From positions 6,412,501-6,476,500 of the forward strand of contig NZ_BCQA01000001.1 in assembly GCF_001748145.1 (NCBI RefSeq): a DNA stretch of 64,000 bases. The letters are read 5' to 3'. A program made the translations under genes and the position numbers. The stretch comes from Bosea sp. BIWAKO-01. GTDB lineage: Bacteria > Pseudomonadota > Alphaproteobacteria > Rhizobiales > Beijerinckiaceae. Under the pieces are notes generated by a model. That model was not told where the DNA came from. It ran no database searches and saw only the letters and a program-made list of their open reading frames with translations. Shown piece by piece: positions 1 through 64,000 of the stretch (positions within the stretch are counted from its first letter, which is position 1; each line of letters begins with the position of its first letter).

Positions 1-1
1 G

Positions 2-136
2 CTCCTGATGCTGACGATCGGCATCCGCTCGGGAAGCGCGATCTATTTCGAGGCGGCCCTGATCATCGCAGTGCTGGGATTCGTATCGAGCATCGCGCTC
101 GCCAAATTTCTCATGCGCGGCGAGGTGATCGAATGA
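2..136 (+). CDS. phaF: Monovalent cation/H+ antiporter subunit F (C-terminal part)
   Basis: Only the last 44 codons are in the window; the gene continues to the left. The visible residues form one hydrophobic helix ([20 protein letters not shown]) ending in the charged tail MRGEVIE, which matches the end of the small MrpF/PhaF membrane subunit of the multisubunit Na+(K+)/H+ antiporter. The stop codon overlaps the ATG of the next gene by 4 nt (ATGA), as is usual for F-G pairs, so the two are translationally coupled. Identification rests mainly on the neighbouring G subunit and this short helix. Confidence 0.75.
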
Positions 137-501
137 CCCATGCCGAGAACCTCCCCGCCTGGGCGTCCCTGCTCACGGCCTTCCTGCTCCTTCTCGGTTC
201 CGGGCTGACACTGCTGGGAGCCATCGGAACATTGCGCTTTCGCAGGTTCTTCGAGCGCGTTCATGCCCCCACGCTGGGCACGAGCTGGGGAACCGGTGCG
301 ATCGCGCTCGCGTCCATTGTCTGCTTCTCGGCGCTGGGCTCCCGGCCCGTGGTGCATGAACTCCTGATCGGCGTCTTCATGATCGTCACGACGCCGGTCA
401 CCCTCATGCTGCTCGCCCGCGCGTCCCTCTATCGCGACCGAACGGAGGGAAACGGAGAAGCGCCTCCGCGCTCGCTCCCGCGCCGCACTCACGGTGGATA
501 A
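133..501 (+). CDS. phaG: Monovalent cation/H+ antiporter subunit G
   Basis: A 122-residue membrane protein with three predicted helices (about residues 10-32, 50-68 and 74-96). It carries the PhaG/MrpG hallmark [15 protein letters not shown] after the first helix, followed by [11 protein letters not shown] and a third helix ending [12 protein letters not shown]. Subunit G is the last small subunit of the seven-part Mrp/Pha complex in the inner membrane, which exchanges Na+ or K+ for protons in pH and salt adaptation. It overlaps the F gene by 4 nt and is the last gene of that operon; the next gene is convergent. Whether the complex prefers K+ (Pha) or Na+ (Mrp) cannot be told from this subunit. 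Confidence 0.88.
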
Positions 502-570
502 GGGCAGCATCGCGACCTGGAGCCGGCGGCCAGCGCAGCCCTCGATACAGCGAGACATTGGCGGCAAGAG

Positions 571-584
571 CCCGGCGCGCCGGG
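571..584. terminator. Self-complementary GC hairpin after phaG
   Basis: CCCGGCGCGCCGGG is a perfect 14-base palindrome 70 nt past the phaG stop, between two convergent genes. It has no following T run, so it is at best a weak or Rho-assisted terminator. The rest of 502-703 shows no gene. Confidence 0.3.
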
Positions 585-703
585 AAAGATCGCTGCGTTG
601 GCATCGTCGCTGACCAGCCAAGCGCCGATCGTCGGCCGACACGGCCTTGAGGTCGCGCCTGCCCGTACTGCCGCTCCGCTTCGTCTCGCCGAGCAGCCTC
701 GCC

Positions 704-1474
704 TCAAGGCGTCAGCGGCAGGGCCTTCAGTTCCTTCCGAGCCGTGCCAAAGGTGCCGAGCTGATAGACCGATGCGCCGGTCGGCGAGAAGGTGAACGCG
801 TCGAAAGGCTCAGCCAGCATCGTCTTCAAATAGGTTTCGGTTCCGACGCCGATCGTCACATGCGGATTGAAACGCTTGCCCGCCGCGATTGTCGTGAAGC
901 CGGAGACATATTCGATCAGGGATTTTTGAATGTCCCGCCCGCCATCCCTGCTGAAGAACGCCGCCGGTGTCCCGGTCTTCGCGGTGTAGGGCGCAACGGC
1001 CTTGATCAGTTCATCCTGCAGCCGATGCAGGTCGTCTGTCGGTTCGACGACGATCCCCGCGAGTCCGACCGGCGGAGACGGGATGTAATAGTATTTGAAC
1101 GCCTTCAGCGTCCATGACGTCGGCTTTTCCTTGGCCAGAACCGCGTTCGCGGCGGCAAAGACCTTGTCGAGTTCCGCCGTGCGGACGAATTGCTGCACCA
1201 GCGTGACGTGCGGGTGGTGCGTCTCATCGAGAGCAAAGCCCTTCGGGAAGGACTTCAGCAGACGCGCATTGGCGTCCTTCGCGCGCTGAAGCATCGTCGC
1301 GTCGGGTTCAAGCGCGATGTCGATCGCCGTCAGGGGTGCCTGTTGCGCGACGGCCCCCCGGGCAAAGCCGAGCACCAGGGCCAGTCCGAGGCCAATCGCT
1401 GCAAGAACCGGCGCGCATCGACGGTCCCGGCAATCCAGAGGGGCAGGACGACTTGCAAAGACGGACGCCTTCAT
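704..1474 (-). CDS. Exported 2H-phosphoesterase-superfamily protein (2'-5' RNA ligase-like)
   Basis: A 256-residue protein with two H-x-T motifs, HPHVTL (H89/T91) and NPHVTIG (H204/T206), about 115 residues apart. This is the signature of the 2H phosphoesterase fold (LigT/cyclic phosphodiesterase type). A hydrophobic stretch at residues 22-40 followed by GAVAQQA looks like a Sec signal peptide with a site near residue 43, so the enzyme probably acts in the periplasm. Known family members hydrolyse 2',3'-cyclic or other cyclic phosphates; the substrate here is unknown. It stands alone, convergent with phaG. An alternative start closer to the signal peptide is possible because the first 20 residues are unusually long and rich in charge and cysteine. 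Confidence 0.72.
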   Translation of the reverse strand: MKASVFASRPAPLDCRDRRCAPVLAAIGLGLALVLGFARGAVAQQAPLTAIDIALEPDATMLQRAKDANARLLKSFPKGFALDETHHPHVTLVQQFVRTAELDKVFAAANAVLAKEKPTSWTLKAFKYYYIPSPPVGLAGIVVEPTDDLHRLQDELIKAVAPYTAKTGTPAAFFSRDGGRDIQKSLIEYVSGFTTIAAGKRFNPHVTIGVGTETYLKTMLAEPFDAFTFSPTGASVYQLGTFGTARKELKALPLTP

Positions 1475-1526
1475 CGCTGCGCTCCCTACATCATCAAGAG
1501 AGAAGGTCTGGCGGGGGCAGTTTAAT

Positions 1527-1557
1527 CAAAAGCGCCCCGGCGCGCGATGCGCTTTTG
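1527..1557 (-). terminator. Inverted repeat downstream of the hydroxyacid dehydrogenase gene
   Basis: Perfect 9-nt arms CAAAAGCGC (1527-1535) and GCGCTTTTG (1549-1557) flank a 13-nt loop. It lies 37 nt past the stop of the minus-strand gene ending at 1594. On the minus strand the stem is followed by ATTAAA, so it is a plausible intrinsic terminator of that operon. Confidence 0.5.
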
Positions 1558-1593
1558 GCGGAGCAGGCGGGGCTAGGCAGGTCGAATTGCGCC

Positions 1594-2604
1594 TCAGGCG
1601 AAGGCGACGTTCTCGCTCTGCGCCCGCAGGCGCGGATCGCGCGAGCGCACCTGGACCGGCCGCCCGCCGAGAACCTCGAAGCAGCGGGCGAGCGTATCCT
1701 CCGAGAGGCGCCGCATCGCCTCGACAGTGAAGAAGGTCAGGTGCGGGAAGAGAATGACGTCGTCGCGGCCAAAGAGCGGGCTGAGCACATGGCCCGTCTT
1801 GGCCAGCGGTTCGGTCGAATAGACGTCGAGCCCGACGCCACCGAGACGGCCGGCCAGCACCGCCTCGACGAGCGCCGCCTCGTCGATCAGCGCTCCCCTG
1901 GAGACGTTGACCAGCACGGCAGACGGCTTCAGGCAGGCGAGTTCGGCGCGGCCGATCAATCCGCGCGTCGCCGCGTTCAGCACGCAATGGAGCGAGACGA
2001 AATCGCATGCGCGCAGCATCGCATGCAGATCGTCCACCTTCTCGATGCCGGATGCCGCGAGCGTGTCCGCGTCGACATGGGGATCGTAACCGAGAACCCG
2101 GGCCCGGAACCCCTGCCCCGCCATCCGGGCCATGCTGCGGCCGATCTTGCCGGCACCGACGAGCCCGAGTGTGGAACCAGCGATATCGCGGCCGAGCCAG
2201 CGCTGTTCGGGCCAGATCCAGCCATCGGCGGCCATGGCGCGACCAATCTCGGGCAGGCGCTTGGCCAGCGCGATCATCAGAGCGAACGCGCCCTCCGCGA
2301 CCGTCTCCTCGGCATATTCGGGAACGTTGACGACCGGGATGCCGCGCGCGCTCGCGGCAGGAATATCGATCGCATCGATGCCGACACCGTATTTGACGAT
2401 GCCCTTGAGCCTGGGCGCAGCCGCGATGACGCGGGCCGTGATCGGCGTGTAGCACATCAGGATCAGATCGGCGTCGGCGACGGCCTCGATCAGCGCGGCC
2501 TCCGGGATGCCATCGGGCAAGGTGACGAGCTCGACGCCACGGGCCCGCAGGCCGGCATCGATCTCGGGGCATTCCAGTTCACGGTCCGTGCGGACGGCTT
2601 TCAT
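1594..2604 (-). CDS. D-2-hydroxyacid dehydrogenase (NAD-dependent, CtBP/PGDH-like)
   Basis: A 336-residue member of the D-isomer-specific 2-hydroxyacid dehydrogenase family. The Rossmann motif GLVGAGKIGRSMARM lies in the middle, followed by the cofactor-loop aspartate in YDPHVD. The catalytic Arg is in VNVSRGALIDE, then comes GLDVYSTEP and the catalytic His in LFPHLTFFT. Family members interconvert 2-oxo and D-2-hydroxy acids in the cytoplasm. The gene starts 35 nt downstream of the class III PLP enzyme and is probably cotranscribed with it. The pairing suggests that a 2-oxo acid made by the PLP enzyme is reduced, or a hydroxy acid oxidised; the substrate cannot be read from sequence. Confidence 0.86.
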   Translation of the reverse strand: MKAVRTDRELECPEIDAGLRARGVELVTLPDGIPEAALIEAVADADLILMCYTPITARVIAAAPRLKGIVKYGVGIDAIDIPAASARGIPVVNVPEYAEETVAEGAFALMIALAKRLPEIGRAMAADGWIWPEQRWLGRDIAGSTLGLVGAGKIGRSMARMAGQGFRARVLGYDPHVDADTLAASGIEKVDDLHAMLRACDFVSLHCVLNAATRGLIGRAELACLKPSAVLVNVSRGALIDEAALVEAVLAGRLGGVGLDVYSTEPLAKTGHVLSPLFGRDDVILFPHLTFFTVEAMRRLSEDTLARCFEVLGGRPVQVRSRDPRLRAQSENVAFA

Positions 2605-2639
2605 AGCGGACCCTTTCGGCCAGGGAAGAGAGAGGCGCT

Positions 2640-4001
2640 TCAGCCCGCCGCGATCGCGGCCTCGACGATGTCGAGCGCGCGGTCGAGGTCGGCTTGCGGG
2701 ATCACCAGAGGCGGCGAGAGCGTCAGCACATTGCCCTGGCTGATCTTGAAGCTCAGCCCGGCTTCGAGGCAGCGATAATAGACCCGTTCGGCGAGCGCGT
2801 TGTCGGGCGCCATATCCGCCTTGTCGGCCACGATCTCGACCCCGAACATCAGCCCGCGCCCGCGCACGTCGCCGACATGGGGCGAGCCTTCGCCGAAGGC
2901 GCGCAGACGCGCCATCGCCTGGCCACCGAGCTCGGTCGCCCGCTCCGGCAGCCCCTCCTCGCGAATGATCGCGATCGTGGTCAGCGCCGCGCGCGTCGTC
3001 ACCGGGTTCTTCTCATGGGTGTAGTGGCCGATCGCGAAATCGCCGGCGACATCGAGATCGCGCCGCGCGATCGCCGCGGCGATCGGCAAGATGCCGCCGC
3101 CGAGCGCCTTGCCGACGACGAGGATGTCCGGCGTCACCCCGTCATGCTCGCTGGTGAAGAAGCGGCCGGTCTTGCCGAGCCCGGTCGGGATCTCGTCGAA
3201 GATCAGCAGCGTGCCATGGCGGTCGCAGGCCTCGCGCACCAGCTTCCAGAAGCCGGGTGCCGGCGGGTTCGGGGTCGCCCGCATCGGCTCGGCGACGAGG
3301 GCCGCGAAATCGCCCTCCCGGCCAAGCACATAGGAGATCATGCTGGCGCAGGCGCGGGCCGAATCCTCCAGGCTGTTATGGCCATAGGCGCAGTGATGGT
3401 TCGCCCAGGGCGCGACATGCTCTGCGCCCGGCAGGAGCGGCCCGGCAATCCCGGAGCGAAAGGTCGCCTCCCCGCCGACGCTCGAGGCGCCGAAGCCCGC
3501 GCCGTGAAAGGCATCCCAGAAGGACAAGGTCTTGAAGCGCCCGGTGGCGGCGCGCGCGAGTCTCAGCGCCACCTCGACCGCATCCGAACCGCCCGTCGTG
3601 AACAGCACCTTGCCGAGATCGCCCGGGGCAAGGCGGCCCAGCGTCTCGGCCAGCTCGACCGCCGGCTCGCAGGTGAAGCGGCGCGGCGCGAAGCAGAGAT
3701 CGTCGAGCTGCTGCTTGATCGCAGCCTTCAGGCGGGGATGGCCGTAGCCGATATGATGGACGCTGTTGCCATGGAAATCCATGTAGCGGCGCCCGGCCGT
3801 GTCCTCGATCCAGATGCCCTCCGCCTTGGCGATCGCCGTGACGCAGGGGCTCGACAGGCTCTGGTGCAGGAAGGCGTCGGCGTCGCGCTTCAGCAGGCCG
3901 CGCGTCGCCGGATCATCGAGCCGCGCCGACCAGGCGCCGCGCGCCGCCGAGGTGTTCGACTCGCCTTCGGTATGCACGAGCTTGGCGGAAAGACCTGACA
4001 T
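2640..4001 (-). CDS. Class III PLP-dependent aminotransferase-family enzyme, possibly hydroxy-aminoethylphosphonate ammonia-lyase-like (PbfA-like)
   Basis: A 453-residue fold-type I PLP enzyme. The PLP-ring aspartate is D269 in LLIFDEIPTGLGKTG and the Schiff-base lysine is K298 in VVGKALGGG. The N-terminal block FLHQSLSSPC (residues 44-53) and DFHGNSVHHIGYGHPR (75-90) resemble, from memory, the subgroup containing PbfA, which cleaves (R)-1-hydroxy-2-aminoethylphosphonate. The divergently transcribed LysR gene is of the type often next to aminoethylphosphonate genes, which fits. No phnW, phnX, phnA or phnY is visible nearby, so the phosphonate role is inference; an ordinary omega-amino-acid transaminase remains possible. 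It is the first gene of a two-gene minus-strand operon. Confidence 0.82.
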   Translation of the reverse strand: MSGLSAKLVHTEGESNTSAARGAWSARLDDPATRGLLKRDADAFLHQSLSSPCVTAIAKAEGIWIEDTAGRRYMDFHGNSVHHIGYGHPRLKAAIKQQLDDLCFAPRRFTCEPAVELAETLGRLAPGDLGKVLFTTGGSDAVEVALRLARAATGRFKTLSFWDAFHGAGFGASSVGGEATFRSGIAGPLLPGAEHVAPWANHHCAYGHNSLEDSARACASMISYVLGREGDFAALVAEPMRATPNPPAPGFWKLVREACDRHGTLLIFDEIPTGLGKTGRFFTSEHDGVTPDILVVGKALGGGILPIAAAIARRDLDVAGDFAIGHYTHEKNPVTTRAALTTIAIIREEGLPERATELGGQAMARLRAFGEGSPHVGDVRGRGLMFGVEIVADKADMAPDNALAERVYYRCLEAGLSFKISQGNVLTLSPPLVIPQADLDRALDIVEAAIAAG

Positions 4002-4121
4002 CCCTGAAACTCCCGTGCCGAGGCGACGCGCCGGTCTTGCGGCGGGGCGATCCCCTTGGCGATTGCCTTTGGACAGGCGGCTGCTTTCGATGCCGGCATC
4101 ATCGGCGGCGATGGATCATCT

Positions 4122-4162
4122 GAAAAATCGTTATTTTCGATCGACGCATAAATTGAATCGTT
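4122..4162. promoter_or_regulatory. Candidate LysR operator region between the PLP enzyme and lysR genes
   Basis: The 200-nt divergent spacer has an AT-rich island with an inverted repeat GAAAA (4122-4126) / TTTTC (4134-4138). It also has the heptamer AATCGTT twice as a direct repeat (4126-4132 and 4156-4162), exactly 30 bp apart, about three helical turns. LysR-type regulators bind such spaced sites in divergent promoters; assignment here is by position only. Confidence 0.4.
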
Positions 4163-4210
4163 GCATTAGTGCCTGTCGCCTCCCCGGCTCTACCCTGCCC
4201 GGATCCCGCC

Positions 4211-5074
4211 ATGCGCTATGTCCAGCTTCGTGCTTTCCACCAGGTCGCGCTCGCCGGCGGCTTTTCACGCGCCGCGAGCGAGCTGAACCTGACGCAGCCG
4301 GCGATCTCCGATCAGGTCCGCAAGCTCGAGGAGGAGTATGACGTGCTGCTGTTCAGCCGGCAGCACAGGCAGATCGCCCTGACCGCGATGGGCGAAAGGC
4401 TGCTCGCGATCACACACCGCCTGTTCGATGCCGAGGACCAGGCGCGCGGGTTGCTCTTGGAGTCGCGCGCCCTGCGGCTTGGAACCCTGCGGATCGCCGC
4501 CGATTCCGTCCATCATGTCCTGCATGTGCTGACGGCGTTCCGCGAGATCTATCCGGGCGTGCGGATCACGGTCAGCGCCGGCAATACCGAGACCATCGTG
4601 GCGCAGCTGCAAAGTTACGAGGCCGATATCGGCGTCCTCGGCGACATGGCCCCGCATCGCGATTTCGAGTTCGTTCCGCTGAATGCGGCGCCGATCATCG
4701 CCGTCGTCGCAGCCGATCATCCCTTTGCCTCGCGCCGGTCGCTGTCGCTGGCGGAGCTTGCCGGCATGGCGCTCGTGATCCGGGAAAGCGGCTCGCGGAC
4801 GCGCCGGCTGCTCGAACAGCGCGCGTCCGAGACCGGCGTCAGGTTGACCTACGCCATCGAGGTCGAAGGGCGCGAGGCTGCGCTCGACATCGTGGCGGCG
4901 GGTGGCGGCATCGGCTTCGTCTCGGAGGCCGAACTGCGCGGCGATCGCGGCCTGGTGCGCATCGCGCTCGACGGGCCGCCGATCCTGATGGAGGAATCCC
5001 TGATCTGCTTGAGCGAACGCCGGGACAACAAGGCGATCAAGGCCTTTCTGGACGTCGCACGGGGTCGCGCTTGA
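4211..5074 (+). CDS. LysR-family transcriptional regulator, aminoethylphosphonate-associated type
   Basis: A 287-residue regulator. The winged-helix domain lies at residues 1-60 (LRAFHQVALAGGFSRAASELNLTQPAISDQVRKLE), followed by a LysR substrate-binding domain. The opening MRYVQLRAFHQVA and the general sequence resemble, from memory, the LysR clade found beside 2-aminoethylphosphonate catabolic genes (TIGR03339). I chose ATG 4211 because the family begins exactly here; the upstream in-frame ATG at 4169 adds 14 proline-rich residues. It is divergent from the PLP enzyme-dehydrogenase operon, its likely target. The last 27 codons recur in degraded form at 10827-10912. Confidence 0.85.
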   Translation: MRYVQLRAFHQVALAGGFSRAASELNLTQPAISDQVRKLEEEYDVLLFSRQHRQIALTAMGERLLAITHRLFDAEDQARGLLLESRALRLGTLRIAADSVHHVLHVLTAFREIYPGVRITVSAGNTETIVAQLQSYEADIGVLGDMAPHRDFEFVPLNAAPIIAVVAADHPFASRRSLSLAELAGMALVIRESGSRTRRLLEQRASETGVRLTYAIEVEGREAALDIVAAGGGIGFVSEAELRGDRGLVRIALDGPPILMEESLICLSERRDNKAIKAFLDVARGRA

Positions 5075-5159
5075 CCAGGCTGGAGCTTCGCCCCCGGAGC
5101 GGCGCGGTCGGACCGCTCAATTGTCGGTCAGACCTTGCGCTTCGCGATGCTCGCCGAGA

Positions 5160-6575
5160 TCAGACCATGCCCGTGGCGAATCCGTAGAGCAGCCCAGCTA
5201 CCGAGCAAGCGGCGATGACCTTGATCATCCCGACCTTGAAGCGGAACACAGCGATCATGGCGGCAAGCGTCAGCAGCAGCGATGCGACGTTGACGGTGCT
5301 CAGGACCGGCACGTCGAGTTCCATGCCATAGCCGCGGATCTGATGGACCTCGGCGAAGAGCACGTGCAGCGCAAACCAGATCGACAGGTTCAGGATCACG
5401 CCGACGACGGCCGCAGTAATCGCCCCGAGCGCAGCCGAGAGCGCCTTGTTGTTGCGCATCGTCTCCATGAACGGCGCGCCGAGGAAGATCCAGAGGAAGC
5501 AGGGCACGAAAGTGACCCAGGTCGTCAGCAGCCCGCCGAGAGTGCCGGCCAGGAGGGGATTCAGAGAGCCCGGCGCACGATAGGCGCCCATGAAGCCGAC
5601 GAACTGCGTCACCATGATCAAGGGGCCGGGCGTGGTTTCGGCCATGCCGAGGCCATCCAGCATTTCACCCGGCTTCAGCCAGCCATAATGCTCGACTGCC
5701 TGCTGCGCGACATAGGACAGCACCGAGTAGGCGCCACCGAAGGTCACCATCGCCATCTTGGAGAAGAAGATTGAGATCTCCGTGAAGACGTTGCCCTGGC
5801 CGAGCAGAGCCAGCAGGGCGATGATTGGAGCGAACCAGAGGAAGAAGCCGATGGCAGCGACCTTCAGCGTCCAGCTCAGCGGCGGTCTGGCATGCGCCGG
5901 AATGCCCTCGCCCAGCGCGGAATCGATGTCGGCCAGCTGCTTGCCACCGAGCTTGCCATGACCGCCTCCCGTCAGGAACGCCGACCAGCCACCGCGCCCT
6001 CCGATATAGCCGATCAGGCCCGCGCCCAGCACGACGAGCGGGAATGGTGCCTGAAACAGCGTCAATGCCAGAAAGGCGGCGGCGGCGAGCCCGATCATGA
6101 CATTGTTCTTCAGCGAGCGCCGACCGATCCGCAGGACGGCTTCGAGCACGATCGCCAGGACCGCCGCCTTCAATCCGAAGAACAGAGCCTGGACGCTGCC
6201 GACATTGCCGAAAATCGCGTAGATCCAGCTCAGCGCCATGATGGAAATGGCGCCCGGCAGCACGAACAGGAGGCCGGCGACGAGACCGCCCTTCGTCTTG
6301 TGCAGGAGCCAGCCGATATAGATCGCGAGTTGCTGCGCCTCCGGCCCCGGAAGAAGGGTGCAATAGTTCAGGGCATGCAGGAAGCGCGTCTCGCCGATCC
6401 AGCGCTTCTCCTCAACGATGATCCGGTGCATCACCGCGATCTGTCCGGCAGGCCCACCGAAGCTCAGCGCTGCGACCCGTGCCCAGACACGCAAGGCCTC
6501 CCCGAATGAAATGCCGTGATCAGGCACGGCATTCTGCATCGTCGGTGCAGCGTCGATGGTTTCGAGCTTGTTCAT
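5160..6575 (-). CDS. chrA: Chromate efflux transporter ChrA (two-domain CHR family)
   Basis: A 471-residue polytopic inner-membrane protein with two homologous CHR halves. The N-half has LSFGGPAGQIAVMHR and LPGPEAQQLAIYIGW; the C-half has VTFGGAYSVLSYVAQQAV and TTPGPLIMVTQFVGFMGA. CHR proteins expel chromate from the cytoplasm. ATG 6575 is preferred to the upstream in-frame ATG because it follows a good ribosome-binding site (AGGAAA) and the extension is Ser/Thr-rich and unlike the family. It lies 16 nt downstream of chrB and is surely cotranscribed with it. Confidence 0.93.
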   Translation of the reverse strand: MNKLETIDAAPTMQNAVPDHGISFGEALRVWARVAALSFGGPAGQIAVMHRIIVEEKRWIGETRFLHALNYCTLLPGPEAQQLAIYIGWLLHKTKGGLVAGLLFVLPGAISIMALSWIYAIFGNVGSVQALFFGLKAAVLAIVLEAVLRIGRRSLKNNVMIGLAAAAFLALTLFQAPFPLVVLGAGLIGYIGGRGGWSAFLTGGGHGKLGGKQLADIDSALGEGIPAHARPPLSWTLKVAAIGFFLWFAPIIALLALLGQGNVFTEISIFFSKMAMVTFGGAYSVLSYVAQQAVEHYGWLKPGEMLDGLGMAETTPGPLIMVTQFVGFMGAYRAPGSLNPLLAGTLGGLLTTWVTFVPCFLWIFLGAPFMETMRNNKALSAALGAITAAVVGVILNLSIWFALHVLFAEVHQIRGYGMELDVPVLSTVNVASLLLTLAAMIAVFRFKVGMIKVIAACSVAGLLYGFATGMV

Positions 6576-6591
6576 GGCCGTTTCCTGATGA

Positions 6592-7584
6592 TCAGGCGCG
6601 TTTCGACTTGAAGTACTGGTAGAGGTTGTCGAGGACGGGCGTGCCTTGGGCGATGCGCTGCTCATCGTCCGGATTGGCCGCGCAGACACCCGCGATCAGG
6701 CTCGCGATGCCCGTCGTTTCCTCGTGCCCGAACTTGCGGTCTTTCAGATCGATGTCGTGGACGATCTCGGAGATGCCCCGGAGCGCAGGATCAGCGAGAC
6801 CGGCACGGACCAGCAGGACCTCGAAGCTACAACGATCACCCTCGTGGGTAATCTCGCCTTCGAACATGTCGAAGCGCAACTCCCCGGCCTTGGGTTCGTA
6901 TCCCTTGCCCGGAACGAAGCGGATGACGGCGTCGGGGTCGATGAAGCGACGGATCAGCCAGCTACAGGCGATGCGGTCGATATGGACGCCTTTGCGCGTG
7001 ACCCAGACCCGCCCCTTCAGGTCGGCTGCGGTCTGTGGCGGCGTCTCCGTTGATGTGTTGGTCATGTCGCTATCCCTCGCGAGCCTGCGCTCCAGTTCCG
7101 CGATCAGGCCCTCAGCCGAGAGACGGCCAGTCGCGCCGAAGAAATCGATGGCGGCGATGTCCGCCAGCCGCTTGCGCAGGCGCTTGATCTGGGTCGTGGC
7201 CTCGACCGTTTCCTCCGGAGCTGCAGCCTCCTCGAGGCGGCTTGAAAGGGAGCGGACCTCCTTGGCGATCGCCTCGTAGTCTTCGTCGCGCGCAGCGTCG
7301 AACAGGGCCCGTGCCTGGGCATCGGAAAGGCCATCGATCAGGCGGGCTTCGCACATCATGGCCTCCCCGCCTCCCTCGACGATCTCCTTCAGCAACCACT
7401 CGAAATCTTCCTGCGTCTCGGCATTCGCCGGCAGCGCATAGACCGTGCTCTTCACCGCGACAGCGCCGATGCCTTGCAGGCGGCGCCAGATCTTGACCCG
7501 GAAATAGGCTGGCTTGCTCGGCAACTGGTGGATCAGGAGGAGCCAGCGCTGCTCTGCCGGTATCGCGTCAACGTTCATGTTCAC
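6592..7584 (-). CDS. chrB: Chromate resistance regulator ChrB
   Basis: A 330-residue protein with the usual ChrB layout. The N-terminal domain (WLLLIHQLPSKPAYFRVKIWRRLQ... VYALP, about residues 10-180) is followed by the C-terminal chromate-resistance domain (WVTRKGVHIDRIACSWLIRRFIDPDA, from about residue 190) with H-x-D-R-x-A-C and E-G-E-I-T-H. In Ochrobactrum tritici and others ChrB is a chromate-responsive regulator of the chr operon. Here it leads chrB-chrA and faces the SOD-rhodanese gene across a 92-nt spacer with repeated GTATCAT motifs. The start could also be the second Met, two codons in. Confidence 0.88.
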   Translation of the reverse strand: MNMNVDAIPAEQRWLLLIHQLPSKPAYFRVKIWRRLQGIGAVAVKSTVYALPANAETQEDFEWLLKEIVEGGGEAMMCEARLIDGLSDAQARALFDAARDEDYEAIAKEVRSLSSRLEEAAAPEETVEATTQIKRLRKRLADIAAIDFFGATGRLSAEGLIAELERRLARDSDMTNTSTETPPQTAADLKGRVWVTRKGVHIDRIACSWLIRRFIDPDAVIRFVPGKGYEPKAGELRFDMFEGEITHEGDRCSFEVLLVRAGLADPALRGISEIVHDIDLKDRKFGHEETTGIASLIAGVCAANPDDEQRIAQGTPVLDNLYQYFKSKRA

Positions 7585-7587
7585 ACC

Positions 7588-7624
7588 GTATCATCAAGAC
7601 AAATAAAAGCAACACTTGTATCAT
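7588..7624. promoter_or_regulatory. Twin GTATCAT repeats in the divergent chrB / sod-rhodanese promoter
   Basis: GTATCAT occurs at 7588-7594 and 7618-7624, same orientation and exactly 30 bp apart, inside the 92-nt spacer between divergent genes. The second copy is part of an imperfect dyad, ATCA-4 nt-TGAT. These are candidate sites for ChrB or another regulator controlling both operons together. This is inference from position and repetition. Confidence 0.45.
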
Positions 7625-7676
7625 TTTTGATTCGAGCGTAGCGTCCGGCTCGTCGCGTATCGCAAGCGAGGACGCC

Positions 7677-8648
7677 ATGCACCGGATCATGCCATTGCCG
7701 TTCAAGCCGCCGCGCCTGGAAGGGCTCTCCGAGCGGCTTCTGGCGAGCCATTACGAGAACAATTACGGAGGCGCCGTGCGGCGCCTGAATGCAATCGAGC
7801 GCCGGCTCGATGAGCTCGACTGGAGCCAGGCTCCGGTGTTTGACCTCAACGGCTTGAAGCGTGAGGAGCTCATCGCCGCGAACTCGGCGATCCTGCACGA
7901 GATCTATTTCGATGGGCTGGGCGGCACAGGCGATGCCGCAGGCGACCTGGCCGCAGCGCTGGAACGCGATTTCGGCAGTGTCGCGGGCTGGCGAACGAAA
8001 TTCGCGGCCTGCGCGAAGGCGCAGGCCGGTGGATCGGGCTGGACCTTGCTGGTCTGGTCGGAGCGCCATCAGCGCCTGATGATCCAGTGGGGGCAAGATC
8101 ACACCAACTGCCTCGCCGGCAGCACCCCGATCATGGCGCTCGATATGTACGAGCACGCCTATCACATCGATTTCGGAGCGAAGGCTGGCGCCTATGTCGA
8201 TGCCTTCATGAGGAACATCCATTGGGAGCGGGTCGGCGCCCGCTTCCAGGGGCTGGCGAAGAGCAGGCATGCGATCGGCAAGGCCGAGGCCGCCGCCGCC
8301 GGAGCCGGTATCGCCGCCGAGGATCTCCTGGCGCGCATGCAGCGTCAGGACGATATCGTCCTCCTGGACGTCTGCCTCGCGGAAGATCTGGCCAAGCGCA
8401 GCGACATGATCCCAGGTGCACAGATCCGCGTCCCCGAGCGGATCGCCGACTGGGCCGAAGACCTGCCCGAGGGCAAGCCGATCGTCGCCTATTGCGTCTA
8501 TGGCTTCCAGGTCAGCGGCGATGCCGTCGCCGAGCTGCGCCGCCGCGGCCTCGACGCCTATTCGCTCGCAGGCGGAATAGCCGCCTGGCACGCGATCGGC
8601 GCGCCAACCGTTCCACTCACCAGCGCTGAAGGGAGACCAACGCCATGA
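7677..8648 (+). CDS. Fe/Mn superoxide dismutase-rhodanese fusion protein (ChrC-like)
   Basis: A 323-residue fusion. Residues 1-195 are a superoxide dismutase with all four metal ligands visible: H25 (SHYENNYGG), H74 (ILHEIYFDGLGG), D156 and H160 (LDMYEHAYHIDFG). Residues 210-310 are a single rhodanese domain with LLDVC... and the loop YCVYGFQVSG, whose cysteine C273 is the sulfur-carrying candidate. No signal peptide is seen, so it acts in the cytoplasm. In O. tritici the chr operon includes a dismutase, ChrC, which answers oxidative stress from chromate reduction. The added rhodanese suggests sulfur transfer or redox repair coupled to this. It overlaps the next gene by 4 nt. Confidence 0.88.
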   Translation: MHRIMPLPFKPPRLEGLSERLLASHYENNYGGAVRRLNAIERRLDELDWSQAPVFDLNGLKREELIAANSAILHEIYFDGLGGTGDAAGDLAAALERDFGSVAGWRTKFAACAKAQAGGSGWTLLVWSERHQRLMIQWGQDHTNCLAGSTPIMALDMYEHAYHIDFGAKAGAYVDAFMRNIHWERVGARFQGLAKSRHAIGKAEAAAAGAGIAAEDLLARMQRQDDIVLLDVCLAEDLAKRSDMIPGAQIRVPERIADWAEDLPEGKPIVAYCVYGFQVSGDAVAELRRRGLDAYSLAGGIAAWHAIGAPTVPLTSAEGRPTP

Positions 8649-9115
8649 AATGGATCACACGCGAGCGCCCCGTCATCGATCGGATCGCCTGTCCCTGGCT
8701 GATCACGCGCTTCATCGACAAGGAGCCGGAATTCCTGTTCGTGCCACCGGACCAGGTCAGGCAGGTCGCCGACGAAACCGGCGCCATCCCCTACGATGTC
8801 CCAGGGGTCGAATACACGCATTTCGGCGAGGGATGCAGCTTCGACGCCTTTGTCGAAAAGCACGACCTGGCCAAGGACCCGGCCATCGCAGCGATCGCCG
8901 CCATCGTCCGCGGCGCCGATACCGACCGACACGACCTGACACCGCAATCAGCCGGGTTGCTGGCGATCTCGATGGGACTTCGCGACCTCTCCCCGGACGA
9001 CCATGAGGTCCTGAAGCGCGGCTTCATCATCTATGACGCGCTCTATGCCTGGGCATCCCGCCGGACGGGCGAAACCCATAGCTGGCCGCCGTCGATGAGG
9101 GCGACCGCCGCCTGA
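8645..9115 (+). CDS. Stand-alone ChrB C-terminal-domain protein
   Basis: A 156-residue protein equivalent to the C-terminal half of ChrB alone. WITRERPVIDRIACPWLITRFIDKEPEFLFVP aligns with the matching block in chrB at 6592-7584, and the downstream EYTHFGEGCSFD and DLTPQSAGLLAISMGL are also shared. It lacks the N-terminal ChrB domain, so it is probably not a DNA-binding regulator. The conserved H, D and C residues suggest a metal- or thiol-dependent role, which is inference. ATGA overlap with the SOD-rhodanese gene shows tight coupling to an antioxidant function. Confidence 0.82.
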   Translation: MKWITRERPVIDRIACPWLITRFIDKEPEFLFVPPDQVRQVADETGAIPYDVPGVEYTHFGEGCSFDAFVEKHDLAKDPAIAAIAAIVRGADTDRHDLTPQSAGLLAISMGLRDLSPDDHEVLKRGFIIYDALYAWASRRTGETHSWPPSMRATAA

Positions 9116-9145
9116 CGCCCATTGCTCCGGCATGGGAGAAAGCCC

Positions 9146-9280
9146 ATGAACCGGCCCGTAACGATCGCATTGGCAATCGTCCTGGCCAGCCTGATCGTTT
9201 CGCCGCCGCAGACCATCGGTCGGCGGTTGGATGAGGCAATCAGAAACTCTCGGAAAGTCATCGACCCAATGCCGGGGTGA
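9146..9280 (+). CDS. Possible 44-residue membrane or secreted peptide
   Basis: A short open frame starts at ATG 9146 after GGGAGAAA. It encodes a hydrophobic N-terminus (TIALAIVLASLIVS) and a basic/acidic tail ending DPMPG. It fills the space between the ChrB-domain gene and the ATP-grasp gene, ends 4 nt before the latter's ATG, and has the same strand and spacing as an operon member. I do not recognise the family; it could be a translational leader. Confidence 0.4.
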   Translation: MNRPVTIALAIVLASLIVSPPQTIGRRLDEAIRNSRKVIDPMPG

Positions 9281-9284
9281 GATC

Positions 9285-10349
9285 ATGTCGACCGCAGTGC
9301 AGAAGGTAGCCGTGGTTTGGCGAGGTGATCGCGAAGCGCGACGCACCGCAACAGCGCAGAACAATCGCTTTCATCGCGTATTCGAGGAGCTGAGCGCGAT
9401 CGGCTTCGACGCCGAGCCGGCCGTCTACGACGAGACGTTCGGCGAAGACGTCCGCGATCAGCTCCTGGCTGCGGACGGGGTCCTTGTCTGGGTCGATCCG
9501 CTGCACGCGGGCAAGACACGGCATCAGCTCGACGCATTGCTGCGGGATGTCGCGGCGCGCGGGCCCTGGGTCAGCGCCCACCCCGACACCATCCTCAAGA
9601 TGGGGGTGAAGGAGGTTCTGTACCGCACGAAACATCTTGGATGGGGCGCCGATACGCATCTCTATCGATCGGCGGCCTCTTTCCGGGCGGAGTTCCCGGC
9701 GCGCTTGAGGGCGGCTGGTCGGCGCGTGCTGAAGCAGAACCGCGGCAATGGCGGCCAAGGCGTCTGGAAGGTCGAGCAGCTCAGCCGGTCGACCGGTCCC
9801 GAGATAGTGCAGGTGCTGCACGCACAGAAAGGGAGCATCCCGGAAGAACTCGCCCTGTCGGACTTCATGGCAAGGTGCGAAGCCTATTTCGCGGCCGACG
9901 GCTGCATCATCGATCAGCCGTTCCAGCCTCGTCTGCCGGAGGGCATGATCCGCTGCTACATGGGCGCAGACAAGGTTGTCGGCTACGGGCACCAACTCAT
10001 CAAGGCACTCGTCCCTCCCCCTCCCGAAGGCCCGGATTCGGAGGCTGCGCAACCCGGCCCACGGATCATGCATGGCGCGTCCGCCGAGCCGTTTCAGAGG
10101 CTCAGGGCAAAGATGGAGGATGAATGGACGCCTCAGATGATGGCGCTCTTGGGAATCGACGCGGCCTCCTTGCCCATCATCTGGGACGCGGATTTCCTCT
10201 ATGGCCCGCGCACGGCATCGGGCGACGACACATATGTGCTCTGCGAGATCAATGTCAGCTCGGTCTTCGCCATTCCGGATCAGGCGCCGGCCGCCATTGC
10301 AAGACTTGTCGCCTCGCGCTTGAGGCATGGCAGTTCGCCGCGTTCGTAG
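9285..10349 (+). CDS. ATP-grasp-like protein of unknown function (Cj0069-like)
   Basis: A 354-residue cytoplasmic protein. The N-terminal third (VAVVWRGDREARRTA... FEELSAIGFDAEPAVYDE... LVWVDPLHAGKTR) looks like a pre-ATP-grasp domain. The middle, RRVLKQNRGNGGQGVWKVE, has the Lys and Gly-rich loop of an ATP-grasp fold; near the C-terminus IIWDADFLYGP and CEINVSSVFAI supply the acidic/Asn residues expected for Mg-ATP binding. The family resembles what databases call Cj0069; its substrate is not known to me. ATG 9285 follows GGGGTGAG; an upstream in-frame ATG (9231) would overlap the small peptide gene. It closes the sod-rhodanese operon, hinting at ligation of a small thiol, peptide or acid in chromate or oxidative defence. 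Confidence 0.65.
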   Translation: MSTAVQKVAVVWRGDREARRTATAQNNRFHRVFEELSAIGFDAEPAVYDETFGEDVRDQLLAADGVLVWVDPLHAGKTRHQLDALLRDVAARGPWVSAHPDTILKMGVKEVLYRTKHLGWGADTHLYRSAASFRAEFPARLRAAGRRVLKQNRGNGGQGVWKVEQLSRSTGPEIVQVLHAQKGSIPEELALSDFMARCEAYFAADGCIIDQPFQPRLPEGMIRCYMGADKVVGYGHQLIKALVPPPPEGPDSEAAQPGPRIMHGASAEPFQRLRAKMEDEWTPQMMALLGIDAASLPIIWDADFLYGPRTASGDDTYVLCEINVSSVFAIPDQAPAAIARLVASRLRHGSSPRS

Positions 10350-10455
10350 ATATCGCGCACCGCGGGCGCCGATACGAGGAACGGCGCCAGCAGTTCGGTT
10401 GGCCAGGACGTCGCGCATGTTCGTCCGAAGTCGGTTCCAACGAGCCATGGAGCGG

Positions 10456-10484
10456 CGCACTCGGCGCAGCCTGAGCCGAGTGCG
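10456..10484 (+). terminator. Stem-loop after the chromate-locus operon
   Basis: Perfect 10-bp arms CGCACTCGGC (10456-10465) and GCCGAGTGCG (10475-10484) enclose a 9-nt loop, about 107 nt past the ATP-grasp gene stop. There is no T run, so it may end transcription with Rho or protect the 3' end. Confidence 0.4.
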
Positions 10485-10826
10485 ATCCTGGGGCCGAAGC
10501 CGCATCGAGCCGTGGCCCTGACATAGTGGTCTTATCGAGGTGAACGCCTCAAGGAGCCAGGAGTGATCCCATGCGCCCGCTTGCGACTCTGCCGCTCATC
10601 GCCTTGATCGGATTGCTTGGGAACCGCGCTCTTTGTTCCGGAGCTGGACCTGCTCTTTGTAGCCGCGCCGGCAGGACGGCTCGGGTCGGGCGCCGCAGTT
10701 CTGGTATTCCGGCCAATGCCGTGAGGGGCCCAGCCGTAGAGGCGCCCCCCGACAACGGATTAGAGCCGCCGGCTCACCGCAGGAGCGGCCACGCTCCCAG
10801 CGCGATGATCGCCAGGGGAGGCCCCC

Positions 10827-10912
10827 CTGATCTGCCTGAGCGAACCCCGGGACAACAAGGCGATCAAGGCCTTTCTGGACGTCGCACGAGATCTTTCTTG
10901 ATCAGGCTGGAC
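10827..10912 (+). pseudogene. 3'-end fragment of a LysR gene
   Basis: The stretch encodes LICLSEPRDNKAIKAFLDVA followed by RDLS and a stop. It matches the C-terminus of the LysR gene at 4211-5074 (LICLSERRDNKAIKAFLDVA then RGRA) almost base for base, including part of the sequence after the stop (TTGATCAGGCTGG versus TTGACCAGGCTGG). Nothing upstream keeps the frame. It is either a partial duplication of the local lysR or the last trace of a deleted paralogue. Confidence 0.7.
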
Positions 10913-11224
10913 TAAACCCGCCCCGTTCCGTCTCGCGCCGCGCCAGGGCGCGCCAAGGGCTGACGGCAACGCAACCGGCTCAAATCGTAATGCAGCCCTG
11001 GAAATCCGGCGGCGACTCTCTGCGAATCCAGCAAACCTGCCTTAACTACGATCCCGCATCCCACGCACAAATGGTCGACGGCACTCCAAAGTAGATTTGA
11101 AGCGGATGCCGCCTCGTGTCAGTATTCCCGGCAGAAATGGCGATACTCGTTATCGCTCCCGCCTTCCGCCCTTGCCTATGCGTTCCTTGCCTATGTCTTC
11201 TGGTGGGTTCACGAGGGGCGTACC

Positions 11225-11545
11225 ATGTCGGCTCAAGAACGCGGCCTTGCCCGTCTCATGCTTAAGATTCCTGCGTTCCGCAATCGCTTCGCACGAATGC
11301 AGGATCTAGGGTTTCGCAGCCTCTGCGAGGAGTACGATCTCGTCTGGGAGGTGATCACCCAGTGGTCCCAGGACGGACGCTGCGCGATGTTCGACTTCGA
11401 CGATTACCGCCGCCTCGCGGCCTCGATCGAGGGCGACGCCATCGCGATGGCCGAGGCCGCTCCGGACCCCGGCACCACCACCAGGGCGGCCAATCCGCAG
11501 CTGGCGCCATCGGAATCCTCGGAGTCCGACAAGCAGCCCCACTGA
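11225..11545 (+). CDS. Small hypothetical protein
   Basis: A 106-residue protein I do not recognise. The first 75 residues look like a folded alpha-helical domain (AFRNRFARMQDLGFRSLCEEYDLVWEVITQW... FDFDDYRRLAASIEGDAI) and the tail is low-complexity Pro/Ser/Thr. Codon use is typical of the neighbours and there is no signal peptide or membrane helix. The start ATG is preceded by GGGGCGTACC, a weak ribosome-binding site. It stands alone, convergent with the isochorismatase-like gene. Confidence 0.5.
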   Translation: MSAQERGLARLMLKIPAFRNRFARMQDLGFRSLCEEYDLVWEVITQWSQDGRCAMFDFDDYRRLAASIEGDAIAMAEAAPDPGTTTRAANPQLAPSESSESDKQPH

Positions 11546-11633
11546 CAGGTTCCCCTCCCAGCGAAGGCCACACCCGTCAGCATCCGCCAATCCTGACACA
11601 CTCTACCGGAGACGGGTCAGGCCGCATTCCGCC

Positions 11634-12194
11634 TCACAGGACCAGGACGCGTCCGCCGAACCCGGAGCGGAACAGGGCGTCATGGGCCTCCTGATCCGGA
11701 TCAAAGCAGCAGTCCTGGACCAGGCGCAGATCGTAATCGGCATCACAGGCCCAGGCGACGCTGGACAGGACCACGCCGGTGGTGCTGATCCCGGCCATGA
11801 CAAGCGTGTTGACACCGCGCGTGCGAAGGTCTGCGTCGATTGACGTGCCACGGAAGACGCTGGCGCGCGGACAGGCATAGACGAGGTCGCCCGGCTCGAT
11901 CGCGAGGCCTGCGACGGGTAGACCGGTGCGAAATCGTCCGCTTGGGAGATAGGGCGTGATCTGGCGGTTCTCCGCTGGCGGGGCATGTTCATACCCCTCG
12001 CCCAGCGAAAAATTCGGGAACAGCACAGGTCGGCCCGTGGCGCGCCAGCGCCGGATCAGGGCGTTGCATCGATCCAGCAAGGGCGATGGCTGCTCCCCGA
12101 ACAGGATCTCGAACACGTCGACCTGATAATGCATGACGACGAGAGCCGCCCTGTCGATGGAGCTGTCCTGGAAATCGACCGACATCGCAATCAT
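11634..12194 (-). CDS. Isochorismatase-like (cysteine hydrolase superfamily) protein with altered catalytic residues
   Basis: A 186-residue protein with the isochorismatase fold: ALVVMHYQVDVFEIL, RWRATGRPVLFPNF, LRTRGVNTLVMAGISTTGVVLSSVAWACDADYDL. The usual triad is Asp in the first strand, Lys before SxF, and Cys after GxxT. Here the first strand reads MHYQ (His22 in place of Asp), the Lys region reads ACPRASVF, and the Cys region reads STTGVVLS, so all three seem replaced. It may have another chemistry or be non-catalytic. I chose ATG 12194 because it overlaps the stop of the upstream dehydratase fragment (ATGA); the longer in-frame GTG start would only add that fragment's residues. Confidence 0.72.
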   Translation of the reverse strand: MIAMSVDFQDSSIDRAALVVMHYQVDVFEILFGEQPSPLLDRCNALIRRWRATGRPVLFPNFSLGEGYEHAPPAENRQITPYLPSGRFRTGLPVAGLAIEPGDLVYACPRASVFRGTSIDADLRTRGVNTLVMAGISTTGVVLSSVAWACDADYDLRLVQDCCFDPDQEAHDALFRSGFGGRVLVL

Positions 12195-12445
12195 CCGAAA
12201 TTGACGTTGAACCAGGTCTCGATGGTCGCCAGCGGACGCATCGACCTGGCCCTGTGGACCGCCCGCAGACGCGATGACCAATATGGTCTGATCATCGGCG
12301 AGTTCCGCGACATTCTGGTAAAGGGTGGCCATGCCCGCGCCGCATGCCGGCTCGACCAGGATGCGTTGATCGTCCAGGGACCACAGGCACGCGCCCACGG
12401 CCTGAAGATCCGACAGCACGGCGCAGTGGTTGCATGCCGACAGAC
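12191..12445 (-). pseudogene. C-terminal fragment of a serine/threonine dehydratase-like PLP enzyme, frameshifted
   Basis: In one frame the minus strand reads VLSDLQAVGACL... QRILVEPACGAGMATLY... TILVIASAGG, the conserved tail of L-serine/threonine dehydratase-type enzymes. The expected ending then continues in another frame as MRPLATIETWFNVNFG and a stop at 12191-12193. So the piece is a frameshifted 3' fragment; the N-terminal two thirds, including the PLP lysine, are absent. The stop overlaps the ATG of the isochorismatase-like gene, so the two were once an operon. The left-over region 12446-12647 shows no gene. Confidence 0.6.
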
Positions 12446-12647
12446 AAGCGCTCCGACGCTGCTTCTGGCTGCTTGTCCGAGAAAATCTTCAGCAGAAGCG
12501 GGGGTCTGCCGCACGCCCTCTATCGCGCGTCCGACTGAGGACAGCGGCTCAACCGGTCGGCGGGCGCCTTGCCCTCTCCTGCCCGATAGAGAAGCCCGCC
12601 CCGGCGGCCCCGCCCCCGCATGCCGCGCGAGCGGAACAGCGTGTCGG

Positions 12648-13529
12648 TCAGCGCGCGCGCGGATCGAGAGCGTCGCGCAGGCCGTCGCCGAGCAGGTTGA
12701 ACGACAGCACGGTTGCAAAGATCGCGATGCCGGGCCAGAGCGCCATCCAGGGCGCATTGCTCATGAAGCGCTGCGCCGAATTCAGCATCGAGCCCCAGGA
12801 TGGCGCCGGTGGCTGCAGGCCGAGGCCGAGAAAGGACATGCTCGCTTCCGCGATGATCGCAGCCGCGATCGTCAGCGTCGCCTGGACCATGAGCTGCGGC
12901 AGGATGTTGGGCAGGATGTGGCGCACCGCGATGCGCCATTGCGGATTGCCGACCGCGCTGGCCGCCTCGACATAGTCCTCCGCCTTGATCGAGAGCACCT
13001 GGCCGCGCGTCAGGCGAATGAAGAGCGGCATGGCGGTGATGCCGATCGCCAGCATCGCATTGGTCAGGCTGGGGCCCAGGAAGGCCGCAAGCGCGATCGC
13101 GAGGATGAGGAACGGACAGGCCAGCATCGCATCGGTGAAGCGGCTGATCAGGCCGTCGACCAGGCCGCCGAGAAAGCCGGCGGCGAGCCCGAGCGGCACG
13201 CCGATCGCCATGGCGATGCCGACCGAGGTCAGGCCCGCCAGCAGCGAGGCCCTGGCCCCCCAGATGATGCGCGAAAGCATGTCGCGGCCGGCCTCGTCGG
13301 TGCCGAACCAATGCGCGGCGGACGGCGCCTTGCGCACCGCGGTCCAGCTCTGCTGCGTCGGATCATAGGGCGCCAGCAGCGGCGCGAAGACGGCGACGAA
13401 CACCATGAAGAGCACGACGGCGAGGCCGATCAACGCGCTCTTGCGCTTCGACAGCCGCCGCCACAGGCGGCCGCGGAAGAAATTCGCGACCGGATTGGCC
13501 GAAAGCTTGGGTTCCGAGATCGTCAGCAC
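12648..13529 (-). CDS. Peptide/opine ABC transporter permease, DppC type (locus 1)
   Basis: A 293-residue inner-membrane permease with about six helices and the N-terminal OppC-N segment. PTQQSWTAVRKAPSAAHWFGTDEAGRDMLSRIIWGAR is the typical DppC entry motif, and the EAA loop reads EAASAVGNPQWRIAVRHILPNILPQL. It pairs with the DppB-type gene 3 nt upstream. It is the last gene of the locus 1 operon (ggt, binding protein, two ATPases, two permeases, all minus strand). The substrate is probably an oligopeptide or gamma-glutamyl compound, judged by the gamma-glutamyltransferase at the operon head. Confidence 0.9.
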   Translation of the reverse strand: MLTISEPKLSANPVANFFRGRLWRRLSKRKSALIGLAVVLFMVFVAVFAPLLAPYDPTQQSWTAVRKAPSAAHWFGTDEAGRDMLSRIIWGARASLLAGLTSVGIAMAIGVPLGLAAGFLGGLVDGLISRFTDAMLACPFLILAIALAAFLGPSLTNAMLAIGITAMPLFIRLTRGQVLSIKAEDYVEAASAVGNPQWRIAVRHILPNILPQLMVQATLTIAAAIIAEASMSFLGLGLQPPAPSWGSMLNSAQRFMSNAPWMALWPGIAIFATVLSFNLLGDGLRDALDPRAR

Positions 13530-13532
13530 AGG

Positions 13533-14474
13533 TCAGCTTCTCAGTCTTGGGTTGACGAGGATGTATCCGATGTCGGCCAGCAAATTGAGGGTGATGTAGA
13601 AGAGCGAGGTCACCAGCACGACGCCCTGCACCACGGGATAGTCGCGGGTGAAGACGGCATCGACGATCAGCTTGCCGAAGCCCGGGATCGTGAAGATCTG
13701 CTCGGTCAGGACCGCGCCGGAGAGAAGCGCGCCGAACTCGAGCGCGCCCAGCGTGATGATCGGCGTCAGCGCATTGCGCATCGCATGCTTGAACACGACG
13801 ACCCATTCGCTGAGGCCCTTGGCGCGGGCGGTGCGGACATAGTCACTTTCGAGCGCCTGGAGCATGGCGCTGCGGGTGTGGCGCATGATGACGCCGGCAA
13901 TCGCAGTCCCGAGCACGCAAGCGGGCATGATCGTCGTCGCGAGGTTCATCTTCAGGTCTTCCCAGGGGCTGACGAAGCCCGAGGCCGGCAGCCAGCCGAG
14001 ATGGACCGAGAAGAACATGATCAGCATGATGCCGAGCCAGAAATTCGGCACCGAGATGCCGGCAAGCGACGCGACATTGGTGGAATAGTCGATGGCGCTG
14101 TTCGGGCGCAGGGCCGAGATGACGCCCGCCGTGATGCCGACTGTGAGCGCGATCACGATGCCCATGATCGCGAGCTGCAGCGTCACCGGCAGCTTGAGCA
14201 GGATCAGGTCGAGCACGGGGCGGTTATGGCGCATGGATTCGCCGAGATCGCCGGTCGCCACGCCCTTCAGCCAGTAGAGATACTGCACGATCAGGGGCTG
14301 ATCGAGGTGATACTGGGCGCGGATGGCAGCCAGCGTCGCCTCGTCGGGGTTCTCGCCGGCGAGCACCAGCGCCGGATCGCCCGGCAGGAGGTGCTGCAGC
14401 GAAAAGATGATCATCGACAGCAGAAGGACTGTCGGGACCAGTTGCAGGAGGCGGCGGGCGAGAAGTGAAGACAT
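13533..14474 (-). CDS. Peptide/opine ABC transporter permease, DppB type (locus 1)
   Basis: A 313-residue inner-membrane permease with the DppB opening (RRLLQLVPTVLLLSMIIFSLQHLLPGDPALVLAGE) and the cytoplasmic EAA-type loop (RTARAKGLSEWVVVFKHAMRNALTPIITLG) that docks on the ATPases. The C-terminus RDYPVVQGVVLVTSLFYITLNLLADIGYILVNPRLRS is characteristic. It sits 5 nt after the DppF-type ATPase gene and 3 nt before dppC, so the two permeases form the channel heterodimer. Confidence 0.92.
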   Translation of the reverse strand: MSSLLARRLLQLVPTVLLLSMIIFSLQHLLPGDPALVLAGENPDEATLAAIRAQYHLDQPLIVQYLYWLKGVATGDLGESMRHNRPVLDLILLKLPVTLQLAIMGIVIALTVGITAGVISALRPNSAIDYSTNVASLAGISVPNFWLGIMLIMFFSVHLGWLPASGFVSPWEDLKMNLATTIMPACVLGTAIAGVIMRHTRSAMLQALESDYVRTARAKGLSEWVVVFKHAMRNALTPIITLGALEFGALLSGAVLTEQIFTIPGFGKLIVDAVFTRDYPVVQGVVLVTSLFYITLNLLADIGYILVNPRLRS

Positions 14475-14479
14475 GGCTA

Positions 14480-15616
14480 TCAGCCTCCCGTCACGGTCTG
14501 GGCCGGCCGGGCGGCCATCGCCTCGAACGCCGCAAACAGCTTTTCGAGCTTCGGGTTGCGCGGTTCGCGGGCAATCTCGGCTGCATCCAGCGCCGGCAAT
14601 TCGCGCCAGAAGGCGCAGGCATTGGAATGACCGTTCGCCTCGCGCTCGAGCACCATGCTGACGCTCTTGCAGTCCGGCCGCGCATGCGGGCAGCGCGTAT
14701 GCAGCCGGCAGCCTTCGGGCGGCGAAAGCGGGCTCGGCAGATCGCCATGGAGTCTCGCTGCGCGCGAGCGCTGGTGGCTCGGCGGCGCGGCGACCGGAAT
14801 GGCGGAGAGCAGCGCCCGCGTATAGGGGTGGCGCGGCGCGGCGAAGATGTCCTCGGACGTCCCCATCTCGACGACCTTGCCGAGATACATGACGGCGACG
14901 CGATCGGCGATGTGCTTCACGACGCCGAGATCATGCGAGATGAAGACGAAGGCGATGCCGAGCCGCTTCTGCAGGTTCTTCAGGAGGTTGAGGATCTGCG
15001 CCTGGATCGAGACGTCCAGAGCCGAGACCGCCTCGTCGCAGATGATCGCCTTCGGTTCGGAGGCGAGCGCCCGGGCGATGACGACGCGCTGGCGCTGGCC
15101 GCCGGAGAATTCATGGGGGTAGCGGCTCGCCTGTTCCGGACGCAGGCCGACCATTTCCAGGAGTTCCGCGACGCGGCGGGCGCGCTGGCCGGCCGGCACG
15201 ATGTCGTGCAGCATCAGCGGCTCGGCGATCGTCTGGGCGATCGTCATGCGCGGGTTGAGCGAGGCATAGGGGTCCTGGAAGATCAACTGCACATGACGGC
15301 GCTGCGCGAGCATCGAAGCATGCCTGGCATGGGTGACGTTCTGCCCGTCGATGAAGACCTCGCCGGCGCTGGGCTCGATCAGCCGCATCAACAGGCGGCC
15401 GAGCGTCGACTTGCCGCAACCGGATTCGCCGACGATGGCGAGCGTTTCGCCCGGCATCAGCGAGAGGCTGACATCATCGACCGCACCGACGCGGGCGAGC
15501 GGTCGGCCAAGCAGAGAGCGCTTGACGACGAAGCTCTTGCCGAGGCCGCGGGCCTCAAGGATCGGCGTATCGGCCGAGGCGCTGGAGGTGCTCTGGATCA
15601 TGGCACGAGGGATCAT
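14480..15616 (-). CDS. Peptide/opine ABC transporter ATP-binding protein, DppF type (locus 1)
   Basis: A 378-residue ATPase. Walker A is GESGCGKST, signature FSGGQRQRV, Walker [13 protein letters not shown] and H-loop [11 protein letters not shown]. The C-terminal oligopeptide extension holds the cysteine cluster [14 protein letters not shown]. About 50 extra residues after it ([21 protein letters not shown]...) make it longer than the 330-residue norm. ATG 15616 overlaps the stop of the DppD-type gene by 4 nt. It energises import together with that partner. Confidence 0.92.
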
Positions 15617-16629
15617 GGCACAAGGTCCTGCATGGGCGCCCGCCAGCAGCGGCTGAAATGGCCGGCGGTGACCTCCATGAGGTCCGGCATCTCGGCGCAG
15701 CGTTCGACGCGGAAGGGGCAGCGCGCCTGGAACCGGCAGCCCGAGGGCGGATTGGCCATGTCAGGCACGGTGCCGGAGATGGCGACCAGCTGCTCGCGCT
15801 TCTCGTCGAGACGCGGCAGCGAGCCGAGCAGGCCGACCGTGTAGGGGTGCTGCGGGAAGGTGAAGAGGTCCTCGACGGAGCATTGCTCGACCACCTGGCC
15901 GGCATACATGACGATGACGTCGTCGCAGGATTCCGCGACTACGCCGAGATCATGGGTGATCAGGATGATGGCGGTGCCGGTCTTCTGCTGCAGCTCCCGC
16001 ATCAGCTCGAGCACCTGCGCCTGGATGGTGACGTCGAGCGCGGTCGTGGGCTCGTCGGCAATCAGCAATTCGGGATCGCAGGCGAGCGCCATGGCGATCA
16101 TGACGCGCTGGCGCATGCCGCCGGAGAGATTATGCGGATACTGGTGGTAGCGGGTCTCGGGCGAAGGAATGCGCACCAGCTTCAGCATGGCGATGGCGCG
16201 TTCGGTCGCCTCCTTCTTCGAGATCGGCCGGTGGCGCAGGATGACCTCGTTGATCTGCTCGCCGACCGTGTAGGACGGGTTGAGCGAGGTCATCGGCTCC
16301 TGGAAGATCATCGCCAGCCGGTTGCCGCGCAGGCTGCGCATGCCGGACTTGCTCTCGTCGAGCAGTTCGCGGCCATCGAAACGGACATTGCCTGAAATGC
16401 GCGCGCTGTGCTCCGGCAGGAGCCGCATGACGGCGAGCGAGGTCACGCTCTTGCCGCTGCCGGATTCGCCGACGATCGCCAGCGTGCGCCCTTTCCGAAC
16501 CGAGAAGCTGACGCCGTCGACCGCCGTCACGGTACGCGTGTCGCCCTCGAAGGCGACACGCAGGTTGGTGACGTCGAGGACGGACGCGGCTGCGTCATCG
16601 GCCCGGACGGTTCGGAGAGGGAGGTTCAT
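15613..16629 (-). CDS. Peptide/opine ABC transporter ATP-binding protein, DppD type (locus 1)
   Basis: A 338-residue ATPase with Walker [12 protein letters not shown], signature [12 protein letters not shown], Walker [13 protein letters not shown] and switch [13 protein letters not shown]. The oligopeptide C-terminal motif [15 protein letters not shown] is present. It lies 18 nt downstream of the binding-protein gene and overlaps the DppF-type gene by 4 nt. It forms the heterodimeric motor of the locus 1 importer. Confidence 0.92.
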
Positions 16630-16647
16630 GGCTGCCTTGATGCCAGC

Positions 16648-18168
16648 TCAGTTTTTGCGGCTGACGCCAGCCAGGCGGATGATGCCATCCGGAGCGGGCT
16701 TGATGCCGGTGATCTTGGAGCTGTGCGCGAAGATCCACTGCGAGTGGTAGAGATAGACGATCGGCAGGTCCTTGAGCAGGATCGCCATGGCCTTGGCGTA
16801 TTCGGCCTTGCGCGCCTCGGGGTCACCCAGCGAGCGGGCCTTCGCCAGGATCGCGTCGAGCGCCTCGTTGCAATATTTGGCGTCGTTCGTCGCGGCGCCA
16901 CAAGAGAGCATCGGCGTGACGTTCAGGTCGGGATCGACGCGGCCGCTCCAGCCGACGAGATGGGACTGGAACTTGCCCTGGCGGGCGATGTCGAGCAGCG
17001 TCATCAGCTCGGTCGGCTTGATCGAGACCTTGATGCCGACCTCCTGGACCATCGCCTGGATGAGCTGGGCGACCTGCTGGCGCTCGGCATCGGTGGGAAC
17101 GAGCAGTTCCAGATTGACCGACTTCACGCCGGCTTCCGCCATCTTCTTCTTGGCGGCGTCGAGATCACGGGCCGGAACCGGGAAGCTCTTGTCGTAGAAC
17201 GGGCTCGACGGCGGGAAAGGCTGGTTGCCGATGCTGGCCTGGCCGTCGAAGACGACATTGCTGATCGCCTGGCGATCGATCGCGAGGCTGAAGGCTTCGC
17301 GGATCGCGGCCTTCTTGCCGGCATCGAGATTGGCGCCGTCGCCACCGATGCTGAAGGTGATGCCGTAATAGCCGAGGCCGACGACAGGGTCGACCGCCAG
17401 GGCCTTGTCGGCCTTGACGGCATCGACATCGGTCGCAGCTAGACGCTCGATCAGGTCAAGCTGGCCGGAGCGCAGGTTCAGCAGGCGGACATTGGAATCC
17501 GGCATGCCGCGATAGATCAGGCGATCGAACCCGTATTTCGCCGCATCGTAATATTGCGGGAACTTTTCGAGGACGATGCGGTCCTGGACCACGCGCTCCA
17601 GGAACTTGTAGGGGCCGGAGCAGACCGGCGCATCGGTGAACTTGTCGCCGAGCTTCTCGCCGGCCGCCGGGCTGACGATCATGCCGGCGCGGTCGCTGAG
17701 CGCGGCGAGCAGCGGAACCGAAGGCTCCTTGAGGGTGATCTTGACGGTGGTCGGATCGACGGCCTCGACGGTCTTGATCGCGCTGATTTCAGCCTTGCGC
17801 CGCGAGATGCCCGAGGTCAGCGCGCGCTCGAGATTGTACTTGATCGCCGCGGCGTCGACCTTGGTGCCATCGTGGAAGACGGCATCGCTGCGCAGCTTCA
17901 GGGTCAGCGCGGTGCTGTCGGCGCTCCATTCCCAGCTGGCAGCCAGCATCGGGATGATTTTGCCGTTCTGGTCGATGTCGACGATCTTGTCGCAGAGCGA
18001 CTGCAGCACGTGGCGGCCGACGAAGCTCCAGTTGGAGACCGGGTCGAGCGTATCGGGATCGTCCTGCAGGCCGATCTTGAGAACGGTCTGGGCGGCGGCG
18101 GGCGCCACCGTCACGGCCATGGCGCCGAGCGCCAGGCTGGCTGCGAGTGCAAGATAAGTCGGTTTCAT
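16648..18168 (-). CDS. ABC transporter substrate-binding protein, family 5 (locus 1)
   Basis: A 506-residue periplasmic SBP_bac_5 protein. It has a Sec signal peptide (LALAASLALGAMAVTVAPAAAQ) followed by TVLKIGLQDDPDTLDPVSNW and the family motif LKLRSDAVFHDGTKVDAAAIKYNLERAL. The C-lobe includes IREAFSLAIDRQAI and DPDLNVTPMLSC. Ligand class (dipeptide, glutathione, opine or gamma-glutamyl compound) cannot be read from sequence; its place directly after a gamma-glutamyltransferase suggests a gamma-glutamyl compound. It differs in subfamily from the binding proteins of loci 2 and 3. Confidence 0.9.
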   Translation of the reverse strand: MKPTYLALAASLALGAMAVTVAPAAAQTVLKIGLQDDPDTLDPVSNWSFVGRHVLQSLCDKIVDIDQNGKIIPMLAASWEWSADSTALTLKLRSDAVFHDGTKVDAAAIKYNLERALTSGISRRKAEISAIKTVEAVDPTTVKITLKEPSVPLLAALSDRAGMIVSPAAGEKLGDKFTDAPVCSGPYKFLERVVQDRIVLEKFPQYYDAAKYGFDRLIYRGMPDSNVRLLNLRSGQLDLIERLAATDVDAVKADKALAVDPVVGLGYYGITFSIGGDGANLDAGKKAAIREAFSLAIDRQAISNVVFDGQASIGNQPFPPSSPFYDKSFPVPARDLDAAKKKMAEAGVKSVNLELLVPTDAERQQVAQLIQAMVQEVGIKVSIKPTELMTLLDIARQGKFQSHLVGWSGRVDPDLNVTPMLSCGAATNDAKYCNEALDAILAKARSLGDPEARKAEYAKAMAILLKDLPIVYLYHSQWIFAHSSKITGIKPAPDGIIRLAGVSRKN

Positions 18169-18225
18169 CGATAGTCCCCTCTCCTGTTCCGAAATGCTTG
18201 TCTCATTGGGGGCAGCGGGTCGGGG

Positions 18226-20058
18226 TCAGCGGGCGACCGCATAACCCTGGACGCCGCGCGGATTGGCGCCAGCCTTCACCAGCTGCACGTCGCCATCCAT
18301 CTCGCGGGCAACCGCCGAGAGGCGCCCTTCGGACCAGGCGTCGCCGACGGTGATCTTGTGGCCGCGCGCCGCCAGCTCGTCGCGGACTGGCTGCGGGAAG
18401 CGGTCTTCGAGCGTGATCGCGCCGAAGCTGATCTCGCGCGGCCAGAAGGAGCTGGCGAGATGGTCGGTATGGAAGGACGGCGCGTCGATCGCTTCCTGAA
18501 GGTTCATGCCCTTGTGGAGATGGCGCAGCAGCATGATCAGCTGCCATTGATCCTGCTGGTCGCCGCCCGGCGTGCCGAAGGCCATGTAGGGCTTGCCGTC
18601 CCGGTAGACGGTTGACGGGGTGAGCGTCGTGCGCGGCCGCTTCGACGGCGCGAGCGTGGAATTCAGCCCCTCTTCGAGCCAGAACATCTGCGCGCGGGTC
18701 GTCAGGCTGAAGCCGAGGCCAGGAATGACCGGGCTCGACTGGAACCAGCCGCCCGACGGCGTCGCCGACACCATATTGCCCCAGCGGTCGACGGCGCTGA
18801 CCTGCACGGTGTCGCCGCGCTGCGCGCCTTCGCGGGTGAGCGCGGGTTCGCCCTGCCGGTCGTTCGGCAGCTTGGCTTCGCGGGCAACCGTCGGCTCGCC
18901 ACCGCCAAGGCCGGGCTGCGCGATGGTGCCGACCGTGCGCAGCGGCGGCAAGTTGGGGTTGCGCCCCTCGGGCGTGCCGGGGAGGACGTCCATGGAGGCC
19001 GTGCCCGTGATCAGCGCGCGGCGGATATCGGCATAGCCGGACGAAAGCAGCGCCTTGATCGGCACGTCGGAGTTGTCGCCATACCAGGAATCGCGGTCGG
19101 CCATCGCGAGCTTGGCCGTCTCGACGACGAGATGCACGAAATCGGCGCTGGTCGGATCGAGATCGGCGATATCCGTGCCCTTGAGGAGCTGCAGCATCTG
19201 CAGCAGGACCGGCCCTTGCGACCACGGCCCGCATTTGAAGACCTCGCAATCGCCATAGGTCACCGAGACCGGCTTTTCGACCTGCGGCTGATAATCGGCC
19301 ATGTCCTGCGCGGTGATCAGGCCCTTGTGGCGGCGGCCCGAGACGTCCCAGACTTCTTGGGTGGCGCAGAATTCCTCGATCTGCTCGGCAACCGGGCCGC
19401 GATACCAGAAATCGAGCGCCGCATTGATGCGCGCCTCGCGATTCCCGGCCGATTTCGCGTGGTCGAGGATCTGCTGGTAGAGCGCCGCGATCTGCGGATT
19501 GCGGAAGAGCTTGCCGGACTGAGGCGCCACGCCGCCAGGCAGGTAGATCTCTGCGGAAGTCGGCCAGTGGGTCTCGAAGAGCTCGCGCATCGAGGCGATC
19601 GTCCGGGCGATGCGCGGCACCAGCGGGTGGCCGGTCTTCGCGTAGTAGATCGCCGGCGCCAGCACGTCTTCGAGCTCGGCCGTGCCGTAGTCGCGCAGCA
19701 GCGTCAGCCAGGCGCCGAACGCGCCGGGAATGCAGGCGGCGAGCAGGCCGGTGCCCGGAATGATGTCGAGGCCGAGATCCTTGAAATGCTTGATGGTGGC
19801 CTTCGCCGGGGACGGCCCCTGCCCGCAGATGACGATCGGCTGATCCGCGCCGACCGGGGTCACGATGATCGGCACCTCGCCGGCGGGGCCGTTGAGATGC
19901 GGCTCGACGATCTGCAGGACGAAACCGGTCGCGACCGCGGCATCAAAGGCCGTGTGGCCCTTTTCCAGAAGGGACATGCCGACGGTCGAGGCAAGCCAAT
20001 GCGTCGAGGAAACGGCTCCGAATGTGCCCCTGAGTTCCGGTCGCGTCGTAAAAGTCAT
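18226..20058 (-). CDS. Gamma-glutamyltransferase-family protein, cytoplasmic (YwrD-like)
   Basis: A 610-residue N-terminal-nucleophile hydrolase. The self-cleavage/catalytic threonine is T417 in GDTVQVSAVDRWGNMVSATPSGGW; the following SPVIPGLGFSLTTRAQMF and GTPGGDQQDQW match the small-subunit substrate loops. Family members autocleave and then hydrolyse or transfer gamma-glutamyl groups, as in glutathione breakdown. There is no signal peptide, unlike periplasmic Ggt, so it acts in the cytoplasm on imported substrate, which fits its place at the head of a peptide-importer operon. The family also includes enzymes with other amide substrates, so the name is not a proven activity. Confidence 0.87.
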   Translation of the reverse strand: MTFTTRPELRGTFGAVSSTHWLASTVGMSLLEKGHTAFDAAVATGFVLQIVEPHLNGPAGEVPIIVTPVGADQPIVICGQGPSPAKATIKHFKDLGLDIIPGTGLLAACIPGAFGAWLTLLRDYGTAELEDVLAPAIYYAKTGHPLVPRIARTIASMRELFETHWPTSAEIYLPGGVAPQSGKLFRNPQIAALYQQILDHAKSAGNREARINAALDFWYRGPVAEQIEEFCATQEVWDVSGRRHKGLITAQDMADYQPQVEKPVSVTYGDCEVFKCGPWSQGPVLLQMLQLLKGTDIADLDPTSADFVHLVVETAKLAMADRDSWYGDNSDVPIKALLSSGYADIRRALITGTASMDVLPGTPEGRNPNLPPLRTVGTIAQPGLGGGEPTVAREAKLPNDRQGEPALTREGAQRGDTVQVSAVDRWGNMVSATPSGGWFQSSPVIPGLGFSLTTRAQMFWLEEGLNSTLAPSKRPRTTLTPSTVYRDGKPYMAFGTPGGDQQDQWQLIMLLRHLHKGMNLQEAIDAPSFHTDHLASSFWPREISFGAITLEDRFPQPVRDELAARGHKITVGDAWSEGRLSAVAREMDGDVQLVKAGANPRGVQGYAVAR

Positions 20059-20084
20059 GGCAATTCCTCATTTCCAGCCATCCG

Positions 20085-20250
20085 CGACCGCCTGAGGCAG
20101 GCTGTCGACAAGCCGGAGATCCACGCGGGGATGTTAGACAAGCCTCAGGATTTTGTGCCGCAGCTCATGCGGGAGCGGCTCGTTTTGTATATTTTTTGTC
20201 CACATTGCAATAGGATTGTGTACTCATCGGGATCAGCCGAGGTGGTGATC
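20085..20250. promoter_or_regulatory. Divergent promoter region of ggt-importer operon and gntR 1
   Basis: The 241-nt spacer between divergent starts contains an AT-rich island near 20183-20225. Two degenerate copies of a TTGTATAC-like motif, TTGTATA (20185-20191) and TTGTGTAC (20216-20223), lie 31 bp apart. They are candidate GntR half-operators; no clean -35/-10 pair could be fixed. Confidence 0.3.
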
Positions 20251-20299
20251 CGGGAGGGTGGGCTTGCGCGTGACGGAGTTTGGAACAGAGGAACGCGCG

Positions 20300-20992
20300 A
20301 TGCCGGACATGCCGGCCGCCACCAAGAAAAGCCGCAGCGATTTCATCGCCGAACAGCTCGAAGAGGCTGTCATCAATGGCGAGTTTCCGGCTGGCGCCCG
20401 GCTCGATGAAGCCTCGATCGCCCTGCAGTTCGGAGTCTCCCGCACGCCCGTCCGCGAAGCCCTGCATATCCTGTGCGGCCGCGGACTGGCCGAGCGCGAG
20501 CCCTATAAGGGCGTGGTGGTGACGCAGATTTCCACAGAGCGCATCGACGAGATGTTCGAGGCGATGGCCGAGCTGGAGGCCACCTGCGGCCGGCTCTCCT
20601 CACATCGGATGACGATGCGGGAGCGGGCCGAACTCGAAAGCCTGCACCGCCAGATGAATGCGCTGGCCGACGAGGGCGACCTCGATGGCTACACCGAGCT
20701 CAACACGCAGTTTCACAGCCTCCTCTTCCAGGGCAGCCATAACAGCGACCTGATCGCGGTTGCCCAGACGCTGCGGCTGAAACTCGCGCCCTTCCGCAAA
20801 TTCCAGCTCAAGGACAAGGGACGCGTCAAACGATCCTGCCGCGAGCATCAGCAGATCGTCGACGCGATCCTGGATCAGGATGCCAAGACTGCGGAAAACG
20901 CGCTGCGTCGCCATCTCGTCTCGGCGGCCCAGGAAGTCCTGATCAAACGGCAGCGGCAGGAAGACGAGGCCGTCGCCAAAAGTGCGCTCTGA
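20300..20992 (+). CDS. GntR-family regulator (FCD type), locus 1
   Basis: A 230-residue regulator. The N-terminal winged helix contains LDEASIALQFGVSRTPVREALHILCGRGL, and the C-terminal all-helical FCD domain has the metal/ligand residues typical of FadR relatives (ELNTQFHSLLFQGSHN, CREHQQIVDAI, RRHLVSAAQEV). ATG 20300 is chosen because it follows GAGGAACG; an upstream in-frame ATG has no such site. It is divergent from the ggt-importer operon and 14 nt upstream of the NTF2-like gene, so it probably controls both in response to the imported substrate. Confidence 0.9.
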   Translation: MPDMPAATKKSRSDFIAEQLEEAVINGEFPAGARLDEASIALQFGVSRTPVREALHILCGRGLAEREPYKGVVVTQISTERIDEMFEAMAELEATCGRLSSHRMTMRERAELESLHRQMNALADEGDLDGYTELNTQFHSLLFQGSHNSDLIAVAQTLRLKLAPFRKFQLKDKGRVKRSCREHQQIVDAILDQDAKTAENALRRHLVSAAQEVLIKRQRQEDEAVAKSAL

Positions 20993-21006
20993 AAGGCACG
21001 ATCCAA

Positions 21007-21420
21007 ATGTCTGATACTATTGAGAAAGAGGCGATCCGCGCGGTCATCGCCACGATGCAGGCGGCCTGGAACCGCGGCGATTTCCACGGCTATATGGCGG
21101 GCTTCGCCAATCCCGATGTGATTTTCGTCTCCCGCGGCCGCATCCAGAAGGACTGGCAGGGAACGCTCGACCATTACATCGCCGATTATGGCGGCGGGCC
21201 GGGTTCGCAGGGCGAGCTCGCCTTTTCCAACATCCGCATCGAGATGCTGGCCCCCGATGCCGCCCAGCTGATCAGCGACTACAAGCTGGTGCGCGCGGCG
21301 GGCAACCAGACCGGCGTCAACACCCGTCTGATGCGCAAGCGCGACGACCGATGGGTCATCGCCCTCAACCATGTCTCGCAAATCGAGCCCGCCGGCGCGA
21401 AGGCCCCGGCGCGCGACTGA
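21007..21420 (+). CDS. NTF2-like (SnoaL/DUF4440) protein
   Basis: A 137-residue protein of the NTF2-like cone fold: AIRAVIATMQAAWNRGDFHGYMAGFANPDVIFVSRGR at the N-terminus and RLMRKRDDRWVIALNHVSQIE at the C-terminus, the usual SnoaL/ketosteroid-isomerase-like pattern. The reaction is unknown; such proteins act as isomerases, hydratases, or binding proteins. It follows gntR by 14 nt and is probably cotranscribed. A truncated copy of its second half lies at 45284-45488, again behind a GntR gene. Confidence 0.72.
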   Translation: MSDTIEKEAIRAVIATMQAAWNRGDFHGYMAGFANPDVIFVSRGRIQKDWQGTLDHYIADYGGGPGSQGELAFSNIRIEMLAPDAAQLISDYKLVRAAGNQTGVNTRLMRKRDDRWVIALNHVSQIEPAGAKAPARD

Positions 21421-21507
21421 CCAGGTGGCCCGGAGCGTGTCTCGCGGCCTTGCTCCGCCCTGCGGCCATTGATGCGCCACGCAGCCCGAAACGGGGCCAA
21501 GGAGCGA

Positions 21508-22212
21508 TCAACGCTCGGAATGATCCGGATCGCTGCCCGGCAGCCGTGGGATCAGCTCGTCGATCGAGCGTTGGATATGCGCGCGCATCAGCCGGCGCAC
21601 GACGGTCGCGTCATTGCGGGCGCAGGCCTCGATGATCGCCTCGTGCTCGGGCACCATCGCGGCAAGGCGGTGGTCGGGGAAGCCGAAGCGGCGTCGCGTC
21701 GCTCCCACGAACGCATTGTGCTGGTCGAGCAGGACAAGCGCGGACCTGTTCGGTCGGATCGACAGGATGCTGGTGTGGAAGGCGCCGTTGGTCGCGGAGA
21801 TGGCCGCCGAGTTGCCCTGGCGGATGGCGGCGGCATAATCCTTATGGATCGCCCAGAGCGCGTCGATGTCGCGCGCTGTTGCGACCGCTGCGCTGTAGCC
21901 GGCCAGCGGCGGCTCGAGGGCGAGGCGGATCTCGAACAATTCGCGAATGAACGCGCGTTCGATCGACCGAACCCGCGCGCCCCGGTTCGGCAGGATTTCG
22001 ATCCAGCCCTCGCCTTCGAGCTGGCCGAGCGCCTCGCGGATCGGCGCAGGGCTCGTCCCGTAGCGCTGCACCAGCGCCGCCATCTTCAGATGCTCTGACG
22101 GCGCGAAGGTCCCTGCGACAATGTCGGCGCGAATGGCTTCGCGCAGCCGTTGATAGGTCGTCGCCTGCATGAAGGGCACGATCCGGCTGGCAGGGGCCGA
22201 TGCGTCCGTCAT
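21508..22212 (-). CDS. GntR-family regulator (FCD type), locus 2
   Basis: A 234-residue regulator. The winged-helix region is LREAIRADIVAGTFAPSEHLKMAALVQRYGTSPAPIREALGQLEGEG, and the FCD domain has FEIRLALEPPLAGYSA, NGAFHTSILS, VPEHEAIIEACARND and RRLMRAHIQRSIDEL. ATG 22212 is preferred; a further 41 in-frame residues upstream are low-complexity. It is divergent from the enolase-importer operon and is its likely repressor. The AT-rich spacer between them holds the probable operator. Confidence 0.88.
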   Translation of the reverse strand: MTDASAPASRIVPFMQATTYQRLREAIRADIVAGTFAPSEHLKMAALVQRYGTSPAPIREALGQLEGEGWIEILPNRGARVRSIERAFIRELFEIRLALEPPLAGYSAAVATARDIDALWAIHKDYAAAIRQGNSAAISATNGAFHTSILSIRPNRSALVLLDQHNAFVGATRRRFGFPDHRLAAMVPEHEAIIEACARNDATVVRRLMRAHIQRSIDELIPRLPGSDPDHSER

Positions 22213-22321
22213 CTCGGCGCTCTCATTGTCGATTCCATCTCCGGCCCGCTCGCCGCCCGTTCCTGAACTGCAACGCGGGTCGATGCAACCTGTGCGACGT
22301 CCTGAACCCGATTCAGACGTC

Positions 22322-22364
22322 TTGACATTCGTCACCTTCTGCGAAGTTATAGATATTATATAAT
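22322..22364. promoter_or_regulatory. AT-rich divergent promoter/operator of locus 2
   Basis: A TTGACA box lies at 22322-22327 and a perfect TATAAT at 22359-22364. They are 31 nt apart, too far to be one promoter pair. Within the spacer, TTATA-7 nt-TATAA forms a dyad (22347-22363). This is the most AT-rich point for several kilobases and the natural site for GntR control of the two divergent operons. Confidence 0.45.
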
Positions 22365-22457
22365 CTGACGAAGCCGAGGATGTCCAGCGAGACTGGGCCT
22401 CGCGACCCGGTACTTCGGGTCACAATCGGCCGCGACGAGGGATTGGAAGCGAGCACC

Positions 22458-23654
22458 ATGGACGTGCGGCTACGGGACAAAACGGAGATCGGGGCCGAAC
22501 CTGGCCCTCGCGCCAGCGAGATCGTCCGTATCGAGCTCTGGATCTTCAGTTATCCGATGGTTGGGGTCGGCCCGGGCGGCATCGACGTGACCGGCGCAAA
22601 GTCGGAGCGTACGCGCCTCGCGGTGCGGATGGAAACCCGGGACGGCGCGCGCGGCGCCTATGTCGGCGGCCAGGCGAATGCGCTCGCCCAGGCGGCGGCC
22701 TGCGCCCGCGCCGTGCTCGGTCTCGACGCCTTCGCCCGCGAGCGGGCCTATGAGCGCATCCGCCGCCAGCTCCGCAAGGAAGACCGCATGGGCGCCGGCG
22801 TGATCGACGTCGCGATGTGGGACCTTGCCGGTCATCGGCTCGGCCTGTCGGTCAGCCAGATGCTCGGCGGCAACAAGACCCGCCTCCCCGCCTATGCCTC
22901 GACCTGGTTTGGCGGCGAAGGCGGCGGCCTCACGACGCCGGAAGCCTTCGCCGACTTCGCCGAGGAATGCTACGAGCTCGGCTATCGCGGGTTCAAGATG
23001 CATGGCTGGACCGATGGCAGCCCGACGCGCGACGCCGCGGCCGTCCGCCTGCTTGGCCAGCGCATCGGCGACAGGATGGCGCTGATGCACGACGCCGCCT
23101 GTCACCTGCGCAGCTTCGCCGACGCGCTTGAAGTCGGGCGTGCCTGCGATGACGCCAATTTCTTCTGGTACGAGGATCCCTATAGCGATGGCGGCCTTGC
23201 CGCCCACGCCCACCGGCGCCTGCGCGAGATGCTGAAGACGCCGATCCTGCTCGGAGAGCATGTGCGCGGGCTGGAATCCATGGCGACGCTGACTATCGCC
23301 GACGGCACCGACTTCGTGCGCGCAGACCCTGATTTCGACATCGGCATCACGGGCACGATGAAGATCGCGCATTTCGCCGAAGCGCTCGGCCTCGATGTCG
23401 AGCTGCACGCGCCGGGGCCGGCCCACCGGCACTGCATGGCGTCGATCCGCAACACGAATTTCTACGAATTGTCGATGGTCGGGCCGTCCCGCGGCAATTT
23501 CAACGCCCCGGTCTACGCATGCGGCTATTCCGACGCCCTCGACGATGTCGGCGCGGACGGATGCTTCCCGGTGCCCGAGGGCCCCGGCCTCGGGGTGAGG
23601 TACGACTGGGACTACATCACCCGCAATGCCAAATCGCATGTCGTGATCGAGTGA
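22458..23654 (+). CDS. Enolase-superfamily enzyme (mandelate racemase subgroup), paralogue 1
   Basis: A 398-residue enzyme. Capping domain first, then barrel motifs FKMHGW (Lys and His in place of the K-x-K pair), the three metal ligands (Asp in MHDAACH, Glu in WYEDPYSDGG, Glu in LLGEHVRG), the Asp of RADPDFD and the His in ELHAPGPAHRH. This is the mandelate-racemase-type layout used by acid-sugar dehydratases and racemases. ATG 22458 gives an N-terminus equal to paralogue 2; an upstream ATG at 22380 has no properly spaced ribosome-binding site. It is the first gene of the locus 2 operon, 7 nt before paralogue 2. The substrate is unknown. Confidence 0.85.
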   Translation: MDVRLRDKTEIGAEPGPRASEIVRIELWIFSYPMVGVGPGGIDVTGAKSERTRLAVRMETRDGARGAYVGGQANALAQAAACARAVLGLDAFARERAYERIRRQLRKEDRMGAGVIDVAMWDLAGHRLGLSVSQMLGGNKTRLPAYASTWFGGEGGGLTTPEAFADFAEECYELGYRGFKMHGWTDGSPTRDAAAVRLLGQRIGDRMALMHDAACHLRSFADALEVGRACDDANFFWYEDPYSDGGLAAHAHRRLREMLKTPILLGEHVRGLESMATLTIADGTDFVRADPDFDIGITGTMKIAHFAEALGLDVELHAPGPAHRHCMASIRNTNFYELSMVGPSRGNFNAPVYACGYSDALDDVGADGCFPVPEGPGLGVRYDWDYITRNAKSHVVIE

Positions 23655-23661
23655 GGGCGCC

Positions 23662-24873
23662 ATGCTGAGCGTAGAAGACACGGCAAGCGCCGCCCGCGAC
23701 GTCCTCGGTTCCGCCGCCACGCGCATCCGCCGGATCGACGTCATCCTGTTCGCACAGGACATGGAGAACGTCGCCTTCGACGTCAGTCCGAGCGGCATCG
23801 ACATGCCCGGCGTGCGCACGACACGCAAACGCATCGCCGTCCGCATCGAAACTGAGGACGGGGCGCGCGGCGAATATGTCGGCGGGCGCACCGACACGGC
23901 CCCACAGACCCATTTCATCGCCAAATGGATCATCGGGCGGGACTGCCATGCCCGCGAGACGATCTACGAGGACATCCGTCGCTGGTTGCGCAAGGAAGAC
24001 CGGATCGGCGGCTGCCAGATCGACAATGCCCTTTGGGACCTGGCGGGCAAGCGCACCGGCCACTCCGTCAGTGACCTGCTCGGCGGCCATCGTGGCAAGC
24101 GCCTGCCGGCCTACGCTTCGACCTGGTTTGGCGGCGACGGCGGCGGCCTCGCCACACCCGAGGCCTTCGCCGATTTCGCCGAGGAATGCTACGGCCTGGG
24201 GTATCGCGCCTTCAAGATGCACGGCTGGACCGATGGCGGCTGGCGGCGTGACGCTGCCGCGATCCGGCTTCTCGGCCGGCGCGTCGGTGGCCGCATGAAG
24301 CTGATGCATGATTCAGCCTGCCACCTGAAGACCTTTGCGGACGCCCTCGCCTGTGGCCGGGCCTGCGATGAGGCCGGCTTCTTCTGGTACGAGGATCCCT
24401 ATAGCGATGGCGGGCTTGCTGCCCACGCCCATCGTCGCCTGCGCGAACTGATCAAGACGCCGATCCTGCTCGGCGAGCACGTGCGCGGGCTGGAAGCGAT
24501 GGCGACGCTCACTCTCGCCGACGGCACCGACTTCGTGCGGGCCGATCCCGATCTCGATATCGGCATCACCGGCACGATGAAGATCGCCCATTTCGCCGAG
24601 GCGCTGGGCCTCGATGTCGAGCTCCACGGCAATGGCCCTGCACATCGCCACGCCATGGCCGCCATCCGAAACACGAATTTCTATGAACTGGCCATGGTCG
24701 GGCCGTCGCGCGGCCAGGCTGTCGGCACGTTCTATACCGACGGATATTCCGACAAGCTCGACGCTGTCGCCTCAGACGGCTGCTTCGTCGTGCCGGAGGG
24801 GCCAGGCCTCGGCGTCACCTATGACTGGGATTTCATCGAGAAGCACAAGGTCAGCCACAGCGTCTTCGAATGA
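23662..24873 (+). CDS. Enolase-superfamily enzyme (mandelate racemase subgroup), paralogue 2
   Basis: A 403-residue close relative of the preceding gene, sharing long near-identical blocks (AYASTWFGG, GFFWYEDPYSDGGLAAHAHR, MKIAHFAEALGLDVELH). Candidate catalytic and metal residues are K185/H187 (FKMHGW), D217, E244, E272, D295 and H322. All are kept, so both copies should be active. Tandem paralogues could handle two stereoisomers or successive steps, or form a heteromer. It is followed 40 nt later by the binding-protein gene, so the imported compound is the likely substrate. Confidence 0.87.
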   Translation: MLSVEDTASAARDVLGSAATRIRRIDVILFAQDMENVAFDVSPSGIDMPGVRTTRKRIAVRIETEDGARGEYVGGRTDTAPQTHFIAKWIIGRDCHARETIYEDIRRWLRKEDRIGGCQIDNALWDLAGKRTGHSVSDLLGGHRGKRLPAYASTWFGGDGGGLATPEAFADFAEECYGLGYRAFKMHGWTDGGWRRDAAAIRLLGRRVGGRMKLMHDSACHLKTFADALACGRACDEAGFFWYEDPYSDGGLAAHAHRRLRELIKTPILLGEHVRGLEAMATLTLADGTDFVRADPDLDIGITGTMKIAHFAEALGLDVELHGNGPAHRHAMAAIRNTNFYELAMVGPSRGQAVGTFYTDGYSDKLDAVASDGCFVVPEGPGLGVTYDWDFIEKHKVSHSVFE

Positions 24874-24913
24874 GCGCGGCCGAAAGAGCCCGCCATTCCC
24901 ACAGGAGGAAATC

Positions 24914-26527
24914 ATGACACGCATCACACGACGCTCAGTCGTCGCGAGCGCCCTGAGCATGGCCGGCCTCAGTGCCCTGTCGCCCAACGGCGGAGCCTTC
25001 GCGCAGGGCGCGAGCGACACGCTGACGCTGCGGCTCCAGGCCCGCGACCTCGGTTCGATCGACCCTGCCCTGACCAAGACCGGCGACGACGAGACGATCG
25101 TGCTCCAGGTCTTCAACTCGCTGGTCAACACCAAGCGCGGCACCATGGATATCGAGCTGGCCGCACTTCAACCGGAGCTCGCGGAACGGTGGGAGGTCTC
25201 GCCCGACAAGAAGGTCTGGACCTTCTATCTCAAGCCCGGCGTGAAATGGCACCAGGGCTATGGCGAGGTCTCTGCCGACGACGTCAGGTTTTCCTATGAG
25301 CGCCAACTCGACCCCAAGCTCGGCGGCGTGCACGGCGCCAGCTTCAAGGACATCGACACCATCGAGGTCGTCGATCCCCTCACGGTCCGTTTCGTCCTCA
25401 AGGCACCGAACGCGTTCTTCCATGCCTCGGCCCTGACGCCCGGTTTTGGCCGCTACATCGTACCGCGCAAGGCCGTCGAAAAGCTTGGGGCCGAGTTCGG
25501 CCGCGCGCCGATCGGCAGCGGGCCGTTCGCATTCGCCGAGTACCGTCCGCAGGAGTCGATCGTCCTCAAGGCGAACAAGGATTACTTCCGCGGCGCGCCG
25601 CCGACCGAGACCCTGCGCTTCCGCTACATTCCGGCCGACAATGCCGCGACGATCGCCTTCATCGGCAAGGAGATCGACCAGACCAGCGGCCCGCGCGAGC
25701 CGCGCTGGGTCGACCAGATCCAGAAGGCGCGGAGCGATGCCCAGATCAGCATCATGCAGCCCGGGAGCCTGCAGTTCCTGCACTTCAACATGAAGATCAA
25801 GCCGCTCGACGACGTGCGCGTGCGCCAGGCCATCGCCTATGCTGTCGATCGCAAGGTCTGGAAATCCGTGTTCGGCGTGGTCCATGGCCCGCTGCCCACG
25901 ATCGTCCCGGAAGAGTTCTACGGCGCCCTGAAGACGGCCGATATCCCCGCCGAGCTTCGCTACGATTACGATCCGATCAAGGCCAAGGCCCTGCTGGCGG
26001 AGGCAGGCCACCCCAACGGCTTCAGCATCGAAGCCTTGTCGAGCGAACGCTCCGACTACAAGCAGAACATGCTGATGGTGCAGGACATGCTGCGCAAGGT
26101 TGGCATCGACGTGAAGCTCAAGATCATGGACCATGCGAGCTATCACGCCGCCATCCGCAAGGACGAAGGCACGATCGACATGCTGTCCACGGCTATCGCG
26201 CCGACGGCGCCGGCCGTGATCAACGAGTTCCTGCATTCGGCCGCAGCGGTCGGCAAGCCGGCGGCGCTGCGCAATTTCTCGCATTACGGCGAGATCGGCG
26301 GCAGCGTCGACAAGCTCGTCGACGAGGCCGTCGGGTCGACCGATGTCGACCGGCAGCTCGCGCTGCTCAAGGAGGCCCAGCTCCAGATCCTGCGCGACAT
26401 GCCGGTGCTACCGCTGCAGACCCAACCCCTGGTCAGCGCGATCCAGGGCCATGTCGACCTCGGCTACAAGCCGCTTAGCGGCTTTGGCCAATACGAATAC
26501 GCCACGGCGCGCCGGGTAGCCCGCTAG
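24914..26527 (+). CDS. ABC transporter substrate-binding protein, family 5 (locus 2)
   Basis: A 537-residue periplasmic binding protein. The N-terminus TRITRRSVVASALSMAGLSAL has twin arginines, so a Tat-type signal is likely, with cleavage near AFAQG. SBP_bac_5 motifs follow: LQPELAERWEVSPDKKVWTFYLKPGVKWHQGYGEVSADDVRFSYER, and VRQAIAYAVDRKVW in lobe II. It resembles the binding protein of locus 3 (shared HxGYGE stretch), suggesting related ligands. ATG 24914 sits just after a strong AGGAGGAA site; longer frames upstream are shadow of the enolase gene. Confidence 0.92.
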   Translation: MTRITRRSVVASALSMAGLSALSPNGGAFAQGASDTLTLRLQARDLGSIDPALTKTGDDETIVLQVFNSLVNTKRGTMDIELAALQPELAERWEVSPDKKVWTFYLKPGVKWHQGYGEVSADDVRFSYERQLDPKLGGVHGASFKDIDTIEVVDPLTVRFVLKAPNAFFHASALTPGFGRYIVPRKAVEKLGAEFGRAPIGSGPFAFAEYRPQESIVLKANKDYFRGAPPTETLRFRYIPADNAATIAFIGKEIDQTSGPREPRWVDQIQKARSDAQISIMQPGSLQFLHFNMKIKPLDDVRVRQAIAYAVDRKVWKSVFGVVHGPLPTIVPEEFYGALKTADIPAELRYDYDPIKAKALLAEAGHPNGFSIEALSSERSDYKQNMLMVQDMLRKVGIDVKLKIMDHASYHAAIRKDEGTIDMLSTAIAPTAPAVINEFLHSAAAVGKPAALRNFSHYGEIGGSVDKLVDEAVGSTDVDRQLALLKEAQLQILRDMPVLPLQTQPLVSAIQGHVDLGYKPLSGFGQYEYATARRVAR

Positions 26528-26594
26528 AGCATCGGCCCGAAACATGGAGAGCGGTTCTCGGGAAAGCCGATGCACCGGTGATCCAGTGCCACAT

Positions 26595-26617
26595 GCCGGC
26601 GGCTTCGCGCCGTCGGC
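26595..26617 (+). terminator. Hairpin between binding-protein and permease genes
   Basis: Arms GCCGGCGGC (26595-26603) and GCCGTCGGC (26609-26617) form a 9-bp stem with one G-T pair and a 5-nt loop. No T run follows. Such hairpins after binding-protein genes often stabilise the upstream message so that binding protein outnumbers permease. Confidence 0.45.
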
Positions 26618-26642
26618 CGTGCCCTGAAAGGTTTGCGAGACG

Positions 26643-27575
26643 ATGGGGCGCTTCGTTCTCAAGCGATTGGCCGATGCAATTCTGACCGCCTTCCTGGTCT
26701 TCTCCTTCGTGTTCTTCGCGATGCGGATCCTGCCCGGCGATCCCGTCATCGCCATGCTCGGCGACCGCGCCAATGCCCAAACGATCGAGAATGTCCGCAG
26801 GACGCTGGGCCTCGATCAGCCGCTGCTCGTCCAATACGGCCGCTTCCTCTGGGGCCTCCTGCATTTCGATCTCGGCCAATCGCTCGTCAACGGCGTCGAC
26901 GTCACCGCGACGATGCTGCGCCACCTGCCCTACACGATCATGCTGACGCTCGCTTCGACCGTGATCGGCATCCTGATCGGCGTGCCCGTGGGCGTCGCCT
27001 CGGCGATGCGCCCGAGTGGCGGCGTCGATCATTCCAGCCGGCTCGTCTCGCTGTTCGGCTCGGCCCTTCCGGATTTTTATCTCGGCCTGATCCTGCTTAT
27101 CGTGTTCGGGCTGAAGCTCGGCTGGTTTCCGCTGCTCGGCGGCGGCGACACCGCTTTCGACCTGCGCTACCTCGTCCTTCCCGCCATGACGCTCGGACTG
27201 CTGAAGGGCTGCGGCCTGATGCGCCTCACCCGCACGGCCGTCCTCGACGTCTCGGGCCGCGATTATGTCCGCACGGCCCGCGCGCTCGGCACGCCGGAGC
27301 GGGTCGTGGTCTGGAAGCATATCGTGCGCAACGCACTGATCCCGATCACCACGCAGCTCTCGCTGATGATCGTCGCCACGCTCGGCGGCACCATTGCAAT
27401 CGAACTGGTCTTCAACCGGCCGGGCGTCGGGCAATTGCTGGTCGGCGCGGTGACCGCCCGCGACTACAGCCTCATCCAGGGAGGCCTCGTGCTTCTCTCG
27501 ATGCTGGTCGTCCTGGTGAACCTCGCGACCGACCTACTTTACGTGGTCATCGACCCGCGCGTGAAAGGAGCCTGA
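26643..27575 (+). CDS. Peptide/opine ABC transporter permease, DppB type (locus 2)
   Basis: A 310-residue six-helix permease. It has the DppB opening (LKRLADAILTAFLVFSFVFFAMRILPGDPVIAMLGD), the coupling loop RTARALGTPERVVVWKHIVRNALIPITTQ and the ending RDYSLIQGGLVLLSMLVVLVNLATDLLYVVIDPRVKGA. It follows the binding-protein gene after 115 nt with the hairpin described, and precedes the DppC-type gene by 1 nt. Confidence 0.92.
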   Translation: MGRFVLKRLADAILTAFLVFSFVFFAMRILPGDPVIAMLGDRANAQTIENVRRTLGLDQPLLVQYGRFLWGLLHFDLGQSLVNGVDVTATMLRHLPYTIMLTLASTVIGILIGVPVGVASAMRPSGGVDHSSRLVSLFGSALPDFYLGLILLIVFGLKLGWFPLLGGGDTAFDLRYLVLPAMTLGLLKGCGLMRLTRTAVLDVSGRDYVRTARALGTPERVVVWKHIVRNALIPITTQLSLMIVATLGGTIAIELVFNRPGVGQLLVGAVTARDYSLIQGGLVLLSMLVVLVNLATDLLYVVIDPRVKGA

Positions 27576-27576
27576 C

Positions 27577-28392
27577 ATGCTCGACCGCGTCTTCCTGGGC
27601 ATTGCCGTCGCCATCCTGCTGCTGCTGCTGGTCGTCGTCGTGTTCGCACCCTGGCTCCAGACGCATGACCCGTTGCTGCAGGATTTCGCCGCGGCGGATC
27701 AGGGGCTCTCCGCCGCGCATTGGCTCGGAGCCGACGAATATGGCCGCGACATCTTCTCTCGCCTGATCGAGGGGGCGCGCCTGTCGATGACGATCGGCGT
27801 CGCCGCCCCCCTTCTGGCGGCCATCATCGGCATCAGCCTGGGCACGGCGTCGGCCTTCTTCGGCGGCTGGGCCGAGGCGATCGTCACCCGCGTCACCGAC
27901 ATGATGATGTCGTTCGATCCGCTCCTGCTCGGCGTGCTGATCGTCGCCCTGCTCGGTCCGGGCGTGCAGAACCTGTCGATTGCCATCGCAGCAGCCCTCG
28001 TTCCGTCGTTCATCCGCCTCTCGCGGGCCTCGGCCCTCTCCGTGAAGCGGGAGGCCTATGTCGACGCATCGATCGCCATGGGGCGCGGCAATTTCGGCAC
28101 GATCGGCATGCATGTCCTGCCCAATATTGCCGGCCCCCTCGTCGTCATGCTGACGATCTGGATCGGCTCGGCGATCCGCCTGGAGGCGTCGCTCAGCTTT
28201 ATCGGGCTCGGGGCCCAGGCTCCGGCGCCATCCTGGGGGAACATGGTGCGCGAGGGCGTTTCCGACATCTTCGGCTCGCCCCTCCCCGCCCTCTTCGCCG
28301 GGCTCGCGATCACGCTGACTGTCCTGGCCTTCAACATCCTCGGCGATCGGTTGCGCGACCGGCTCGATCCCGACCGGGTGACCGGACGATGA
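27577..28392 (+). CDS. Peptide/opine ABC transporter permease, DppC type (locus 2)
   Basis: A 271-residue permease with HWLGADEYGRDIFSRLIEGARLSM and the coupling loop AYVDASIAMGRGNFGTIGMHVLPNIAGPLVVM. It is shorter than the DppC proteins of loci 1 and 3 because the N-terminal cytoplasmic segment before the first helix is almost absent. Its TGA overlaps the ATG of the DppD-type gene by 4 nt. Confidence 0.92.
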   Translation: MLDRVFLGIAVAILLLLLVVVVFAPWLQTHDPLLQDFAAADQGLSAAHWLGADEYGRDIFSRLIEGARLSMTIGVAAPLLAAIIGISLGTASAFFGGWAEAIVTRVTDMMMSFDPLLLGVLIVALLGPGVQNLSIAIAAALVPSFIRLSRASALSVKREAYVDASIAMGRGNFGTIGMHVLPNIAGPLVVMLTIWIGSAIRLEASLSFIGLGAQAPAPSWGNMVREGVSDIFGSPLPALFAGLAITLTVLAFNILGDRLRDRLDPDRVTGR

Positions 28393-29408
28393 CGCCGCTG
28401 CTCTCCATCCGCGACCTTCAGGTCTCGTTCGGCGCGAAGAGCGGCCCGGTTCAGGCGCTCCGTGGCGTCGATCTCGATCTCCATCCTGGCGAATGCCTCG
28501 GCCTCGTCGGTGAATCCGGCTCCGGCAAGAGCCTGACCGCACTGGCTGCGCTCGGCCTGCTGCCGGAAGCGGCCACCGTCACGGCCGGCCACGTCATGTT
28601 CGATGGGCAAGACCTGTTGACCCTGCCGCGCCAGTCCCTCGATGCGATCCGCGGCAGGCGCATCGGCATGATCTTCCAGGAGCCGATGACGGCGCTGAAC
28701 CCGATCATGACCGTGGGCGAGCAGATCGGCGCGCCGCTGCGGCGGCATCTCGGCCTCTCGCGAGCAGCCGCCCGCACGCGCGCCATCGAACTCCTGAGCC
28801 TCGTCGGCATTCCAGCGCCCGACAAGCGCGCTGCCGCCTATCCGCACGAGCTGTCGGGGGGCATGCGCCAGCGTGTCATGATCGCGATGGCGCTCTCCTG
28901 CGATCCGCAGATCCTGATCGCCGACGAGCCAACCACCGCGCTCGACGTCACCATCCAGGCGCAGGTGCTCGATCTGCTGCGCCGTCTGCGCCGGGACATG
29001 AACCTGGCCGTGATCATCATCACCCATGATTTCGGCGTGGTCGCCGAACTGACCGACCGTGTCGCGGTGATGTATGGCGGCCGGGTCGTCGAGGAGGCGA
29101 CGTCCCTTCGCCTGTTCGATGCGCCGAGCCACCCCTATTCGGTCGGTCTGCTGGCTGCGACGCCCTCGCTGGAGACACCGTCCGTACGGCGGTTGCCGAC
29201 GGTCGGCGGCGCCGTGCCGCATCTGACGGAGATGCCGACGGGTTGCGCCTTCCATCCCCGCTGCCCCGAGCGCCTCGACCCGTGTTCCCGGCAGGTGCCA
29301 CCGCTCGAACCGGTCGAGGACGGCCACCGGGCCGCATGCTGGGCGCGGCAGAGCACCCGGTTGGCGGCCGCCCGGGCGACAGCGATGAGCGCGGACGCAA
29401 ACTCATGA
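28389..29408 (+). CDS. Peptide/opine ABC transporter ATP-binding protein, DppD type (locus 2)
   Basis: A 339-residue ATPase with Walker [12 protein letters not shown], signature [16 protein letters not shown], Walker [13 protein letters not shown] and C-terminal oligopeptide motif [15 protein letters not shown]. The longer open frame starting at 27720 is shadow sequence of dppC; ATG 28389 gives the family start ([13 protein letters not shown]) and a 4-nt overlap. It overlaps the DppF-type gene by 4 nt. Confidence 0.92.
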
Positions 29409-30391
29409 ACGAACCACTCCTGCGCCTCGAGGGTTTGCAGAAGACCTTTGGCAGGGCTCCCGGCGGCATTCGGGCTGTCGACGGTGTGTCGCTCGATCTC
29501 CATGCCGGCGAGACGCTCGCCCTGGTCGGCGAATCCGGCTGCGGCAAATCCACCCTGGCGCGGCTCGTGCTGCGCCTGGCCGATCCGACCGCGGGGCGCA
29601 TCCTGTTCGAGGGACAGGACATCGCCGGCCTGTCGCAGCCGCGCATGAAGGCCATCCGCCGCGATCTGCAGTTCATTTTCCAGGATCCGTTCTCGTCGCT
29701 GGACCCACGCATGCGAGCCGGATCGATCGTGACGGAGCCGCTCGCAGTGCATGGCCTCGTCTCGCAGCGGGGCGAACGGACCAGCGCCGCCGTGCGCCTG
29801 CTGGAGGCAGTCGGGCTCAGCGCCCGCCATGTCAGCCAATGGCCGCGCCAGTTCTCAGGCGGGCAGCGCCAGCGCCTCGGCATCATCCGCGCCTTCGCGA
29901 TGCGGCCCAAGCTCATCGTCGCCGACGAACCGGTCTCTGCTCTCGACGTCTCCGTGCGCTCCCAGGTCATCAACCTGCTGCAGGACCTCCAGGACGAGCA
30001 AGGCACCGCCTATCTCTTCATCTCGCATGATATGGCGAGCGTGAAGCATATGGCGAGCCGCGTGGCCGTGATGTATCTCGGCCAGATCGTCGAAATCGCG
30101 CCGAAGACCACCTTCTTTTCGGCCCCTCAACACCCCTACAGCCATGCGCTGCTCTCGGCCGTGCCGATTTCGCACCCCGCGAAGGCCCGGGACCGCATCC
30201 TGCTGCCCGGCGATCCGCCCAGCCCGGCCGCGATCCCGACGGGATGCCGCTTCCACCCCCGCTGCCCGATCGCCCAACCGCGCTGCAAGTCGGAGGTGCC
30301 GGAAGCGAGACCCGTCGGCGACGGCCATCTGGTCGCTTGCCACTATGCGTCTGCCTGGCCGCTCGGCAGCGTCGAGGGACGCGCATCTTGA
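29405..30391 (+). CDS. Peptide/opine ABC transporter ATP-binding protein, DppF type (locus 2)
   Basis: A 328-residue ATPase with Walker [12 protein letters not shown], signature [11 protein letters not shown], Walker [14 protein letters not shown]-loop FISHDMASVKH and the C-terminal cluster GCRFHPRCPIAQPRC. ATG 29405 overlaps the DppD-type stop; upstream frame extension is shadow. It is the last gene of the locus 2 operon (two enolase-type enzymes plus complete importer, about 8 kb). Confidence 0.92.
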   Translation: MNEPLLRLEGLQKTFGRAPGGIRAVDGVSLDLHAGETLALVGESGCGKSTLARLVLRLADPTAGRILFEGQDIAGLSQPRMKAIRRDLQFIFQDPFSSLDPRMRAGSIVTEPLAVHGLVSQRGERTSAAVRLLEAVGLSARHVSQWPRQFSGGQRQRLGIIRAFAMRPKLIVADEPVSALDVSVRSQVINLLQDLQDEQGTAYLFISHDMASVKHMASRVAVMYLGQIVEIAPKTTFFSAPQHPYSHALLSAVPISHPAKARDRILLPGDPPSPAAIPTGCRFHPRCPIAQPRCKSEVPEARPVGDGHLVACHYASAWPLGSVEGRAS

Positions 30392-30525
30392 GCTCATGCG
30401 ACTGATGTCCGCCTCGCAGATCAAGGCGGCAGCAGCACATCGGCCTTGTCATCTGTTCCCCACTCAGCCCAGTCGCCGTCCCCGCCACCGTGTTACCTCA
30501 TCGGCCTCGGCGCGGAGAGCATTGC

Positions 30526-30553
30526 GGAGGCCGGCGGTCACCGTCCGGCCTCC
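30526..30553. terminator. GC-rich hairpin between convergent operons
   Basis: Perfect 9-bp arms GGAGGCCGG (30526-30534) and CCGGCCTCC (30545-30553) with a 10-nt loop lie between the convergent locus 2 ATPase and epoxide hydrolase genes. No T run on either strand; it may act as a bidirectional pause or end point. Confidence 0.4.
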
Positions 30554-30579
30554 TTCGGCATGGTAGCTTGGTTGCTCGG

Positions 30580-31905
30580 CTACGCGGAGCGAAGCGGCTT
30601 GAATGCCGCCCGGACCTCGGCCGCGAACAGCTCGGGCTGTTCCCAGGCGGCGAAGTGCCCGCCCTTGTCGACCTCGTTCCAGTAGATCAGCTTCTTGAAG
30701 CTCTGCTCGCCCCAACTCCGCGGCGCGCGGTAGATCTCGCCGGGGAATACGGTAACGGCGACAGGCACTTTCGCGATCTCAATCGCGTTGAACGGCCCGC
30801 CCTCGCCCTGCGCAGCATCCCAGTAGGAGCGCGAGGAAGAGGTGCCGGTGTTAGTCAGCCAGTAAAGCGTGATGTTGTCGAGGATCTCCTCCCGCGTCAG
30901 CACCCGTTCGGGATCGCCGCCGCTATGCGTCCAGGTCGCGATCTTCTCGTAAAGGAAGGCAGCGAGCGCCACCGGCGAGTCCGAGAGCCCATAGCCCAGC
31001 GTCTGCGGCCGTGTGTTCATCATCTCGGCGTAGCCGAAGCCCTTGCGATAGAAGGTCTCAAGCCCGGCGAATGCCAGCTTCTCGCCGGCCGAGAACTCAG
31101 CCGGCGCCGGCTCCCTGTTGCGGATCAGCCTGAGCACGCTCGGAGGCGTCGTGCCGGGCATATTGGTATGGATGCCGAGCAGCCCCACGGGGGCCTGCAC
31201 GGCCATGACTTGCGAGATGATCGCGCCCCAGTCGCCCCCTTGCGAGACATAGCGCTCATAGCCTACCCGCTTCATCAGCACATCCCAGGCACGGGCGACG
31301 CGGCCGGGGTCCCACGCCTCTGTCGGCTTTCCGGAGAAACCGTAGCCGGGATAGGTCGGCAGGACGAGGTGGAAGGCGTCTTCCGCCCGGCCGCCATGAG
31401 CAGTGGGGTCGGTCAGGGGCCCGACCACCTTCAGCAGTTCCAGCGCGGATCCCGGCCAGCCATGCGTCATGATCAGCGGCATGGCGTTCGGATGGGGCGA
31501 GCGGACATGGGCGAACTGGATCTCGATACCGTCGATCGTGGTGATGAACTGCGGGAGAGCGTTCAGCCTGGCCTCGGCCTTGCGCCAGTCATAGTCGCTG
31601 CCCCAGGTGCGAACCAGGTCTTGCAGCCTCGCCAACTGGACGCCCTGCGATCGGTCCGGGACGGTCTCCTGATCCGGCCAGCGGGTCGCGGCGATGCGGC
31701 GGCGAAGATCGACGAGCGCAGCGTCCGGCACAGTGATGCGGAACGGGCGGATTGCTCCATCTTGATCGCTGCCGGAAACAGAAGCCGGAGCAGCGGTGGT
31801 CTGAGCTACGGCGAGATCGTTTCGCAGCGCGAGGCCGGAGGCTGCGACAGAGGCGGCGGTCGCCAGAAGCGCCTGGCGACGCGACAATTGGGGGCGAGCG
31901 GACAT
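30580..31905 (-). CDS. Exported epoxide hydrolase-family protein
   Basis: A 441-residue alpha/beta-hydrolase with the N-terminal epoxide-hydrolase domain (PFRITVPDAALVDLRRRIAATRWPDQ, residues 54-80). Catalytic elements are visible: oxyanion HGWPG (149-152), nucleophile D225 in SQGGDWGA, and H417 in KGGHFAAWEQP. The N-terminus QLSRRQALLATAASVAASGLAL suggests Tat export, so it would be periplasmic. ATG 31905 follows AAGGAGAA at ideal spacing; the longer frame upstream is not credible. Family members open epoxides or hydrolyse related substrates. The neighbour is an SDR, 61 nt upstream on the same strand. Confidence 0.87.
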   Translation of the reverse strand: MSARPQLSRRQALLATAASVAASGLALRNDLAVAQTTAAPASVSGSDQDGAIRPFRITVPDAALVDLRRRIAATRWPDQETVPDRSQGVQLARLQDLVRTWGSDYDWRKAEARLNALPQFITTIDGIEIQFAHVRSPHPNAMPLIMTHGWPGSALELLKVVGPLTDPTAHGGRAEDAFHLVLPTYPGYGFSGKPTEAWDPGRVARAWDVLMKRVGYERYVSQGGDWGAIISQVMAVQAPVGLLGIHTNMPGTTPPSVLRLIRNREPAPAEFSAGEKLAFAGLETFYRKGFGYAEMMNTRPQTLGYGLSDSPVALAAFLYEKIATWTHSGGDPERVLTREEILDNITLYWLTNTGTSSSRSYWDAAQGEGGPFNAIEIAKVPVAVTVFPGEIYRAPRSWGEQSFKKLIYWNEVDKGGHFAAWEQPELFAAEVRAAFKPLRSA

Positions 31906-31966
31906 CAGCGTTCTCCTTGACAACAGGTTGAGGCGTGAGGGTCTGAAGCCAGGCCAAGCGCCGAAC

Positions 31967-32779
31967 TCAGGCCGAACCGAGAGCCTCTCGGTAGCGCCGG
32001 GCTGGTTCGGCCTTGGAGAAGTTGGGCACCATCGCGATGCGGGCGTGCTCAAATGCGTCCCAGCCCGCACGATCGGGCAGCGCCGGGATGGTGACAGTCT
32101 CGCCAAGGTCGAGGCCGGCGAGCGCCGCGTCGACCATGGCCTCGGCCGGCATCACGATCTCGGTCGGCACGCCGGCGAGCGGCACGCCCGAGATGTCCCA
32201 GAAGTCGGTGGCCGTTGCTCCGGGCAGGACAACCTGCACCCGGACGCCCTTGTCGGCGAGTTCGTTTTGCAGCGAGGCCGATAGCGCCACGACAAAGGCT
32301 TTGGTGCCGCCATAGACGCCGTTCAGCAGGAACTCGGGCGCCAGCGCGACGGTCGAGGCGATATTGACAATCGTACCTGCGCCGCGAGCAACAAACCCAG
32401 GCACCGCAGCGTAGGCCAGCCGCATGAGGGCCGTGACGTTGATGTCGATCATCTGTTCCATCAGATCGACATCGGCCTGCCAGGTAGGCACGGGCGCGCC
32501 GATCCCCGCATTGTTGACCAGCACCGTTATGCTGGCATCCGTCGCGAGGATGGTTTCGACCCGGGCAAGGTCCGGTTTCGACGACAGATCGGCTGCGACA
32601 ACCTCTACGGAACGTCCTGTGCGCTCGGAAATATCGGCCGCCAGCCTGTCAAGCCTGTCCTTATTTCGAGCGACGATAATGAGATTATAGCCGCGCGCAG
32701 CGAGACGATCAGCATAAATCGCGCCGATTCCCGAAGATGCGCCCGTGATCAGGGCCGTGCCTTTATTATCCTGGAACAT
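31967..32779 (-). CDS. Short-chain dehydrogenase/reductase
   Basis: A 270-residue classical SDR. It has the cofactor motif TGASSGIG (residues 12-19), NNAG, the catalytic Ser in NIASTVALAPE and YGGTK (Tyr and Lys). RNKDR after the second strand suggests NADP(H). The substrate is unknown. It is divergent from the GlxA-type regulator gene, which may control it, and upstream of the epoxide hydrolase gene, so a small alcohol/epoxide detoxification unit is possible. Confidence 0.88.
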   Translation of the reverse strand: MFQDNKGTALITGASSGIGAIYADRLAARGYNLIIVARNKDRLDRLAADISERTGRSVEVVAADLSSKPDLARVETILATDASITVLVNNAGIGAPVPTWQADVDLMEQMIDINVTALMRLAYAAVPGFVARGAGTIVNIASTVALAPEFLLNGVYGGTKAFVVALSASLQNELADKGVRVQVVLPGATATDFWDISGVPLAGVPTEIVMPAEAMVDAALAGLDLGETVTIPALPDRAGWDAFEHARIAMVPNFSKAEPARRYREALGSA

Positions 32780-32900
32780 GACAATATCTGCCTTTCTTCA
32801 GCAAGCATCGGGCCGACTGGGAGGCACAACCTAGGCTTTCTAGCACTCGCCTCCTAAGTCGTTTACACAGCGATTCCGGACATCAGGTCGGAGCCACGCC

Positions 32901-33929
32901 ATGCATCGCATCGGGTTCATCCTTGTCCCGCGGTTCCAGATGATGTCCCTGGCGGCGGCGTCCGTATTCGAGTTCGCAAACATGCTCGCGGGCGAGCAGC
33001 GCTACGACATTCGCGTGCTGTCCGAGACCGGTGGCCCGGTCAGTTCCTCGCTCGGCATGATCATCGAGACGACAGCATTCGAGCCCGGTGAGATCGACAC
33101 GCTCATCGTGGGAGCCGGGATCGGCCCCCCGCAGCCAACTGCGGGCCTGCTCGACCTCCTACGATCGGCGCAGGGCAGCACGCGCCGCATTGCAGCGATC
33201 TGCAACGGCACCTTCATCCTGGCTGAAGCCGGCTTGCTGAACGGCCGGCGTGCGACAACGCACTGGCGGAATGCGCGCGAGCTTCAGTCGCGTTTTCCGA
33301 ACATCAAGGTCGAGGAAGACCGCATCTTCATCATCGACGGGTCGATCTGGACCTCGGCCGGCGCAACCGCTGGAATCGATCTCTCGCTGGCCATGGTCGA
33401 GAAGGACTTCGGCGTGGAGGTGGCGGGCCGCGTTGCCAAATCGCTCGTCGTTTATCACCGCCGCGCGGGTGGCCAGTCTCAGCATTCAGCGCTCCTGGAG
33501 ATCGCTCCCAAGTCCGACCGCGTCCAGAACGCGCTTGCCTATGCCCAACAGCATCTGGGCGCGGCGATTTCGGTAGACCAGCTTGCGGACGCCGCTCACC
33601 TCAGCCCTCGACAATTCAGTCGCACGTTTCTCGCCGAAACGGGTCGATCTCCGGCCAAAGCGGTGGAACAGCTGCGCGTCGAGGCCGCGCGGCTGATGAT
33701 GGAGCAGGGTCGCCACTCCATGGACATGGTCGCGCGTGAGACCGGCTTCGCTGACCGCGAACGGATGCGCCGGGCCTTTGTGCGAGCCTTCGGGCAGCCG
33801 CCGCAGGCGATCCGGCGGAACGACAGGATCGGCCTCGTCAACTTGGCCGCAGCGACATCTCCGCAAGCATCGGAGCCGCTCCTGCACCTTGTCCCGGTGG
33901 CCCCGGCCCTCGAGATGAAGGTCAACTGA
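32901..33929 (+). CDS. GlxA-family transcriptional regulator (DJ-1/PfpI domain plus AraC domain)
   Basis: A 342-residue regulator. Residues 1-190 form a DJ-1/PfpI-like amidase domain with the elbow cysteine C101 in AAICNGTFILAEAG; residues 215-315 form an AraC-type double helix-turn-helix (ISVDQLADAAHLSPRQFSRTFLAETGRSPAKAVEQLR, DMVARETGFADRERMRRAFVRAFG). Such proteins activate nearby genes in response to small molecules or stress. It is divergent from the SDR-epoxide hydrolase pair across a 121-nt spacer. About 25 residues after the AraC domain are unassigned. Confidence 0.9.
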   Translation: MHRIGFILVPRFQMMSLAAASVFEFANMLAGEQRYDIRVLSETGGPVSSSLGMIIETTAFEPGEIDTLIVGAGIGPPQPTAGLLDLLRSAQGSTRRIAAICNGTFILAEAGLLNGRRATTHWRNARELQSRFPNIKVEEDRIFIIDGSIWTSAGATAGIDLSLAMVEKDFGVEVAGRVAKSLVVYHRRAGGQSQHSALLEIAPKSDRVQNALAYAQQHLGAAISVDQLADAAHLSPRQFSRTFLAETGRSPAKAVEQLRVEAARLMMEQGRHSMDMVARETGFADRERMRRAFVRAFGQPPQAIRRNDRIGLVNLAAATSPQASEPLLHLVPVAPALEMKVN

Positions 33930-34048
33930 GCTCTCGACCCTATTCAAGCGTATCTTGAGCGTGGATCGCGGCATTGACGCCCGGCCCCACAAGGTATTGC
34001 GGTATGGGCGGCTTCGGCCCGTCTTCGCCCCGACGCGAAGCGCTCGGC

Positions 34049-35041
34049 TCAATTCGTAATGGGGTTCGGCCTTGCAAAGTGGCACGCCGCACTCTGGCCG
34101 GGCGCGACGTCCCGCAATGCCGGGCGTTCTGCCTTGCAGATGTCCTGCACCAGCGGGCAACGGGTGTGAAAACTGCACCCCGAAGGAACGCGTGTCGGGC
34201 TGGGGACGTCGCCTTCGAGAATGATGCGCCTGGCCTTGAAATCCGGGTCAGGCTCGGGGGCCGCCGACAGGAGCGCCTGGGTGTAGGGGTGTTGCGGGGC
34301 CGAATAGATCTGCTCCTTGTGCCCGATCTCAACGACGCGTCCGAGATACATCACCATGACGCGGTCAGCGATGTGCCGGACCACGGCGAGGTCATGGGCA
34401 ATGAAGAGATATGTGAAGCGCTTCTGCTCCTGCAGGTCCTGCAGCAGGTTGACGATCTGCGCCTGCACCGAGACGTCCAGGGCGGAGACGGGCTCATCGG
34501 CCACGACGAAACTCGGATCGACGGAAATGGCCCGAGCAATGCCGATCCGCTGACGTTGGCCGCCCGAGAACTGGCGCGGGTTCCGGTCCATGAAGCTGGG
34601 GGACAGCCCGACCTGGTTCAGAAGTTCCGCGACCCGCTCCCGTTTCTCCCGCCGATTACGGACGAGGCCGAAAGCCTCGAGCGGTTCGGCGACGATGTCG
34701 GCGATGCTCCTGCGCGGGCTCAGGGATCCGTAGGGATCCTGAAACACCATCTGTGCCTTTCGGCGCATCTGCCGCATCTCGCTGCGCGAGAGCGTGTTGA
34801 TGTCCGTTCCCTCGAAGAAGACGCTGCCTTCGGTCGCATCGATCAAGCGCAGCAGCAGCCGCCCCATGGTGGACTTGCCACAGCCGGACTCACCGACGAC
34901 CGCGACAGTCTCGCCGCGGTTGATCGAAAAGGACACGCCGTCCACGGCGCGGACACTGCTGCTGTTCGATCTGCGGAAAAGGCCGCCGGCGTCGCCAAAG
35001 GTCTTGCTGAGATTCTCGGTCCGGATAAGCGGCTCGATCAT
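34049..35041 (-). CDS. Peptide/opine ABC transporter ATP-binding protein, DppF type (locus 3)
   Basis: A 330-residue ATPase with Walker [12 protein letters not shown], signature [12 protein letters not shown], Walker [13 protein letters not shown] and C-terminal cluster [18 protein letters not shown] 35041 overlaps the DppD-type stop by 4 nt; the frame upstream of it is shadow. It is the last gene of the 10.4-kb locus 3 operon. The 119 nt after its stop show no clear terminator. Confidence 0.92.
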
Positions 35042-36024
35042 TGGACGGCCTCCGCCTTTGCTGTGACCCAGCAGGCCGCTGTATGGTGCTCGCCGAAGCG
35101 GAACATCGGCGGCATTTCCCTGGCGCATTCGTCAACCCGCAGCGAACAGCGGGAGTAGAACGGGCAGCCCTGCTTGACGGTGCCCGGCAAGGGCACCGAG
35201 CCGGGAATCTGGAACAGGCGCCGGCGCTGGTCCCTGAGGTGGGGGATCGATTCCAGCAGACCGCGCGTATACGGATGACTTGGCCTGCGGAAAATCGATC
35301 GCACGTCGCCGTCTTCCACGACACGGCCGGCATACATGACGATGACCCGTTCGCAGACATCGGCAATGACGCCCAGATCGTGCGAGATCAGGAGGATTGC
35401 AGTGTTCGTCGCGGACCGGACCCGCTTCATCAGTTCGAGCACCTGGGCCTGGATCGTGACGTCGAGCGCGGTTGTCGGCTCGTCGGCGATCAACAGCTTG
35501 GGGCTGCAGGCGAGCGCCATCGCGATCATCACGCGTTGGCGCATCCCGCCCGAGAACTGGTGAGGATAGGCGCCGACCCGGCCCGCGGCATCGGGAATCC
35601 CCACAAGGTTCAGCACCTCGATCACCCGGCGCCGCCGCGCTTCGCGATCGAGCGGGGAATGGAGCATGATGGCTTCGCCGATCTGATCGCCAATGGTCAT
35701 CAGGGGGTTGAGCGAACTCATCGGCTCCTGGAAGATCATCGCGATGTCGCGCCCGCGGATATCGGGCATTTTCGCCCGGGGCAGATCGAGAAGATTGACC
35801 CCGTTGAGCTCGACCCGGCCCTGCACGATGCGGCCCGGCGGCTCGGGGATCAGCCGCAGGATCGACAGCGACGTGATCGACTTCCCCGACCCGGACTCGC
35901 CGACGATGCCAACGGCGCCGCCGGCCTCGATCTCGAAACTCACGCCGTTGACGGCACGGATGGGATTGGTCTTCGGCCCGAATTCGACCGCCAGATTCTC
36001 CACTTTCAGAAGAGGTGGCGTCAT
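35038..36024 (-). CDS. Peptide/opine ABC transporter ATP-binding protein, DppD type (locus 3)
   Basis: A 328-residue ATPase with Walker [12 protein letters not shown], signature [12 protein letters not shown], Walker [13 protein letters not shown] and the cysteine cluster [18 protein letters not shown] 36024 overlaps the DppC-type stop by 4 nt and gives the family start [12 protein letters not shown]. It forms the ATPase heterodimer with the next gene. Confidence 0.92.
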
Positions 36025-36905
36025 TGAGCGGTCTCCGGATCGAGCACGTCGCGGGCGGCATCGCCGATCAGGTTGAAGGCCAGGACGACCATCGTGATGG
36101 CGAAGCCCGCTCCGATGATCGGCCAGGGGGAGCCAAAGATGTTTCCCAGGCCGTCGCGGATGATGTTGCCCCAGCTCGGATTGGGCGGCTGGGTGCCGAT
36201 CCCAAGGAAGCTGAGGGAGGCCTCGAGCCGAATGGCCGATGCGACCCACAGCGTCATCAGCACCACGATGGGCGCCGAGATATTCGGGAGCACATGCCGG
36301 GCGATGATCATGGGCGTGGTGACACCCGCAGCGATGGCCGCTTCCACATAGGGTTCCTGCTTGACCGCGAGCGTCGAGGCCCGCGCCACGCGGGCAAAGC
36401 CCGGCACGAACGCGATGGTTATCACCGCCACGACGTTCCAGAAGCCGCCGCCGAGCACGGCTGCGATCATGATGGCGAGCAGCAACTCCGGGAAAGCCAG
36501 CAGGAGGTCGATGATCCGGGTCACCAGACGATCGATGATTCCGCCGAAATACCCGGCCGCAACGCCAAGCGCCGTGCCGAAGATCGCCGCCAGCGTCGGA
36601 GAGATCAGACCGAAGATCAGCGAATTGCGTGATCCGAAGATCAGGCGCGACAGCACGTCTCGTCCGAACTGGTCCGTGCCGAGCCAGTGTTCGGCCGACG
36701 GGTATGCGTTGATCGCGAGATAGCTCTGCGCCAGCGGATCATAAGGTGCAATCGCAGGCGCCAGAACGGCGATGGCAAGGAAGACGGCGATAATGATCGT
36801 CGCCACGATCGTGGAGGGCTGGCCCAGGATGATGCTGCGCAGCAATCCGAAACGCGGCTCTTCGGGCGCGAGAACATGGGTCTGTTCCGTGGCAAGTGTC
36901 ATCAC
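36021..36905 (-). CDS. Peptide/opine ABC transporter permease, DppC type (locus 3)
   Basis: A 294-residue permease with the OppC-N segment, HWLGTDQFGRDVLSRLIFGSRNSL, and the coupling loop PYVEAAIAAGVTTPMIIARHVLPNISAPIVV. It overlaps the DppB-type gene upstream and the DppD-type gene downstream by 4 nt each, so the importer genes are tightly coupled. Confidence 0.92.
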   Translation of the reverse strand: MMTLATEQTHVLAPEEPRFGLLRSIILGQPSTIVATIIIAVFLAIAVLAPAIAPYDPLAQSYLAINAYPSAEHWLGTDQFGRDVLSRLIFGSRNSLIFGLISPTLAAIFGTALGVAAGYFGGIIDRLVTRIIDLLLAFPELLLAIMIAAVLGGGFWNVVAVITIAFVPGFARVARASTLAVKQEPYVEAAIAAGVTTPMIIARHVLPNISAPIVVLMTLWVASAIRLEASLSFLGIGTQPPNPSWGNIIRDGLGNIFGSPWPIIGAGFAITMVVLAFNLIGDAARDVLDPETAQ

Positions 36906-37837
36906 TTCACCCGAATTCTGGGATCGACCACGATGTAGGCGAGGTCGACCAGCAGGTTGATCAGAACAACGAAGAAGGCGAACACCACGACGCCCGCCTG
37001 GATGACCGGATAGTCCCGCTTGGCGATTGCGCTGATCAGGACTTCGCCGATGCCTGGCCGGTTGAAGACCAGTTCGATCGCGACCGACCCAGACAGCGTC
37101 GCCAGAAGGCTGAGCCCCAGCCCGGTCGTGATCGGCAGCAAGGCGTTGCGCAGCCCATGCCGGTAGATGACGCGGTTCTCCCGTGCGCCTTTTGCCCGTG
37201 CCGTGCGGATGTAGTCCTTGCCAAGGACCTCGAGCAGGGAGGTTCGTGTCAACCGGCCGAGGAAGGCCGTCTTGACCATGGCGAGTGTCACCGCCGGCAG
37301 GAACACATGGTACATCCGGTCGACAAATCCGGTGCCCCCGCCATTGATCGGGAACCAGCCGAGGGTCAGGGCAAACACGATCAGCAGGAGCGCCCCGAGA
37401 TAGAAGTCCGGGATCGCGTAGCCGATGAGAGAGAACACGCGAACGCCGGCGTCGGGGAGCTTGTTGCGGTTGACCGCCGCGACCACCCCGAGCGGTATCC
37501 CGACGAGCAGCCCCATCCCCGTCGCGACAAGCGTCAGCTCGATCGTGTAGGGCAGATTATCGGCCAGCAGCCGGAGGACCGGCGTTCGATCGATCAGGGA
37601 CTGCCCGAAATCGAGCGTCAGCATGTCCCAGATGAAGGTGAAGTACTGCTGCCAGAGAGGGGCATTCAGCCCCATTTGCTCGCGAAACAGCGCAAGCTGT
37701 TCCGCGGTCGCATAATCGCCGAGGGCGACGAGTGCCGGGTCCCCAGGGAGCAGGCGCAGCGCGATGAACACGAGCGTCAGCACCAGCAGGACCGTCGGCA
37801 CGGCATCGAGCAGTCTCGCTCCGATGACACGCAGCAT
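36902..37837 (-). CDS. Peptide/opine ABC transporter permease, DppB type (locus 3)
   Basis: A 311-residue permease opening LLDAVPTVLLVLTLVFIALRLLPGDPALVALGD, with coupling loop RTARAKGARENRVIYRHGLRNALLPITTG and ending RDYPVIQAGVVVFAFFVVLINLLVDLAYIVVDPRIRVK. It starts 11 nt after the binding-protein gene. Confidence 0.92.
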   Translation of the reverse strand: MLRVIGARLLDAVPTVLLVLTLVFIALRLLPGDPALVALGDYATAEQLALFREQMGLNAPLWQQYFTFIWDMLTLDFGQSLIDRTPVLRLLADNLPYTIELTLVATGMGLLVGIPLGVVAAVNRNKLPDAGVRVFSLIGYAIPDFYLGALLLIVFALTLGWFPINGGGTGFVDRMYHVFLPAVTLAMVKTAFLGRLTRTSLLEVLGKDYIRTARAKGARENRVIYRHGLRNALLPITTGLGLSLLATLSGSVAIELVFNRPGIGEVLISAIAKRDYPVIQAGVVVFAFFVVLINLLVDLAYIVVDPRIRVK

Positions 37838-37848
37838 GGTCTACCCCT

Positions 37849-39447
37849 TTAGACGCGCGTGGCCTTGTTCAAACGCCAATAGGCGTAGCCAGACTTGACC
37901 GGGAATCCGATGTTCACACGCGGATTGCGCGCGATGACATAGGAGAGCGTGACAATCCCAAGGAGCGGCAGATCACGCAGGACCTGCTTCTCGATGTCCT
38001 GGATGAGCGCGATGCGCTTGTTGAAATCGGGCTCGTCCTGAGCCTTTTCGATGAGTGCGTCGATACCGGGAATGGCGACGCCGTAGTGGCTGTAGTTTTC
38101 CGCTCCAGCGCCATCGGCCTTCACGTCCGCCTCGGCCGACAACAGCTGCAGGAAGGGCTGCGTCGGCACCGGCGGGTAGCTGGACGAGTACAGGGCGATC
38201 GAATTCCGGTCCTTGCGGTTCTCGGAATGCATGGTCGCATGGTCGATGATCTTGAGATCGAGATTGATGCCGACGGCGCGCAGCTGCTCCTGGAGCATCA
38301 GCATGATCGCCGCATAATCCTCACGCTGGCTGGTGAAGCAGGGAATGGTCACGCCGCCAGGGTGCCCCGCCTCGGCCAGCAGCGCCTTGGCCTTCTTGGG
38401 ATCGTAGTTGAACTGCAGCTCGGGCGGCAAATCCGCTTTCTTGACCGCTCCGGCGAATTGCGGAGCGATGACCCCGACCATCGGGACCGCAAGACCGGCA
38501 AACGCCGCTGCGATCTGGTCGCTGTTGATGGCGTAGCGGATCGCCTGCCGCACGCGGATATCGTTCAGCGGCGGCCGCGTCAGGTTCAGGTGGAGCAGGT
38601 TGAAGCTGCCGGGTGCCGTGGCGTCGAAGATCGTGCTGGCCGAGCGCTGACGCATCGATGGGAGCCAGCCGGGAGAGCGGACGCCTTCGATCATGTCGAC
38701 CTGGCCTGAGGCGAAGGCGAGGGTTCGCGCGGTTGTGTCGGCAATGAAGCGGACATGGATCGTCTTGGTAACCGCCGGCCCAGCGAAGTGATCTGGGAAG
38801 GCAGCCAGTTGGATTCCGTCGCTGGGGCTGACGCTTTCCACCTGGTATGGGCCCGTCCCGACCGGGTTCATGGCGAAGTCCTTGCCCCTCTCCTCGAAGG
38901 CCTTCCGGCAGAGGATCGAGGCCGCAAGCGTGGTCACGACGCTGCCATTGAACAGCGGGTCGGGCCGTTTGAGGGTGAACTGGACGGTGTGGGGATCGAG
39001 CGCCTTGACCGCGTCGATATTGGAGTAGAGCGGCTTCTGGTTGGTCACGATCTTCGGATCGAGATGCCGGGCGAAGGTGAAGACGACATCGTCAGCCGTC
39101 ATTTCACCGTAGCCCTTGTGGAACTTCACCCCCCGGCGCAGCTTGTAGGTCCACGTCTTGGCATCCTCGGAGCTTTCCCAGCTCTCGGCGAGACTGGGGC
39201 GGAAGTCCTCAGGCCGGATTGCAAACGTCCCTTCGTCTGATTTCACGAGGGTATCGAACACCTGGTGAATCGCCCAGTTGTCGCCCCCGGTCATCCCGGG
39301 CTGCTGCGGGTTGATGCTCGTGGGCGAGCGCGCCGCCAGGGCGATCGAGATCGCCTCGTCCTTTGCATGAGCGACGGGAGCCCCCATCGCCGCGGCTGCT
39401 GCAATCGTCGAGGCCTGAGCGAGAAACGTTCTTCTGGTTAGTTTCAT
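37849..39447 (-). CDS. ABC transporter substrate-binding protein, family 5 (locus 3)
   Basis: A 532-residue periplasmic binding protein with twin arginine-like start (KLTRRTFLAQASTIAAAAAMGAPVAHA), then SLAESWESSEDAKTWTYKLRRGVKFHKGYGEMTADDVVFTFARHLD and VRQAIRYAINSDQIAAA. It resembles the locus 2 binding protein more than the locus 1 one. A very strong ribosome-binding site (GGGAGGAAAAAACA) precedes ATG 39447, fitting high expression of a binding protein. Confidence 0.92.
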   Translation of the reverse strand: MKLTRRTFLAQASTIAAAAAMGAPVAHAKDEAISIALAARSPTSINPQQPGMTGGDNWAIHQVFDTLVKSDEGTFAIRPEDFRPSLAESWESSEDAKTWTYKLRRGVKFHKGYGEMTADDVVFTFARHLDPKIVTNQKPLYSNIDAVKALDPHTVQFTLKRPDPLFNGSVVTTLAASILCRKAFEERGKDFAMNPVGTGPYQVESVSPSDGIQLAAFPDHFAGPAVTKTIHVRFIADTTARTLAFASGQVDMIEGVRSPGWLPSMRQRSASTIFDATAPGSFNLLHLNLTRPPLNDIRVRQAIRYAINSDQIAAAFAGLAVPMVGVIAPQFAGAVKKADLPPELQFNYDPKKAKALLAEAGHPGGVTIPCFTSQREDYAAIMLMLQEQLRAVGINLDLKIIDHATMHSENRKDRNSIALYSSSYPPVPTQPFLQLLSAEADVKADGAGAENYSHYGVAIPGIDALIEKAQDEPDFNKRIALIQDIEKQVLRDLPLLGIVTLSYVIARNPRVNIGFPVKSGYAYWRLNKATRV

Positions 39448-39480
39448 TGTTTTTTCCTCCCTTTTTGTTTTGTTCTGACG

Positions 39481-40596
39481 TCAGGCGCTGATGGGAATGC
39501 TCCGCTTTATCATCTCGGCCTCGTCGAATTCCATTCCGAGTCCAGGGGCCGTCGGCAATTCGAAGCGGCCATCGATGGGCTCGGACGGGTTCTTCTTGAA
39601 GAGCGATCCGGCCCGCTCCCAGTTATCCGCCAATTCGACCGGTTTGCTGAGATGCATGATGGTCGACAGCACGTGAATATTGGCGAGGTGGCCGACGGAA
39701 GGCTGGGTCTGGTGCGGGACGAGCTCGACGCCATGAGCATAGGCGATGGCGGCGCATTGCATCAGCCCGGTGATGCCTCCCATCTTGACGATATCAGGCT
39801 GCACCATGCGCACGCCGGCATTGATCAGGTCCTTGAGCCCCTGGAGCGTATAGGTCTGCTCGCCGGCGGACACGGTGATGTCGAGGCGCTGGGCGACCTC
39901 GCCCATGGCAGCGACATGGTAGTGCTGAACGGGCTCTTCGAACCACGTGTAGCCAAGGTCTTCGAGCGCCCGGCCGACACGCATCGCGCCGCCGACCGAA
40001 TAGCCGTTATTGGCGTCGAACCCGAGCACGAACTCATCGCCCAGCGCCTTGCGGACAGCCTTGGCCTTGGCAATGTCCCCGGGAATATCGACGTCCTGCC
40101 TGGTCCGGTCGCCGTCCCAGCGGATCTTCACCGCCGCGGGCCGCTCCTTCTCCACGCGCCGCATGACGACTTCGACGACCTGGTCCACGGTGCGCCAGGC
40201 ATTGCCGCCGACTGAGGCATAGCAGGGCAGAGCCGTGCGCCAGGCCCCGCCGAGAAGCTTATGGACGGGCTGGCCCAGGAGCTTTCCCTTGAGGTCCCAG
40301 AGCGCGATGTCGAGCGCGGCGAGTGCGGCCGTCGTGGCCCCTTCCGGTCCGAGCTTGACGCATTTGTGGAACAGGGTGTCCAGCAGGACGGCATGGTCGA
40401 GAGCATCCTTCCCGATCAGGGCCGGCGCCATGTCGTTGGCGATAATGACAAGCGAAGCCAGACCGCCTTGCATGGGCGAGGCTTCACCCAGGCCATATTG
40501 ACCATCCTCGGTCTCGATCCGCACGAATGCGCTGCGCCCCCCCTTTGCGGACGCGCCCCACTCGACCTGGAATGTCTCCACCTTGGCAATCTTCAT
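39481..40596 (-). CDS. Enolase-superfamily enzyme (mandelate racemase/muconate lactonizing type), locus 3
   Basis: A 371-residue enzyme. Barrel motifs are VKIRWDGD (K-x-R), metal ligands in FDANNGY, FEEP and SAGEQT, the Asp of VQPDIVKMGG and the His of LVPHQTQPSVGH. This matches the mandelate-racemase subgroup of acid-sugar dehydratases, distinct from the two enolase paralogues of locus 2 (K-x-H). ATG 40596 gives the family start KIAKVETFQVEW. It lies between the aldehyde dehydrogenase and binding-protein genes; a polyhydroxy acid brought in by the importer is the likely substrate. Confidence 0.87.
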   Translation of the reverse strand: MKIAKVETFQVEWGASAKGGRSAFVRIETEDGQYGLGEASPMQGGLASLVIIANDMAPALIGKDALDHAVLLDTLFHKCVKLGPEGATTAALAALDIALWDLKGKLLGQPVHKLLGGAWRTALPCYASVGGNAWRTVDQVVEVVMRRVEKERPAAVKIRWDGDRTRQDVDIPGDIAKAKAVRKALGDEFVLGFDANNGYSVGGAMRVGRALEDLGYTWFEEPVQHYHVAAMGEVAQRLDITVSAGEQTYTLQGLKDLINAGVRMVQPDIVKMGGITGLMQCAAIAYAHGVELVPHQTQPSVGHLANIHVLSTIMHLSKPVELADNWERAGSLFKKNPSEPIDGRFELPTAPGLGMEFDEAEMIKRSIPISA

Positions 40597-40644
40597 TATG
40601 AGCCACCCTTCGTGCTTTCCACCCACATGATCATCGCAGGGAGA

Positions 40645-42123
40645 TCACCAGCTCACTGCGACGTATTTCGTCTCACAGAATTCGAGGATGCCGTGATGCG
40701 CGCCCTCGCGGCCGAGGCCACTCTGCTTGGTGCCGCCGAACGGGGCGGCCGGGTCCGACACGAGCCCTCGATTCAGGCCGACCATGCCGCTTTCAAGCTT
40801 GCCGGCGACGCGCAATCCCCTGGAAAGGTCGCGCGTGTAGACATATGAGATCAACCCGTACTCGGTGTCGTTGGCCAGGCGGATCACCTCCTCCTCGGTC
40901 CTGAAGGACGAGATTGGCGCAATGGGACCGAAGATCTCATCGCTGCTGATGGCAGCATCGGTCGGAACCCCGCTCAGCACGGTCGGTGGATAGTAAAAGC
41001 CCTTGCGGTCGAGCGGCTTGCCACCTGTCAGCACCGTCGCGCCGCGCTTGACGGCATCCTCGACGAGGCCATCGATGCGGCTGACGGCATCGGCATTGAT
41101 GAGCGGGCCGCATTGGGTCGCGGCATCGTAGCCGGCGCCGACGACCAAGCCGCCCATCCGTTCCGCCAGCCCCTTCGAGAAGGCGGCCAGGATGCCTTCC
41201 TGAACGTAGAAGCGGTTGGCCGCCGTGCAGGCTTCACCGCCGTTGCGCATCTTGGCGATCATCGCGCCATCCAGGGAGGCCTCGAGATCGGCGTCGTCGA
41301 AAACGATGAACGGGGCATTGCCACCGAGTTCCATCGAGCAGGAAATCACCGTATCGGCGGCCTCGTGCAGAAGCTTGCGCCCCACTTCGGTCGAGCCCGT
41401 GAACGAGAGTTTGCGAACGCGCGGATCGTGCAGCATCGCGCTGACCGTCGCGCCCGAGCGGGAGGTCGTGATCACGTTGACGACGCCATCGGGCACGCCG
41501 GCTTCCGCGTAGAGAGCCGCAAGGGCATAGGCTGTGAGGGGCGTCTCGGTGGCAGGCTTGAGCACGACCGTGCAGCCGGCGGCAAGGGCCGGGCCGATTT
41601 TCCGTGTCGCCATGGCAGCCGGGAAGTTCCAGGGCGTGACCAGCACGGCAACGCCGATCGGCTGGTGCTCAACCAGGATCCGGTTGGCGCCGCTCGGCGC
41701 GATCGACAGGTCGCCATTCAGGCGCACCGCCTCTTCCGAGAACCAGCGAAAGAACTCGGCGGCGTAGGCGACCTCGCCCTTGGCGTCGCTGAGCGCCTTG
41801 CCGTTCTCAAGCGAGATCAGTTCGGCCAGAAAGTCCCTGCGCTCCATCATGAGTTCGAAGCAGCGGCGCAGGATCTCGGACCGCTTGCGCGGCGGCGTGG
41901 CCGCCCAGGCCGGGCCTGCCTCATGGGCCGCCCGCACGGCATCCAGGGCGTCGTCAATGCTGGCATCGGCAACGGAGGCGATGACGGCCTGCGTCGATGG
42001 GTCATGGACCTCGATGCGTTTCCCGGTCGCGCCCATCCGCCATTTGCCGGCGATGAAGAGATCGGTCGGGACATCCGCAATGTCGAAGCTGAGCCGAGCG
42101 GCCGTCGTTTGATGAAGGTTCAT
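40645..42123 (-). CDS. NAD(P)-dependent aldehyde dehydrogenase, succinate-semialdehyde type
   Basis: A 492-residue aldehyde dehydrogenase with the Rossmann substrate region VTPWNFPAAMATRKIGPALAAGC, general base E265 (SMELGGNAPFIVF) and nucleophile C299 (GGEACTAANRFYV). The A-x-R-F and NAPFIVFDDAD stretches resemble GabD (succinate-semialdehyde dehydrogenase). In the operon it could oxidise a semialdehyde made by the iron-dependent alcohol dehydrogenase 18 nt upstream. True substrate unproven. Confidence 0.9.
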   Translation of the reverse strand: MNLHQTTAARLSFDIADVPTDLFIAGKWRMGATGKRIEVHDPSTQAVIASVADASIDDALDAVRAAHEAGPAWAATPPRKRSEILRRCFELMMERRDFLAELISLENGKALSDAKGEVAYAAEFFRWFSEEAVRLNGDLSIAPSGANRILVEHQPIGVAVLVTPWNFPAAMATRKIGPALAAGCTVVLKPATETPLTAYALAALYAEAGVPDGVVNVITTSRSGATVSAMLHDPRVRKLSFTGSTEVGRKLLHEAADTVISCSMELGGNAPFIVFDDADLEASLDGAMIAKMRNGGEACTAANRFYVQEGILAAFSKGLAERMGGLVVGAGYDAATQCGPLINADAVSRIDGLVEDAVKRGATVLTGGKPLDRKGFYYPPTVLSGVPTDAAISSDEIFGPIAPISSFRTEEEVIRLANDTEYGLISYVYTRDLSRGLRVAGKLESGMVGLNRGLVSDPAAPFGGTKQSGLGREGAHHGILEFCETKYVAVSW

Positions 42124-42141
42124 CTGCGGGGTGCCTTTCCC

Positions 42142-43383
42142 TTATGAAGCCAGTCGCGCAGCCGCGCTGCGATCCCCGTGGAAGGCGGCAGCGACAAGCG
42201 CCGCCATCGACTCCGGGTCGAGTGGACGTGGGTTGTTCTTGATCAAACGCGCAGCGCCCATGGCTTGTTCGGCCACGAGGGGCAGCTGGTCGCGCCCGAC
42301 CCCGAGCTCCGCGATGGTGCGGGGTATTCCGATCGACCCGAAGAGCGCCGCGACAGCGTCGATGGCGGCACTTGCCTTCCGGTCCTCCGAGAGCCCGGTT
42401 GTCTCGACGCCCATCGCATCGGCGATCTCGGCCATGGCGGCGCGAGCATGCGACCGGTTGAACTCCATGACATAGGGCAACATCACCGCAACGCCCGCGC
42501 CATGCGGCGTATGGGTCAGGGCCCCCACCGGATACTGGATAGCATGGGCCGCGGCAGTGCCGGCCGTGCCGAAGGCCAGGCCCGCGGCCGTCGCCCCCAG
42601 CATCAGGCGCTCGCGGGCAACCGTGTCGGCTCCGTTGTCGTAGGCCGGTTTGAGACTTGCTGCGATATGGGAGATCGCCAACCGCGCATAGTGATCGCTC
42701 AGGGCGTTCTTGCCGAGAAAGACGTGTTCGTGAGCGATGGTCGCGGTCGGGTCGCGCCGGATTGTGGTGAAGGCTTCGATGGCATGGGTCAAGGCATCGG
42801 CGCCGGAAATGGCCGTCAGCGACGGCGGGCATGAATAGGTCAGTTCAGGGTCGCAGATCGCGGTGTGCGGGATAAGATGGGGGCTGGCGATTCCGACTTT
42901 CACGGCGCGATCGGGGTCGGCGATCACGGCAACCGGCGTGACCTCGGAGCCGGTGCCCGATGTCGTCGGCACCGCGATGAGCGGCAGCACCGGGCCAGGG
43001 ATCTTGAATTCGCCGTAGTAGTCGCTGGCCGTTCCGCCATGCGCCAGTATCAACGCGATCACCTTGGCGGCGTCGATGCAGCTTCCGCCGCCAATGCCGA
43101 TGATCAGATCGGGATCGAAGCCACGGCCTGTTTCAACGCCTGCGGTGATGCAGGATGCGGGAAGCTCTGCGATCGTCCCTGAAAAGACCTTCGTGGCAAC
43201 GCCAGCACGGCCGATGGCGTCGATCAGTGCGGCGAAGGTCGGATCCGCCGCCAGGCGCTCATCCGTCACGACCAGGGCGCGCTGCCCGAGCGAGCGGGCG
43301 AACGCTGGCAACGCGCCACGCTGACCAGCTCCAAACACCAGGTTTCGCGGGGTGCGAAGAGTTCCGAACAAGGTTGCGGGCAT
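42142..43383 (-). CDS. Iron-containing alcohol dehydrogenase
   Basis: A 413-residue group III alcohol dehydrogenase with NAD motif IGIGGGSCIDAAK, VPTTSGTGSEVTPVAV, and metal residues in GADALTHAIEAF and HAIQYPVGALTHTPHGAGVAVMLPYVM. Relatives include 4-hydroxybutyrate and lactaldehyde dehydrogenases and maleylacetate reductases. ATG 43383 lies 5 nt after the Ldh2-type gene; a longer frame upstream overlaps that gene. Together with the following semialdehyde-type dehydrogenase it could take a hydroxy acid to a dicarboxylate. Confidence 0.88.
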   Translation of the reverse strand: MPATLFGTLRTPRNLVFGAGQRGALPAFARSLGQRALVVTDERLAADPTFAALIDAIGRAGVATKVFSGTIAELPASCITAGVETGRGFDPDLIIGIGGGSCIDAAKVIALILAHGGTASDYYGEFKIPGPVLPLIAVPTTSGTGSEVTPVAVIADPDRAVKVGIASPHLIPHTAICDPELTYSCPPSLTAISGADALTHAIEAFTTIRRDPTATIAHEHVFLGKNALSDHYARLAISHIAASLKPAYDNGADTVARERLMLGATAAGLAFGTAGTAAAHAIQYPVGALTHTPHGAGVAVMLPYVMEFNRSHARAAMAEIADAMGVETTGLSEDRKASAAIDAVAALFGSIGIPRTIAELGVGRDQLPLVAEQAMGAARLIKNNPRPLDPESMAALVAAAFHGDRSAAARLAS

Positions 43384-43388
43384 TCGCT

Positions 43389-44408
43389 CTAACCATATTT
43401 GCGGTTGGGGGAGATGGGTGAGTTCGCGAGCACCTGCAGGCGCTCCCAGACCTCTTCGGCGACGGGTATTCCTTCGACGAGGCGCTGCTTGCGGCATTCG
43501 CGGGCTCTGTCGCCGGGCACAAGAACGCGATCGAACCCCTGGGCGGGCTCGGTGCCTCGGATGAGATCGAGATAGTCAGCCAGCCTGGGCTGCGGCCCGT
43601 CGATGACGATGAACACGTCGCCCTTGTTGCAGATATCGGTCGCATCGAGCGTGCCGCGCACATCAGGGCCGATGGCGGCGCCGGCAAGGCTGGTCACCAG
43701 CAATTCGAAAGCAAGCCCGAGCGCATAGCCCTTGGCTCCGCCGAAGGAGGCGAGCGCCCCGGTCTTGGCGCGGTTCGGATCGGTCGTCGGGTTGCCGTCG
43801 GCGTCGAGCGCCCAGTGTTCGGGGATGCCCGCGCCACGATGCGCGTGATCATGGATTTCACCCATCGACACGATGCTGGTCGCCGTATCCATGACGAAGG
43901 GCTCGCCCTCCGTCGGCACGCCGATCGCAATGGGATTGGTGCCGATGAGCGCCTTTCGCCCACCCCATGGATGCACGAGAGCTTCGCTTGTCGAGAGTGC
44001 GATGAGCGCCTGGCCCTGGGCCGCGACGTTTTCGGCGTACCAGCCGAGCATGCCGAGATGGTTCGAGTTGGTGATGGCAGCCAGCGCGATGCCGGTTCGT
44101 CGGGCCCGCTCCTGAATTACGGCGATCGCTGCGTTGGCGACGACCGGGCCGAGGCCCATCTGCCCGTCCACCGCCAGGAAGGCATCGGATCGCCAAGTCT
44201 GGCGCCCCTTGGCATGAGGGTTGGCGACGCCGTTGGCGATCCGTTCAATGACCCGGTCAAGCCGCAGCAGGCCGTGAGACGGGACGCCGCGGAGCTCGGC
44301 TTCGAGCAGGAGGTCGAGCTGGAGCACGGCATGATCGGCAGGAACCCCCGCCTGGGCGAGCGCCCTGCCCGCCACGTCCCTCACCTTCGAAACCTCAAGC
44401 AGCCGCAT
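43389..44408 (-). CDS. Ldh2/malate-sulfolactate-ureidoglycolate dehydrogenase-family enzyme
   Basis: A 339-residue NAD(P)-dependent 2-hydroxyacid dehydrogenase of the non-Rossmann Ldh2 fold: ELRGVPSHGLLRLDRVIERI, ITNSNHLGMLGWYAENVAAQG, GTNPIAIGVPTEGEPFVMDTATS, and GGAKGYALGLAFELLVTSLAG. Family substrates include malate, lactate, (R)-sulfolactate, ureidoglycolate and 2,3-diketogulonate. It is the first gene of the locus 3 operon. The perfect palindrome 9 nt before its ATG is a probable operator. Confidence 0.88.
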   Translation of the reverse strand: MRLLEVSKVRDVAGRALAQAGVPADHAVLQLDLLLEAELRGVPSHGLLRLDRVIERIANGVANPHAKGRQTWRSDAFLAVDGQMGLGPVVANAAIAVIQERARRTGIALAAITNSNHLGMLGWYAENVAAQGQALIALSTSEALVHPWGGRKALIGTNPIAIGVPTEGEPFVMDTATSIVSMGEIHDHAHRGAGIPEHWALDADGNPTTDPNRAKTGALASFGGAKGYALGLAFELLVTSLAGAAIGPDVRGTLDATDICNKGDVFIVIDGPQPRLADYLDLIRGTEPAQGFDRVLVPGDRARECRKQRLVEGIPVAEEVWERLQVLANSPISPNRKYG

Positions 44409-44416
44409 GATATCAA

Positions 44417-44428
44417 ATCCGATCGGAT
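44417..44428. promoter_or_regulatory. 12-bp perfect palindrome, candidate GntR operator
   Basis: ATCCGATCGGAT is exactly self-complementary and lies in the 84-nt spacer between the divergent locus 3 operon and its gntR gene. It is 9 nt from the Ldh2-type start. Size and site suit a FadR/VanR-type GntR dimer that would block the operon. Confidence 0.5.
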
Positions 44429-44492
44429 ATAGGATTGAGGTGGGCGGACTATGATGCTAGGATTTTGGGGCGTCAAGGCTGGGAGCAAACAA

Positions 44493-45209
44493 ATGCCGAA
44501 AGACAGCAGTTCGGAGAAACAAAGTTTCACAGCACCGACCGTGCTGCGGCGCCCGACCCGGCTGGGCGACGAAGTCTACAACGCAATCTATGCCCAGCTC
44601 ATGTCCCACAAGATTGCCCCGGGTGGGCGGATCTCGGTGGATAATCTGGTGCGTGAACTCGGCGTCTCCCAAACACCGATCCGGGAGGCGCTCTCGCGGC
44701 TGGAGACACAGGGGCTGGTCGTCAAGCGGCACCTTGTCGGCTACAGCGCTGCCGACCAGTTAAACAAGTCACGCCTTGAGCAGCTCTACGAACTGCGCCT
44801 GCTGCTAGAGCCCTTCGCCGCGGCGAAGGCCGCCATCACCATGTCCGACGCCTCGATTGAAGCCCTGGAAAGCATGGCGCAGGAGATGAAAGCCCTCGAG
44901 GCCGAGGATCCGCAGACTGCCTATGGTCAATTCGCGCAACGTGACAGCGAATTTCATGATCTGATCGCGGCAGGCAGCGGCAACGAATTGGTGCGCGAGG
45001 CGCTGTCGAACCTGCATACGCATGTGCATCTTTTCCGGCTCTTCTATCATTCACAGGCGACCTCTGAGGCCAATGACGAGCATGCGCGGATCCTCTGCGC
45101 CTTGCGAGCGCGGGATGCGGACGCGGCGGCAGAGGCCATGCGCAGCCACATCATGCGATCGAGCGAGCGCTTTGCGACGTTCTTTACACGCTACCCGCGC
45201 GCGTCCTGA
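44493..45209 (+). CDS. GntR-family regulator (FCD type), locus 3
   Basis: A 238-residue regulator. The winged helix contains ISVDNLVRELGVSQTPIREALSRLETQGLVVKR; the FCD domain includes ELRLLLEPFAAAKAA, QRDSEFHDLIAAGSGN, NDEHARILCALRARD and RSHIMRSSERFATF. ATG 44493 is preceded by GGGAG at good spacing. It is divergent from the nine-gene operon and probably senses the imported acid or an intermediate. Confidence 0.9.
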   Translation: MPKDSSSEKQSFTAPTVLRRPTRLGDEVYNAIYAQLMSHKIAPGGRISVDNLVRELGVSQTPIREALSRLETQGLVVKRHLVGYSAADQLNKSRLEQLYELRLLLEPFAAAKAAITMSDASIEALESMAQEMKALEAEDPQTAYGQFAQRDSEFHDLIAAGSGNELVREALSNLHTHVHLFRLFYHSQATSEANDEHARILCALRARDADAAAEAMRSHIMRSSERFATFFTRYPRAS

Positions 45210-45283
45210 TCAAGGCTCGCATCCGAGGACTATCGGACGGGATGACGTGTCCGGTCCGATGTCCCATCCCTCTCCGGTCGCAT

Positions 45284-45488
45284 CGCCTTTCCCGACATCC
45301 GCATCGACATGCTGGCACCCGATGCCGCCCAGCTGATCAGTGACGACAAGCTGGTGCGCGCCGCCGGCAACCAGACCGGCGTCAACACCCGCCTGAGGCG
45401 CAAGCGCGACAACCGATGGGTCATCGCCCTCAACCATGTCTCGCAGATCGAAAGCAACACGCCGGCGGGAAAAGCCCCTGGGCACTGA
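45284..45488 (+). pseudogene. 3' fragment of an NTF2-like gene
   Basis: The stretch encodes PDIRIDMLAPDAAQLISDDK, then KLVRAAGNQTGVNTRLRRKRD and NRWVIALNHVSQIE to a stop. It is close to identical, in DNA and protein, to the second half of the NTF2-like gene at 21007-21420. The first half is missing; the 74 nt before it, back to the gntR stop, are unrelated. Like the intact gene it sits straight after a GntR gene. The rest of 45210-45559 shows nothing else. Confidence 0.8.
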
Positions 45489-45559
45489 CCGGATGCGGGC
45501 GACCGTCGGAGCCGAACACGGGTCGCGGCGTGAACAGCGCCGCGCCGCCCGGCCGAATG

Positions 45560-46261
45560 TCACGCAGCCAGTACGGTAACAGGCGTTCCGGGGGCGACGC
45601 GTGCGTAGAGATGCACGATATCCTGATTGATCATCCGGATGCAGCCCGACGAGACGTTGGTGCCGACGCTGTAGGGTTCCAGAGTGCCGTGAATTCGGTA
45701 GCCAAGATCCCGGCCTTCGCCGAAAAGATACAGTGTCCGCGCGCCCAGCGGACTATTGGGGCCGCCGCGCACGCCAAGGCCCCTCGACGTCTTCTCGAGC
45801 TGGGCCTTGATTGCCGGCTCACGCTCGATCATTTCGCGCGGCGGAACCCAATCGGGCCAGTCCCGCTTCATGTTGACCCGCGCCAGGCCGGACCAGCCGA
45901 AGCCCTCACGTCCAACACCGACGCCATAGCGGGTCGCAACGCGGGGCGTTTCGACGAAATACAGATGGTAAGAGGCCGGATCGACGATGATCGAGCCCGG
46001 GGTCTCGTCTCGCGAAAGCTCGACAGTCTGGCGCAGATAGCCCGGATCGATCTTTCGATAATCCACCGTCTGGACCGTAAACCGCTCGCCTGGATAATCC
46101 GTGTAGACTTCGGCGTAGTTCGGGCGCGCCAATGTGCGCGTCGGGCTCGCCCTGGCCGGGGAAACTTTTGGCAGCCCGACGCTGCTTCTCGTGCCGCACC
46201 CTGCGAGCCCGGCAGCGGCAAAGGTCAAGGCAGACATGGTAAAGCAACGACGGGTCGGCAT
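45560..46261 (-). CDS. L,D-transpeptidase (YkuD) lipoprotein
   Basis: A 233-residue envelope protein. The N-terminus MPTRRCFTMSALTFAAAGLAGC carries a lipobox (LAGC22), so it is probably a lipid-anchored periplasmic protein. The YkuD catalytic motif is complete: H191 in YRIHGT and C207 in SSGCIRM. These enzymes form 3-3 peptidoglycan crosslinks or attach proteins to the wall, common in Hyphomicrobiales. It is a single gene; the 60 nt before its start are the only leader visible. Confidence 0.92.
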   Translation of the reverse strand: MPTRRCFTMSALTFAAAGLAGCGTRSSVGLPKVSPARASPTRTLARPNYAEVYTDYPGERFTVQTVDYRKIDPGYLRQTVELSRDETPGSIIVDPASYHLYFVETPRVATRYGVGVGREGFGWSGLARVNMKRDWPDWVPPREMIEREPAIKAQLEKTSRGLGVRGGPNSPLGARTLYLFGEGRDLGYRIHGTLEPYSVGTNVSSGCIRMINQDIVHLYARVAPGTPVTVLAA

Positions 46262-46299
46262 GGATGTCTCTCAGGCAAGGCTCTTTGAGAAACATGAAC

Positions 46300-46545
46300 T
46301 TACATCGTTAGGGCCACGTTAACCCGACTCAGAAAGGCGAAGCCGCCGCGGGCCGCCGCCGACCACGTGACCTTGACGCCGAGGCGGCCGTCATAGGCGC
46401 GGGAGCGCCCGTCGAAGCCGACCGAGTAGCCGGCTGAGGCGTAAAGCGTGGTATTGCGGGCGACCTGCGCATCGATGCCGCCCCTGACCTCCGGCTCCGA
46501 TCGACCTGTGCCGAGATCTCGTCGCGTCCCAAAGCAGCCGTGCAA
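46300..46545 (-). pseudogene. C-terminal remnant of an autotransporter beta-barrel
   Basis: Residues 22-61 of this short frame (GGIDAQVARNTTLYASAGYS, then GRLGVKVTW) match the last two strands of autotransporter outer-membrane barrels, which end in an aromatic residue. Here the frame runs 20 residues past the terminal W before stopping, and nothing recognisable lies upstream. So it is a decayed 3' end of a large gene otherwise lost. The flanking 46262-46683 contains no other gene. Confidence 0.55.
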
Positions 46546-46683
46546 GACTGAACCGACGCGCCAGATCCTGTCTCACGGCACGCCCCTGCCCTCTCGGGAG
46601 TGACGCGCGGCGCAGCCCGAAAGCGGCCGCTGCCGGCGTCGGCTCACGGGCGGCATGCGAATATCGGCAGCGGTCTTCAGATC

Positions 46684-47589
46684 TCACCGTGCCGACGGCT
46701 GCCGGGCGCTGAGCGCCATTCCCACCCCTGTCAGCGTCAGCAGGATGGCCAAAGCCTGCTTCTGGCCGAGCGCATCGCCGAGCAGCGCCGCAGCAGACAA
46801 GGTTCCAACGATCGGGACGGTGAGCATTCCCGTCGCCGCAAGGGATGTTGGCAGCCGCCTGAGGGCTGAAAACCATGTGAGGTAGCAAAGCGCCATCGGC
46901 CCAAGGGCCATATAGAGCAAGCCGTAGAGGCCATTTGTCGACAGCGCGAGGATGCGTGGCTGCTCGAAGAACAGGCCGATGAGGACCATCGGAAGACAGC
47001 CCAGGCCGACCTGCCACGCCATGAAGGCCGTAAGCGGCATTCGGGTGGACTTGCGACCGATCACCGTGCCGGTGGCGAACAGGATGGCAGCCGCGAGTGC
47101 CAGGGCGATGCCCGGCACTTTCTCGCTCCCGACATTGGGACCGCCCATTAGCACGGCGATCCCTGTCATCCCCAACCCGACCGACAGCACGCTTCGCCAT
47201 GTCGGCCGTTCGCCATTGACGGGCCATGCCAGCAACATCGCCCAGATCGGCATGGAGTAGGCAATGAGAGCCCCCTCCGTGACGGTCAGCCAGTTGAGCG
47301 ACAGCGCGGTAAAGCCCATCCACGCGAAGACATTGATGCCAGCTCCAATGGCCACTGCCCGGCGATCCGCGCGCGGGAGTGCAAGGCTCTCGCGTCGCAG
47401 CAAGGCGACGGTCGCCAGCGCAGTTGCTCCGATCAACCCGGCGACGCCACGCGCAAACAGCGCAGGCCAATCCTGCAGGACAAATTTCAGGACCGTCCAG
47501 TTGAGCCCCCACCCGCATGCGGTGATGACGAGCATGACAAGCGGCCACCGCTCTGCCCGGAACGTCGCAGTATCGCCGTGACTGGACAT
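46684..47589 (-). CDS. EamA/DMT-family transporter
   Basis: A 301-residue inner-membrane protein with ten predicted helices in two EamA repeats (first about residues 14-135, second 150-290). GWGLNWTVLKFVL and VTEGALIAYSMPIWAMLLAW lie in repeat 1, TSLAATGMLTVPIVGTLSAAALLGDALG in repeat 2. DMT proteins of this type usually export amino acids or related metabolites. It begins 14 nt after the PLP lyase gene, and both lie opposite an Lrp-type regulator, so it may export the amino acid or product concerned. Confidence 0.88.
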   Translation of the reverse strand: MSSHGDTATFRAERWPLVMLVITACGWGLNWTVLKFVLQDWPALFARGVAGLIGATALATVALLRRESLALPRADRRAVAIGAGINVFAWMGFTALSLNWLTVTEGALIAYSMPIWAMLLAWPVNGERPTWRSVLSVGLGMTGIAVLMGGPNVGSEKVPGIALALAAAILFATGTVIGRKSTRMPLTAFMAWQVGLGCLPMVLIGLFFEQPRILALSTNGLYGLLYMALGPMALCYLTWFSALRRLPTSLAATGMLTVPIVGTLSAAALLGDALGQKQALAILLTLTGVGMALSARQPSAR

Positions 47590-47603
47590 GGCGGCCGCGC
47601 GGA

Positions 47604-48758
47604 TCAGCGATGGCCGGCGGCAAGCGCCTGGTCGAGATCAGCCCAGAGGTCTTCGATGTCCTCGATGCCGGTCGAAAGCCGCAGCAGATCCGGCGGACAG
47701 GGAGAGCCCGCGCCCTCGATCGAGGCGCGGTGCTCGACTAGGCTCTCGACGCCACCGAGCGAGGTCGCGCGCTTGTAGAGCTGGACATTGGCCGCCGTCT
47801 TCACGGCCGCGGCCTCGCCCCCCGAAAGCTGGATCGAGAGCATGTAGCCAAAGCCGCCCTCCATCTGCCTGGCGGCGATGTCGTGGCCGGGATGCTGCGG
47901 CAGGCCCGGATAGAGCACGCGCGAGACCAAAGGATGAGCGGACAGGCGCTGCGCCAGGGCCATCGCGGACGCCGACTGCCGCTCCTGCCGGAGGTGGAGC
48001 GTGCGCATGCCGCGCATCAGGAGATAGGCCTCGAACGGGCCGAGGATGCCGCCCTGCCCGCGGCGGACCGTCTGGATGCGCTGCCAGAGCTCGTCGTTGT
48101 GGCGGGCGCAGAGCGCGCCGGCGACGACGTCGGAATGGCCGTTCAGCACCTTTGTCGCCGCATGCATCACGATGTCTGCGCCGAGCTGCAGCGGCCGCGA
48201 GTGCACCGGCGAGGCGCAGGTCGAATCGACGGCGAGCCTGGCACCGGCCGCATGCGCGATCTCGGCCGCCGCCGCGATATCGGTGATCGTCCAGAGCGGG
48301 TTCGACGGCGTCTCAATCCAGACGAGCCGGGTGCGGCCCTTCTGCACTGCGGCTTCGAGCGCCTCGAGATCGTCGGTCTCGACGAAATCGATGACGAGCC
48401 CCCAGCGTGTCGCCTCCGTCAGCAGCCAGTTGCGCAGCGCCCAGTACATCACCTTGGAGGCAACGACATGGTCGCCCGGCGACAGCGCCTGGAAGACGGC
48501 GGTCGCCGCTGCCATGCCCGAGCCGAACAGCAGCGCGCCGGCCTGCGCCTGTTCGAGCATGGCGAGCACGCTCTCCGCCTCACGGATCGTCTCGTTGTCG
48601 GGCCGGCCATAGACGAAGCCGGTCGAATAGCCGTTGTCCTCGTCGCGGAGATAGGTGGTGGACAGGTGCAGCGGAGGAACGACGCCCTTGGTCCGCGGAT
48701 CGACCTTGCCCATGGCCTGCGCGGCCAGGCTGCGCTGTGTCCAGTTCTTTGTACCCAC
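47604..48758 (-). CDS. Cys/Met-metabolism PLP enzyme (cystathionine gamma-synthase/beta-lyase family)
   Basis: A 384-residue PLP enzyme of the trans-sulfuration family: VPPLHLSTTYLRDEDN, YGRPDNETIREAE, FGSGMAAATAVFQAL, and the PLP lysine in MHAATKVLNGHSDVVAG. SLGGVESLVEHRASIE near the C-terminus is typical. Members act as cystathionine synthase or lyase, methionine gamma-lyase or related. The start is uncertain: GTG 48758 after CAGGGG is preferred over a TTG ten codons upstream. It is cotranscribed with the EamA exporter and divergent from an Lrp/AsnC regulator. Confidence 0.88.
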   Translation of the reverse strand: MGTKNWTQRSLAAQAMGKVDPRTKGVVPPLHLSTTYLRDEDNGYSTGFVYGRPDNETIREAESVLAMLEQAQAGALLFGSGMAAATAVFQALSPGDHVVASKVMYWALRNWLLTEATRWGLVIDFVETDDLEALEAAVQKGRTRLVWIETPSNPLWTITDIAAAAEIAHAAGARLAVDSTCASPVHSRPLQLGADIVMHAATKVLNGHSDVVAGALCARHNDELWQRIQTVRRGQGGILGPFEAYLLMRGMRTLHLRQERQSASAMALAQRLSAHPLVSRVLYPGLPQHPGHDIAARQMEGGFGYMLSIQLSGGEAAAVKTAANVQLYKRATSLGGVESLVEHRASIEGAGSPCPPDLLRLSTGIEDIEDLWADLDQALAAGHR

Positions 48759-48885
48759 GACGATCGGACCCCTGCAAAAGCCCGGCAATGCGCTTCGGGC
48801 CGCTGAAATCCTGTCTGAAATCAGCTGTCCATTTTCGCCGATGATCGCTATTGGATGATCAAAATCGTCTTCTTGAGGTAGTCAT

Positions 48886-49353
48886 ATGACCAAAATGGTC
48901 GACCTCGACCGCTTCGATCACGCGCTGCTGCGTGAGGTTCAGACGGATAATCAAACGCCGGCACGGGTGCTGGCCGAGCGTGTGGGGCTGTCCACCAGTG
49001 CAGTGCTGCGACGGCTCCGGCGGTTGAGAGCCGAGCGGGTCATCACGGCCGATGTCTCGATCGTCAGTCCCGAGACGCTGGGAGTGCCGGTGACGGTCCA
49101 CGTCCTCGTCTCGCTCAACCAGGGCTCCCGAACCTACGGCGATTTTTCACGCAAGCTTCAGCACAGGCAGGAGGTCCGTCAGGCGTCGTATGTGACCGGC
49201 GGCGCCGATTTCGTCGTCCACCTGCAATTGGAGAGCATGGCTGCCTATGCCGCCTTCGCCAAAGAGGTGTTTCATGACGACCCGACCGTGGCCGAATACC
49301 GCACCTTTGTCGCCATGCGTGAGGTCGTCGGGCCGACGATCCGGCGCCGCTAG
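48886..49353 (+). CDS. Lrp/AsnC-family regulator
   Basis: A 155-residue regulator. The helix-turn-helix is at residues 7-60 (DRFDHALLREVQTDNQTPARVLAERVGLSTSAVLRRLRRLRAERVI), followed by an AsnC ligand domain (VHVLVSLNQGS... ASYVTGGADFVVHLQLESMAAY). GAGG lies 8 nt before the ATG. Lrp-type proteins bind amino acids and often control a neighbouring divergent gene; here that is the PLP lyase-exporter pair across a spacer of about 125 nt containing AT-rich GATGATCA/GATCAAAATC stretches. Confidence 0.92.
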   Translation: MTKMVDLDRFDHALLREVQTDNQTPARVLAERVGLSTSAVLRRLRRLRAERVITADVSIVSPETLGVPVTVHVLVSLNQGSRTYGDFSRKLQHRQEVRQASYVTGGADFVVHLQLESMAAYAAFAKEVFHDDPTVAEYRTFVAMREVVGPTIRRR

Positions 49354-49570
49354 GCGTCATCAGATCCGTCGTCGGACTGTAGTGGCGCTTCTGGCCGGGG
49401 GAAGCGGAGTGTGAGCTTCAGTCCGAGCGAGCCGCGGTCGCCGAGCCTGGCGGATGCCGGCGGCGTTCGCCTCGCTGCGTGGTCATGTCGTTGCGCCTGG
49501 CCTGGCCCAGCGCGCCGGAATGGCCGGGCGTCGTCATCGCTGCTCGGCCGTCGGCTTGATCATGATGCCG

Positions 49571-49885
49571 TCATGTCCAGACCCAATGGCAGCGGCGGAT
49601 CCGCCTGCCGAAGCTGTCACGATGCACACGGCAGACCTGGCGCCGACGGCGGCGGTGGTGTCTGCGATGCTGCGGCGGACGGTGATGCCGACGATCCCAA
49701 TCAGAACCTCGCTGCTGGGCCCAGTCCAATGGCGTTCCGTCCGGGAGCGTCAGATCGGAAAGATCTGCGTTTGGCGCCTCGGGCGCCTGGAGCCGCGGGG
49801 CGGCTTGCGCGCCCTGGGGCCGCAGAGTGAGGGCCAGACCAAGACTCAAGCCCAGAAATCCAGTGAGGAATGCCCGACGTTCCAT
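49571..49885 (-). CDS. Small exported Arg/His-rich protein, copy 1
   Basis: A 104-residue protein. The start MERRAFLTGFLGLSLGLALTL is a signal peptide with a possible twin-arginine motif, ending near AQAAP. The mature part is short and acidic (NADLSDLTLPDGTP) and then very basic (DWDRRHHRPPQHRRHHRRRRR), closing with two cysteines in VCRVHRDSFGRRIRRCHWVW. A strong GGAGG site precedes ATG 49885. I recall similar small proteins in Bosea-like genomes with the same C-x-V-x-R pattern; no function is known to me. Confidence 0.6.
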   Translation of the reverse strand: MERRAFLTGFLGLSLGLALTLRPQGAQAAPRLQAPEAPNADLSDLTLPDGTPLDWAQQRGSDWDRRHHRPPQHRRHHRRRRRQVCRVHRDSFGRRIRRCHWVWT

Positions 49886-50061
49886 GCTTCCACCTCCTGC
49901 TGCGCGCCAGTGGCCTGACACAGTGCCATTGCGCTCGAGGCGGCCTGATCTGCCGCCTCCTCGGGAATGCGTGGGGAACGCGCGGCAGCCCGATTTGTTC
50001 GGCGCCGAGGCTCACGAAGTCCGGCAGAAGGGCCATTGTCCAGCTGCGTCACGCTTCGGCG

Positions 50062-50343
50062 TCACCGCGGCGGGGGTGGCCGCCGGTGTCTCGGCGGGGG
50101 CGGCAGCGGCCGACGCCTGCGCATGCGCCAGCGATGCGCGTTGCGGGTCGGGCCCTGCGATCCCAGAGACGGCGGCTGTTCGCCAGGCCGACGGGGCGTG
50201 GGTGGCCCTTGCATGAATTCCGCGGGCGCTTCGTCGAGAGATCTCGCGGTGTCCGCCGGCAACGCGTTCGCTGATGCGACCTGGCCAAGCGCAGCCGCAA
50301 GGCCGCCACCGAGCAGGGCTGCTAGAAAAGACCGGCGCTCCAT
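50062..50343 (-). CDS. Small exported Arg/Pro-rich protein, copy 2
   Basis: A 93-residue protein beginning MERRSFLAALLGGGLAAALGQVASA, almost the same signal type as copy 1, followed by a short acidic segment (DTARSLDEAPAEFM) and an Arg/Pro-rich tail (MRRRRPLPPPPRHRRPPPPR). GGAG precedes the ATG. The cysteines of copy 1 are absent. It may be a shortened paralogue. Confidence 0.55.
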   Translation of the reverse strand: MERRSFLAALLGGGLAAALGQVASANALPADTARSLDEAPAEFMQGPPTPRRPGEQPPSLGSQGPTRNAHRWRMRRRRPLPPPPRHRRPPPPR

Positions 50344-50629
50344 ATGCGCTCCACTTATTTCTGAATTCGGCTTCGATAGTCGCGCGCCGGTTTCAGGAAT
50401 ACAGGCTCCGCCCCCCGCCGCACCGCCAGGCTACCCTCCGTTGGAGACGCCGACCAGCCCGGACAGGATGCTCGTCGCGACTGCACCGATCATCGCAGGA
50501 ATTGATGGTGGCGAAAGTGGCGGTGTCGCTGATTTCTGCAGACGGGAACGACCCTAAACCATGGCCGTAACCCACGACTAGGCACCTGGCAGGGCTCGAC
50601 GCCCGCCCGGCACCCAGTCTCTTTCTGCA

Positions 50630-50914
50630 TTACCAGCGTTCAGAATAATGACGCCGGTAACCGTGAGCAGGAGCCCAGGGCGGTGGGCCACCATGTCGAC
50701 GATACCCGTAGCCATCGTCGTAACGGTCGCGCCGGTAGTGGCGTTGCCGTTGCTCGTGATACTCCATCTCAGCCATCCGGTGATCGCGATTGTGGCGGGT
50801 GTATTCCGCGGGCAGCCTGTCCAGCGCTCCGGGCGCGGGCAAGGCTTGCGGCGCGGCGTTGGCCATCGTGGCCGCCGCCCCAAGGATGATACTAGCGAGT
50901 AAAAGCCGACGCAT
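50630..50914 (-). CDS. Small exported Tyr/Arg/His-rich protein, copy 3
   Basis: A 94-residue protein with a Sec signal peptide (MRRLLLASIILGAAATMANA) and a mature part rich in Tyr, Arg, His and Gly (HYRRDRYDDGYGYRRHGG... GYRRHYSERW). ATG 50914 follows AGGGAG; a longer frame upstream is not credible. The bias suggests a cell-wall, metal- or nucleic-acid-associated role, but this is guesswork. It lies with copies 1 and 2 in one 1.3-kb minus-strand cluster. Confidence 0.55.
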   Translation of the reverse strand: MRRLLLASIILGAAATMANAAPQALPAPGALDRLPAEYTRHNRDHRMAEMEYHEQRQRHYRRDRYDDGYGYRRHGGPPPWAPAHGYRRHYSERW

Positions 50915-51222
50915 TGGGATGCTCCCTGTTTGCTCCCGCCGAAAAGAGCTGTCCGAATGGGAACGCGGGATGAACGAAATGGTTCGCGTTCGTTCAGAAT
51001 GAAGGGCGCGGCCGAGAATCATTTCTCTGCTCGCACGAGCGCTGACAGGGGTGTCAGCGGTGGCGAGGATACCGACACCTTCACGGCTAGCGCCCATACC
51101 CCGCAGGTGAAGGCCATCCCGCCAACCGCTGGAGCGAGACGCAGATGCTTCGACAGTCGGCGACTTTCGGCTAGCGTTCAGTGATCGCCCGATGAGGAAC
51201 CCCTGACCATGCGCGCCCTGCC

Positions 51223-51921
51223 ATGACCCAACGCGTACTCCTCGCCGGCAGCACCGGGCTGGTCGGCAGCCTTGTCCGCGCCCGGCTCACTGCGCGTCCC
51301 GAGATCGATCTCGTCAGCCTCGTGCGCCGGGGAGCAACTGCGTCCGGGCATCAGGTCGATTTCGAACAGCTCTGCGAGGCGCCCGAGGCCGTCCTGAAGC
51401 CGATCGCGCCCGACGGTATCGACGTCGCGATCTCCTGTCTCGGCACGACCATCCGCACGGCGGGGTCGCAGCCGGCCATGTTCCGCGTCGACCATGATTA
51501 TGTGCTCGCCGTCGCCAGGGCCGCGCGAGCGCTCGGGGCCCGCCAGTTCATCCTGGTGACCGCGGTCGGCGCCGGCGGCCCGGGCTTCTACCTGCAGACC
51601 AAGGGAGCCATCGAGCGGGCGGTCGCCGTTCTCGGCTTCGCGCGGGTCGACCTGATCCGGCCAGGCTTCCTTCTCGGCGGGCGCACCGAGCGGCGGGTCT
51701 GGGAGGCGATCGGCCAGCGCGTCTTCGCGGCGCTCACCCCGCTCATGCTCGGCCCGCTGTCGCGCTACGGGGCCATCCCTGCCGAGACGGTGGCCGACGC
51801 GATCGTGACGCTCATCGGCGATGCGGCGCCCGGCCGGCACCTCTACGAGAACGCCGAGATGCACCGGCTTTCCCAGGCGACGCGAGCCGGCGCCGGGAGT
51901 ACAGGCCACGCCGCCCCGTGA
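51223..51921 (+). CDS. NAD(P)-binding atypical SDR-like protein
   Basis: A 232-residue protein with an N-terminal dinucleotide motif (LLAGSTGLVGSLVRARL) and the pattern VAISCLGTTIRTAGSQPAMFRVDHDYV... FILVTAVGA, close to the HTATIP2/YwnB-type NAD(P)H-binding proteins. Residues YLQTKGAIERAV fill the usual YxxxK zone with Tyr and Lys. The biological role is unknown. It stands between the small exported proteins and an esterase gene. Confidence 0.78.
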   Translation: MTQRVLLAGSTGLVGSLVRARLTARPEIDLVSLVRRGATASGHQVDFEQLCEAPEAVLKPIAPDGIDVAISCLGTTIRTAGSQPAMFRVDHDYVLAVARAARALGARQFILVTAVGAGGPGFYLQTKGAIERAVAVLGFARVDLIRPGFLLGGRTERRVWEAIGQRVFAALTPLMLGPLSRYGAIPAETVADAIVTLIGDAAPGRHLYENAEMHRLSQATRAGAGSTGHAAP

Positions 51922-52056
51922 ACGCCATCCGGGTCGCCCACGTGGCAGTGTCAGCACCTGCCGCAATTGTCGGAGATGGCTGCGAAGCTGACACGCAGTC
52001 GTCATGCTTATCGGCTCTCTGCCGATCCGCTCCCCAGGTCGAAGCCCGCTTGCCCG

Positions 52057-52659
52057 ATGCAATTCAGTTTCGTTGAGCCCAGTGATCCATCATCCCCGCC
52101 ACTGATCCTGCTCCACGGCTCCGGGGGCAAGGAAACGGATATGCTTCCCGTCGCGGCAGCGGCGGCTCCGGGCGCAGCCGTATTCTCGGTGCGCGGGGCG
52201 GTCGCATGGGAGGGCGGCTATGCGTTCTTCAGGCGATTGCCTGATAGAAGCATCGACGAAGACAGCATCCGGGCAGAAGCTCCTGCTCTCGCGGCTTTCG
52301 TCGCAGAGATCATCGCGGGGCATCCTGGCCGGAGCAGCCCGATCCTGGTCGGGTTCTCGAACGGCGCGATCATGGCTGCCGCGCTGGTGATGCTCTTCCC
52401 GGATCTGGTCGGGGGAGCCGCTTTGTTGCGCCCGCTCTCGCCGTTCGCGACACCAACGGAAACACGGTTGCGGGCCATGCCGGTGCTCGTCGTCGATGCG
52501 ATCAACGATGTTCGAAGGCAGGCCGGAGACGGTGCCGCGATGGCTGCGCAACTGCGTGGCGCAGGGGCGATCGTCGATCACCACAGCCTGAATTCGGGCC
52601 ATGGCCTCACCGACGATGATCTGGCGCTGCTGCGTGGCTGGTTGGCGACTGTCGCCTGA
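52057..52659 (+). CDS. Alpha/beta-hydrolase (carboxylesterase/phospholipase type)
   Basis: A 200-residue serine hydrolase: LILLHGSGGKETDMLPVAAA, the nucleophile in VGFSNGAIMAAAL (G-F-S-N-G), the acid in LVVDAINDVRR and the histidine in LNSGHGLTDDD. It resembles small carboxylesterases of the MhqD/YpfH group, which hydrolyse short esters or act in quinone response. ATG 52057 fits the family start; the next in-frame Met upstream adds 30 poor residues. The 273-nt stretch after it (52660-52932) holds no gene I can support. Confidence 0.8.
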   Translation: MQFSFVEPSDPSSPPLILLHGSGGKETDMLPVAAAAAPGAAVFSVRGAVAWEGGYAFFRRLPDRSIDEDSIRAEAPALAAFVAEIIAGHPGRSSPILVGFSNGAIMAAALVMLFPDLVGGAALLRPLSPFATPTETRLRAMPVLVVDAINDVRRQAGDGAAMAAQLRGAGAIVDHHSLNSGHGLTDDDLALLRGWLATVA

Positions 52660-52932
52660 CATCCGCGGGCTCGCATTTCATGCCGCGGGATCATCGCATC
52701 GAGGCCATGAGGCAGGCCGGCGAGGCCATGACGCGAGATTCAAGGAGTTGAGCCTCGACGCCCCGCCAGTGACCCGCCCGCAAAGCCGAGCTGGATACCG
52801 CGTCAAGTGCTCATAGTGAGGTACAGGAGGTCCAAGCCAGGGCTGGCTCGAACGAAGGCCTTGCGTCATTTTCCATGGAGCAGCCAGCGATCCCTCTCGC
52901 CGGCACGTTCATGCTCAACCAGGATCTGATCG

Positions 52933-53979
52933 ATGCTAGTGGATGACTTCCGTTCGGATACCGTCACGCGCCCCGATGAGGGGATGCGGGCTGCCATGGC
53001 TGCAGCCGAGGTCGGCGACGCTGTTTACGATGACTGCCCGACCACCAGTCGCCTGGAAGCGATGGTCGCCGAGCGCCTGGGAAAGGAAGCCGCCCTCTTC
53101 TTCCCCACCGGCACGCAAGCGAACCTCGCGGGGCTGATGGCCCATTGCGGCCGCGGCGACGAATATCTCGTTGGTCAGATGGCCCACACCTATCGGCTCG
53201 AAGGCGGCGGCGCCGCAGTGCTGGGCTCGATCCAGCCGCAGCCTTTGCCCAACGAGGCTGATGGGACGATCGCGCTGGAGGCCATTGCGAACGCGATCAA
53301 GCCCAACGACTTTCACTTCGCGGTCACGCGGCTGCTGGCGCTGGAAAACACCTTCAACGGCCTGGTCCTGCCCGACGCCTACCTGCAAGCCGCAACGCAG
53401 CTCGCCCGCTCGCGCGGGCTTGCGACGCATCTGGACGGTGCCCGGCTGATGAATGCCGCGGCGGCGAGCGGCCGGGACGCGGCCTGGATCGCGGCGCAGT
53501 TCGACACCCTGTCTTTGTGTCTCTCCAAGGGGCTGGGCGCGCCGGTCGGCTCCGTCCTCGTCGGCCCCAGGGACTTCATCGAAAAATCCCGCCGGATCAG
53601 GAAAATGCTGGGCGGCGGCATGCGCCAGACCGGCGTGCTGGCCGCGGCCGCGATCTACGCCCTGGAGCACAATGTCGCGCGGCTCGGTGACGATCACCGG
53701 CGCGCCGCAGTTCTCGCGAGCGTGCTGGCGCGTTACCCCGCGCTTGGCGCGGGACCGCCACGCACCAACATGGTGTTCATGACGCCCAAGGATTTCGACA
53801 CCAGCGCATTCGCCACTTTTCTGCGCGGTCGCGGCATTGGCGTCAGCGGCCGCTACGGAACGCTGCGTTGGGTGACGCATCTCGACGTGGATGACGCGTC
53901 CGTCGAGCGGGTTGCCGGGGCCTGCGAGGTCTTCTTCGACAGGCAAAGCGCGCCCGCCGGATTGAGAGCGCAGGCCTGA
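52933..53979 (+). CDS. ltaE: Low-specificity L-threonine aldolase
   Basis: A 348-residue fold-type I PLP enzyme. DFRSDTVTRPDEGMR at the N-terminus is the family signature; H85 (MAHTYRLEGGG) stacks on PLP and K199 in LCLSKGLGAPVGS forms the Schiff base, with HLDGARLMNAAAA before it. It cleaves L-threonine and allo-threonine to glycine and acetaldehyde. It is a single gene on the plus strand. Confidence 0.9.
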   Translation: MLVDDFRSDTVTRPDEGMRAAMAAAEVGDAVYDDCPTTSRLEAMVAERLGKEAALFFPTGTQANLAGLMAHCGRGDEYLVGQMAHTYRLEGGGAAVLGSIQPQPLPNEADGTIALEAIANAIKPNDFHFAVTRLLALENTFNGLVLPDAYLQAATQLARSRGLATHLDGARLMNAAAASGRDAAWIAAQFDTLSLCLSKGLGAPVGSVLVGPRDFIEKSRRIRKMLGGGMRQTGVLAAAAIYALEHNVARLGDDHRRAAVLASVLARYPALGAGPPRTNMVFMTPKDFDTSAFATFLRGRGIGVSGRYGTLRWVTHLDVDDASVERVAGACEVFFDRQSAPAGLRAQA

Positions 53980-54059
53980 GGGCCCTGCGCCGGTCGGAGG
54001 ACGGGTGCGGGTCCGGACCCCTGCATCGGAATCAGGCCGCATGCCAGGAGCATTCGCTC

Positions 54060-54087
54060 AAAAAAAGACCCGCCATGGCGGCGGGTC
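54060..54087 (-). terminator. Strong intrinsic terminator (minus strand)
   Basis: Perfect 8-bp arms GACCCGCC (54067-54074) and GGCGGGTC (54080-54087) with a 5-nt loop, followed on the minus strand by seven T (54060-54066). It would end any leftward transcript from the toxin-antitoxin operon or from a small gene between 54100 and 54390. It is the cleanest intrinsic terminator found in the window. Confidence 0.85.
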
Positions 54088-54109
54088 CAGATGGGGAGGG
54101 AGTGCGACC

Positions 54110-54274
54110 CTACCGTGAGCACCTGCCGGTCCGTCTGTGATCGAAGTCACAGAGCCGGCGATTGCACGCTTGCATGACCTGGTCGATGCCGATGCGGATG
54201 AGCGAGCCCAGCCCGGTCACGTTCAAGACGCCAGTCTTGCGCGGCGCTAAAGACCATCGTTCGCTCAGCACCAC
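54110..54274 (-). CDS. Doubtful 54-residue reading frame before the terminator
   Basis: From GTG 54274 the minus strand encodes LSERWSLAPRKTGVLNVTGL, then GSLIRIGIDQVMQACNRRL and a short Arg/Cys tail, stopping 23 nt before the terminator hairpin. No good ribosome-binding site is seen. It could be a small gene, the end of a decayed gene, or part of a noncoding RNA ended by the terminator. Confidence 0.25.
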   Translation of the reverse strand: MVLSERWSLAPRKTGVLNVTGLGSLIRIGIDQVMQACNRRLCDFDHRRTGRCSR

Positions 54275-54288
54275 TGCCGAGGGGCTCT

Positions 54289-54340
54289 GATCTGCTCTTC
54301 CGCGAAGCGACTGCGCTTCACGTTCTGGTCCTCTCAATGG
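54289..54340 (-). mobile_element. Truncated IS3-family element (start of transposase OrfA)
   Basis: The minus strand reads GAGAGGACCAGAAC followed by a GTG start (54321) and codons for KRSRFAEEQI, the standard beginning of OrfA in IS3-family elements of the IS407/IS1400 kind. Homology stops after 11 codons, so only the left end remains. The rest of 53980-54389 shows no other gene. Confidence 0.5.
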
Positions 54341-54389
54341 GCTGGACCGAATTGCGTGCCCGGCCAAGGGCTTGAGTCCGTTTCTTCGG

Positions 54390-55085
54390 CTACAGCGCCA
54401 GAATTGCCCCGGTTCGGCAGTTCCGCACCCGGTCGACGCGGGCGCCGTCCCAGTGGAAGTCGTAATGGTCGCCCTGGACCGGGATCGGGATCAGGTCCGG
54501 CCAGAAGATCGCGATGCACTCTGCGCCGGGGCAGCGCACGCTGCGGTACAGAAACCCGTTCGAGCCCGCCCTGCGCATCTGCCGTGCAACGGCCTGGGAG
54601 GCGGAATAGTCGTCCGCGTCGTGCAGGTCGGCCCGGGCCCGGACATCATGCAGGTCGAGATCGACCTGGTTGATCAGCACGCGGAACTGCGAGGTCCAGC
54701 CGCCCTCCTCCCGGCTTGCCGCCATCGCCCGGCCATGGTGATGCGCGACCTCGCGGATCGCGACCTCATCGCTCTGGCCGGCGGAATAGACGCCCCAGGT
54801 GCCGTCGGTGAAGCGGCCCGGCCGATCGGTGCTGATATGGACGAAGGGCGCCATCAAATAGCTCGCCCCGTGCCCGGCCACACGCCGCGCCGGCGGAACG
54901 AGATCGAGCCGGCCGATCTGCTCCCAGATCCGTGGGTTGGTCTTCGACTCGATCGAGGCCAGCGCTTCCCAGTCGCTCGGGTCGGCGATGTCCTCGAACA
55001 GGTCGATCGGCGGATAGATCGACCGGATGATCCGGTACGCCTTGAGCCAGTGGACGCGGAGGACGGGCGCAGCCTCGCTCACCAA
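54390..55085 (-). CDS. RES-domain toxin (NAD+-degrading)
   Basis: A 231-residue RES-family toxin. Conserved parts include RIIRSIYPP near the N-terminus, FVHISTDRPGRFTDGTWGVYSAGQSDEVAIREVAHH with the Tyr and Glu of the active region, and SNGFLYRSVRCPGAECIAIFWPDLI with the Ser/Arg region. RES toxins break down NAD+ by phosphorolysis and are neutralised by an Xre/DUF2384 antitoxin. It starts 7 nt before the end of the antitoxin gene. It is longer than the 150-160 residues of classical RES toxins, with extra N-terminal residues. Confidence 0.86.
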   Translation of the reverse strand: MVSEAAPVLRVHWLKAYRIIRSIYPPIDLFEDIADPSDWEALASIESKTNPRIWEQIGRLDLVPPARRVAGHGASYLMAPFVHISTDRPGRFTDGTWGVYSAGQSDEVAIREVAHHHGRAMAASREEGGWTSQFRVLINQVDLDLHDVRARADLHDADDYSASQAVARQMRRAGSNGFLYRSVRCPGAECIAIFWPDLIPIPVQGDHYDFHWDGARVDRVRNCRTGAILAL

Positions 55086-55489
55086 CCACCACGCTCGGCG
55101 TCGAGATAGGAGCGCACGCGGGCCAGCGAGAAGATGTCGCCCTGCGCCATGATCTCGACCGGGGCCCGGCCGCCAAAGGCGTCGTTCGGCTTGCCGACCC
55201 AGGCATAGCCGCGCTCAGGATCGGTGAAGAGGGTGCGCAGGCCCTTGTGGATGCCCATCAGCAGGGACAGGCGGGTGGCGAGGTCCCGGTCGATCCGGCC
55301 GTGGTCCCCTGCCTTCCAGCGGGCATAGGTCCGGGCGGAAAGCCCGCCCAGCATCTCGCGCGCGACGGCGTCGGTCAGGCCCCATTTTTCGAAGAGCCTG
55401 ATCACCGCCCGGGCGGCCGCGGCGGCCTCCTCGACCGTAATCTCCGGCACCGCCGGGGTCGCAACAGTCCGGGGGATCTCGACAAGCAT
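55079..55489 (-). CDS. Xre/MbcA/ParS-type antitoxin (DUF2384)
   Basis: A 136-residue antitoxin. Residues 25-75 form an Xre-like HTH region (VIRLFEKWGLTDAVAREMLGGLSARTYARWKAGD), and residues 78-125 are the DUF2384 domain (LATRLSLLMGIHKGLRTLF... WVGKPNDAFGGRAPVEIMAQGD). This is the normal partner of RES toxins and also represses the operon. Its promoter region contains two inverted repeats. Confidence 0.9.
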   Translation of the reverse strand: MLVEIPRTVATPAVPEITVEEAAAAARAVIRLFEKWGLTDAVAREMLGGLSARTYARWKAGDHGRIDRDLATRLSLLMGIHKGLRTLFTDPERGYAWVGKPNDAFGGRAPVEIMAQGDIFSLARVRSYLDAERGGW

Positions 55490-55504
55490 GGCTCACCTCA
55501 CTTC

Positions 55505-55537
55505 GGCATAAAATAAGGATAATTATGCCAAATGGCA
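55505..55537. promoter_or_regulatory. Inverted repeats upstream of the RES-Xre operon
   Basis: GGCATAA (55505-55511) and TTATGCC (55523-55529) are a perfect 7-bp inverted repeat with an AT-rich 11-nt spacer. TGCCA (55526-55530) and TGGCA (55533-55537) form a second, overlapping one. They end 16 nt from the antitoxin ATG and cover the AT-rich promoter, so they are probable operators for autorepression by the antitoxin. Confidence 0.65.
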
Positions 55538-55950
55538 ACATCCGCCCCACTTCGGCCGATGATGCCGCCTCGGAGCTGCTGAGCGCTGTCGGGGAGCAAG
55601 CGGACCTACGCTGCGCACGGTGTTGAACCCGACGGATGTCAGCGCAACGGCCGCTGCGAGATCTTCTCGATCGAGAAATCGCCCCCCGATGCCTGCCAGC
55701 CAAGGTTGTTGAAGGCGATGCCCCTCCGCGAGGACGCTGAAAAACTGGATGATCCGGGGGTTGATGATGCCGACAGCGACGAGGATCGTCAGCGCAGCAT
55801 CAGTCTCAGCCATCAAGGACCGCGCCACCAGCATCCCTTCGCGGCAATTGAAATTGTCGACGATGTCCCGAAGCGACCCGTCTGGGACATGGGACAATCG
55901 GTATCTGGCGACCGGAGTCGGCCCATGGCCGACATGCGGGAATTGCTGTC
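55538..55950. other. Region without an assignable gene
   Basis: About 410 nt between the antitoxin promoter and the OsmC-fusion gene. One minus-strand frame reads protein-like for about 70 residues (LMAETDAALTILVAVGIINP and neighbouring sequence), but it has no start signal, no recognisable family and no stop before the promoter. It may be a remnant of a deleted gene. Confidence 0.4.
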
Positions 55951-57159
55951 CTACGGCATGAGTCTCGAACGTATCTTGATCTCGTGCGAGAGCGTGACAT
56001 GGACCGGGCACCTGTCGGCAATGTCCATCAGCCGTGTCCGGGCCGCGTCCGAAAGATCGCCTTCGATCGTGATGTCGCGGGTGATCTCGCCGATGGTGCC
56101 CTCCTTGGTTTCGCAATCGGCGCAGTCCTGCGCGTGGACCTTGTTATGGGACAGGCGCACGGCGAACCGATCGGCAGCTAGCCCCTTGCGGTCGGCATAG
56201 AGGCGCATCGTCATCGAGGTGCAGGCGCCGAGCGCGGCAATAAGGTAGTCATAGGGGCCTGGACCGGCGTCATCCCCGCCGAGCGCGACCGGCTCTCCGG
56301 CCAGGAGCACATGAGACCCAGCCCTGACATGCTGCGCCAGGGGCCCCGTGCGCGTCTCGCGCACCTCGACGATGCCTGGCGGCAAGGGCGTCACCTCTTT
56401 GTCCCGCGCCAGATAACGCGATGCCCAGGCGGCAATCGCATCTGCGATGTAGATCGCATCCTGCCGCTTTCGGAGCAGATGATCCGCCGTATCGAGCGAG
56501 AGAAAGCTCTTGGGATGTCGCGCTGCCGCAAAAATCTGACTTGCATTGTCAATGCCGACATATTCGTCGCGCGGCGCGTGGCACACCAGAAGCGCCTTCT
56601 TCAGCTTCGCCAGACCGTCGAGGATGTTCTGGTCCGCAACATCGTCGAGGAACTGCCTGGTGATGGTGAAGGAGCGGCCCGCCAGCGTGACTGTCGCCGT
56701 TCCCTTCTCCTCGATTTCCGCCACGTCCGCGGCGAAGTTGTGCGTGACATGGACTGCCGAGGCCGGGGCCCCGATGGTGACGACGCCGGTTGCTTCCGGC
56801 ACATGAGCGGCCGCCGCAAGCACCGCCGCCCCACCCAGGCTATGGCCGATCAGCAATGACGGCGCCGCGTGGTTCTTTCGCAGGTAATCGGCTGCCGCAA
56901 CAAGGTCTTCGACATTCGACGAGAAGTTGGTGTTCGCGAACTCACCCTCGCTGGCGCCTAGCCCGGTGAAGTCGAACCGCAGCACGGCAATACCGCGACC
57001 TGTCAGAGCCTGGGCGATCTGCGAGGCCGCAACGATGTCCTTGCCGCAGGTGAAGCAATGGGCGAACAGCGCATAGGCGTGCGGTTTCGCCGGCGAATCG
57101 AGACGAGCCGCCAGATTGTCCCCGGAATGACCGGGGAACTGGATTTTTCTCGATTCCAT
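55951..57159 (-). CDS. Alpha/beta-hydrolase-OsmC fusion protein
   Basis: A 402-residue cytoplasmic fusion. Residues 1-255 are an alpha/beta-hydrolase with nucleophile S107 (LLIGHSLGGAAVL), acid in CHAPRDEYVG and H in LDTADHLL. Residues 270-402 are an OsmC/Ohr-type domain with the two redox cysteines in ALGACTSMTMRLYA and DRCPVHVTLSHEI. OsmC domains reduce organic hydroperoxides or act on sulfur species; the fused hydrolase may release the substrate from an ester. This fusion is known in proteobacteria but its substrate is not settled. An SD site (GAGAGGGCCC) precedes the ATG. Confidence 0.88.
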   Translation of the reverse strand: MESRKIQFPGHSGDNLAARLDSPAKPHAYALFAHCFTCGKDIVAASQIAQALTGRGIAVLRFDFTGLGASEGEFANTNFSSNVEDLVAAADYLRKNHAAPSLLIGHSLGGAAVLAAAAHVPEATGVVTIGAPASAVHVTHNFAADVAEIEEKGTATVTLAGRSFTITRQFLDDVADQNILDGLAKLKKALLVCHAPRDEYVGIDNASQIFAAARHPKSFLSLDTADHLLRKRQDAIYIADAIAAWASRYLARDKEVTPLPPGIVEVRETRTGPLAQHVRAGSHVLLAGEPVALGGDDAGPGPYDYLIAALGACTSMTMRLYADRKGLAADRFAVRLSHNKVHAQDCADCETKEGTIGEITRDITIEGDLSDAARTRLMDIADRCPVHVTLSHEIKIRSRLMP

Positions 57160-57264
57160 CGGGCCCTCTCCTCTTCAGACCAGCAGCCGGTCTCATCGAC
57201 GGGAATGCCCCCCGCAAAAACCATGACTGCGATCAAACCGATGTCGAAAATTCCGGAGGTCCCA

Positions 57265-57714
57265 TCATCTCTTATCGGGGATCGTAAGCTCGGCATCCAC
57301 GTCATCCACGAGGAAGACAGCGAGGAGCTTCGCCGCCCGCGTCTTGCTCGCATTGGCACTGACACGATGATGATCGCCAGGCATTTCGGTCCAGTTCTGA
57401 CCGGTCCGATAGGTCACGACCGGCCCGTCATTGACCTGGCTGCGGACGGCGCCTGCAATGACAGTCGCATAGATGATCGCGGATTTCGCGTGGGTGTGGG
57501 ATGGCGAATAGCCACCCGGCCCGTATTCGACCATGACCCCCTTGATGCTCTTGCCGGGGTTTCCTGGCACGGCGTGCTGGTAGACCTGCGTCACCTTTGC
57601 GTTCCTGGCGCCGGGCAGCGTTACCCCCTTGTCGCGCGAAGCCGGCGCCTGGGCACCGGCAGTGACTGTGGTCAGCAACAAGGCCGCAGTTGCGGCGCTC
57701 AACGTCATTCTCAT
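57265..57714 (-). CDS. Exported cupin-domain protein
   Basis: A 149-residue protein with a signal peptide (MRMTLSAATAALLLTTVTAGAQA) and one cupin domain: GYSPSHTHAKSAIIYATVIAG supplies the His-x-His and the region up to PGDHHRVSANAS the second motif. The metal-binding residues appear complete. Periplasmic cupins of this type bind small ligands or metals; no substrate is evident. It lies between the OsmC-fusion and NmrA-like genes on the same strand, 15 nt after the latter. Confidence 0.82.
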   Translation of the reverse strand: MRMTLSAATAALLLTTVTAGAQAPASRDKGVTLPGARNAKVTQVYQHAVPGNPGKSIKGVMVEYGPGGYSPSHTHAKSAIIYATVIAGAVRSQVNDGPVVTYRTGQNWTEMPGDHHRVSANASKTRAAKLLAVFLVDDVDAELTIPDKR

Positions 57715-57729
57715 TGGCTTGCCTCCGCT

Positions 57730-58500
57730 TCAGGCTGATGCCGCTGCCGTCATGCCACGCTTGCGCGCGAGCCATTCCGTCAGGTTGGTGGGGCCCAGGC
57801 GCGCCTCGCCCTGGGGAACGAGCGTGTCATGTTCAACGCGACTGCCAAAATACCGGGCGTCAGGATCCGCAACGACAGGCCGCGCATCGTCTACCGCCGT
57901 GAGATAGCGTCCGACAATCTCGTTGAACGGAGCCCGATCCGGTCCTGCGATGTCGACAGTTCCATTGCCTGGCGCCGACAGCGCAACCTCTGCAACGATT
58001 GCGGCGACGTCGTCCGCCGCGATCGGCTGAAACAGCCCGGTCGCAATGCGAACCTGGCCGTCCTTCTGACCGTCTTCCGCGATGCTCGGGAGAAACTCCA
58101 TGAACTGGGTCGAGCGGATGATCGTGTAGGGAACCGCGGACGCCTTGATCAGAGCTTCCTGAGCCAGCTTGGCGCGGAAGTAGCCGTTGTCGGGAGACCT
58201 GTCCGTACCGACGATGGAGAGGACGACATGATGGCGAACCCCCGCCCGCGCTTCGGCCGCCAGGAGATTGGCCTCGTGTGCGGAAAAGAAGGCGAGGACA
58301 GCCGACGCCTCGAAGGAGGGCGAATTGGCAAGGTCGATGACGACCTGCGCCCCTGTCAGGGCCTCGTCCAGCCCTGCCCCCGTCACAGTATCGACGCCGG
58401 TGCTCGGAGCAGCGGCCAATGCGTCATGGCCAGCGGCACGCAGGATCGCAATGGTTTTCGTACCGATCAGGCCGGTACCTCCAATGACGGCAATTTTCAT
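57730..58500 (-). CDS. NmrA-like NAD(P)-binding protein
   Basis: A 256-residue atypical SDR with IAVIGGTGLIGTKTIAILRAAGHD at the N-terminus, LSIVGTDRSPDNGYFRAKLAQEALIKASAVPYTIIRSTQFMEFL in the middle (the Y-x-x-x-K is replaced by YFRAK), and the substrate-lid region IAGPDRAPFNEIVGRYL. Relatives are redox sensors or quinone/NADPH-linked reductases. ATG 58500 gives the family start. It is first in a probable operon with the cupin gene. Confidence 0.85.
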   Translation of the reverse strand: MKIAVIGGTGLIGTKTIAILRAAGHDALAAAPSTGVDTVTGAGLDEALTGAQVVIDLANSPSFEASAVLAFFSAHEANLLAAEARAGVRHHVVLSIVGTDRSPDNGYFRAKLAQEALIKASAVPYTIIRSTQFMEFLPSIAEDGQKDGQVRIATGLFQPIAADDVAAIVAEVALSAPGNGTVDIAGPDRAPFNEIVGRYLTAVDDARPVVADPDARYFGSRVEHDTLVPQGEARLGPTNLTEWLARKRGMTAAASA

Positions 58501-59014
58501 GGCCCGGTCTCCGATGGTTGGCGGCGCCACAATGCCGGCGGAGCCGGATCATGAACCGCGGGCTCACCCGACTGCGCACGACTGGCGGTGAGCCGACCCT
58601 GGAAGTCATCGAATTCCTCGAGTGGACGTCTGCCGGATTTGAAGGCTCCTTCATCATAAGCGGCGAAACGACACTGTTGAGTACGTTTGCTTGCCGTGGC
58701 GAGCGACAGATCAGGTCGCTTCGCCACCGCCCGTGGAGTGTCTTCGATCTGGCTGACATCGGAGATCGAGACGGGTGACGACGGCGTCCCCGGCGATCAG
58801 AGAGCCGCACCAACAGGCCGTCGAGATGACTGCAACCGACGTCCTGCACTCACGTTCAACAAAACCCTTGCCGGCAGCAGCGTCAAGAGACTGCCCCGGC
58901 CCTGCGGATCAGGAACAGTCTTCCGAATTTCTATGTCGTTTCAAGCGATGCCTGCCAAAACCGCGCAGCAGCTCGATTGAACAGATGCTGCCAGCCGCTT
59001 GGGACACCGAGCGT
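58501..59014. other. 514-nt intergenic region, nothing supportable
   Basis: Open frames on both strands are short, overlapping and low in family-like features. I see no RNA gene, repeat or clear terminator. The NmrA-like gene and the receiver-cyclase gene are both on the minus strand, so the region must hold the NmrA-like promoter and the end of the cyclase transcript. Confidence 0.4.
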
Positions 59015-60166
59015 CTAGAGCAAATCGCCGACGCTGACCTCTTGCCCCGGCCCGAGTGCGAATTCACGCGCAATGCCCTGCCACACGCGGACAGCCTCGT
59101 TGCGACCGCGCACGGCCTTGTCTCCGCCGTCCTTCAGCCCGCGAAGGACCTCTGCAAGCTCATCGTCGCACTGCCCCTTGGCAGCCTGGACAACCGCGTC
59201 GGCAACCAACAACGATGTTTGAGAGCTTCGCGTGAGGGTTTGCAGGCGGCTTGCGAGGTTCACGGTGTCGCCGATGACCGTAAACGACATGTTGCGCGCG
59301 CTGCCGACGTCGCCGACCACCGCCGGGCCATAGTTGACCCCAATGCCCATGCCCAGCACCGCTTCTCCGGCAGCACTGCGCTCCCGGTTCCAGTCGCAGA
59401 GCGCAGCCATCATCCCGTCAGCGCATTTGAGCGCCTGGCCCGCGTCCCGGTCGGTGGTCGTGGGCACTCCGAAAATCGCGAGAATGGCATCGCCGATATA
59501 TTTCTCGACCGTGCCCCCGCACGCGAAGATCCGCGTCGTCATCCTCTCGTGGGACTGCCGCAGAAGAAGCATGACGTCTTCCGGCCTCATCCGCTCTGAC
59601 AGCGCCGTGAAGCCGACGATATCGGCAAACAACACGGCCACATTCTGTCGCCGGACCGGCCCGAAAGGCTCGTCGCGCTCTGCCAGCATCTCGACGAGAT
59701 TGGGCGAAAAGTAGCGCGCCAGATTGCTGCGAGCCCGCTCGGCGGCGGCGCGCCGCTGCTCGATCTCGCGCAGCCTGGCGACGTCGTCCAGAGTCCTGCG
59801 AATCGTCAGCTCGAGATCCACCATATCGATGGGCTTCGTGACGAAATCGAACGCGCCGCGGTTCATCGCGGTCCGAATATTCGGCATGTCGCCGTACGCG
59901 GACACGATGATGGCTCGCACCGGCGCATGCAGCTCGCGCAGCCGGGCCAACAAGGTGAGGCCATCCATCACCGGCATGTTGATATCCAGCAGCATCAGAT
60001 CGATCGCGGCGCCACCATCCTGGAGCAGGCGCAGGGCCTGCTCGCCGTCGCGCGCAAACACGAAGGCAAACTCGCCGGCGCGGACCTGACGGCGAAAGCG
60101 CTGGCTGATCAGCAGTTCGACATCCGCCTCATCATCGACCACGAGGATGCGGGCGGGGGTGCTCAT
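59015..60166 (-). CDS. Response regulator with class III adenylate/guanylate cyclase output
   Basis: A 383-residue protein. Residues 5-122 are a receiver domain (ILVVDDEADVE, phospho-acceptor D61 in LLDINMPVMDG, VSAYGD, TKPID). A coiled linker (residues 125-150, RLREIEQRRAAAERAR) leads to a cyclase catalytic domain from about 170. The two metal aspartates are D182 in FADIVGFTALSERM and D226 in EKYIGDAILAIFG; the region MGIGVNYGPAVVGDVGS and FTVIGDTVNLASRLQ completes the fold. The output would be cAMP made upon phosphorylation. ATG 60166 overlaps the lone receiver gene by 4 nt. Confidence 0.88.
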   Translation of the reverse strand: MSTPARILVVDDEADVELLISQRFRRQVRAGEFAFVFARDGEQALRLLQDGGAAIDLMLLDINMPVMDGLTLLARLRELHAPVRAIIVSAYGDMPNIRTAMNRGAFDFVTKPIDMVDLELTIRRTLDDVARLREIEQRRAAAERARSNLARYFSPNLVEMLAERDEPFGPVRRQNVAVLFADIVGFTALSERMRPEDVMLLLRQSHERMTTRIFACGGTVEKYIGDAILAIFGVPTTTDRDAGQALKCADGMMAALCDWNRERSAAGEAVLGMGIGVNYGPAVVGDVGSARNMSFTVIGDTVNLASRLQTLTRSSQTSLLVADAVVQAAKGQCDDELAEVLRGLKDGGDKAVRGRNEAVRVWQGIAREFALGPGQEVSVGDLL

Positions 60167-60558
60167 GGGGACGATCCGGCGACGGCGAAAGCGCGTAGCC
60201 GTTGCTTCAGATAATCGAAATCGACAGGCTTGCTGAGAAAGTCGACCGCCCCCTTCGCGGTCGCCTGGCGCCGTCGATCCTCGTCGCCATAGGCCGTCAC
60301 CATCATCACCGGCAGATGCGGCCATCCCAGCCCGATCTCATGCAGCAACTGCAGACCGTCCATCCCCGGCATGTTGATATCGGAGAGGATGAAGACCGGT
60401 TCGGGATGAATGCCCTTCCTGAGCTGCTGCAGGGCATGCTCCCCCGATCCGGCGAAATGCAGCGCATAATCGCCGTTGCGCGCCTCGCGGCGGAACCGCT
60501 GGGAAAACAATTCGGCGACATCCGGCTCGTCGTCGACGACCAGAAGGCTGACCGTCAT
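60163..60558 (-). CDS. Single-domain response regulator
   Basis: A 131-residue receiver domain alone: VVDDEPDVAELF, phospho-acceptor D60 (LSDINMPGMDG), VTAYGDED and K110 (LSKPVDF). No output domain. It overlaps the kinase gene (60555-60558) and the receiver-cyclase gene (60163-60166) by 4 nt each. It may relay or compete for phosphoryl groups from the kinase to the cyclase protein. Confidence 0.9.
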   Translation of the reverse strand: MTVSLLVVDDEPDVAELFSQRFRREARNGDYALHFAGSGEHALQQLRKGIHPEPVFILSDINMPGMDGLQLLHEIGLGWPHLPVMMVTAYGDEDRRRQATAKGAVDFLSKPVDFDYLKQRLRAFAVAGSSP

Positions 60559-63500
60559 GATCTTGCTCCCATGCTGGTCTTCAGCTTGCGTGCCCGCGCT
60601 GCGCCGCGCGGCAATCGAATAACGAATTCGGTGAACTCGGCGGGGTTGCTGTCAACCAGCACCATACCACCATGCTCCTGAACCACGATGTCGTAGCTGA
60701 TCGAGAGGCCAAGCCCGGTCCCTTCTCCAGTCGGCTTGGTGGTGAAGAATGGAGTGAAGAGTTTCGCCCGCACCTCCGGCGTCATGCCAATGCCGTTGTC
60801 GCGCACGCGCACTTCCACCTGATCTCCGAGATCGCGCGTGACCACGGTCAGGGTTGGACGATAGTCGCCAGCCGTTCGAGGATCGTGCTGGCGTTCGGTG
60901 GTTGCATAAAAGCCGTTCACGAACAGGTTTAGAAACACGCGCGTCATATCCTGAGGAACGAGTTCGAGCGGGCCAAGCCCGGGATCGAGGTCGCGCTCCA
61001 GGGTGACGTTGAACGTCTGGTCCCGCGCGCGAGCCCCGTGATAGGCGAGATTGAGCGCTTCCTCGATCAACGCATTGAGGCTGACGCTCTGGCGCTCGCC
61101 GCTGCCACCGCGCGAATGAAGCAGCATGCTCTTGACGATTCCATCCGCTCGTCGCCCATGCTCCGCGATCTTGGCCAGGTTACCGGACAACGTGACCATG
61201 AGATCGTCGACATCCGCGAGGGCCTGCGCCTCGCATCCATGCAAGGTCGGGCCGAGCGCCTCCTTGAGCTCGATCAGCAGCTCCTGGGACAGATCGGCAA
61301 AGTTATTGACGAAATTCAGCGGATTCTTGATTTCATGGGCGATGCCGGCCGTGAGTTGGCCGAGCGAGGCCATCTTTTCGGCATGGACCAGATTGGCCTG
61401 GGCAGCCTTCAGCTCGCGATAGGCCTCCTCCATGGTCCGGCTTGCTTCAGAGGCCGTATCGCGGGCCGCTTCAAGATCACGTTCGCGTTGTTTTGCGACG
61501 GTGACATCAGTCCAGATCGTTACGGTTCCGCCTTCCTGGGTCCGATACTCGCTGACACGAAGCCATCGCCCACTGGCGAGGTGGACTTCGCAAGTGCTCG
61601 GAGCGTTGCGATGCAGGGACAGACGGCTCTCCAGCCATGCAGCGCGATCGCCTTCCTGCGCCGAACCGTATCGGCGACTGTCGCTGAAGGCCCGCAGAAG
61701 CTCTTCGAAACGAACGCCAGCGATGAACAGGTCCGCAGCATCCAGCAATTCGTGACAGCGGCTGTTGAAGATCACGAGCCGATCTGCACTATCCCAGAGA
61801 GCGAAACCGTCCGAAATGCTCTCGATCGCATCGGTGAGGCGCGCACGGGCTAATTCGACAAGGGCCTGGGCTGATCTCTGCTCGGTGACATCGGCATAGA
61901 TCGAAACAAACCCGCCACTGCGGACCGGGTTGCGCCGGATTTCGAGCACCGTGCCGTTAGGGCGGGTCCGGACATCCGTGAAGGACCGGTCCAGGGATAC
62001 CAGGCGCCGTCTGACTTCGTCCTTGACATTGCAGGGGCCGAATTCTCCGCGTTCGGCCAGAAAGCGAATGAAATCCTCGAATGAGACGTGGGCTCCGACA
62101 TGCTCGTCCGGCAGCTCCAGAAGCTCCTGGAAGCGGTGGTTCCACGCCACCATCCGCCGATCGCGATCGAACATCACGACGCCGTGCCCCATGTTGTCGA
62201 ATGTGACGCGCAGCAAGGAGCCGCGTTGTTCCAGCTCCCGGGTCCGCTCATCGACCACTTGCTCGAGCCGCGTCGCCGCCTGTTTTCGCTCCTCCAGCAA
62301 ATGCTCAAGCTCGATGGCATTGCGCCGAAAGACCTCGACCGCCCGCCCCATCGCGGCGATCTCGTCAGTGCCTTGCGCGGCAACCTGGACATCGAGCCTG
62401 CCGCCGGCGATGGCCAACATGCCGTCGCTCAAGGCAGTCAGGCGGCGGACGATGTTGCGGCCAACGTAGAGCCATACGATCAGAATGGAGGTCAGCAGGC
62501 TCAGGGCCACGGCGGCAACCAGAACGCGGGTGCTCAGGCGCTGGACCGACAGTGCATCATGGGTCGCATCGCCGATATCCTGCTTGGCTGCAGTCGCGAG
62601 TTGATCGACCGCAGCGGTGAGCTGCAGCGCCAGGCCGGCATTCTCCGCGAGCCGCCCCTGGCCGTCCCCGATGAGGGCAAGTTCCTGCTTGCGCGCCTCC
62701 ACCATGGCATTCGGGCCTGCAATGTACTCCCGCAACTTGGCGACCTGCTCCAGGAACAGAGGCCGCAGCTTCGGATCCATTCCGTTCGCCGTGACGTCGA
62801 GATCGCGCAACGTCCGGCCGAGTTGGAAAGCCAGAACGGAAAGGCGTCGATCCTGGTCCGTGGTCGAGGCTTCGGCGAGCATGTCCACTGCTTCGGAAAA
62901 CTGCTGTTGCGCCGTTTGCGCCGGCCGCCGCAATTCGATCAGCGATGCCAGCCGCTGCGTCGCGTCAGCACTGGGCTCCGCCTTTCGCAGGCCCTCGACG
63001 AGTTGGGATACCTGGCGGTCCACAACCGTCAGCCAGTTCGAGAGCAGGCGTCCGGTCTCTTCATTCGTCTGGAAAACGCCGCGCACCAATGTCTTGAGAC
63101 GTTCATTGGCGTCGAGCCGGCGCGCGACCACGCCCTCGAGCCCAGCGAGATTGACCGTCAGCGATGAGATGATCGGCTCGATCCTGAGGAGCGGCAATGC
63201 CTCCATTCGATCGTTCTTCAGTTCGACCAGCTTGCTGTTGAGACGACCGACCTCGTCCTCGAGCTCGACTTTGATCGCGTCCCGGCGCTTCCGGTCCGGG
63301 GCGGCCAGCAGGGAGGGTGCGGCTGCAATGATGCGTTCGGCAGAGCGTGAGAGCTCCAGTGACGTCAAAGTCGGTGAAACGCGCCTGTCGACAATGTCGA
63401 GCCGCTCGCCAACCTCACGGAAGGCGTAGATTCCCGCGGCCGCCGCCAGCACGGCAAAGGCGCTTATCCCGAAGAACGCGAGCAGCAGCCGCGCGCGTAC

Positions 63501-63572
63501 GCCGAGGCTCCGTGCCAGATACTGTCGAACGTCCGACCTATCGGTTGATAATGCTGTCACGGACGACTGCAC
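60555..63572 (-). CDS. Membrane sensor histidine kinase (periplasmic helical sensor, HAMP, two PAS, HisKA, HATPase)
   Basis: A protein of about 1005 residues. TM1 is near residues 28-50 and TM2 near 350-370, with a ~300-residue helical periplasmic sensor between them resembling the TorS type. A HAMP domain ([21 protein letters not shown]), two PAS regions (about 455-565 and 580-690), and a coiled coil follow. HisKA contains [23 protein letters not shown] with H746, and HATPase has DNGIGM and [11 protein letters not shown]. The start is uncertain; GTG 63572 after GAGGGTT is preferred to a TTG 21 codons upstream. It is cotranscribed with two receivers and divergent from a TRAP-type binding-protein gene. 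Confidence 0.88.
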
Positions 63573-63710
63573 CCAACCCTCGACAAGATTGCGGATCAGC
63601 CTAGCATGGTCTAAGCATATAGTTGCGAGAAACAATCGAAGATCGACCGAAAACTGCCGACCGCACAGTTGGGCGGGTGCGGGGACCTATGTCCTTGGAG
63701 GTCATTCCTC

Positions 63711-64000
63711 ATGAGACGGCGGGATCTTCTGGCGGGGGCCGGATCGATTGCTGCGGGCGCGATGTCGGGCTTCCCGGCCCCTGCGCTCGCGCAGGGCGTC
63801 AGACAGCTGAAGATGGTGACCGACTGGCCTGAGGGCTCTCCCGGGCTTCAAAGTAGCGCAATCCGCCTGGCGAAGACGATCAGCGAGGTGAGTAACGGCC
63901 GCATCGCAATCGAGGTGTTTCCTGCCGGTGCGCTGGTTCGGCCATTCGAGACCTTTGACGCGGTGGCCGCCGGCATTGCCGAGATGTTTCACTCGGCGGA
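63711..64000 (+). CDS. TRAP-type transporter substrate-binding protein (5' part)
   Basis: The first 96 codons of a gene cut by the window end. The N-terminus MRRRDLLAGAGSIAAGAMSG with twin arginines and cleavage near ALAQG marks a Tat-exported periplasmic protein. LKMVTDWPEGSPGLQSSAIRLAKTISEVSNGRIAIEVFPAGALV is the DctP/TakP-type TRAP binding-protein opening, and the visible end IAEMFHSA matches the subgroup that binds 2-oxo acids. GGAGG lies 10 nt before the ATG. The divergent sensor kinase may respond to the same ligand. Confidence 0.8.
   Translation, partial: MRRRDLLAGAGSIAAGAMSGFPAPALAQGVRQLKMVTDWPEGSPGLQSSAIRLAKTISEVSNGRIAIEVFPAGALVRPFETFDAVAAGIAEMFHSA

Follow-up and report, generated by a model that had tools for sequence, protein, structure and literature searches.

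A Cj0069-family protein with a predicted ATP-grasp fold as a likely accessory of chromate resistance in a chr cluster of Bosea sp. BIWAKO-01

The window, the whole analysed stretch of 64,000 nucleotides from Bosea sp. BIWAKO-01, was found to contain two divergent sets of chr genes, one of which includes a gene for a Cj0069-family (DUF6815) protein with a predicted ATP-grasp fold. The locus is likely to be a pair of chr operons under the control of ChrB, equipped with an optional accessory ATP-grasp ligase of chromate resistance. The genes chrB, A, C, E and F are already known, and the accessory Cj0069 enzyme is unnamed in the chr literature searched. The recurring linkage of its family with chr genes in many unrelated bacteria suggests, from gene neighbourhood, that chromate defence has a helper enzyme so far overlooked.

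The chr cluster and its divergent promoter

The ORF order, the 4-nt overlap and the very short spacers of the original prediction were all confirmed, each ORF lying where it had been placed. On the minus strand, chrA (5160..6575, 471 aa) encodes a two-halved chromate efflux transporter of the CHR family (Pfam Chromate_transp, 4.1e-72; TIGR00937 above cut-off), and chrB (6592..7578, 328 aa) a chromate-responsive regulator with ChrB_N (2e-15) and ChrB_C (2e-45) domains, which matches ChrB1 of pMOL28 at 30 %. Divergent from these are chrCE, chrF, a 44-codon ORF and the Cj0069 gene on the plus strand. The chrC-chrE fusion (7677..8648, 323 aa) joins an Fe/Mn superoxide dismutase (Sod_Fe_C, 5e-25; 62.6 % to pMOL28 ChrC) to a rhodanese (4e-7; 38 % to ChrE), and the same fusion was found in seven fetched loci, two of which (L014 and L126) are from one genome. 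It overlaps by 4 nt (8645-8648) with chrF (8645..9115, 156 aa), coding for a stand-alone ChrB_C protein (7.1e-48; 65 % over 138 aa to ChrF1 of Cupriavidus metallidurans pMOL28). The dismutase-rhodanese and the ChrB-domain protein do not extend the chr locus: the first is a fusion of ChrC with ChrE, the second is ChrF, and all three are already known from the chr operon of C. metallidurans. Profile matches were far beyond chance for five of the six ORFs, the exception being the 44-codon ORF. With a CHR-family ChrA, a two-domain ChrB adjoining chrA, and ChrC, ChrE and ChrF, as in ChrB-type chr operons, the locus is, judged from its sequence, a chr (chromate-resistance) cluster.

The chr operon of pMOL28 from C. 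metallidurans CH34 comprises chrI, chrB1 A1 C E F1 and chrO N P Y Z, and the window has counterparts of chrB, chrA, chrC, chrE and chrF. Unlike in pMOL28, chrC and chrE are fused, chrB-chrA is divergent from chrCE-chrF, and no chrI, O, N, P or intact Y or Z was seen in the window; pMOL28 in turn has no Cj0069 gene. A further likeness is that chrY-like DUF1259 genes and chrZ-like YncE-type genes occur near many Cj0069 genes (16 and 13 of 80 loci, respectively, the latter including L011 and L068, whose own genes were the queries). The window itself retains a relic of a YncE-type (ChrZ-like) beta-propeller gene at 10623..10721 (+), about 33 codons of the C-terminal end, identified with tblastx (79 % over 33 aa, E 7e-11) by comparison with the propeller gene that immediately precedes Cj0069 in L011. 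The chrBACF genes of TnOtChr from Ochrobactrum tritici 5bvl1 are shared with the window, and the passages of PMC3817168 that describe the element give it only chrB, A, C and F.

The 44-codon ORF (9146..9280, +) begins 30 nt after the chrF stop and has a hydrophobic N-terminus. Its fair ribosome-binding site, judged by eye, means that it could be translated. The peptide matched only itself among approximately 5.8 billion proteins searched, and the fetched loci gave no convincing match (best E 0.002, to a chrF end); chrN and chrO of pMOL28, considered as its source, gave no match of note. Its coding score was 0.03 per codon, whereas 135-nt pieces cut from the six genes at 4169-10349 scored 0.05-0.58, on a table trained on eleven window genes including those six. 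The ORF is probably not a conserved gene by these sequence comparisons, and with no homologue and a weak coding signal neither its proposed membership of the operon nor the idea of a peptide partner for the Cj0069 enzyme was supported.

One sigma-70-like promoter was found between 7500 and 10600, at 7596-7624 (+), with 9 of 12 matches in a promoter scan (0.5 expected by shuffles). The candidate ChrB operator core, CACTTGTATCAT (7613..7624, +), overlaps the -10-like hexamer TATCAT (7619-7624) and has one exact match in 64 kb. The 10-mer CACTTGTATC was present with at most one mismatch in all eight chr divergent regions compared. As described in part of PMC3817168, ChrB of TnOtChr binds the promoter, where an imperfect inverted repeat likewise overlaps the -10 element; that repeat differs from the window motif by eye, and ChrB still bound a mutated version of it. 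Among Cj0069 loci with 250 nt or more of sequence ahead of the gene, an operator-like motif immediately preceded Cj0069 only in L014, L015 and L126 (the last from the genome of L014), with scores of 26-31, like known sites, whereas the next best (L133) scored 13.2 and the 99th percentile of the background was 11.9. It was not found upstream of other linked copies (e.g. L096, in which Cj0069 is divergent from chrB) or of unlinked ones. In L014 and L015, Cj0069 is the first gene after the motif, between it and chrB; a second similar stretch, noted by eye between Cj0069 and chrB in L014, means that chrB may have its own promoter there. The Cj0069 gene is probably under ChrB control, and in the window it would share a single transcript with chrCE and chrF.

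The Cj0069-family protein

The Cj0069 gene (9285..10349, +, 354 aa) begins 4 nt after the 44-codon ORF and was the sole copy found in the genome. The predicted protein matched the NF033816 profile (Cj0069_fam) with 382 bits (1.6e-114) over positions 1-333 of 334, the curated cut-off being 150 bits, and thereby belongs to the family known from Suttonella, Campylobacter and others. It aligned with four distant members at 26-29 % identity and is separated from them by a very long branch. A single query retrieved at least 7,995 members of the family with E values no higher than 1e-3, from a maximum of 7,997 candidates scored.

The original prediction of an ATP-grasp-like protein was borne out by the AlphaFold2 model (pLDDT 92.6), in which a complete ATP-grasp enzyme fold is predicted with high confidence. 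The best structural matches were DcsG and glutathione synthetase, and the fold, common also to GshB and RimK, extended over 253-278 residues at 14-18 % identity in the structural rows. The sequence itself gave no match to an ATP-grasp profile; among 10 family members, four matched GSH-S_ATP (E 0.0042 at best). A PDB sequence search found no ATP-grasp protein. When profiles were compared, neither E. coli GshB (probability 0.4 %, E 0.14 in hhalign) nor E. coli RimK gave a significant match. The identity of a glutathione synthetase proper, without sequence, profile or PDB sequence support, was rejected.

Two lysines, a glycine-rich loop, an arginine and Asp/Glu/Asn residues were invariant in the 10 family members and in 54 closer members. 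These are the residues predicted to bind ATP and magnesium, roles assigned by the GshB pattern rather than by a residue-by-residue superposition.

Linkage of Cj0069 genes with chr genes

Of 80 named loci, 32 had chr genes or their superoxide dismutase within 5 kb of Cj0069. Among the 89 copies in 146 genomes of a single genus (g7), at least 16 lay within 5 kb of ChrB_C, compared with about 0.14 expected with approximately 165 ChrB_C places and genomes assumed to average 8.1 Mb; these were matched by eye among the matches listed, the 89 include three incomplete copies, and two further places 10-11 kb from ChrB_C were left out of the count. At least 21 of 29 plasmid records were linked to chr genes among the matches listed (20 of 33 and 60 of 465 records), eight regions having been examined and the rest assigned by coordinates or annotation; H4, H6, H16, H25 (chrA about 19 kb away) and the short pieces H26-H29 were left out of the linked count. 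Cj0069 overlaps chrA by 4 nt on an Agrobacterium plasmid, and a copy on a plasmid of Pannonibacter phragmitetus BB, from soil under a chromium-containing slag heap, lies about 4.4 kb from a ChrB-domain gene.

The linkage requires at least 15 changes on a quick tree with SH-aLRT support only, from which L126 was left out, in which the L077 row represents a single part of a gene broken across two frames, and in which 14 of 105 rows, with flanks below 3 kb and no chr gene, were unlabelled. Among 17 evenly drawn copies (window excluded; L126 and L117, the latter identical to L042, included), three had chr genes or the dismutase within 5 kb, or four if DUF1259 is counted. The original prediction would have been refuted by a lack of recurring linkage; linkage with ChrB, ChrA and dismutase genes recurs in many genera and on plasmids, although most of the evenly drawn copies are unlinked.

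Genome-level co-occurrence of Cj0069 and ChrB_C (p 0.005 by genus and 0.07 inside g231) is confounded by kinship, and within g7 it has no power because 144 of 146 genomes have ChrB_C. The 16th genome of the order sample (G452), with a Cj0069 match below the cut-off and no ChrB_C, stands outside the 15 counted. A ChrA match was absent from three distant Cj0069 genomes examined, one of them 71 % complete. The well-studied chr operons are without Cj0069, and it is dispensable, since pMOL28 and two Rhizobium bangladeshense plasmids carry chr genes without it.

Possible role of the ligase

In the reading we prefer, that of a ChrB-controlled operon pair with an optional ligase, ChrB would govern the divergent promoter at approximately 7580-7676, and chromate would turn on chrB-chrA for efflux in one direction and chrCE-chrF-Cj0069 in the other. 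ChrC would remove superoxide, ChrE act as a sulfurtransferase and ChrF as a second ChrB-domain protein. The Cj0069 ligase would activate a carboxylate with ATP and join it to an amine or thiol, so that a small molecule needed during intracellular chromate reduction might be made or repaired, or a protein tagged. More specifically, and only tentatively, a large branch of the DUF6815/Cj0069 family could be a dedicated ChrB-controlled ligase of chromate defence, making or regenerating a peptide or thiol that handles chromium reduction products, or adding a residue to a chr protein.

Cj0069 could instead serve another function and merely share metal-resistance islands, plasmids and Tn3-type transposons with chr genes. 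Tn3 transposases, recombinases and mer genes do occur close to linked plasmid copies (in one region a Tn3 transposase separates ChrB_C from Cj0069), and a large number of copies have no chr linkage. An 88 % copy of the LysR gene end borders the window island, and the window Cj0069 gene has lower codon scores than the chr genes, so that it may have arrived separately. Its position inside the transcription unit in L014 and L015, the overlap with chrA and the linkage in several gene orders, on several separate occasions, make such co-travelling unlikely. The addition of residues to the end of a protein, such as a chr or ribosomal protein, as by RimK and with no small molecule involved, appears quite improbable, as no recurring carrier protein or conserved peptide partner was seen beside the gene in a non-systematic look at small ORFs of the relatives, and the 44-codon ORF matched itself only.

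A ligase of general metal or oxyanion stress, for which chromate is simply the commonest context, is possible, if doubtful. NicO nickel exporters, CsoR/RcnR-type repressors, ArsC, UPF0014 with an ABC ATPase, and TauE recur at unlinked loci, DUF1259 is frequent, and part of PMC5315480 ties nickel tolerance in serpentine-soil Mesorhizobium to ChrA-like and ChrC-like genes. Each of these neighbour groups occurred in at most 11 of 105 loci, fewer than chr genes (rough counts; GC-bias gene prediction and all-against-all clustering were noisy, with shadow frames, and their one other use was in selecting neighbours to compare with Pfam). DUF1259 itself counts among the chr accessory genes (chrL/chrY; PMC2751784). 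The same paper describes chrJ, chrK and chrL of Arthrobacter sp. FB24, a precedent for chromate resistance being raised by accessory genes that are uncharacterised; chrL is related to Rmet_6195 (chrY/DUF1259), a frequent neighbour of Cj0069. The text of PMC2751784 contains none of the words ATP-grasp, ligase and glutathione.

No paper linking an ATP-grasp protein to chr genes, and none using the names 'Cj0069 family protein' or 'DUF6815', was found in the open-licence literature searched. Cj0069 is listed as a hypothetical protein with values of -0.63 and -0.60 in a proteome table (PMC4004267), in a secretion screen (PMC2764114) and among human-associated variants, with a remark on adhesion and biofilm (PMC5841378); the passages naming it in these three papers give no biochemical function.

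The locus offers a testable role for a family that numbers thousands of proteins. Should the enzyme have a product, the chemistry of chromate resistance would extend beyond efflux and superoxide removal, with possible use in bioremediation strains such as P. phragmitetus BB. Were the ligase a dedicated one, a biosynthetic step would be added to a system that has until now been accounted for by efflux, superoxide removal and regulation.

Genes of the chromate locus

The positions of all six ORFs as originally predicted were confirmed in the sequence, and five of the six were clearly named by profiles. chrA (5160-6575) and chrB (6592-7578) lie on the minus strand, and the plus strand carries a SOD-rhodanese gene (chrCE, 7677-8648), a stand-alone ChrB_C gene (chrF, 8645-9115), a 44-codon ORF with no clear profile name (9146-9280) and a gene coding for a predicted ATP-grasp protein of 354 amino acids (9285-10349), which belongs to the Cj0069 family (NF033816, 382 bits, cut-off 150; Pfam DUF6815). 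The SOD half has 62.6 % identity with ChrC and the rhodanese half 38 % identity with ChrE of plasmid pMOL28 from Cupriavidus metallidurans CH34, and the stand-alone ChrB_C protein has 65 % identity with ChrF1; the plus-strand operon can thus be read as a chrCE fusion and chrF, followed by two extra ORFs. Judged by sequence, most of the locus is the known chr operon. The gene order on pMOL28 is chrI, then chrB1 A1 C E F1, then more genes, and the C. metallidurans genome paper describes chrO, N, P, Y and Z as five chromate-induced downstream genes (PMC2864759). Fusions of chrC and chrE in a single open frame were found in seven fetched loci (one genome counted twice), of Afipia, Mesorhizobium, Bosea, Belnapia and Dankookia; the chrCE protein of the window scored under the cut-off of every NCBIfam model matched.

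The original prediction of an extended operon held for the gene order, while its SOD-rhodanese and ChrB-domain proteins proved to be the known chrCE and chrF, and its peptide has poor coding statistics and returned itself alone in a homologue search. The Cj0069 gene is therefore the remaining unusual part. It is the sole family match across the 7.3-Mb Bosea genome, in which both ChrB_C matches are at the window locus and ChrA-type matches are also present at two further places.

Linkage of Cj0069 genes with chr genes

The chr proteins were mapped, with profiles built in this analysis, at the 80 loci that were best by similarity among 105 confirmed relatives. ChrA, ChrB, ChrF, SOD or rhodanese were encoded within 5 kb of Cj0069 in 32 of the 80 (30 with ChrA or ChrB-type genes, two with SOD alone), and in 45 when neighbours of the DUF1259 (ChrY-like) and YncE-type propeller (ChrZ-like) kinds were added. 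Both flanks reached 3 kb or more in 64 loci, and in 25 of these a chr or SOD gene lay no further than 3 kb from Cj0069. The linked loci include Rhizobium, Agrobacterium, Mesorhizobium, Afipia, Bosea, Bradyrhizobium, Belnapia, Dankookia, Siccirubricoccus, Burkholderia, Paraburkholderia, Caballeronia and Paenibacillus, among others. Because the 80 loci were chosen by similarity, an even draw was added, consisting of 17 loci from genomes passing the cut-off (8 of 398 in a phylum sample and 15 of 397 in an order sample; some loci belong to both, and the genome of the window, itself in both, was left out). Here a chr or SOD gene lay 5 kb or less from Cj0069 in only 3 of 17, or 4 of 17 including DUF1259. 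The neighbourhood with ChrB and SOD genes on which the original prediction depended thus recurs across genera and plasmids, and given 32 of 80 against 3 of 17 the linkage is common, yet not the rule.

Chance and kinship bear on these counts. In one genus (sample code g7, 146 genomes), Cj0069 was over the cut-off in 73 genomes and ChrB_C in 144, and of 89 Cj0069 places at least 16 had a ChrB_C place no more than 5 kb away, where the density of ChrB_C would predict about 0.14; the significance of this excess is inflated by kinship. In the order sample, ChrB_C was present in 15/15 Cj0069 genomes over the cut-off vs 114/397 (hypergeometric 4e-9), with relatives clustering; counted by genus the figures were 6/6 vs 60/141 (p 0.005), and inside one genus (g231) 5/5 vs 8/12 (p 0.07). 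Of 72,556 plasmid records, 29 matched Cj0069 and 465 the window's ChrF; judged directly from coordinates or from annotation, at least 21 of the 29 carried chr genes no more than about 6 kb away, one (H7) being counted on a SOD 1.2 kb off and a ChrA piece.

On a quick tree of 105 Cj0069 proteins (42 chr-linked, 49 unlinked, 14 unlabelled), the chr-linked label had to change 15 times or more, and starred branches force 11 of these changes; the linkage is not one event. Gene orders vary. In Rhizobium and Agrobacterium Cj0069 follows chrA, and the two genes as annotated on pTiKerr27 overlap by 4 nt. It comes after SOD in Caballeronia and Sphingobium and, in Paenibacillus, after genes of the ChrB_N-like, ChrB_C and APH-type kinase kinds. 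In the window it follows chrF, and in Bosea sp. LC85 it precedes chrB. Such shifting order with constant company is expected of a functional partner; mobile islands could yield the same.

Further arrangements were seen among the relatives. The Paenibacillus cremeus unit (L088:7333-11041) consists of a flavodoxin-fold reductase, a split ChrB with its N and C parts in separate genes, an APH-type phosphotransferase and Cj0069, and an APH-type gene adjoins Cj0069 in L089 too. Unlinked Cj0069 genes of Bradyrhizobium (L045, L059, L032, L080, L084, around 10001) keep metal-related neighbours: ArsC-type, DUF1259, NicO exporter, CsoR/RcnR-type repressor and UPF0014 with an ABC ATPase. The Mesorhizobium neociceri gene beside chrB-chrA (L077:9995-11033) is split over two reading frames and may be decaying or mis-sequenced.

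Candidate shared control and assembly of the island

Between the divergent chrB and chrC, the window, Afipia and Mesorhizobium share the motif GCAACACTTGTATCATT, and three Roseomonadaceae have the variant GATAC(G/A)CTTGTATC. The same motif in one relative locus (L014), and a close variant in Bosea sp. LC85, is located between chrC and Cj0069-chrB-chrA, so that the motif is followed first by Cj0069; L014 has a further similar stretch, seen by eye, ahead of chrB. A scan of 7500-10600 in the window gave a single sigma-70-like promoter, whose -10-like hexamer is the TATCAT of the motif; this resembles O. tritici, for which a ChrB inverted repeat overlapping the -10 element is described (PMC3817168). 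We infer that ChrB may bind the window motif. No second operator-like motif was found upstream of Cj0069 in the window, so this gene would depend on the chrCE promoter, and the motif was not found directly upstream of Cj0069 in the other linked copies, L096 included.

Directly ahead of the island is a LysR gene. Among NCBIfam models it matches best the aminoethylphosphonate-associated regulator TIGR03339, just under the cut-off (323 bits vs 341). Its 3' end (4990-5084) and a copy at 10817-10911 form a 95-nt direct repeat (88 % identical) bracketing the chr cluster, a pattern that points to recombinational insertion or to an integration duplicating the gene end. Six same-genus loci were compared, out of 15 fetched loci in which LysR had a long match; the aminotransferase-LysR pair was kept in five, and the window side beyond 10911 had no match in any of the six within the approximately 1.5 kb fetched. 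Just downstream of Cj0069 is a C-terminal relic of a YncE-type (ChrZ-like) beta-propeller (10623-10721), in a frame different from that of the ATG at 10571. From the repeat, the same-genus comparison and the relic, the locus seems to have been built up by insertion and decay. The Cj0069 gene, with codon scores below those of the chr genes, may have come from a different source. A 10-bp G+C-rich stem without a T run (10456-10484), between Cj0069 and the relic, could be a transcription end; the folding energy of the region is not unusual (z -0.46).

Possible role of the predicted ligase

In open-licence papers, the name Cj0069 appears in five, apparently none of them concerned with chromate, and an account elsewhere is possible; 'Cj0069 family protein' and 'DUF6815' were absent from this literature. 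Chromate resistance and ATP-grasp are mentioned together in one archaeal genome paper, and glutathione synthetase together with chromate and chrB in three papers. Function-unassigned accessory chr genes are described as able to matter for resistance in an account of Arthrobacter FB24 (PMC2751784).

Intracellular reduction of chromate by thiols and flavoenzymes generates reactive oxygen and reactive chromium species, and the SOD, sulfurtransferase and exporter of the operon fit this chemistry. The predicted ligase could regenerate a thiol or peptide that the reduction uses up; other possibilities are synthesis of a molecule that binds chromium and the tagging of a protein. A small-molecule product is favoured because no recurring protein or peptide partner was noticed beside Cj0069, the small ORFs of relatives being covered unsystematically. 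This step to a small-molecule product is a guess, and a rather doubtful one.
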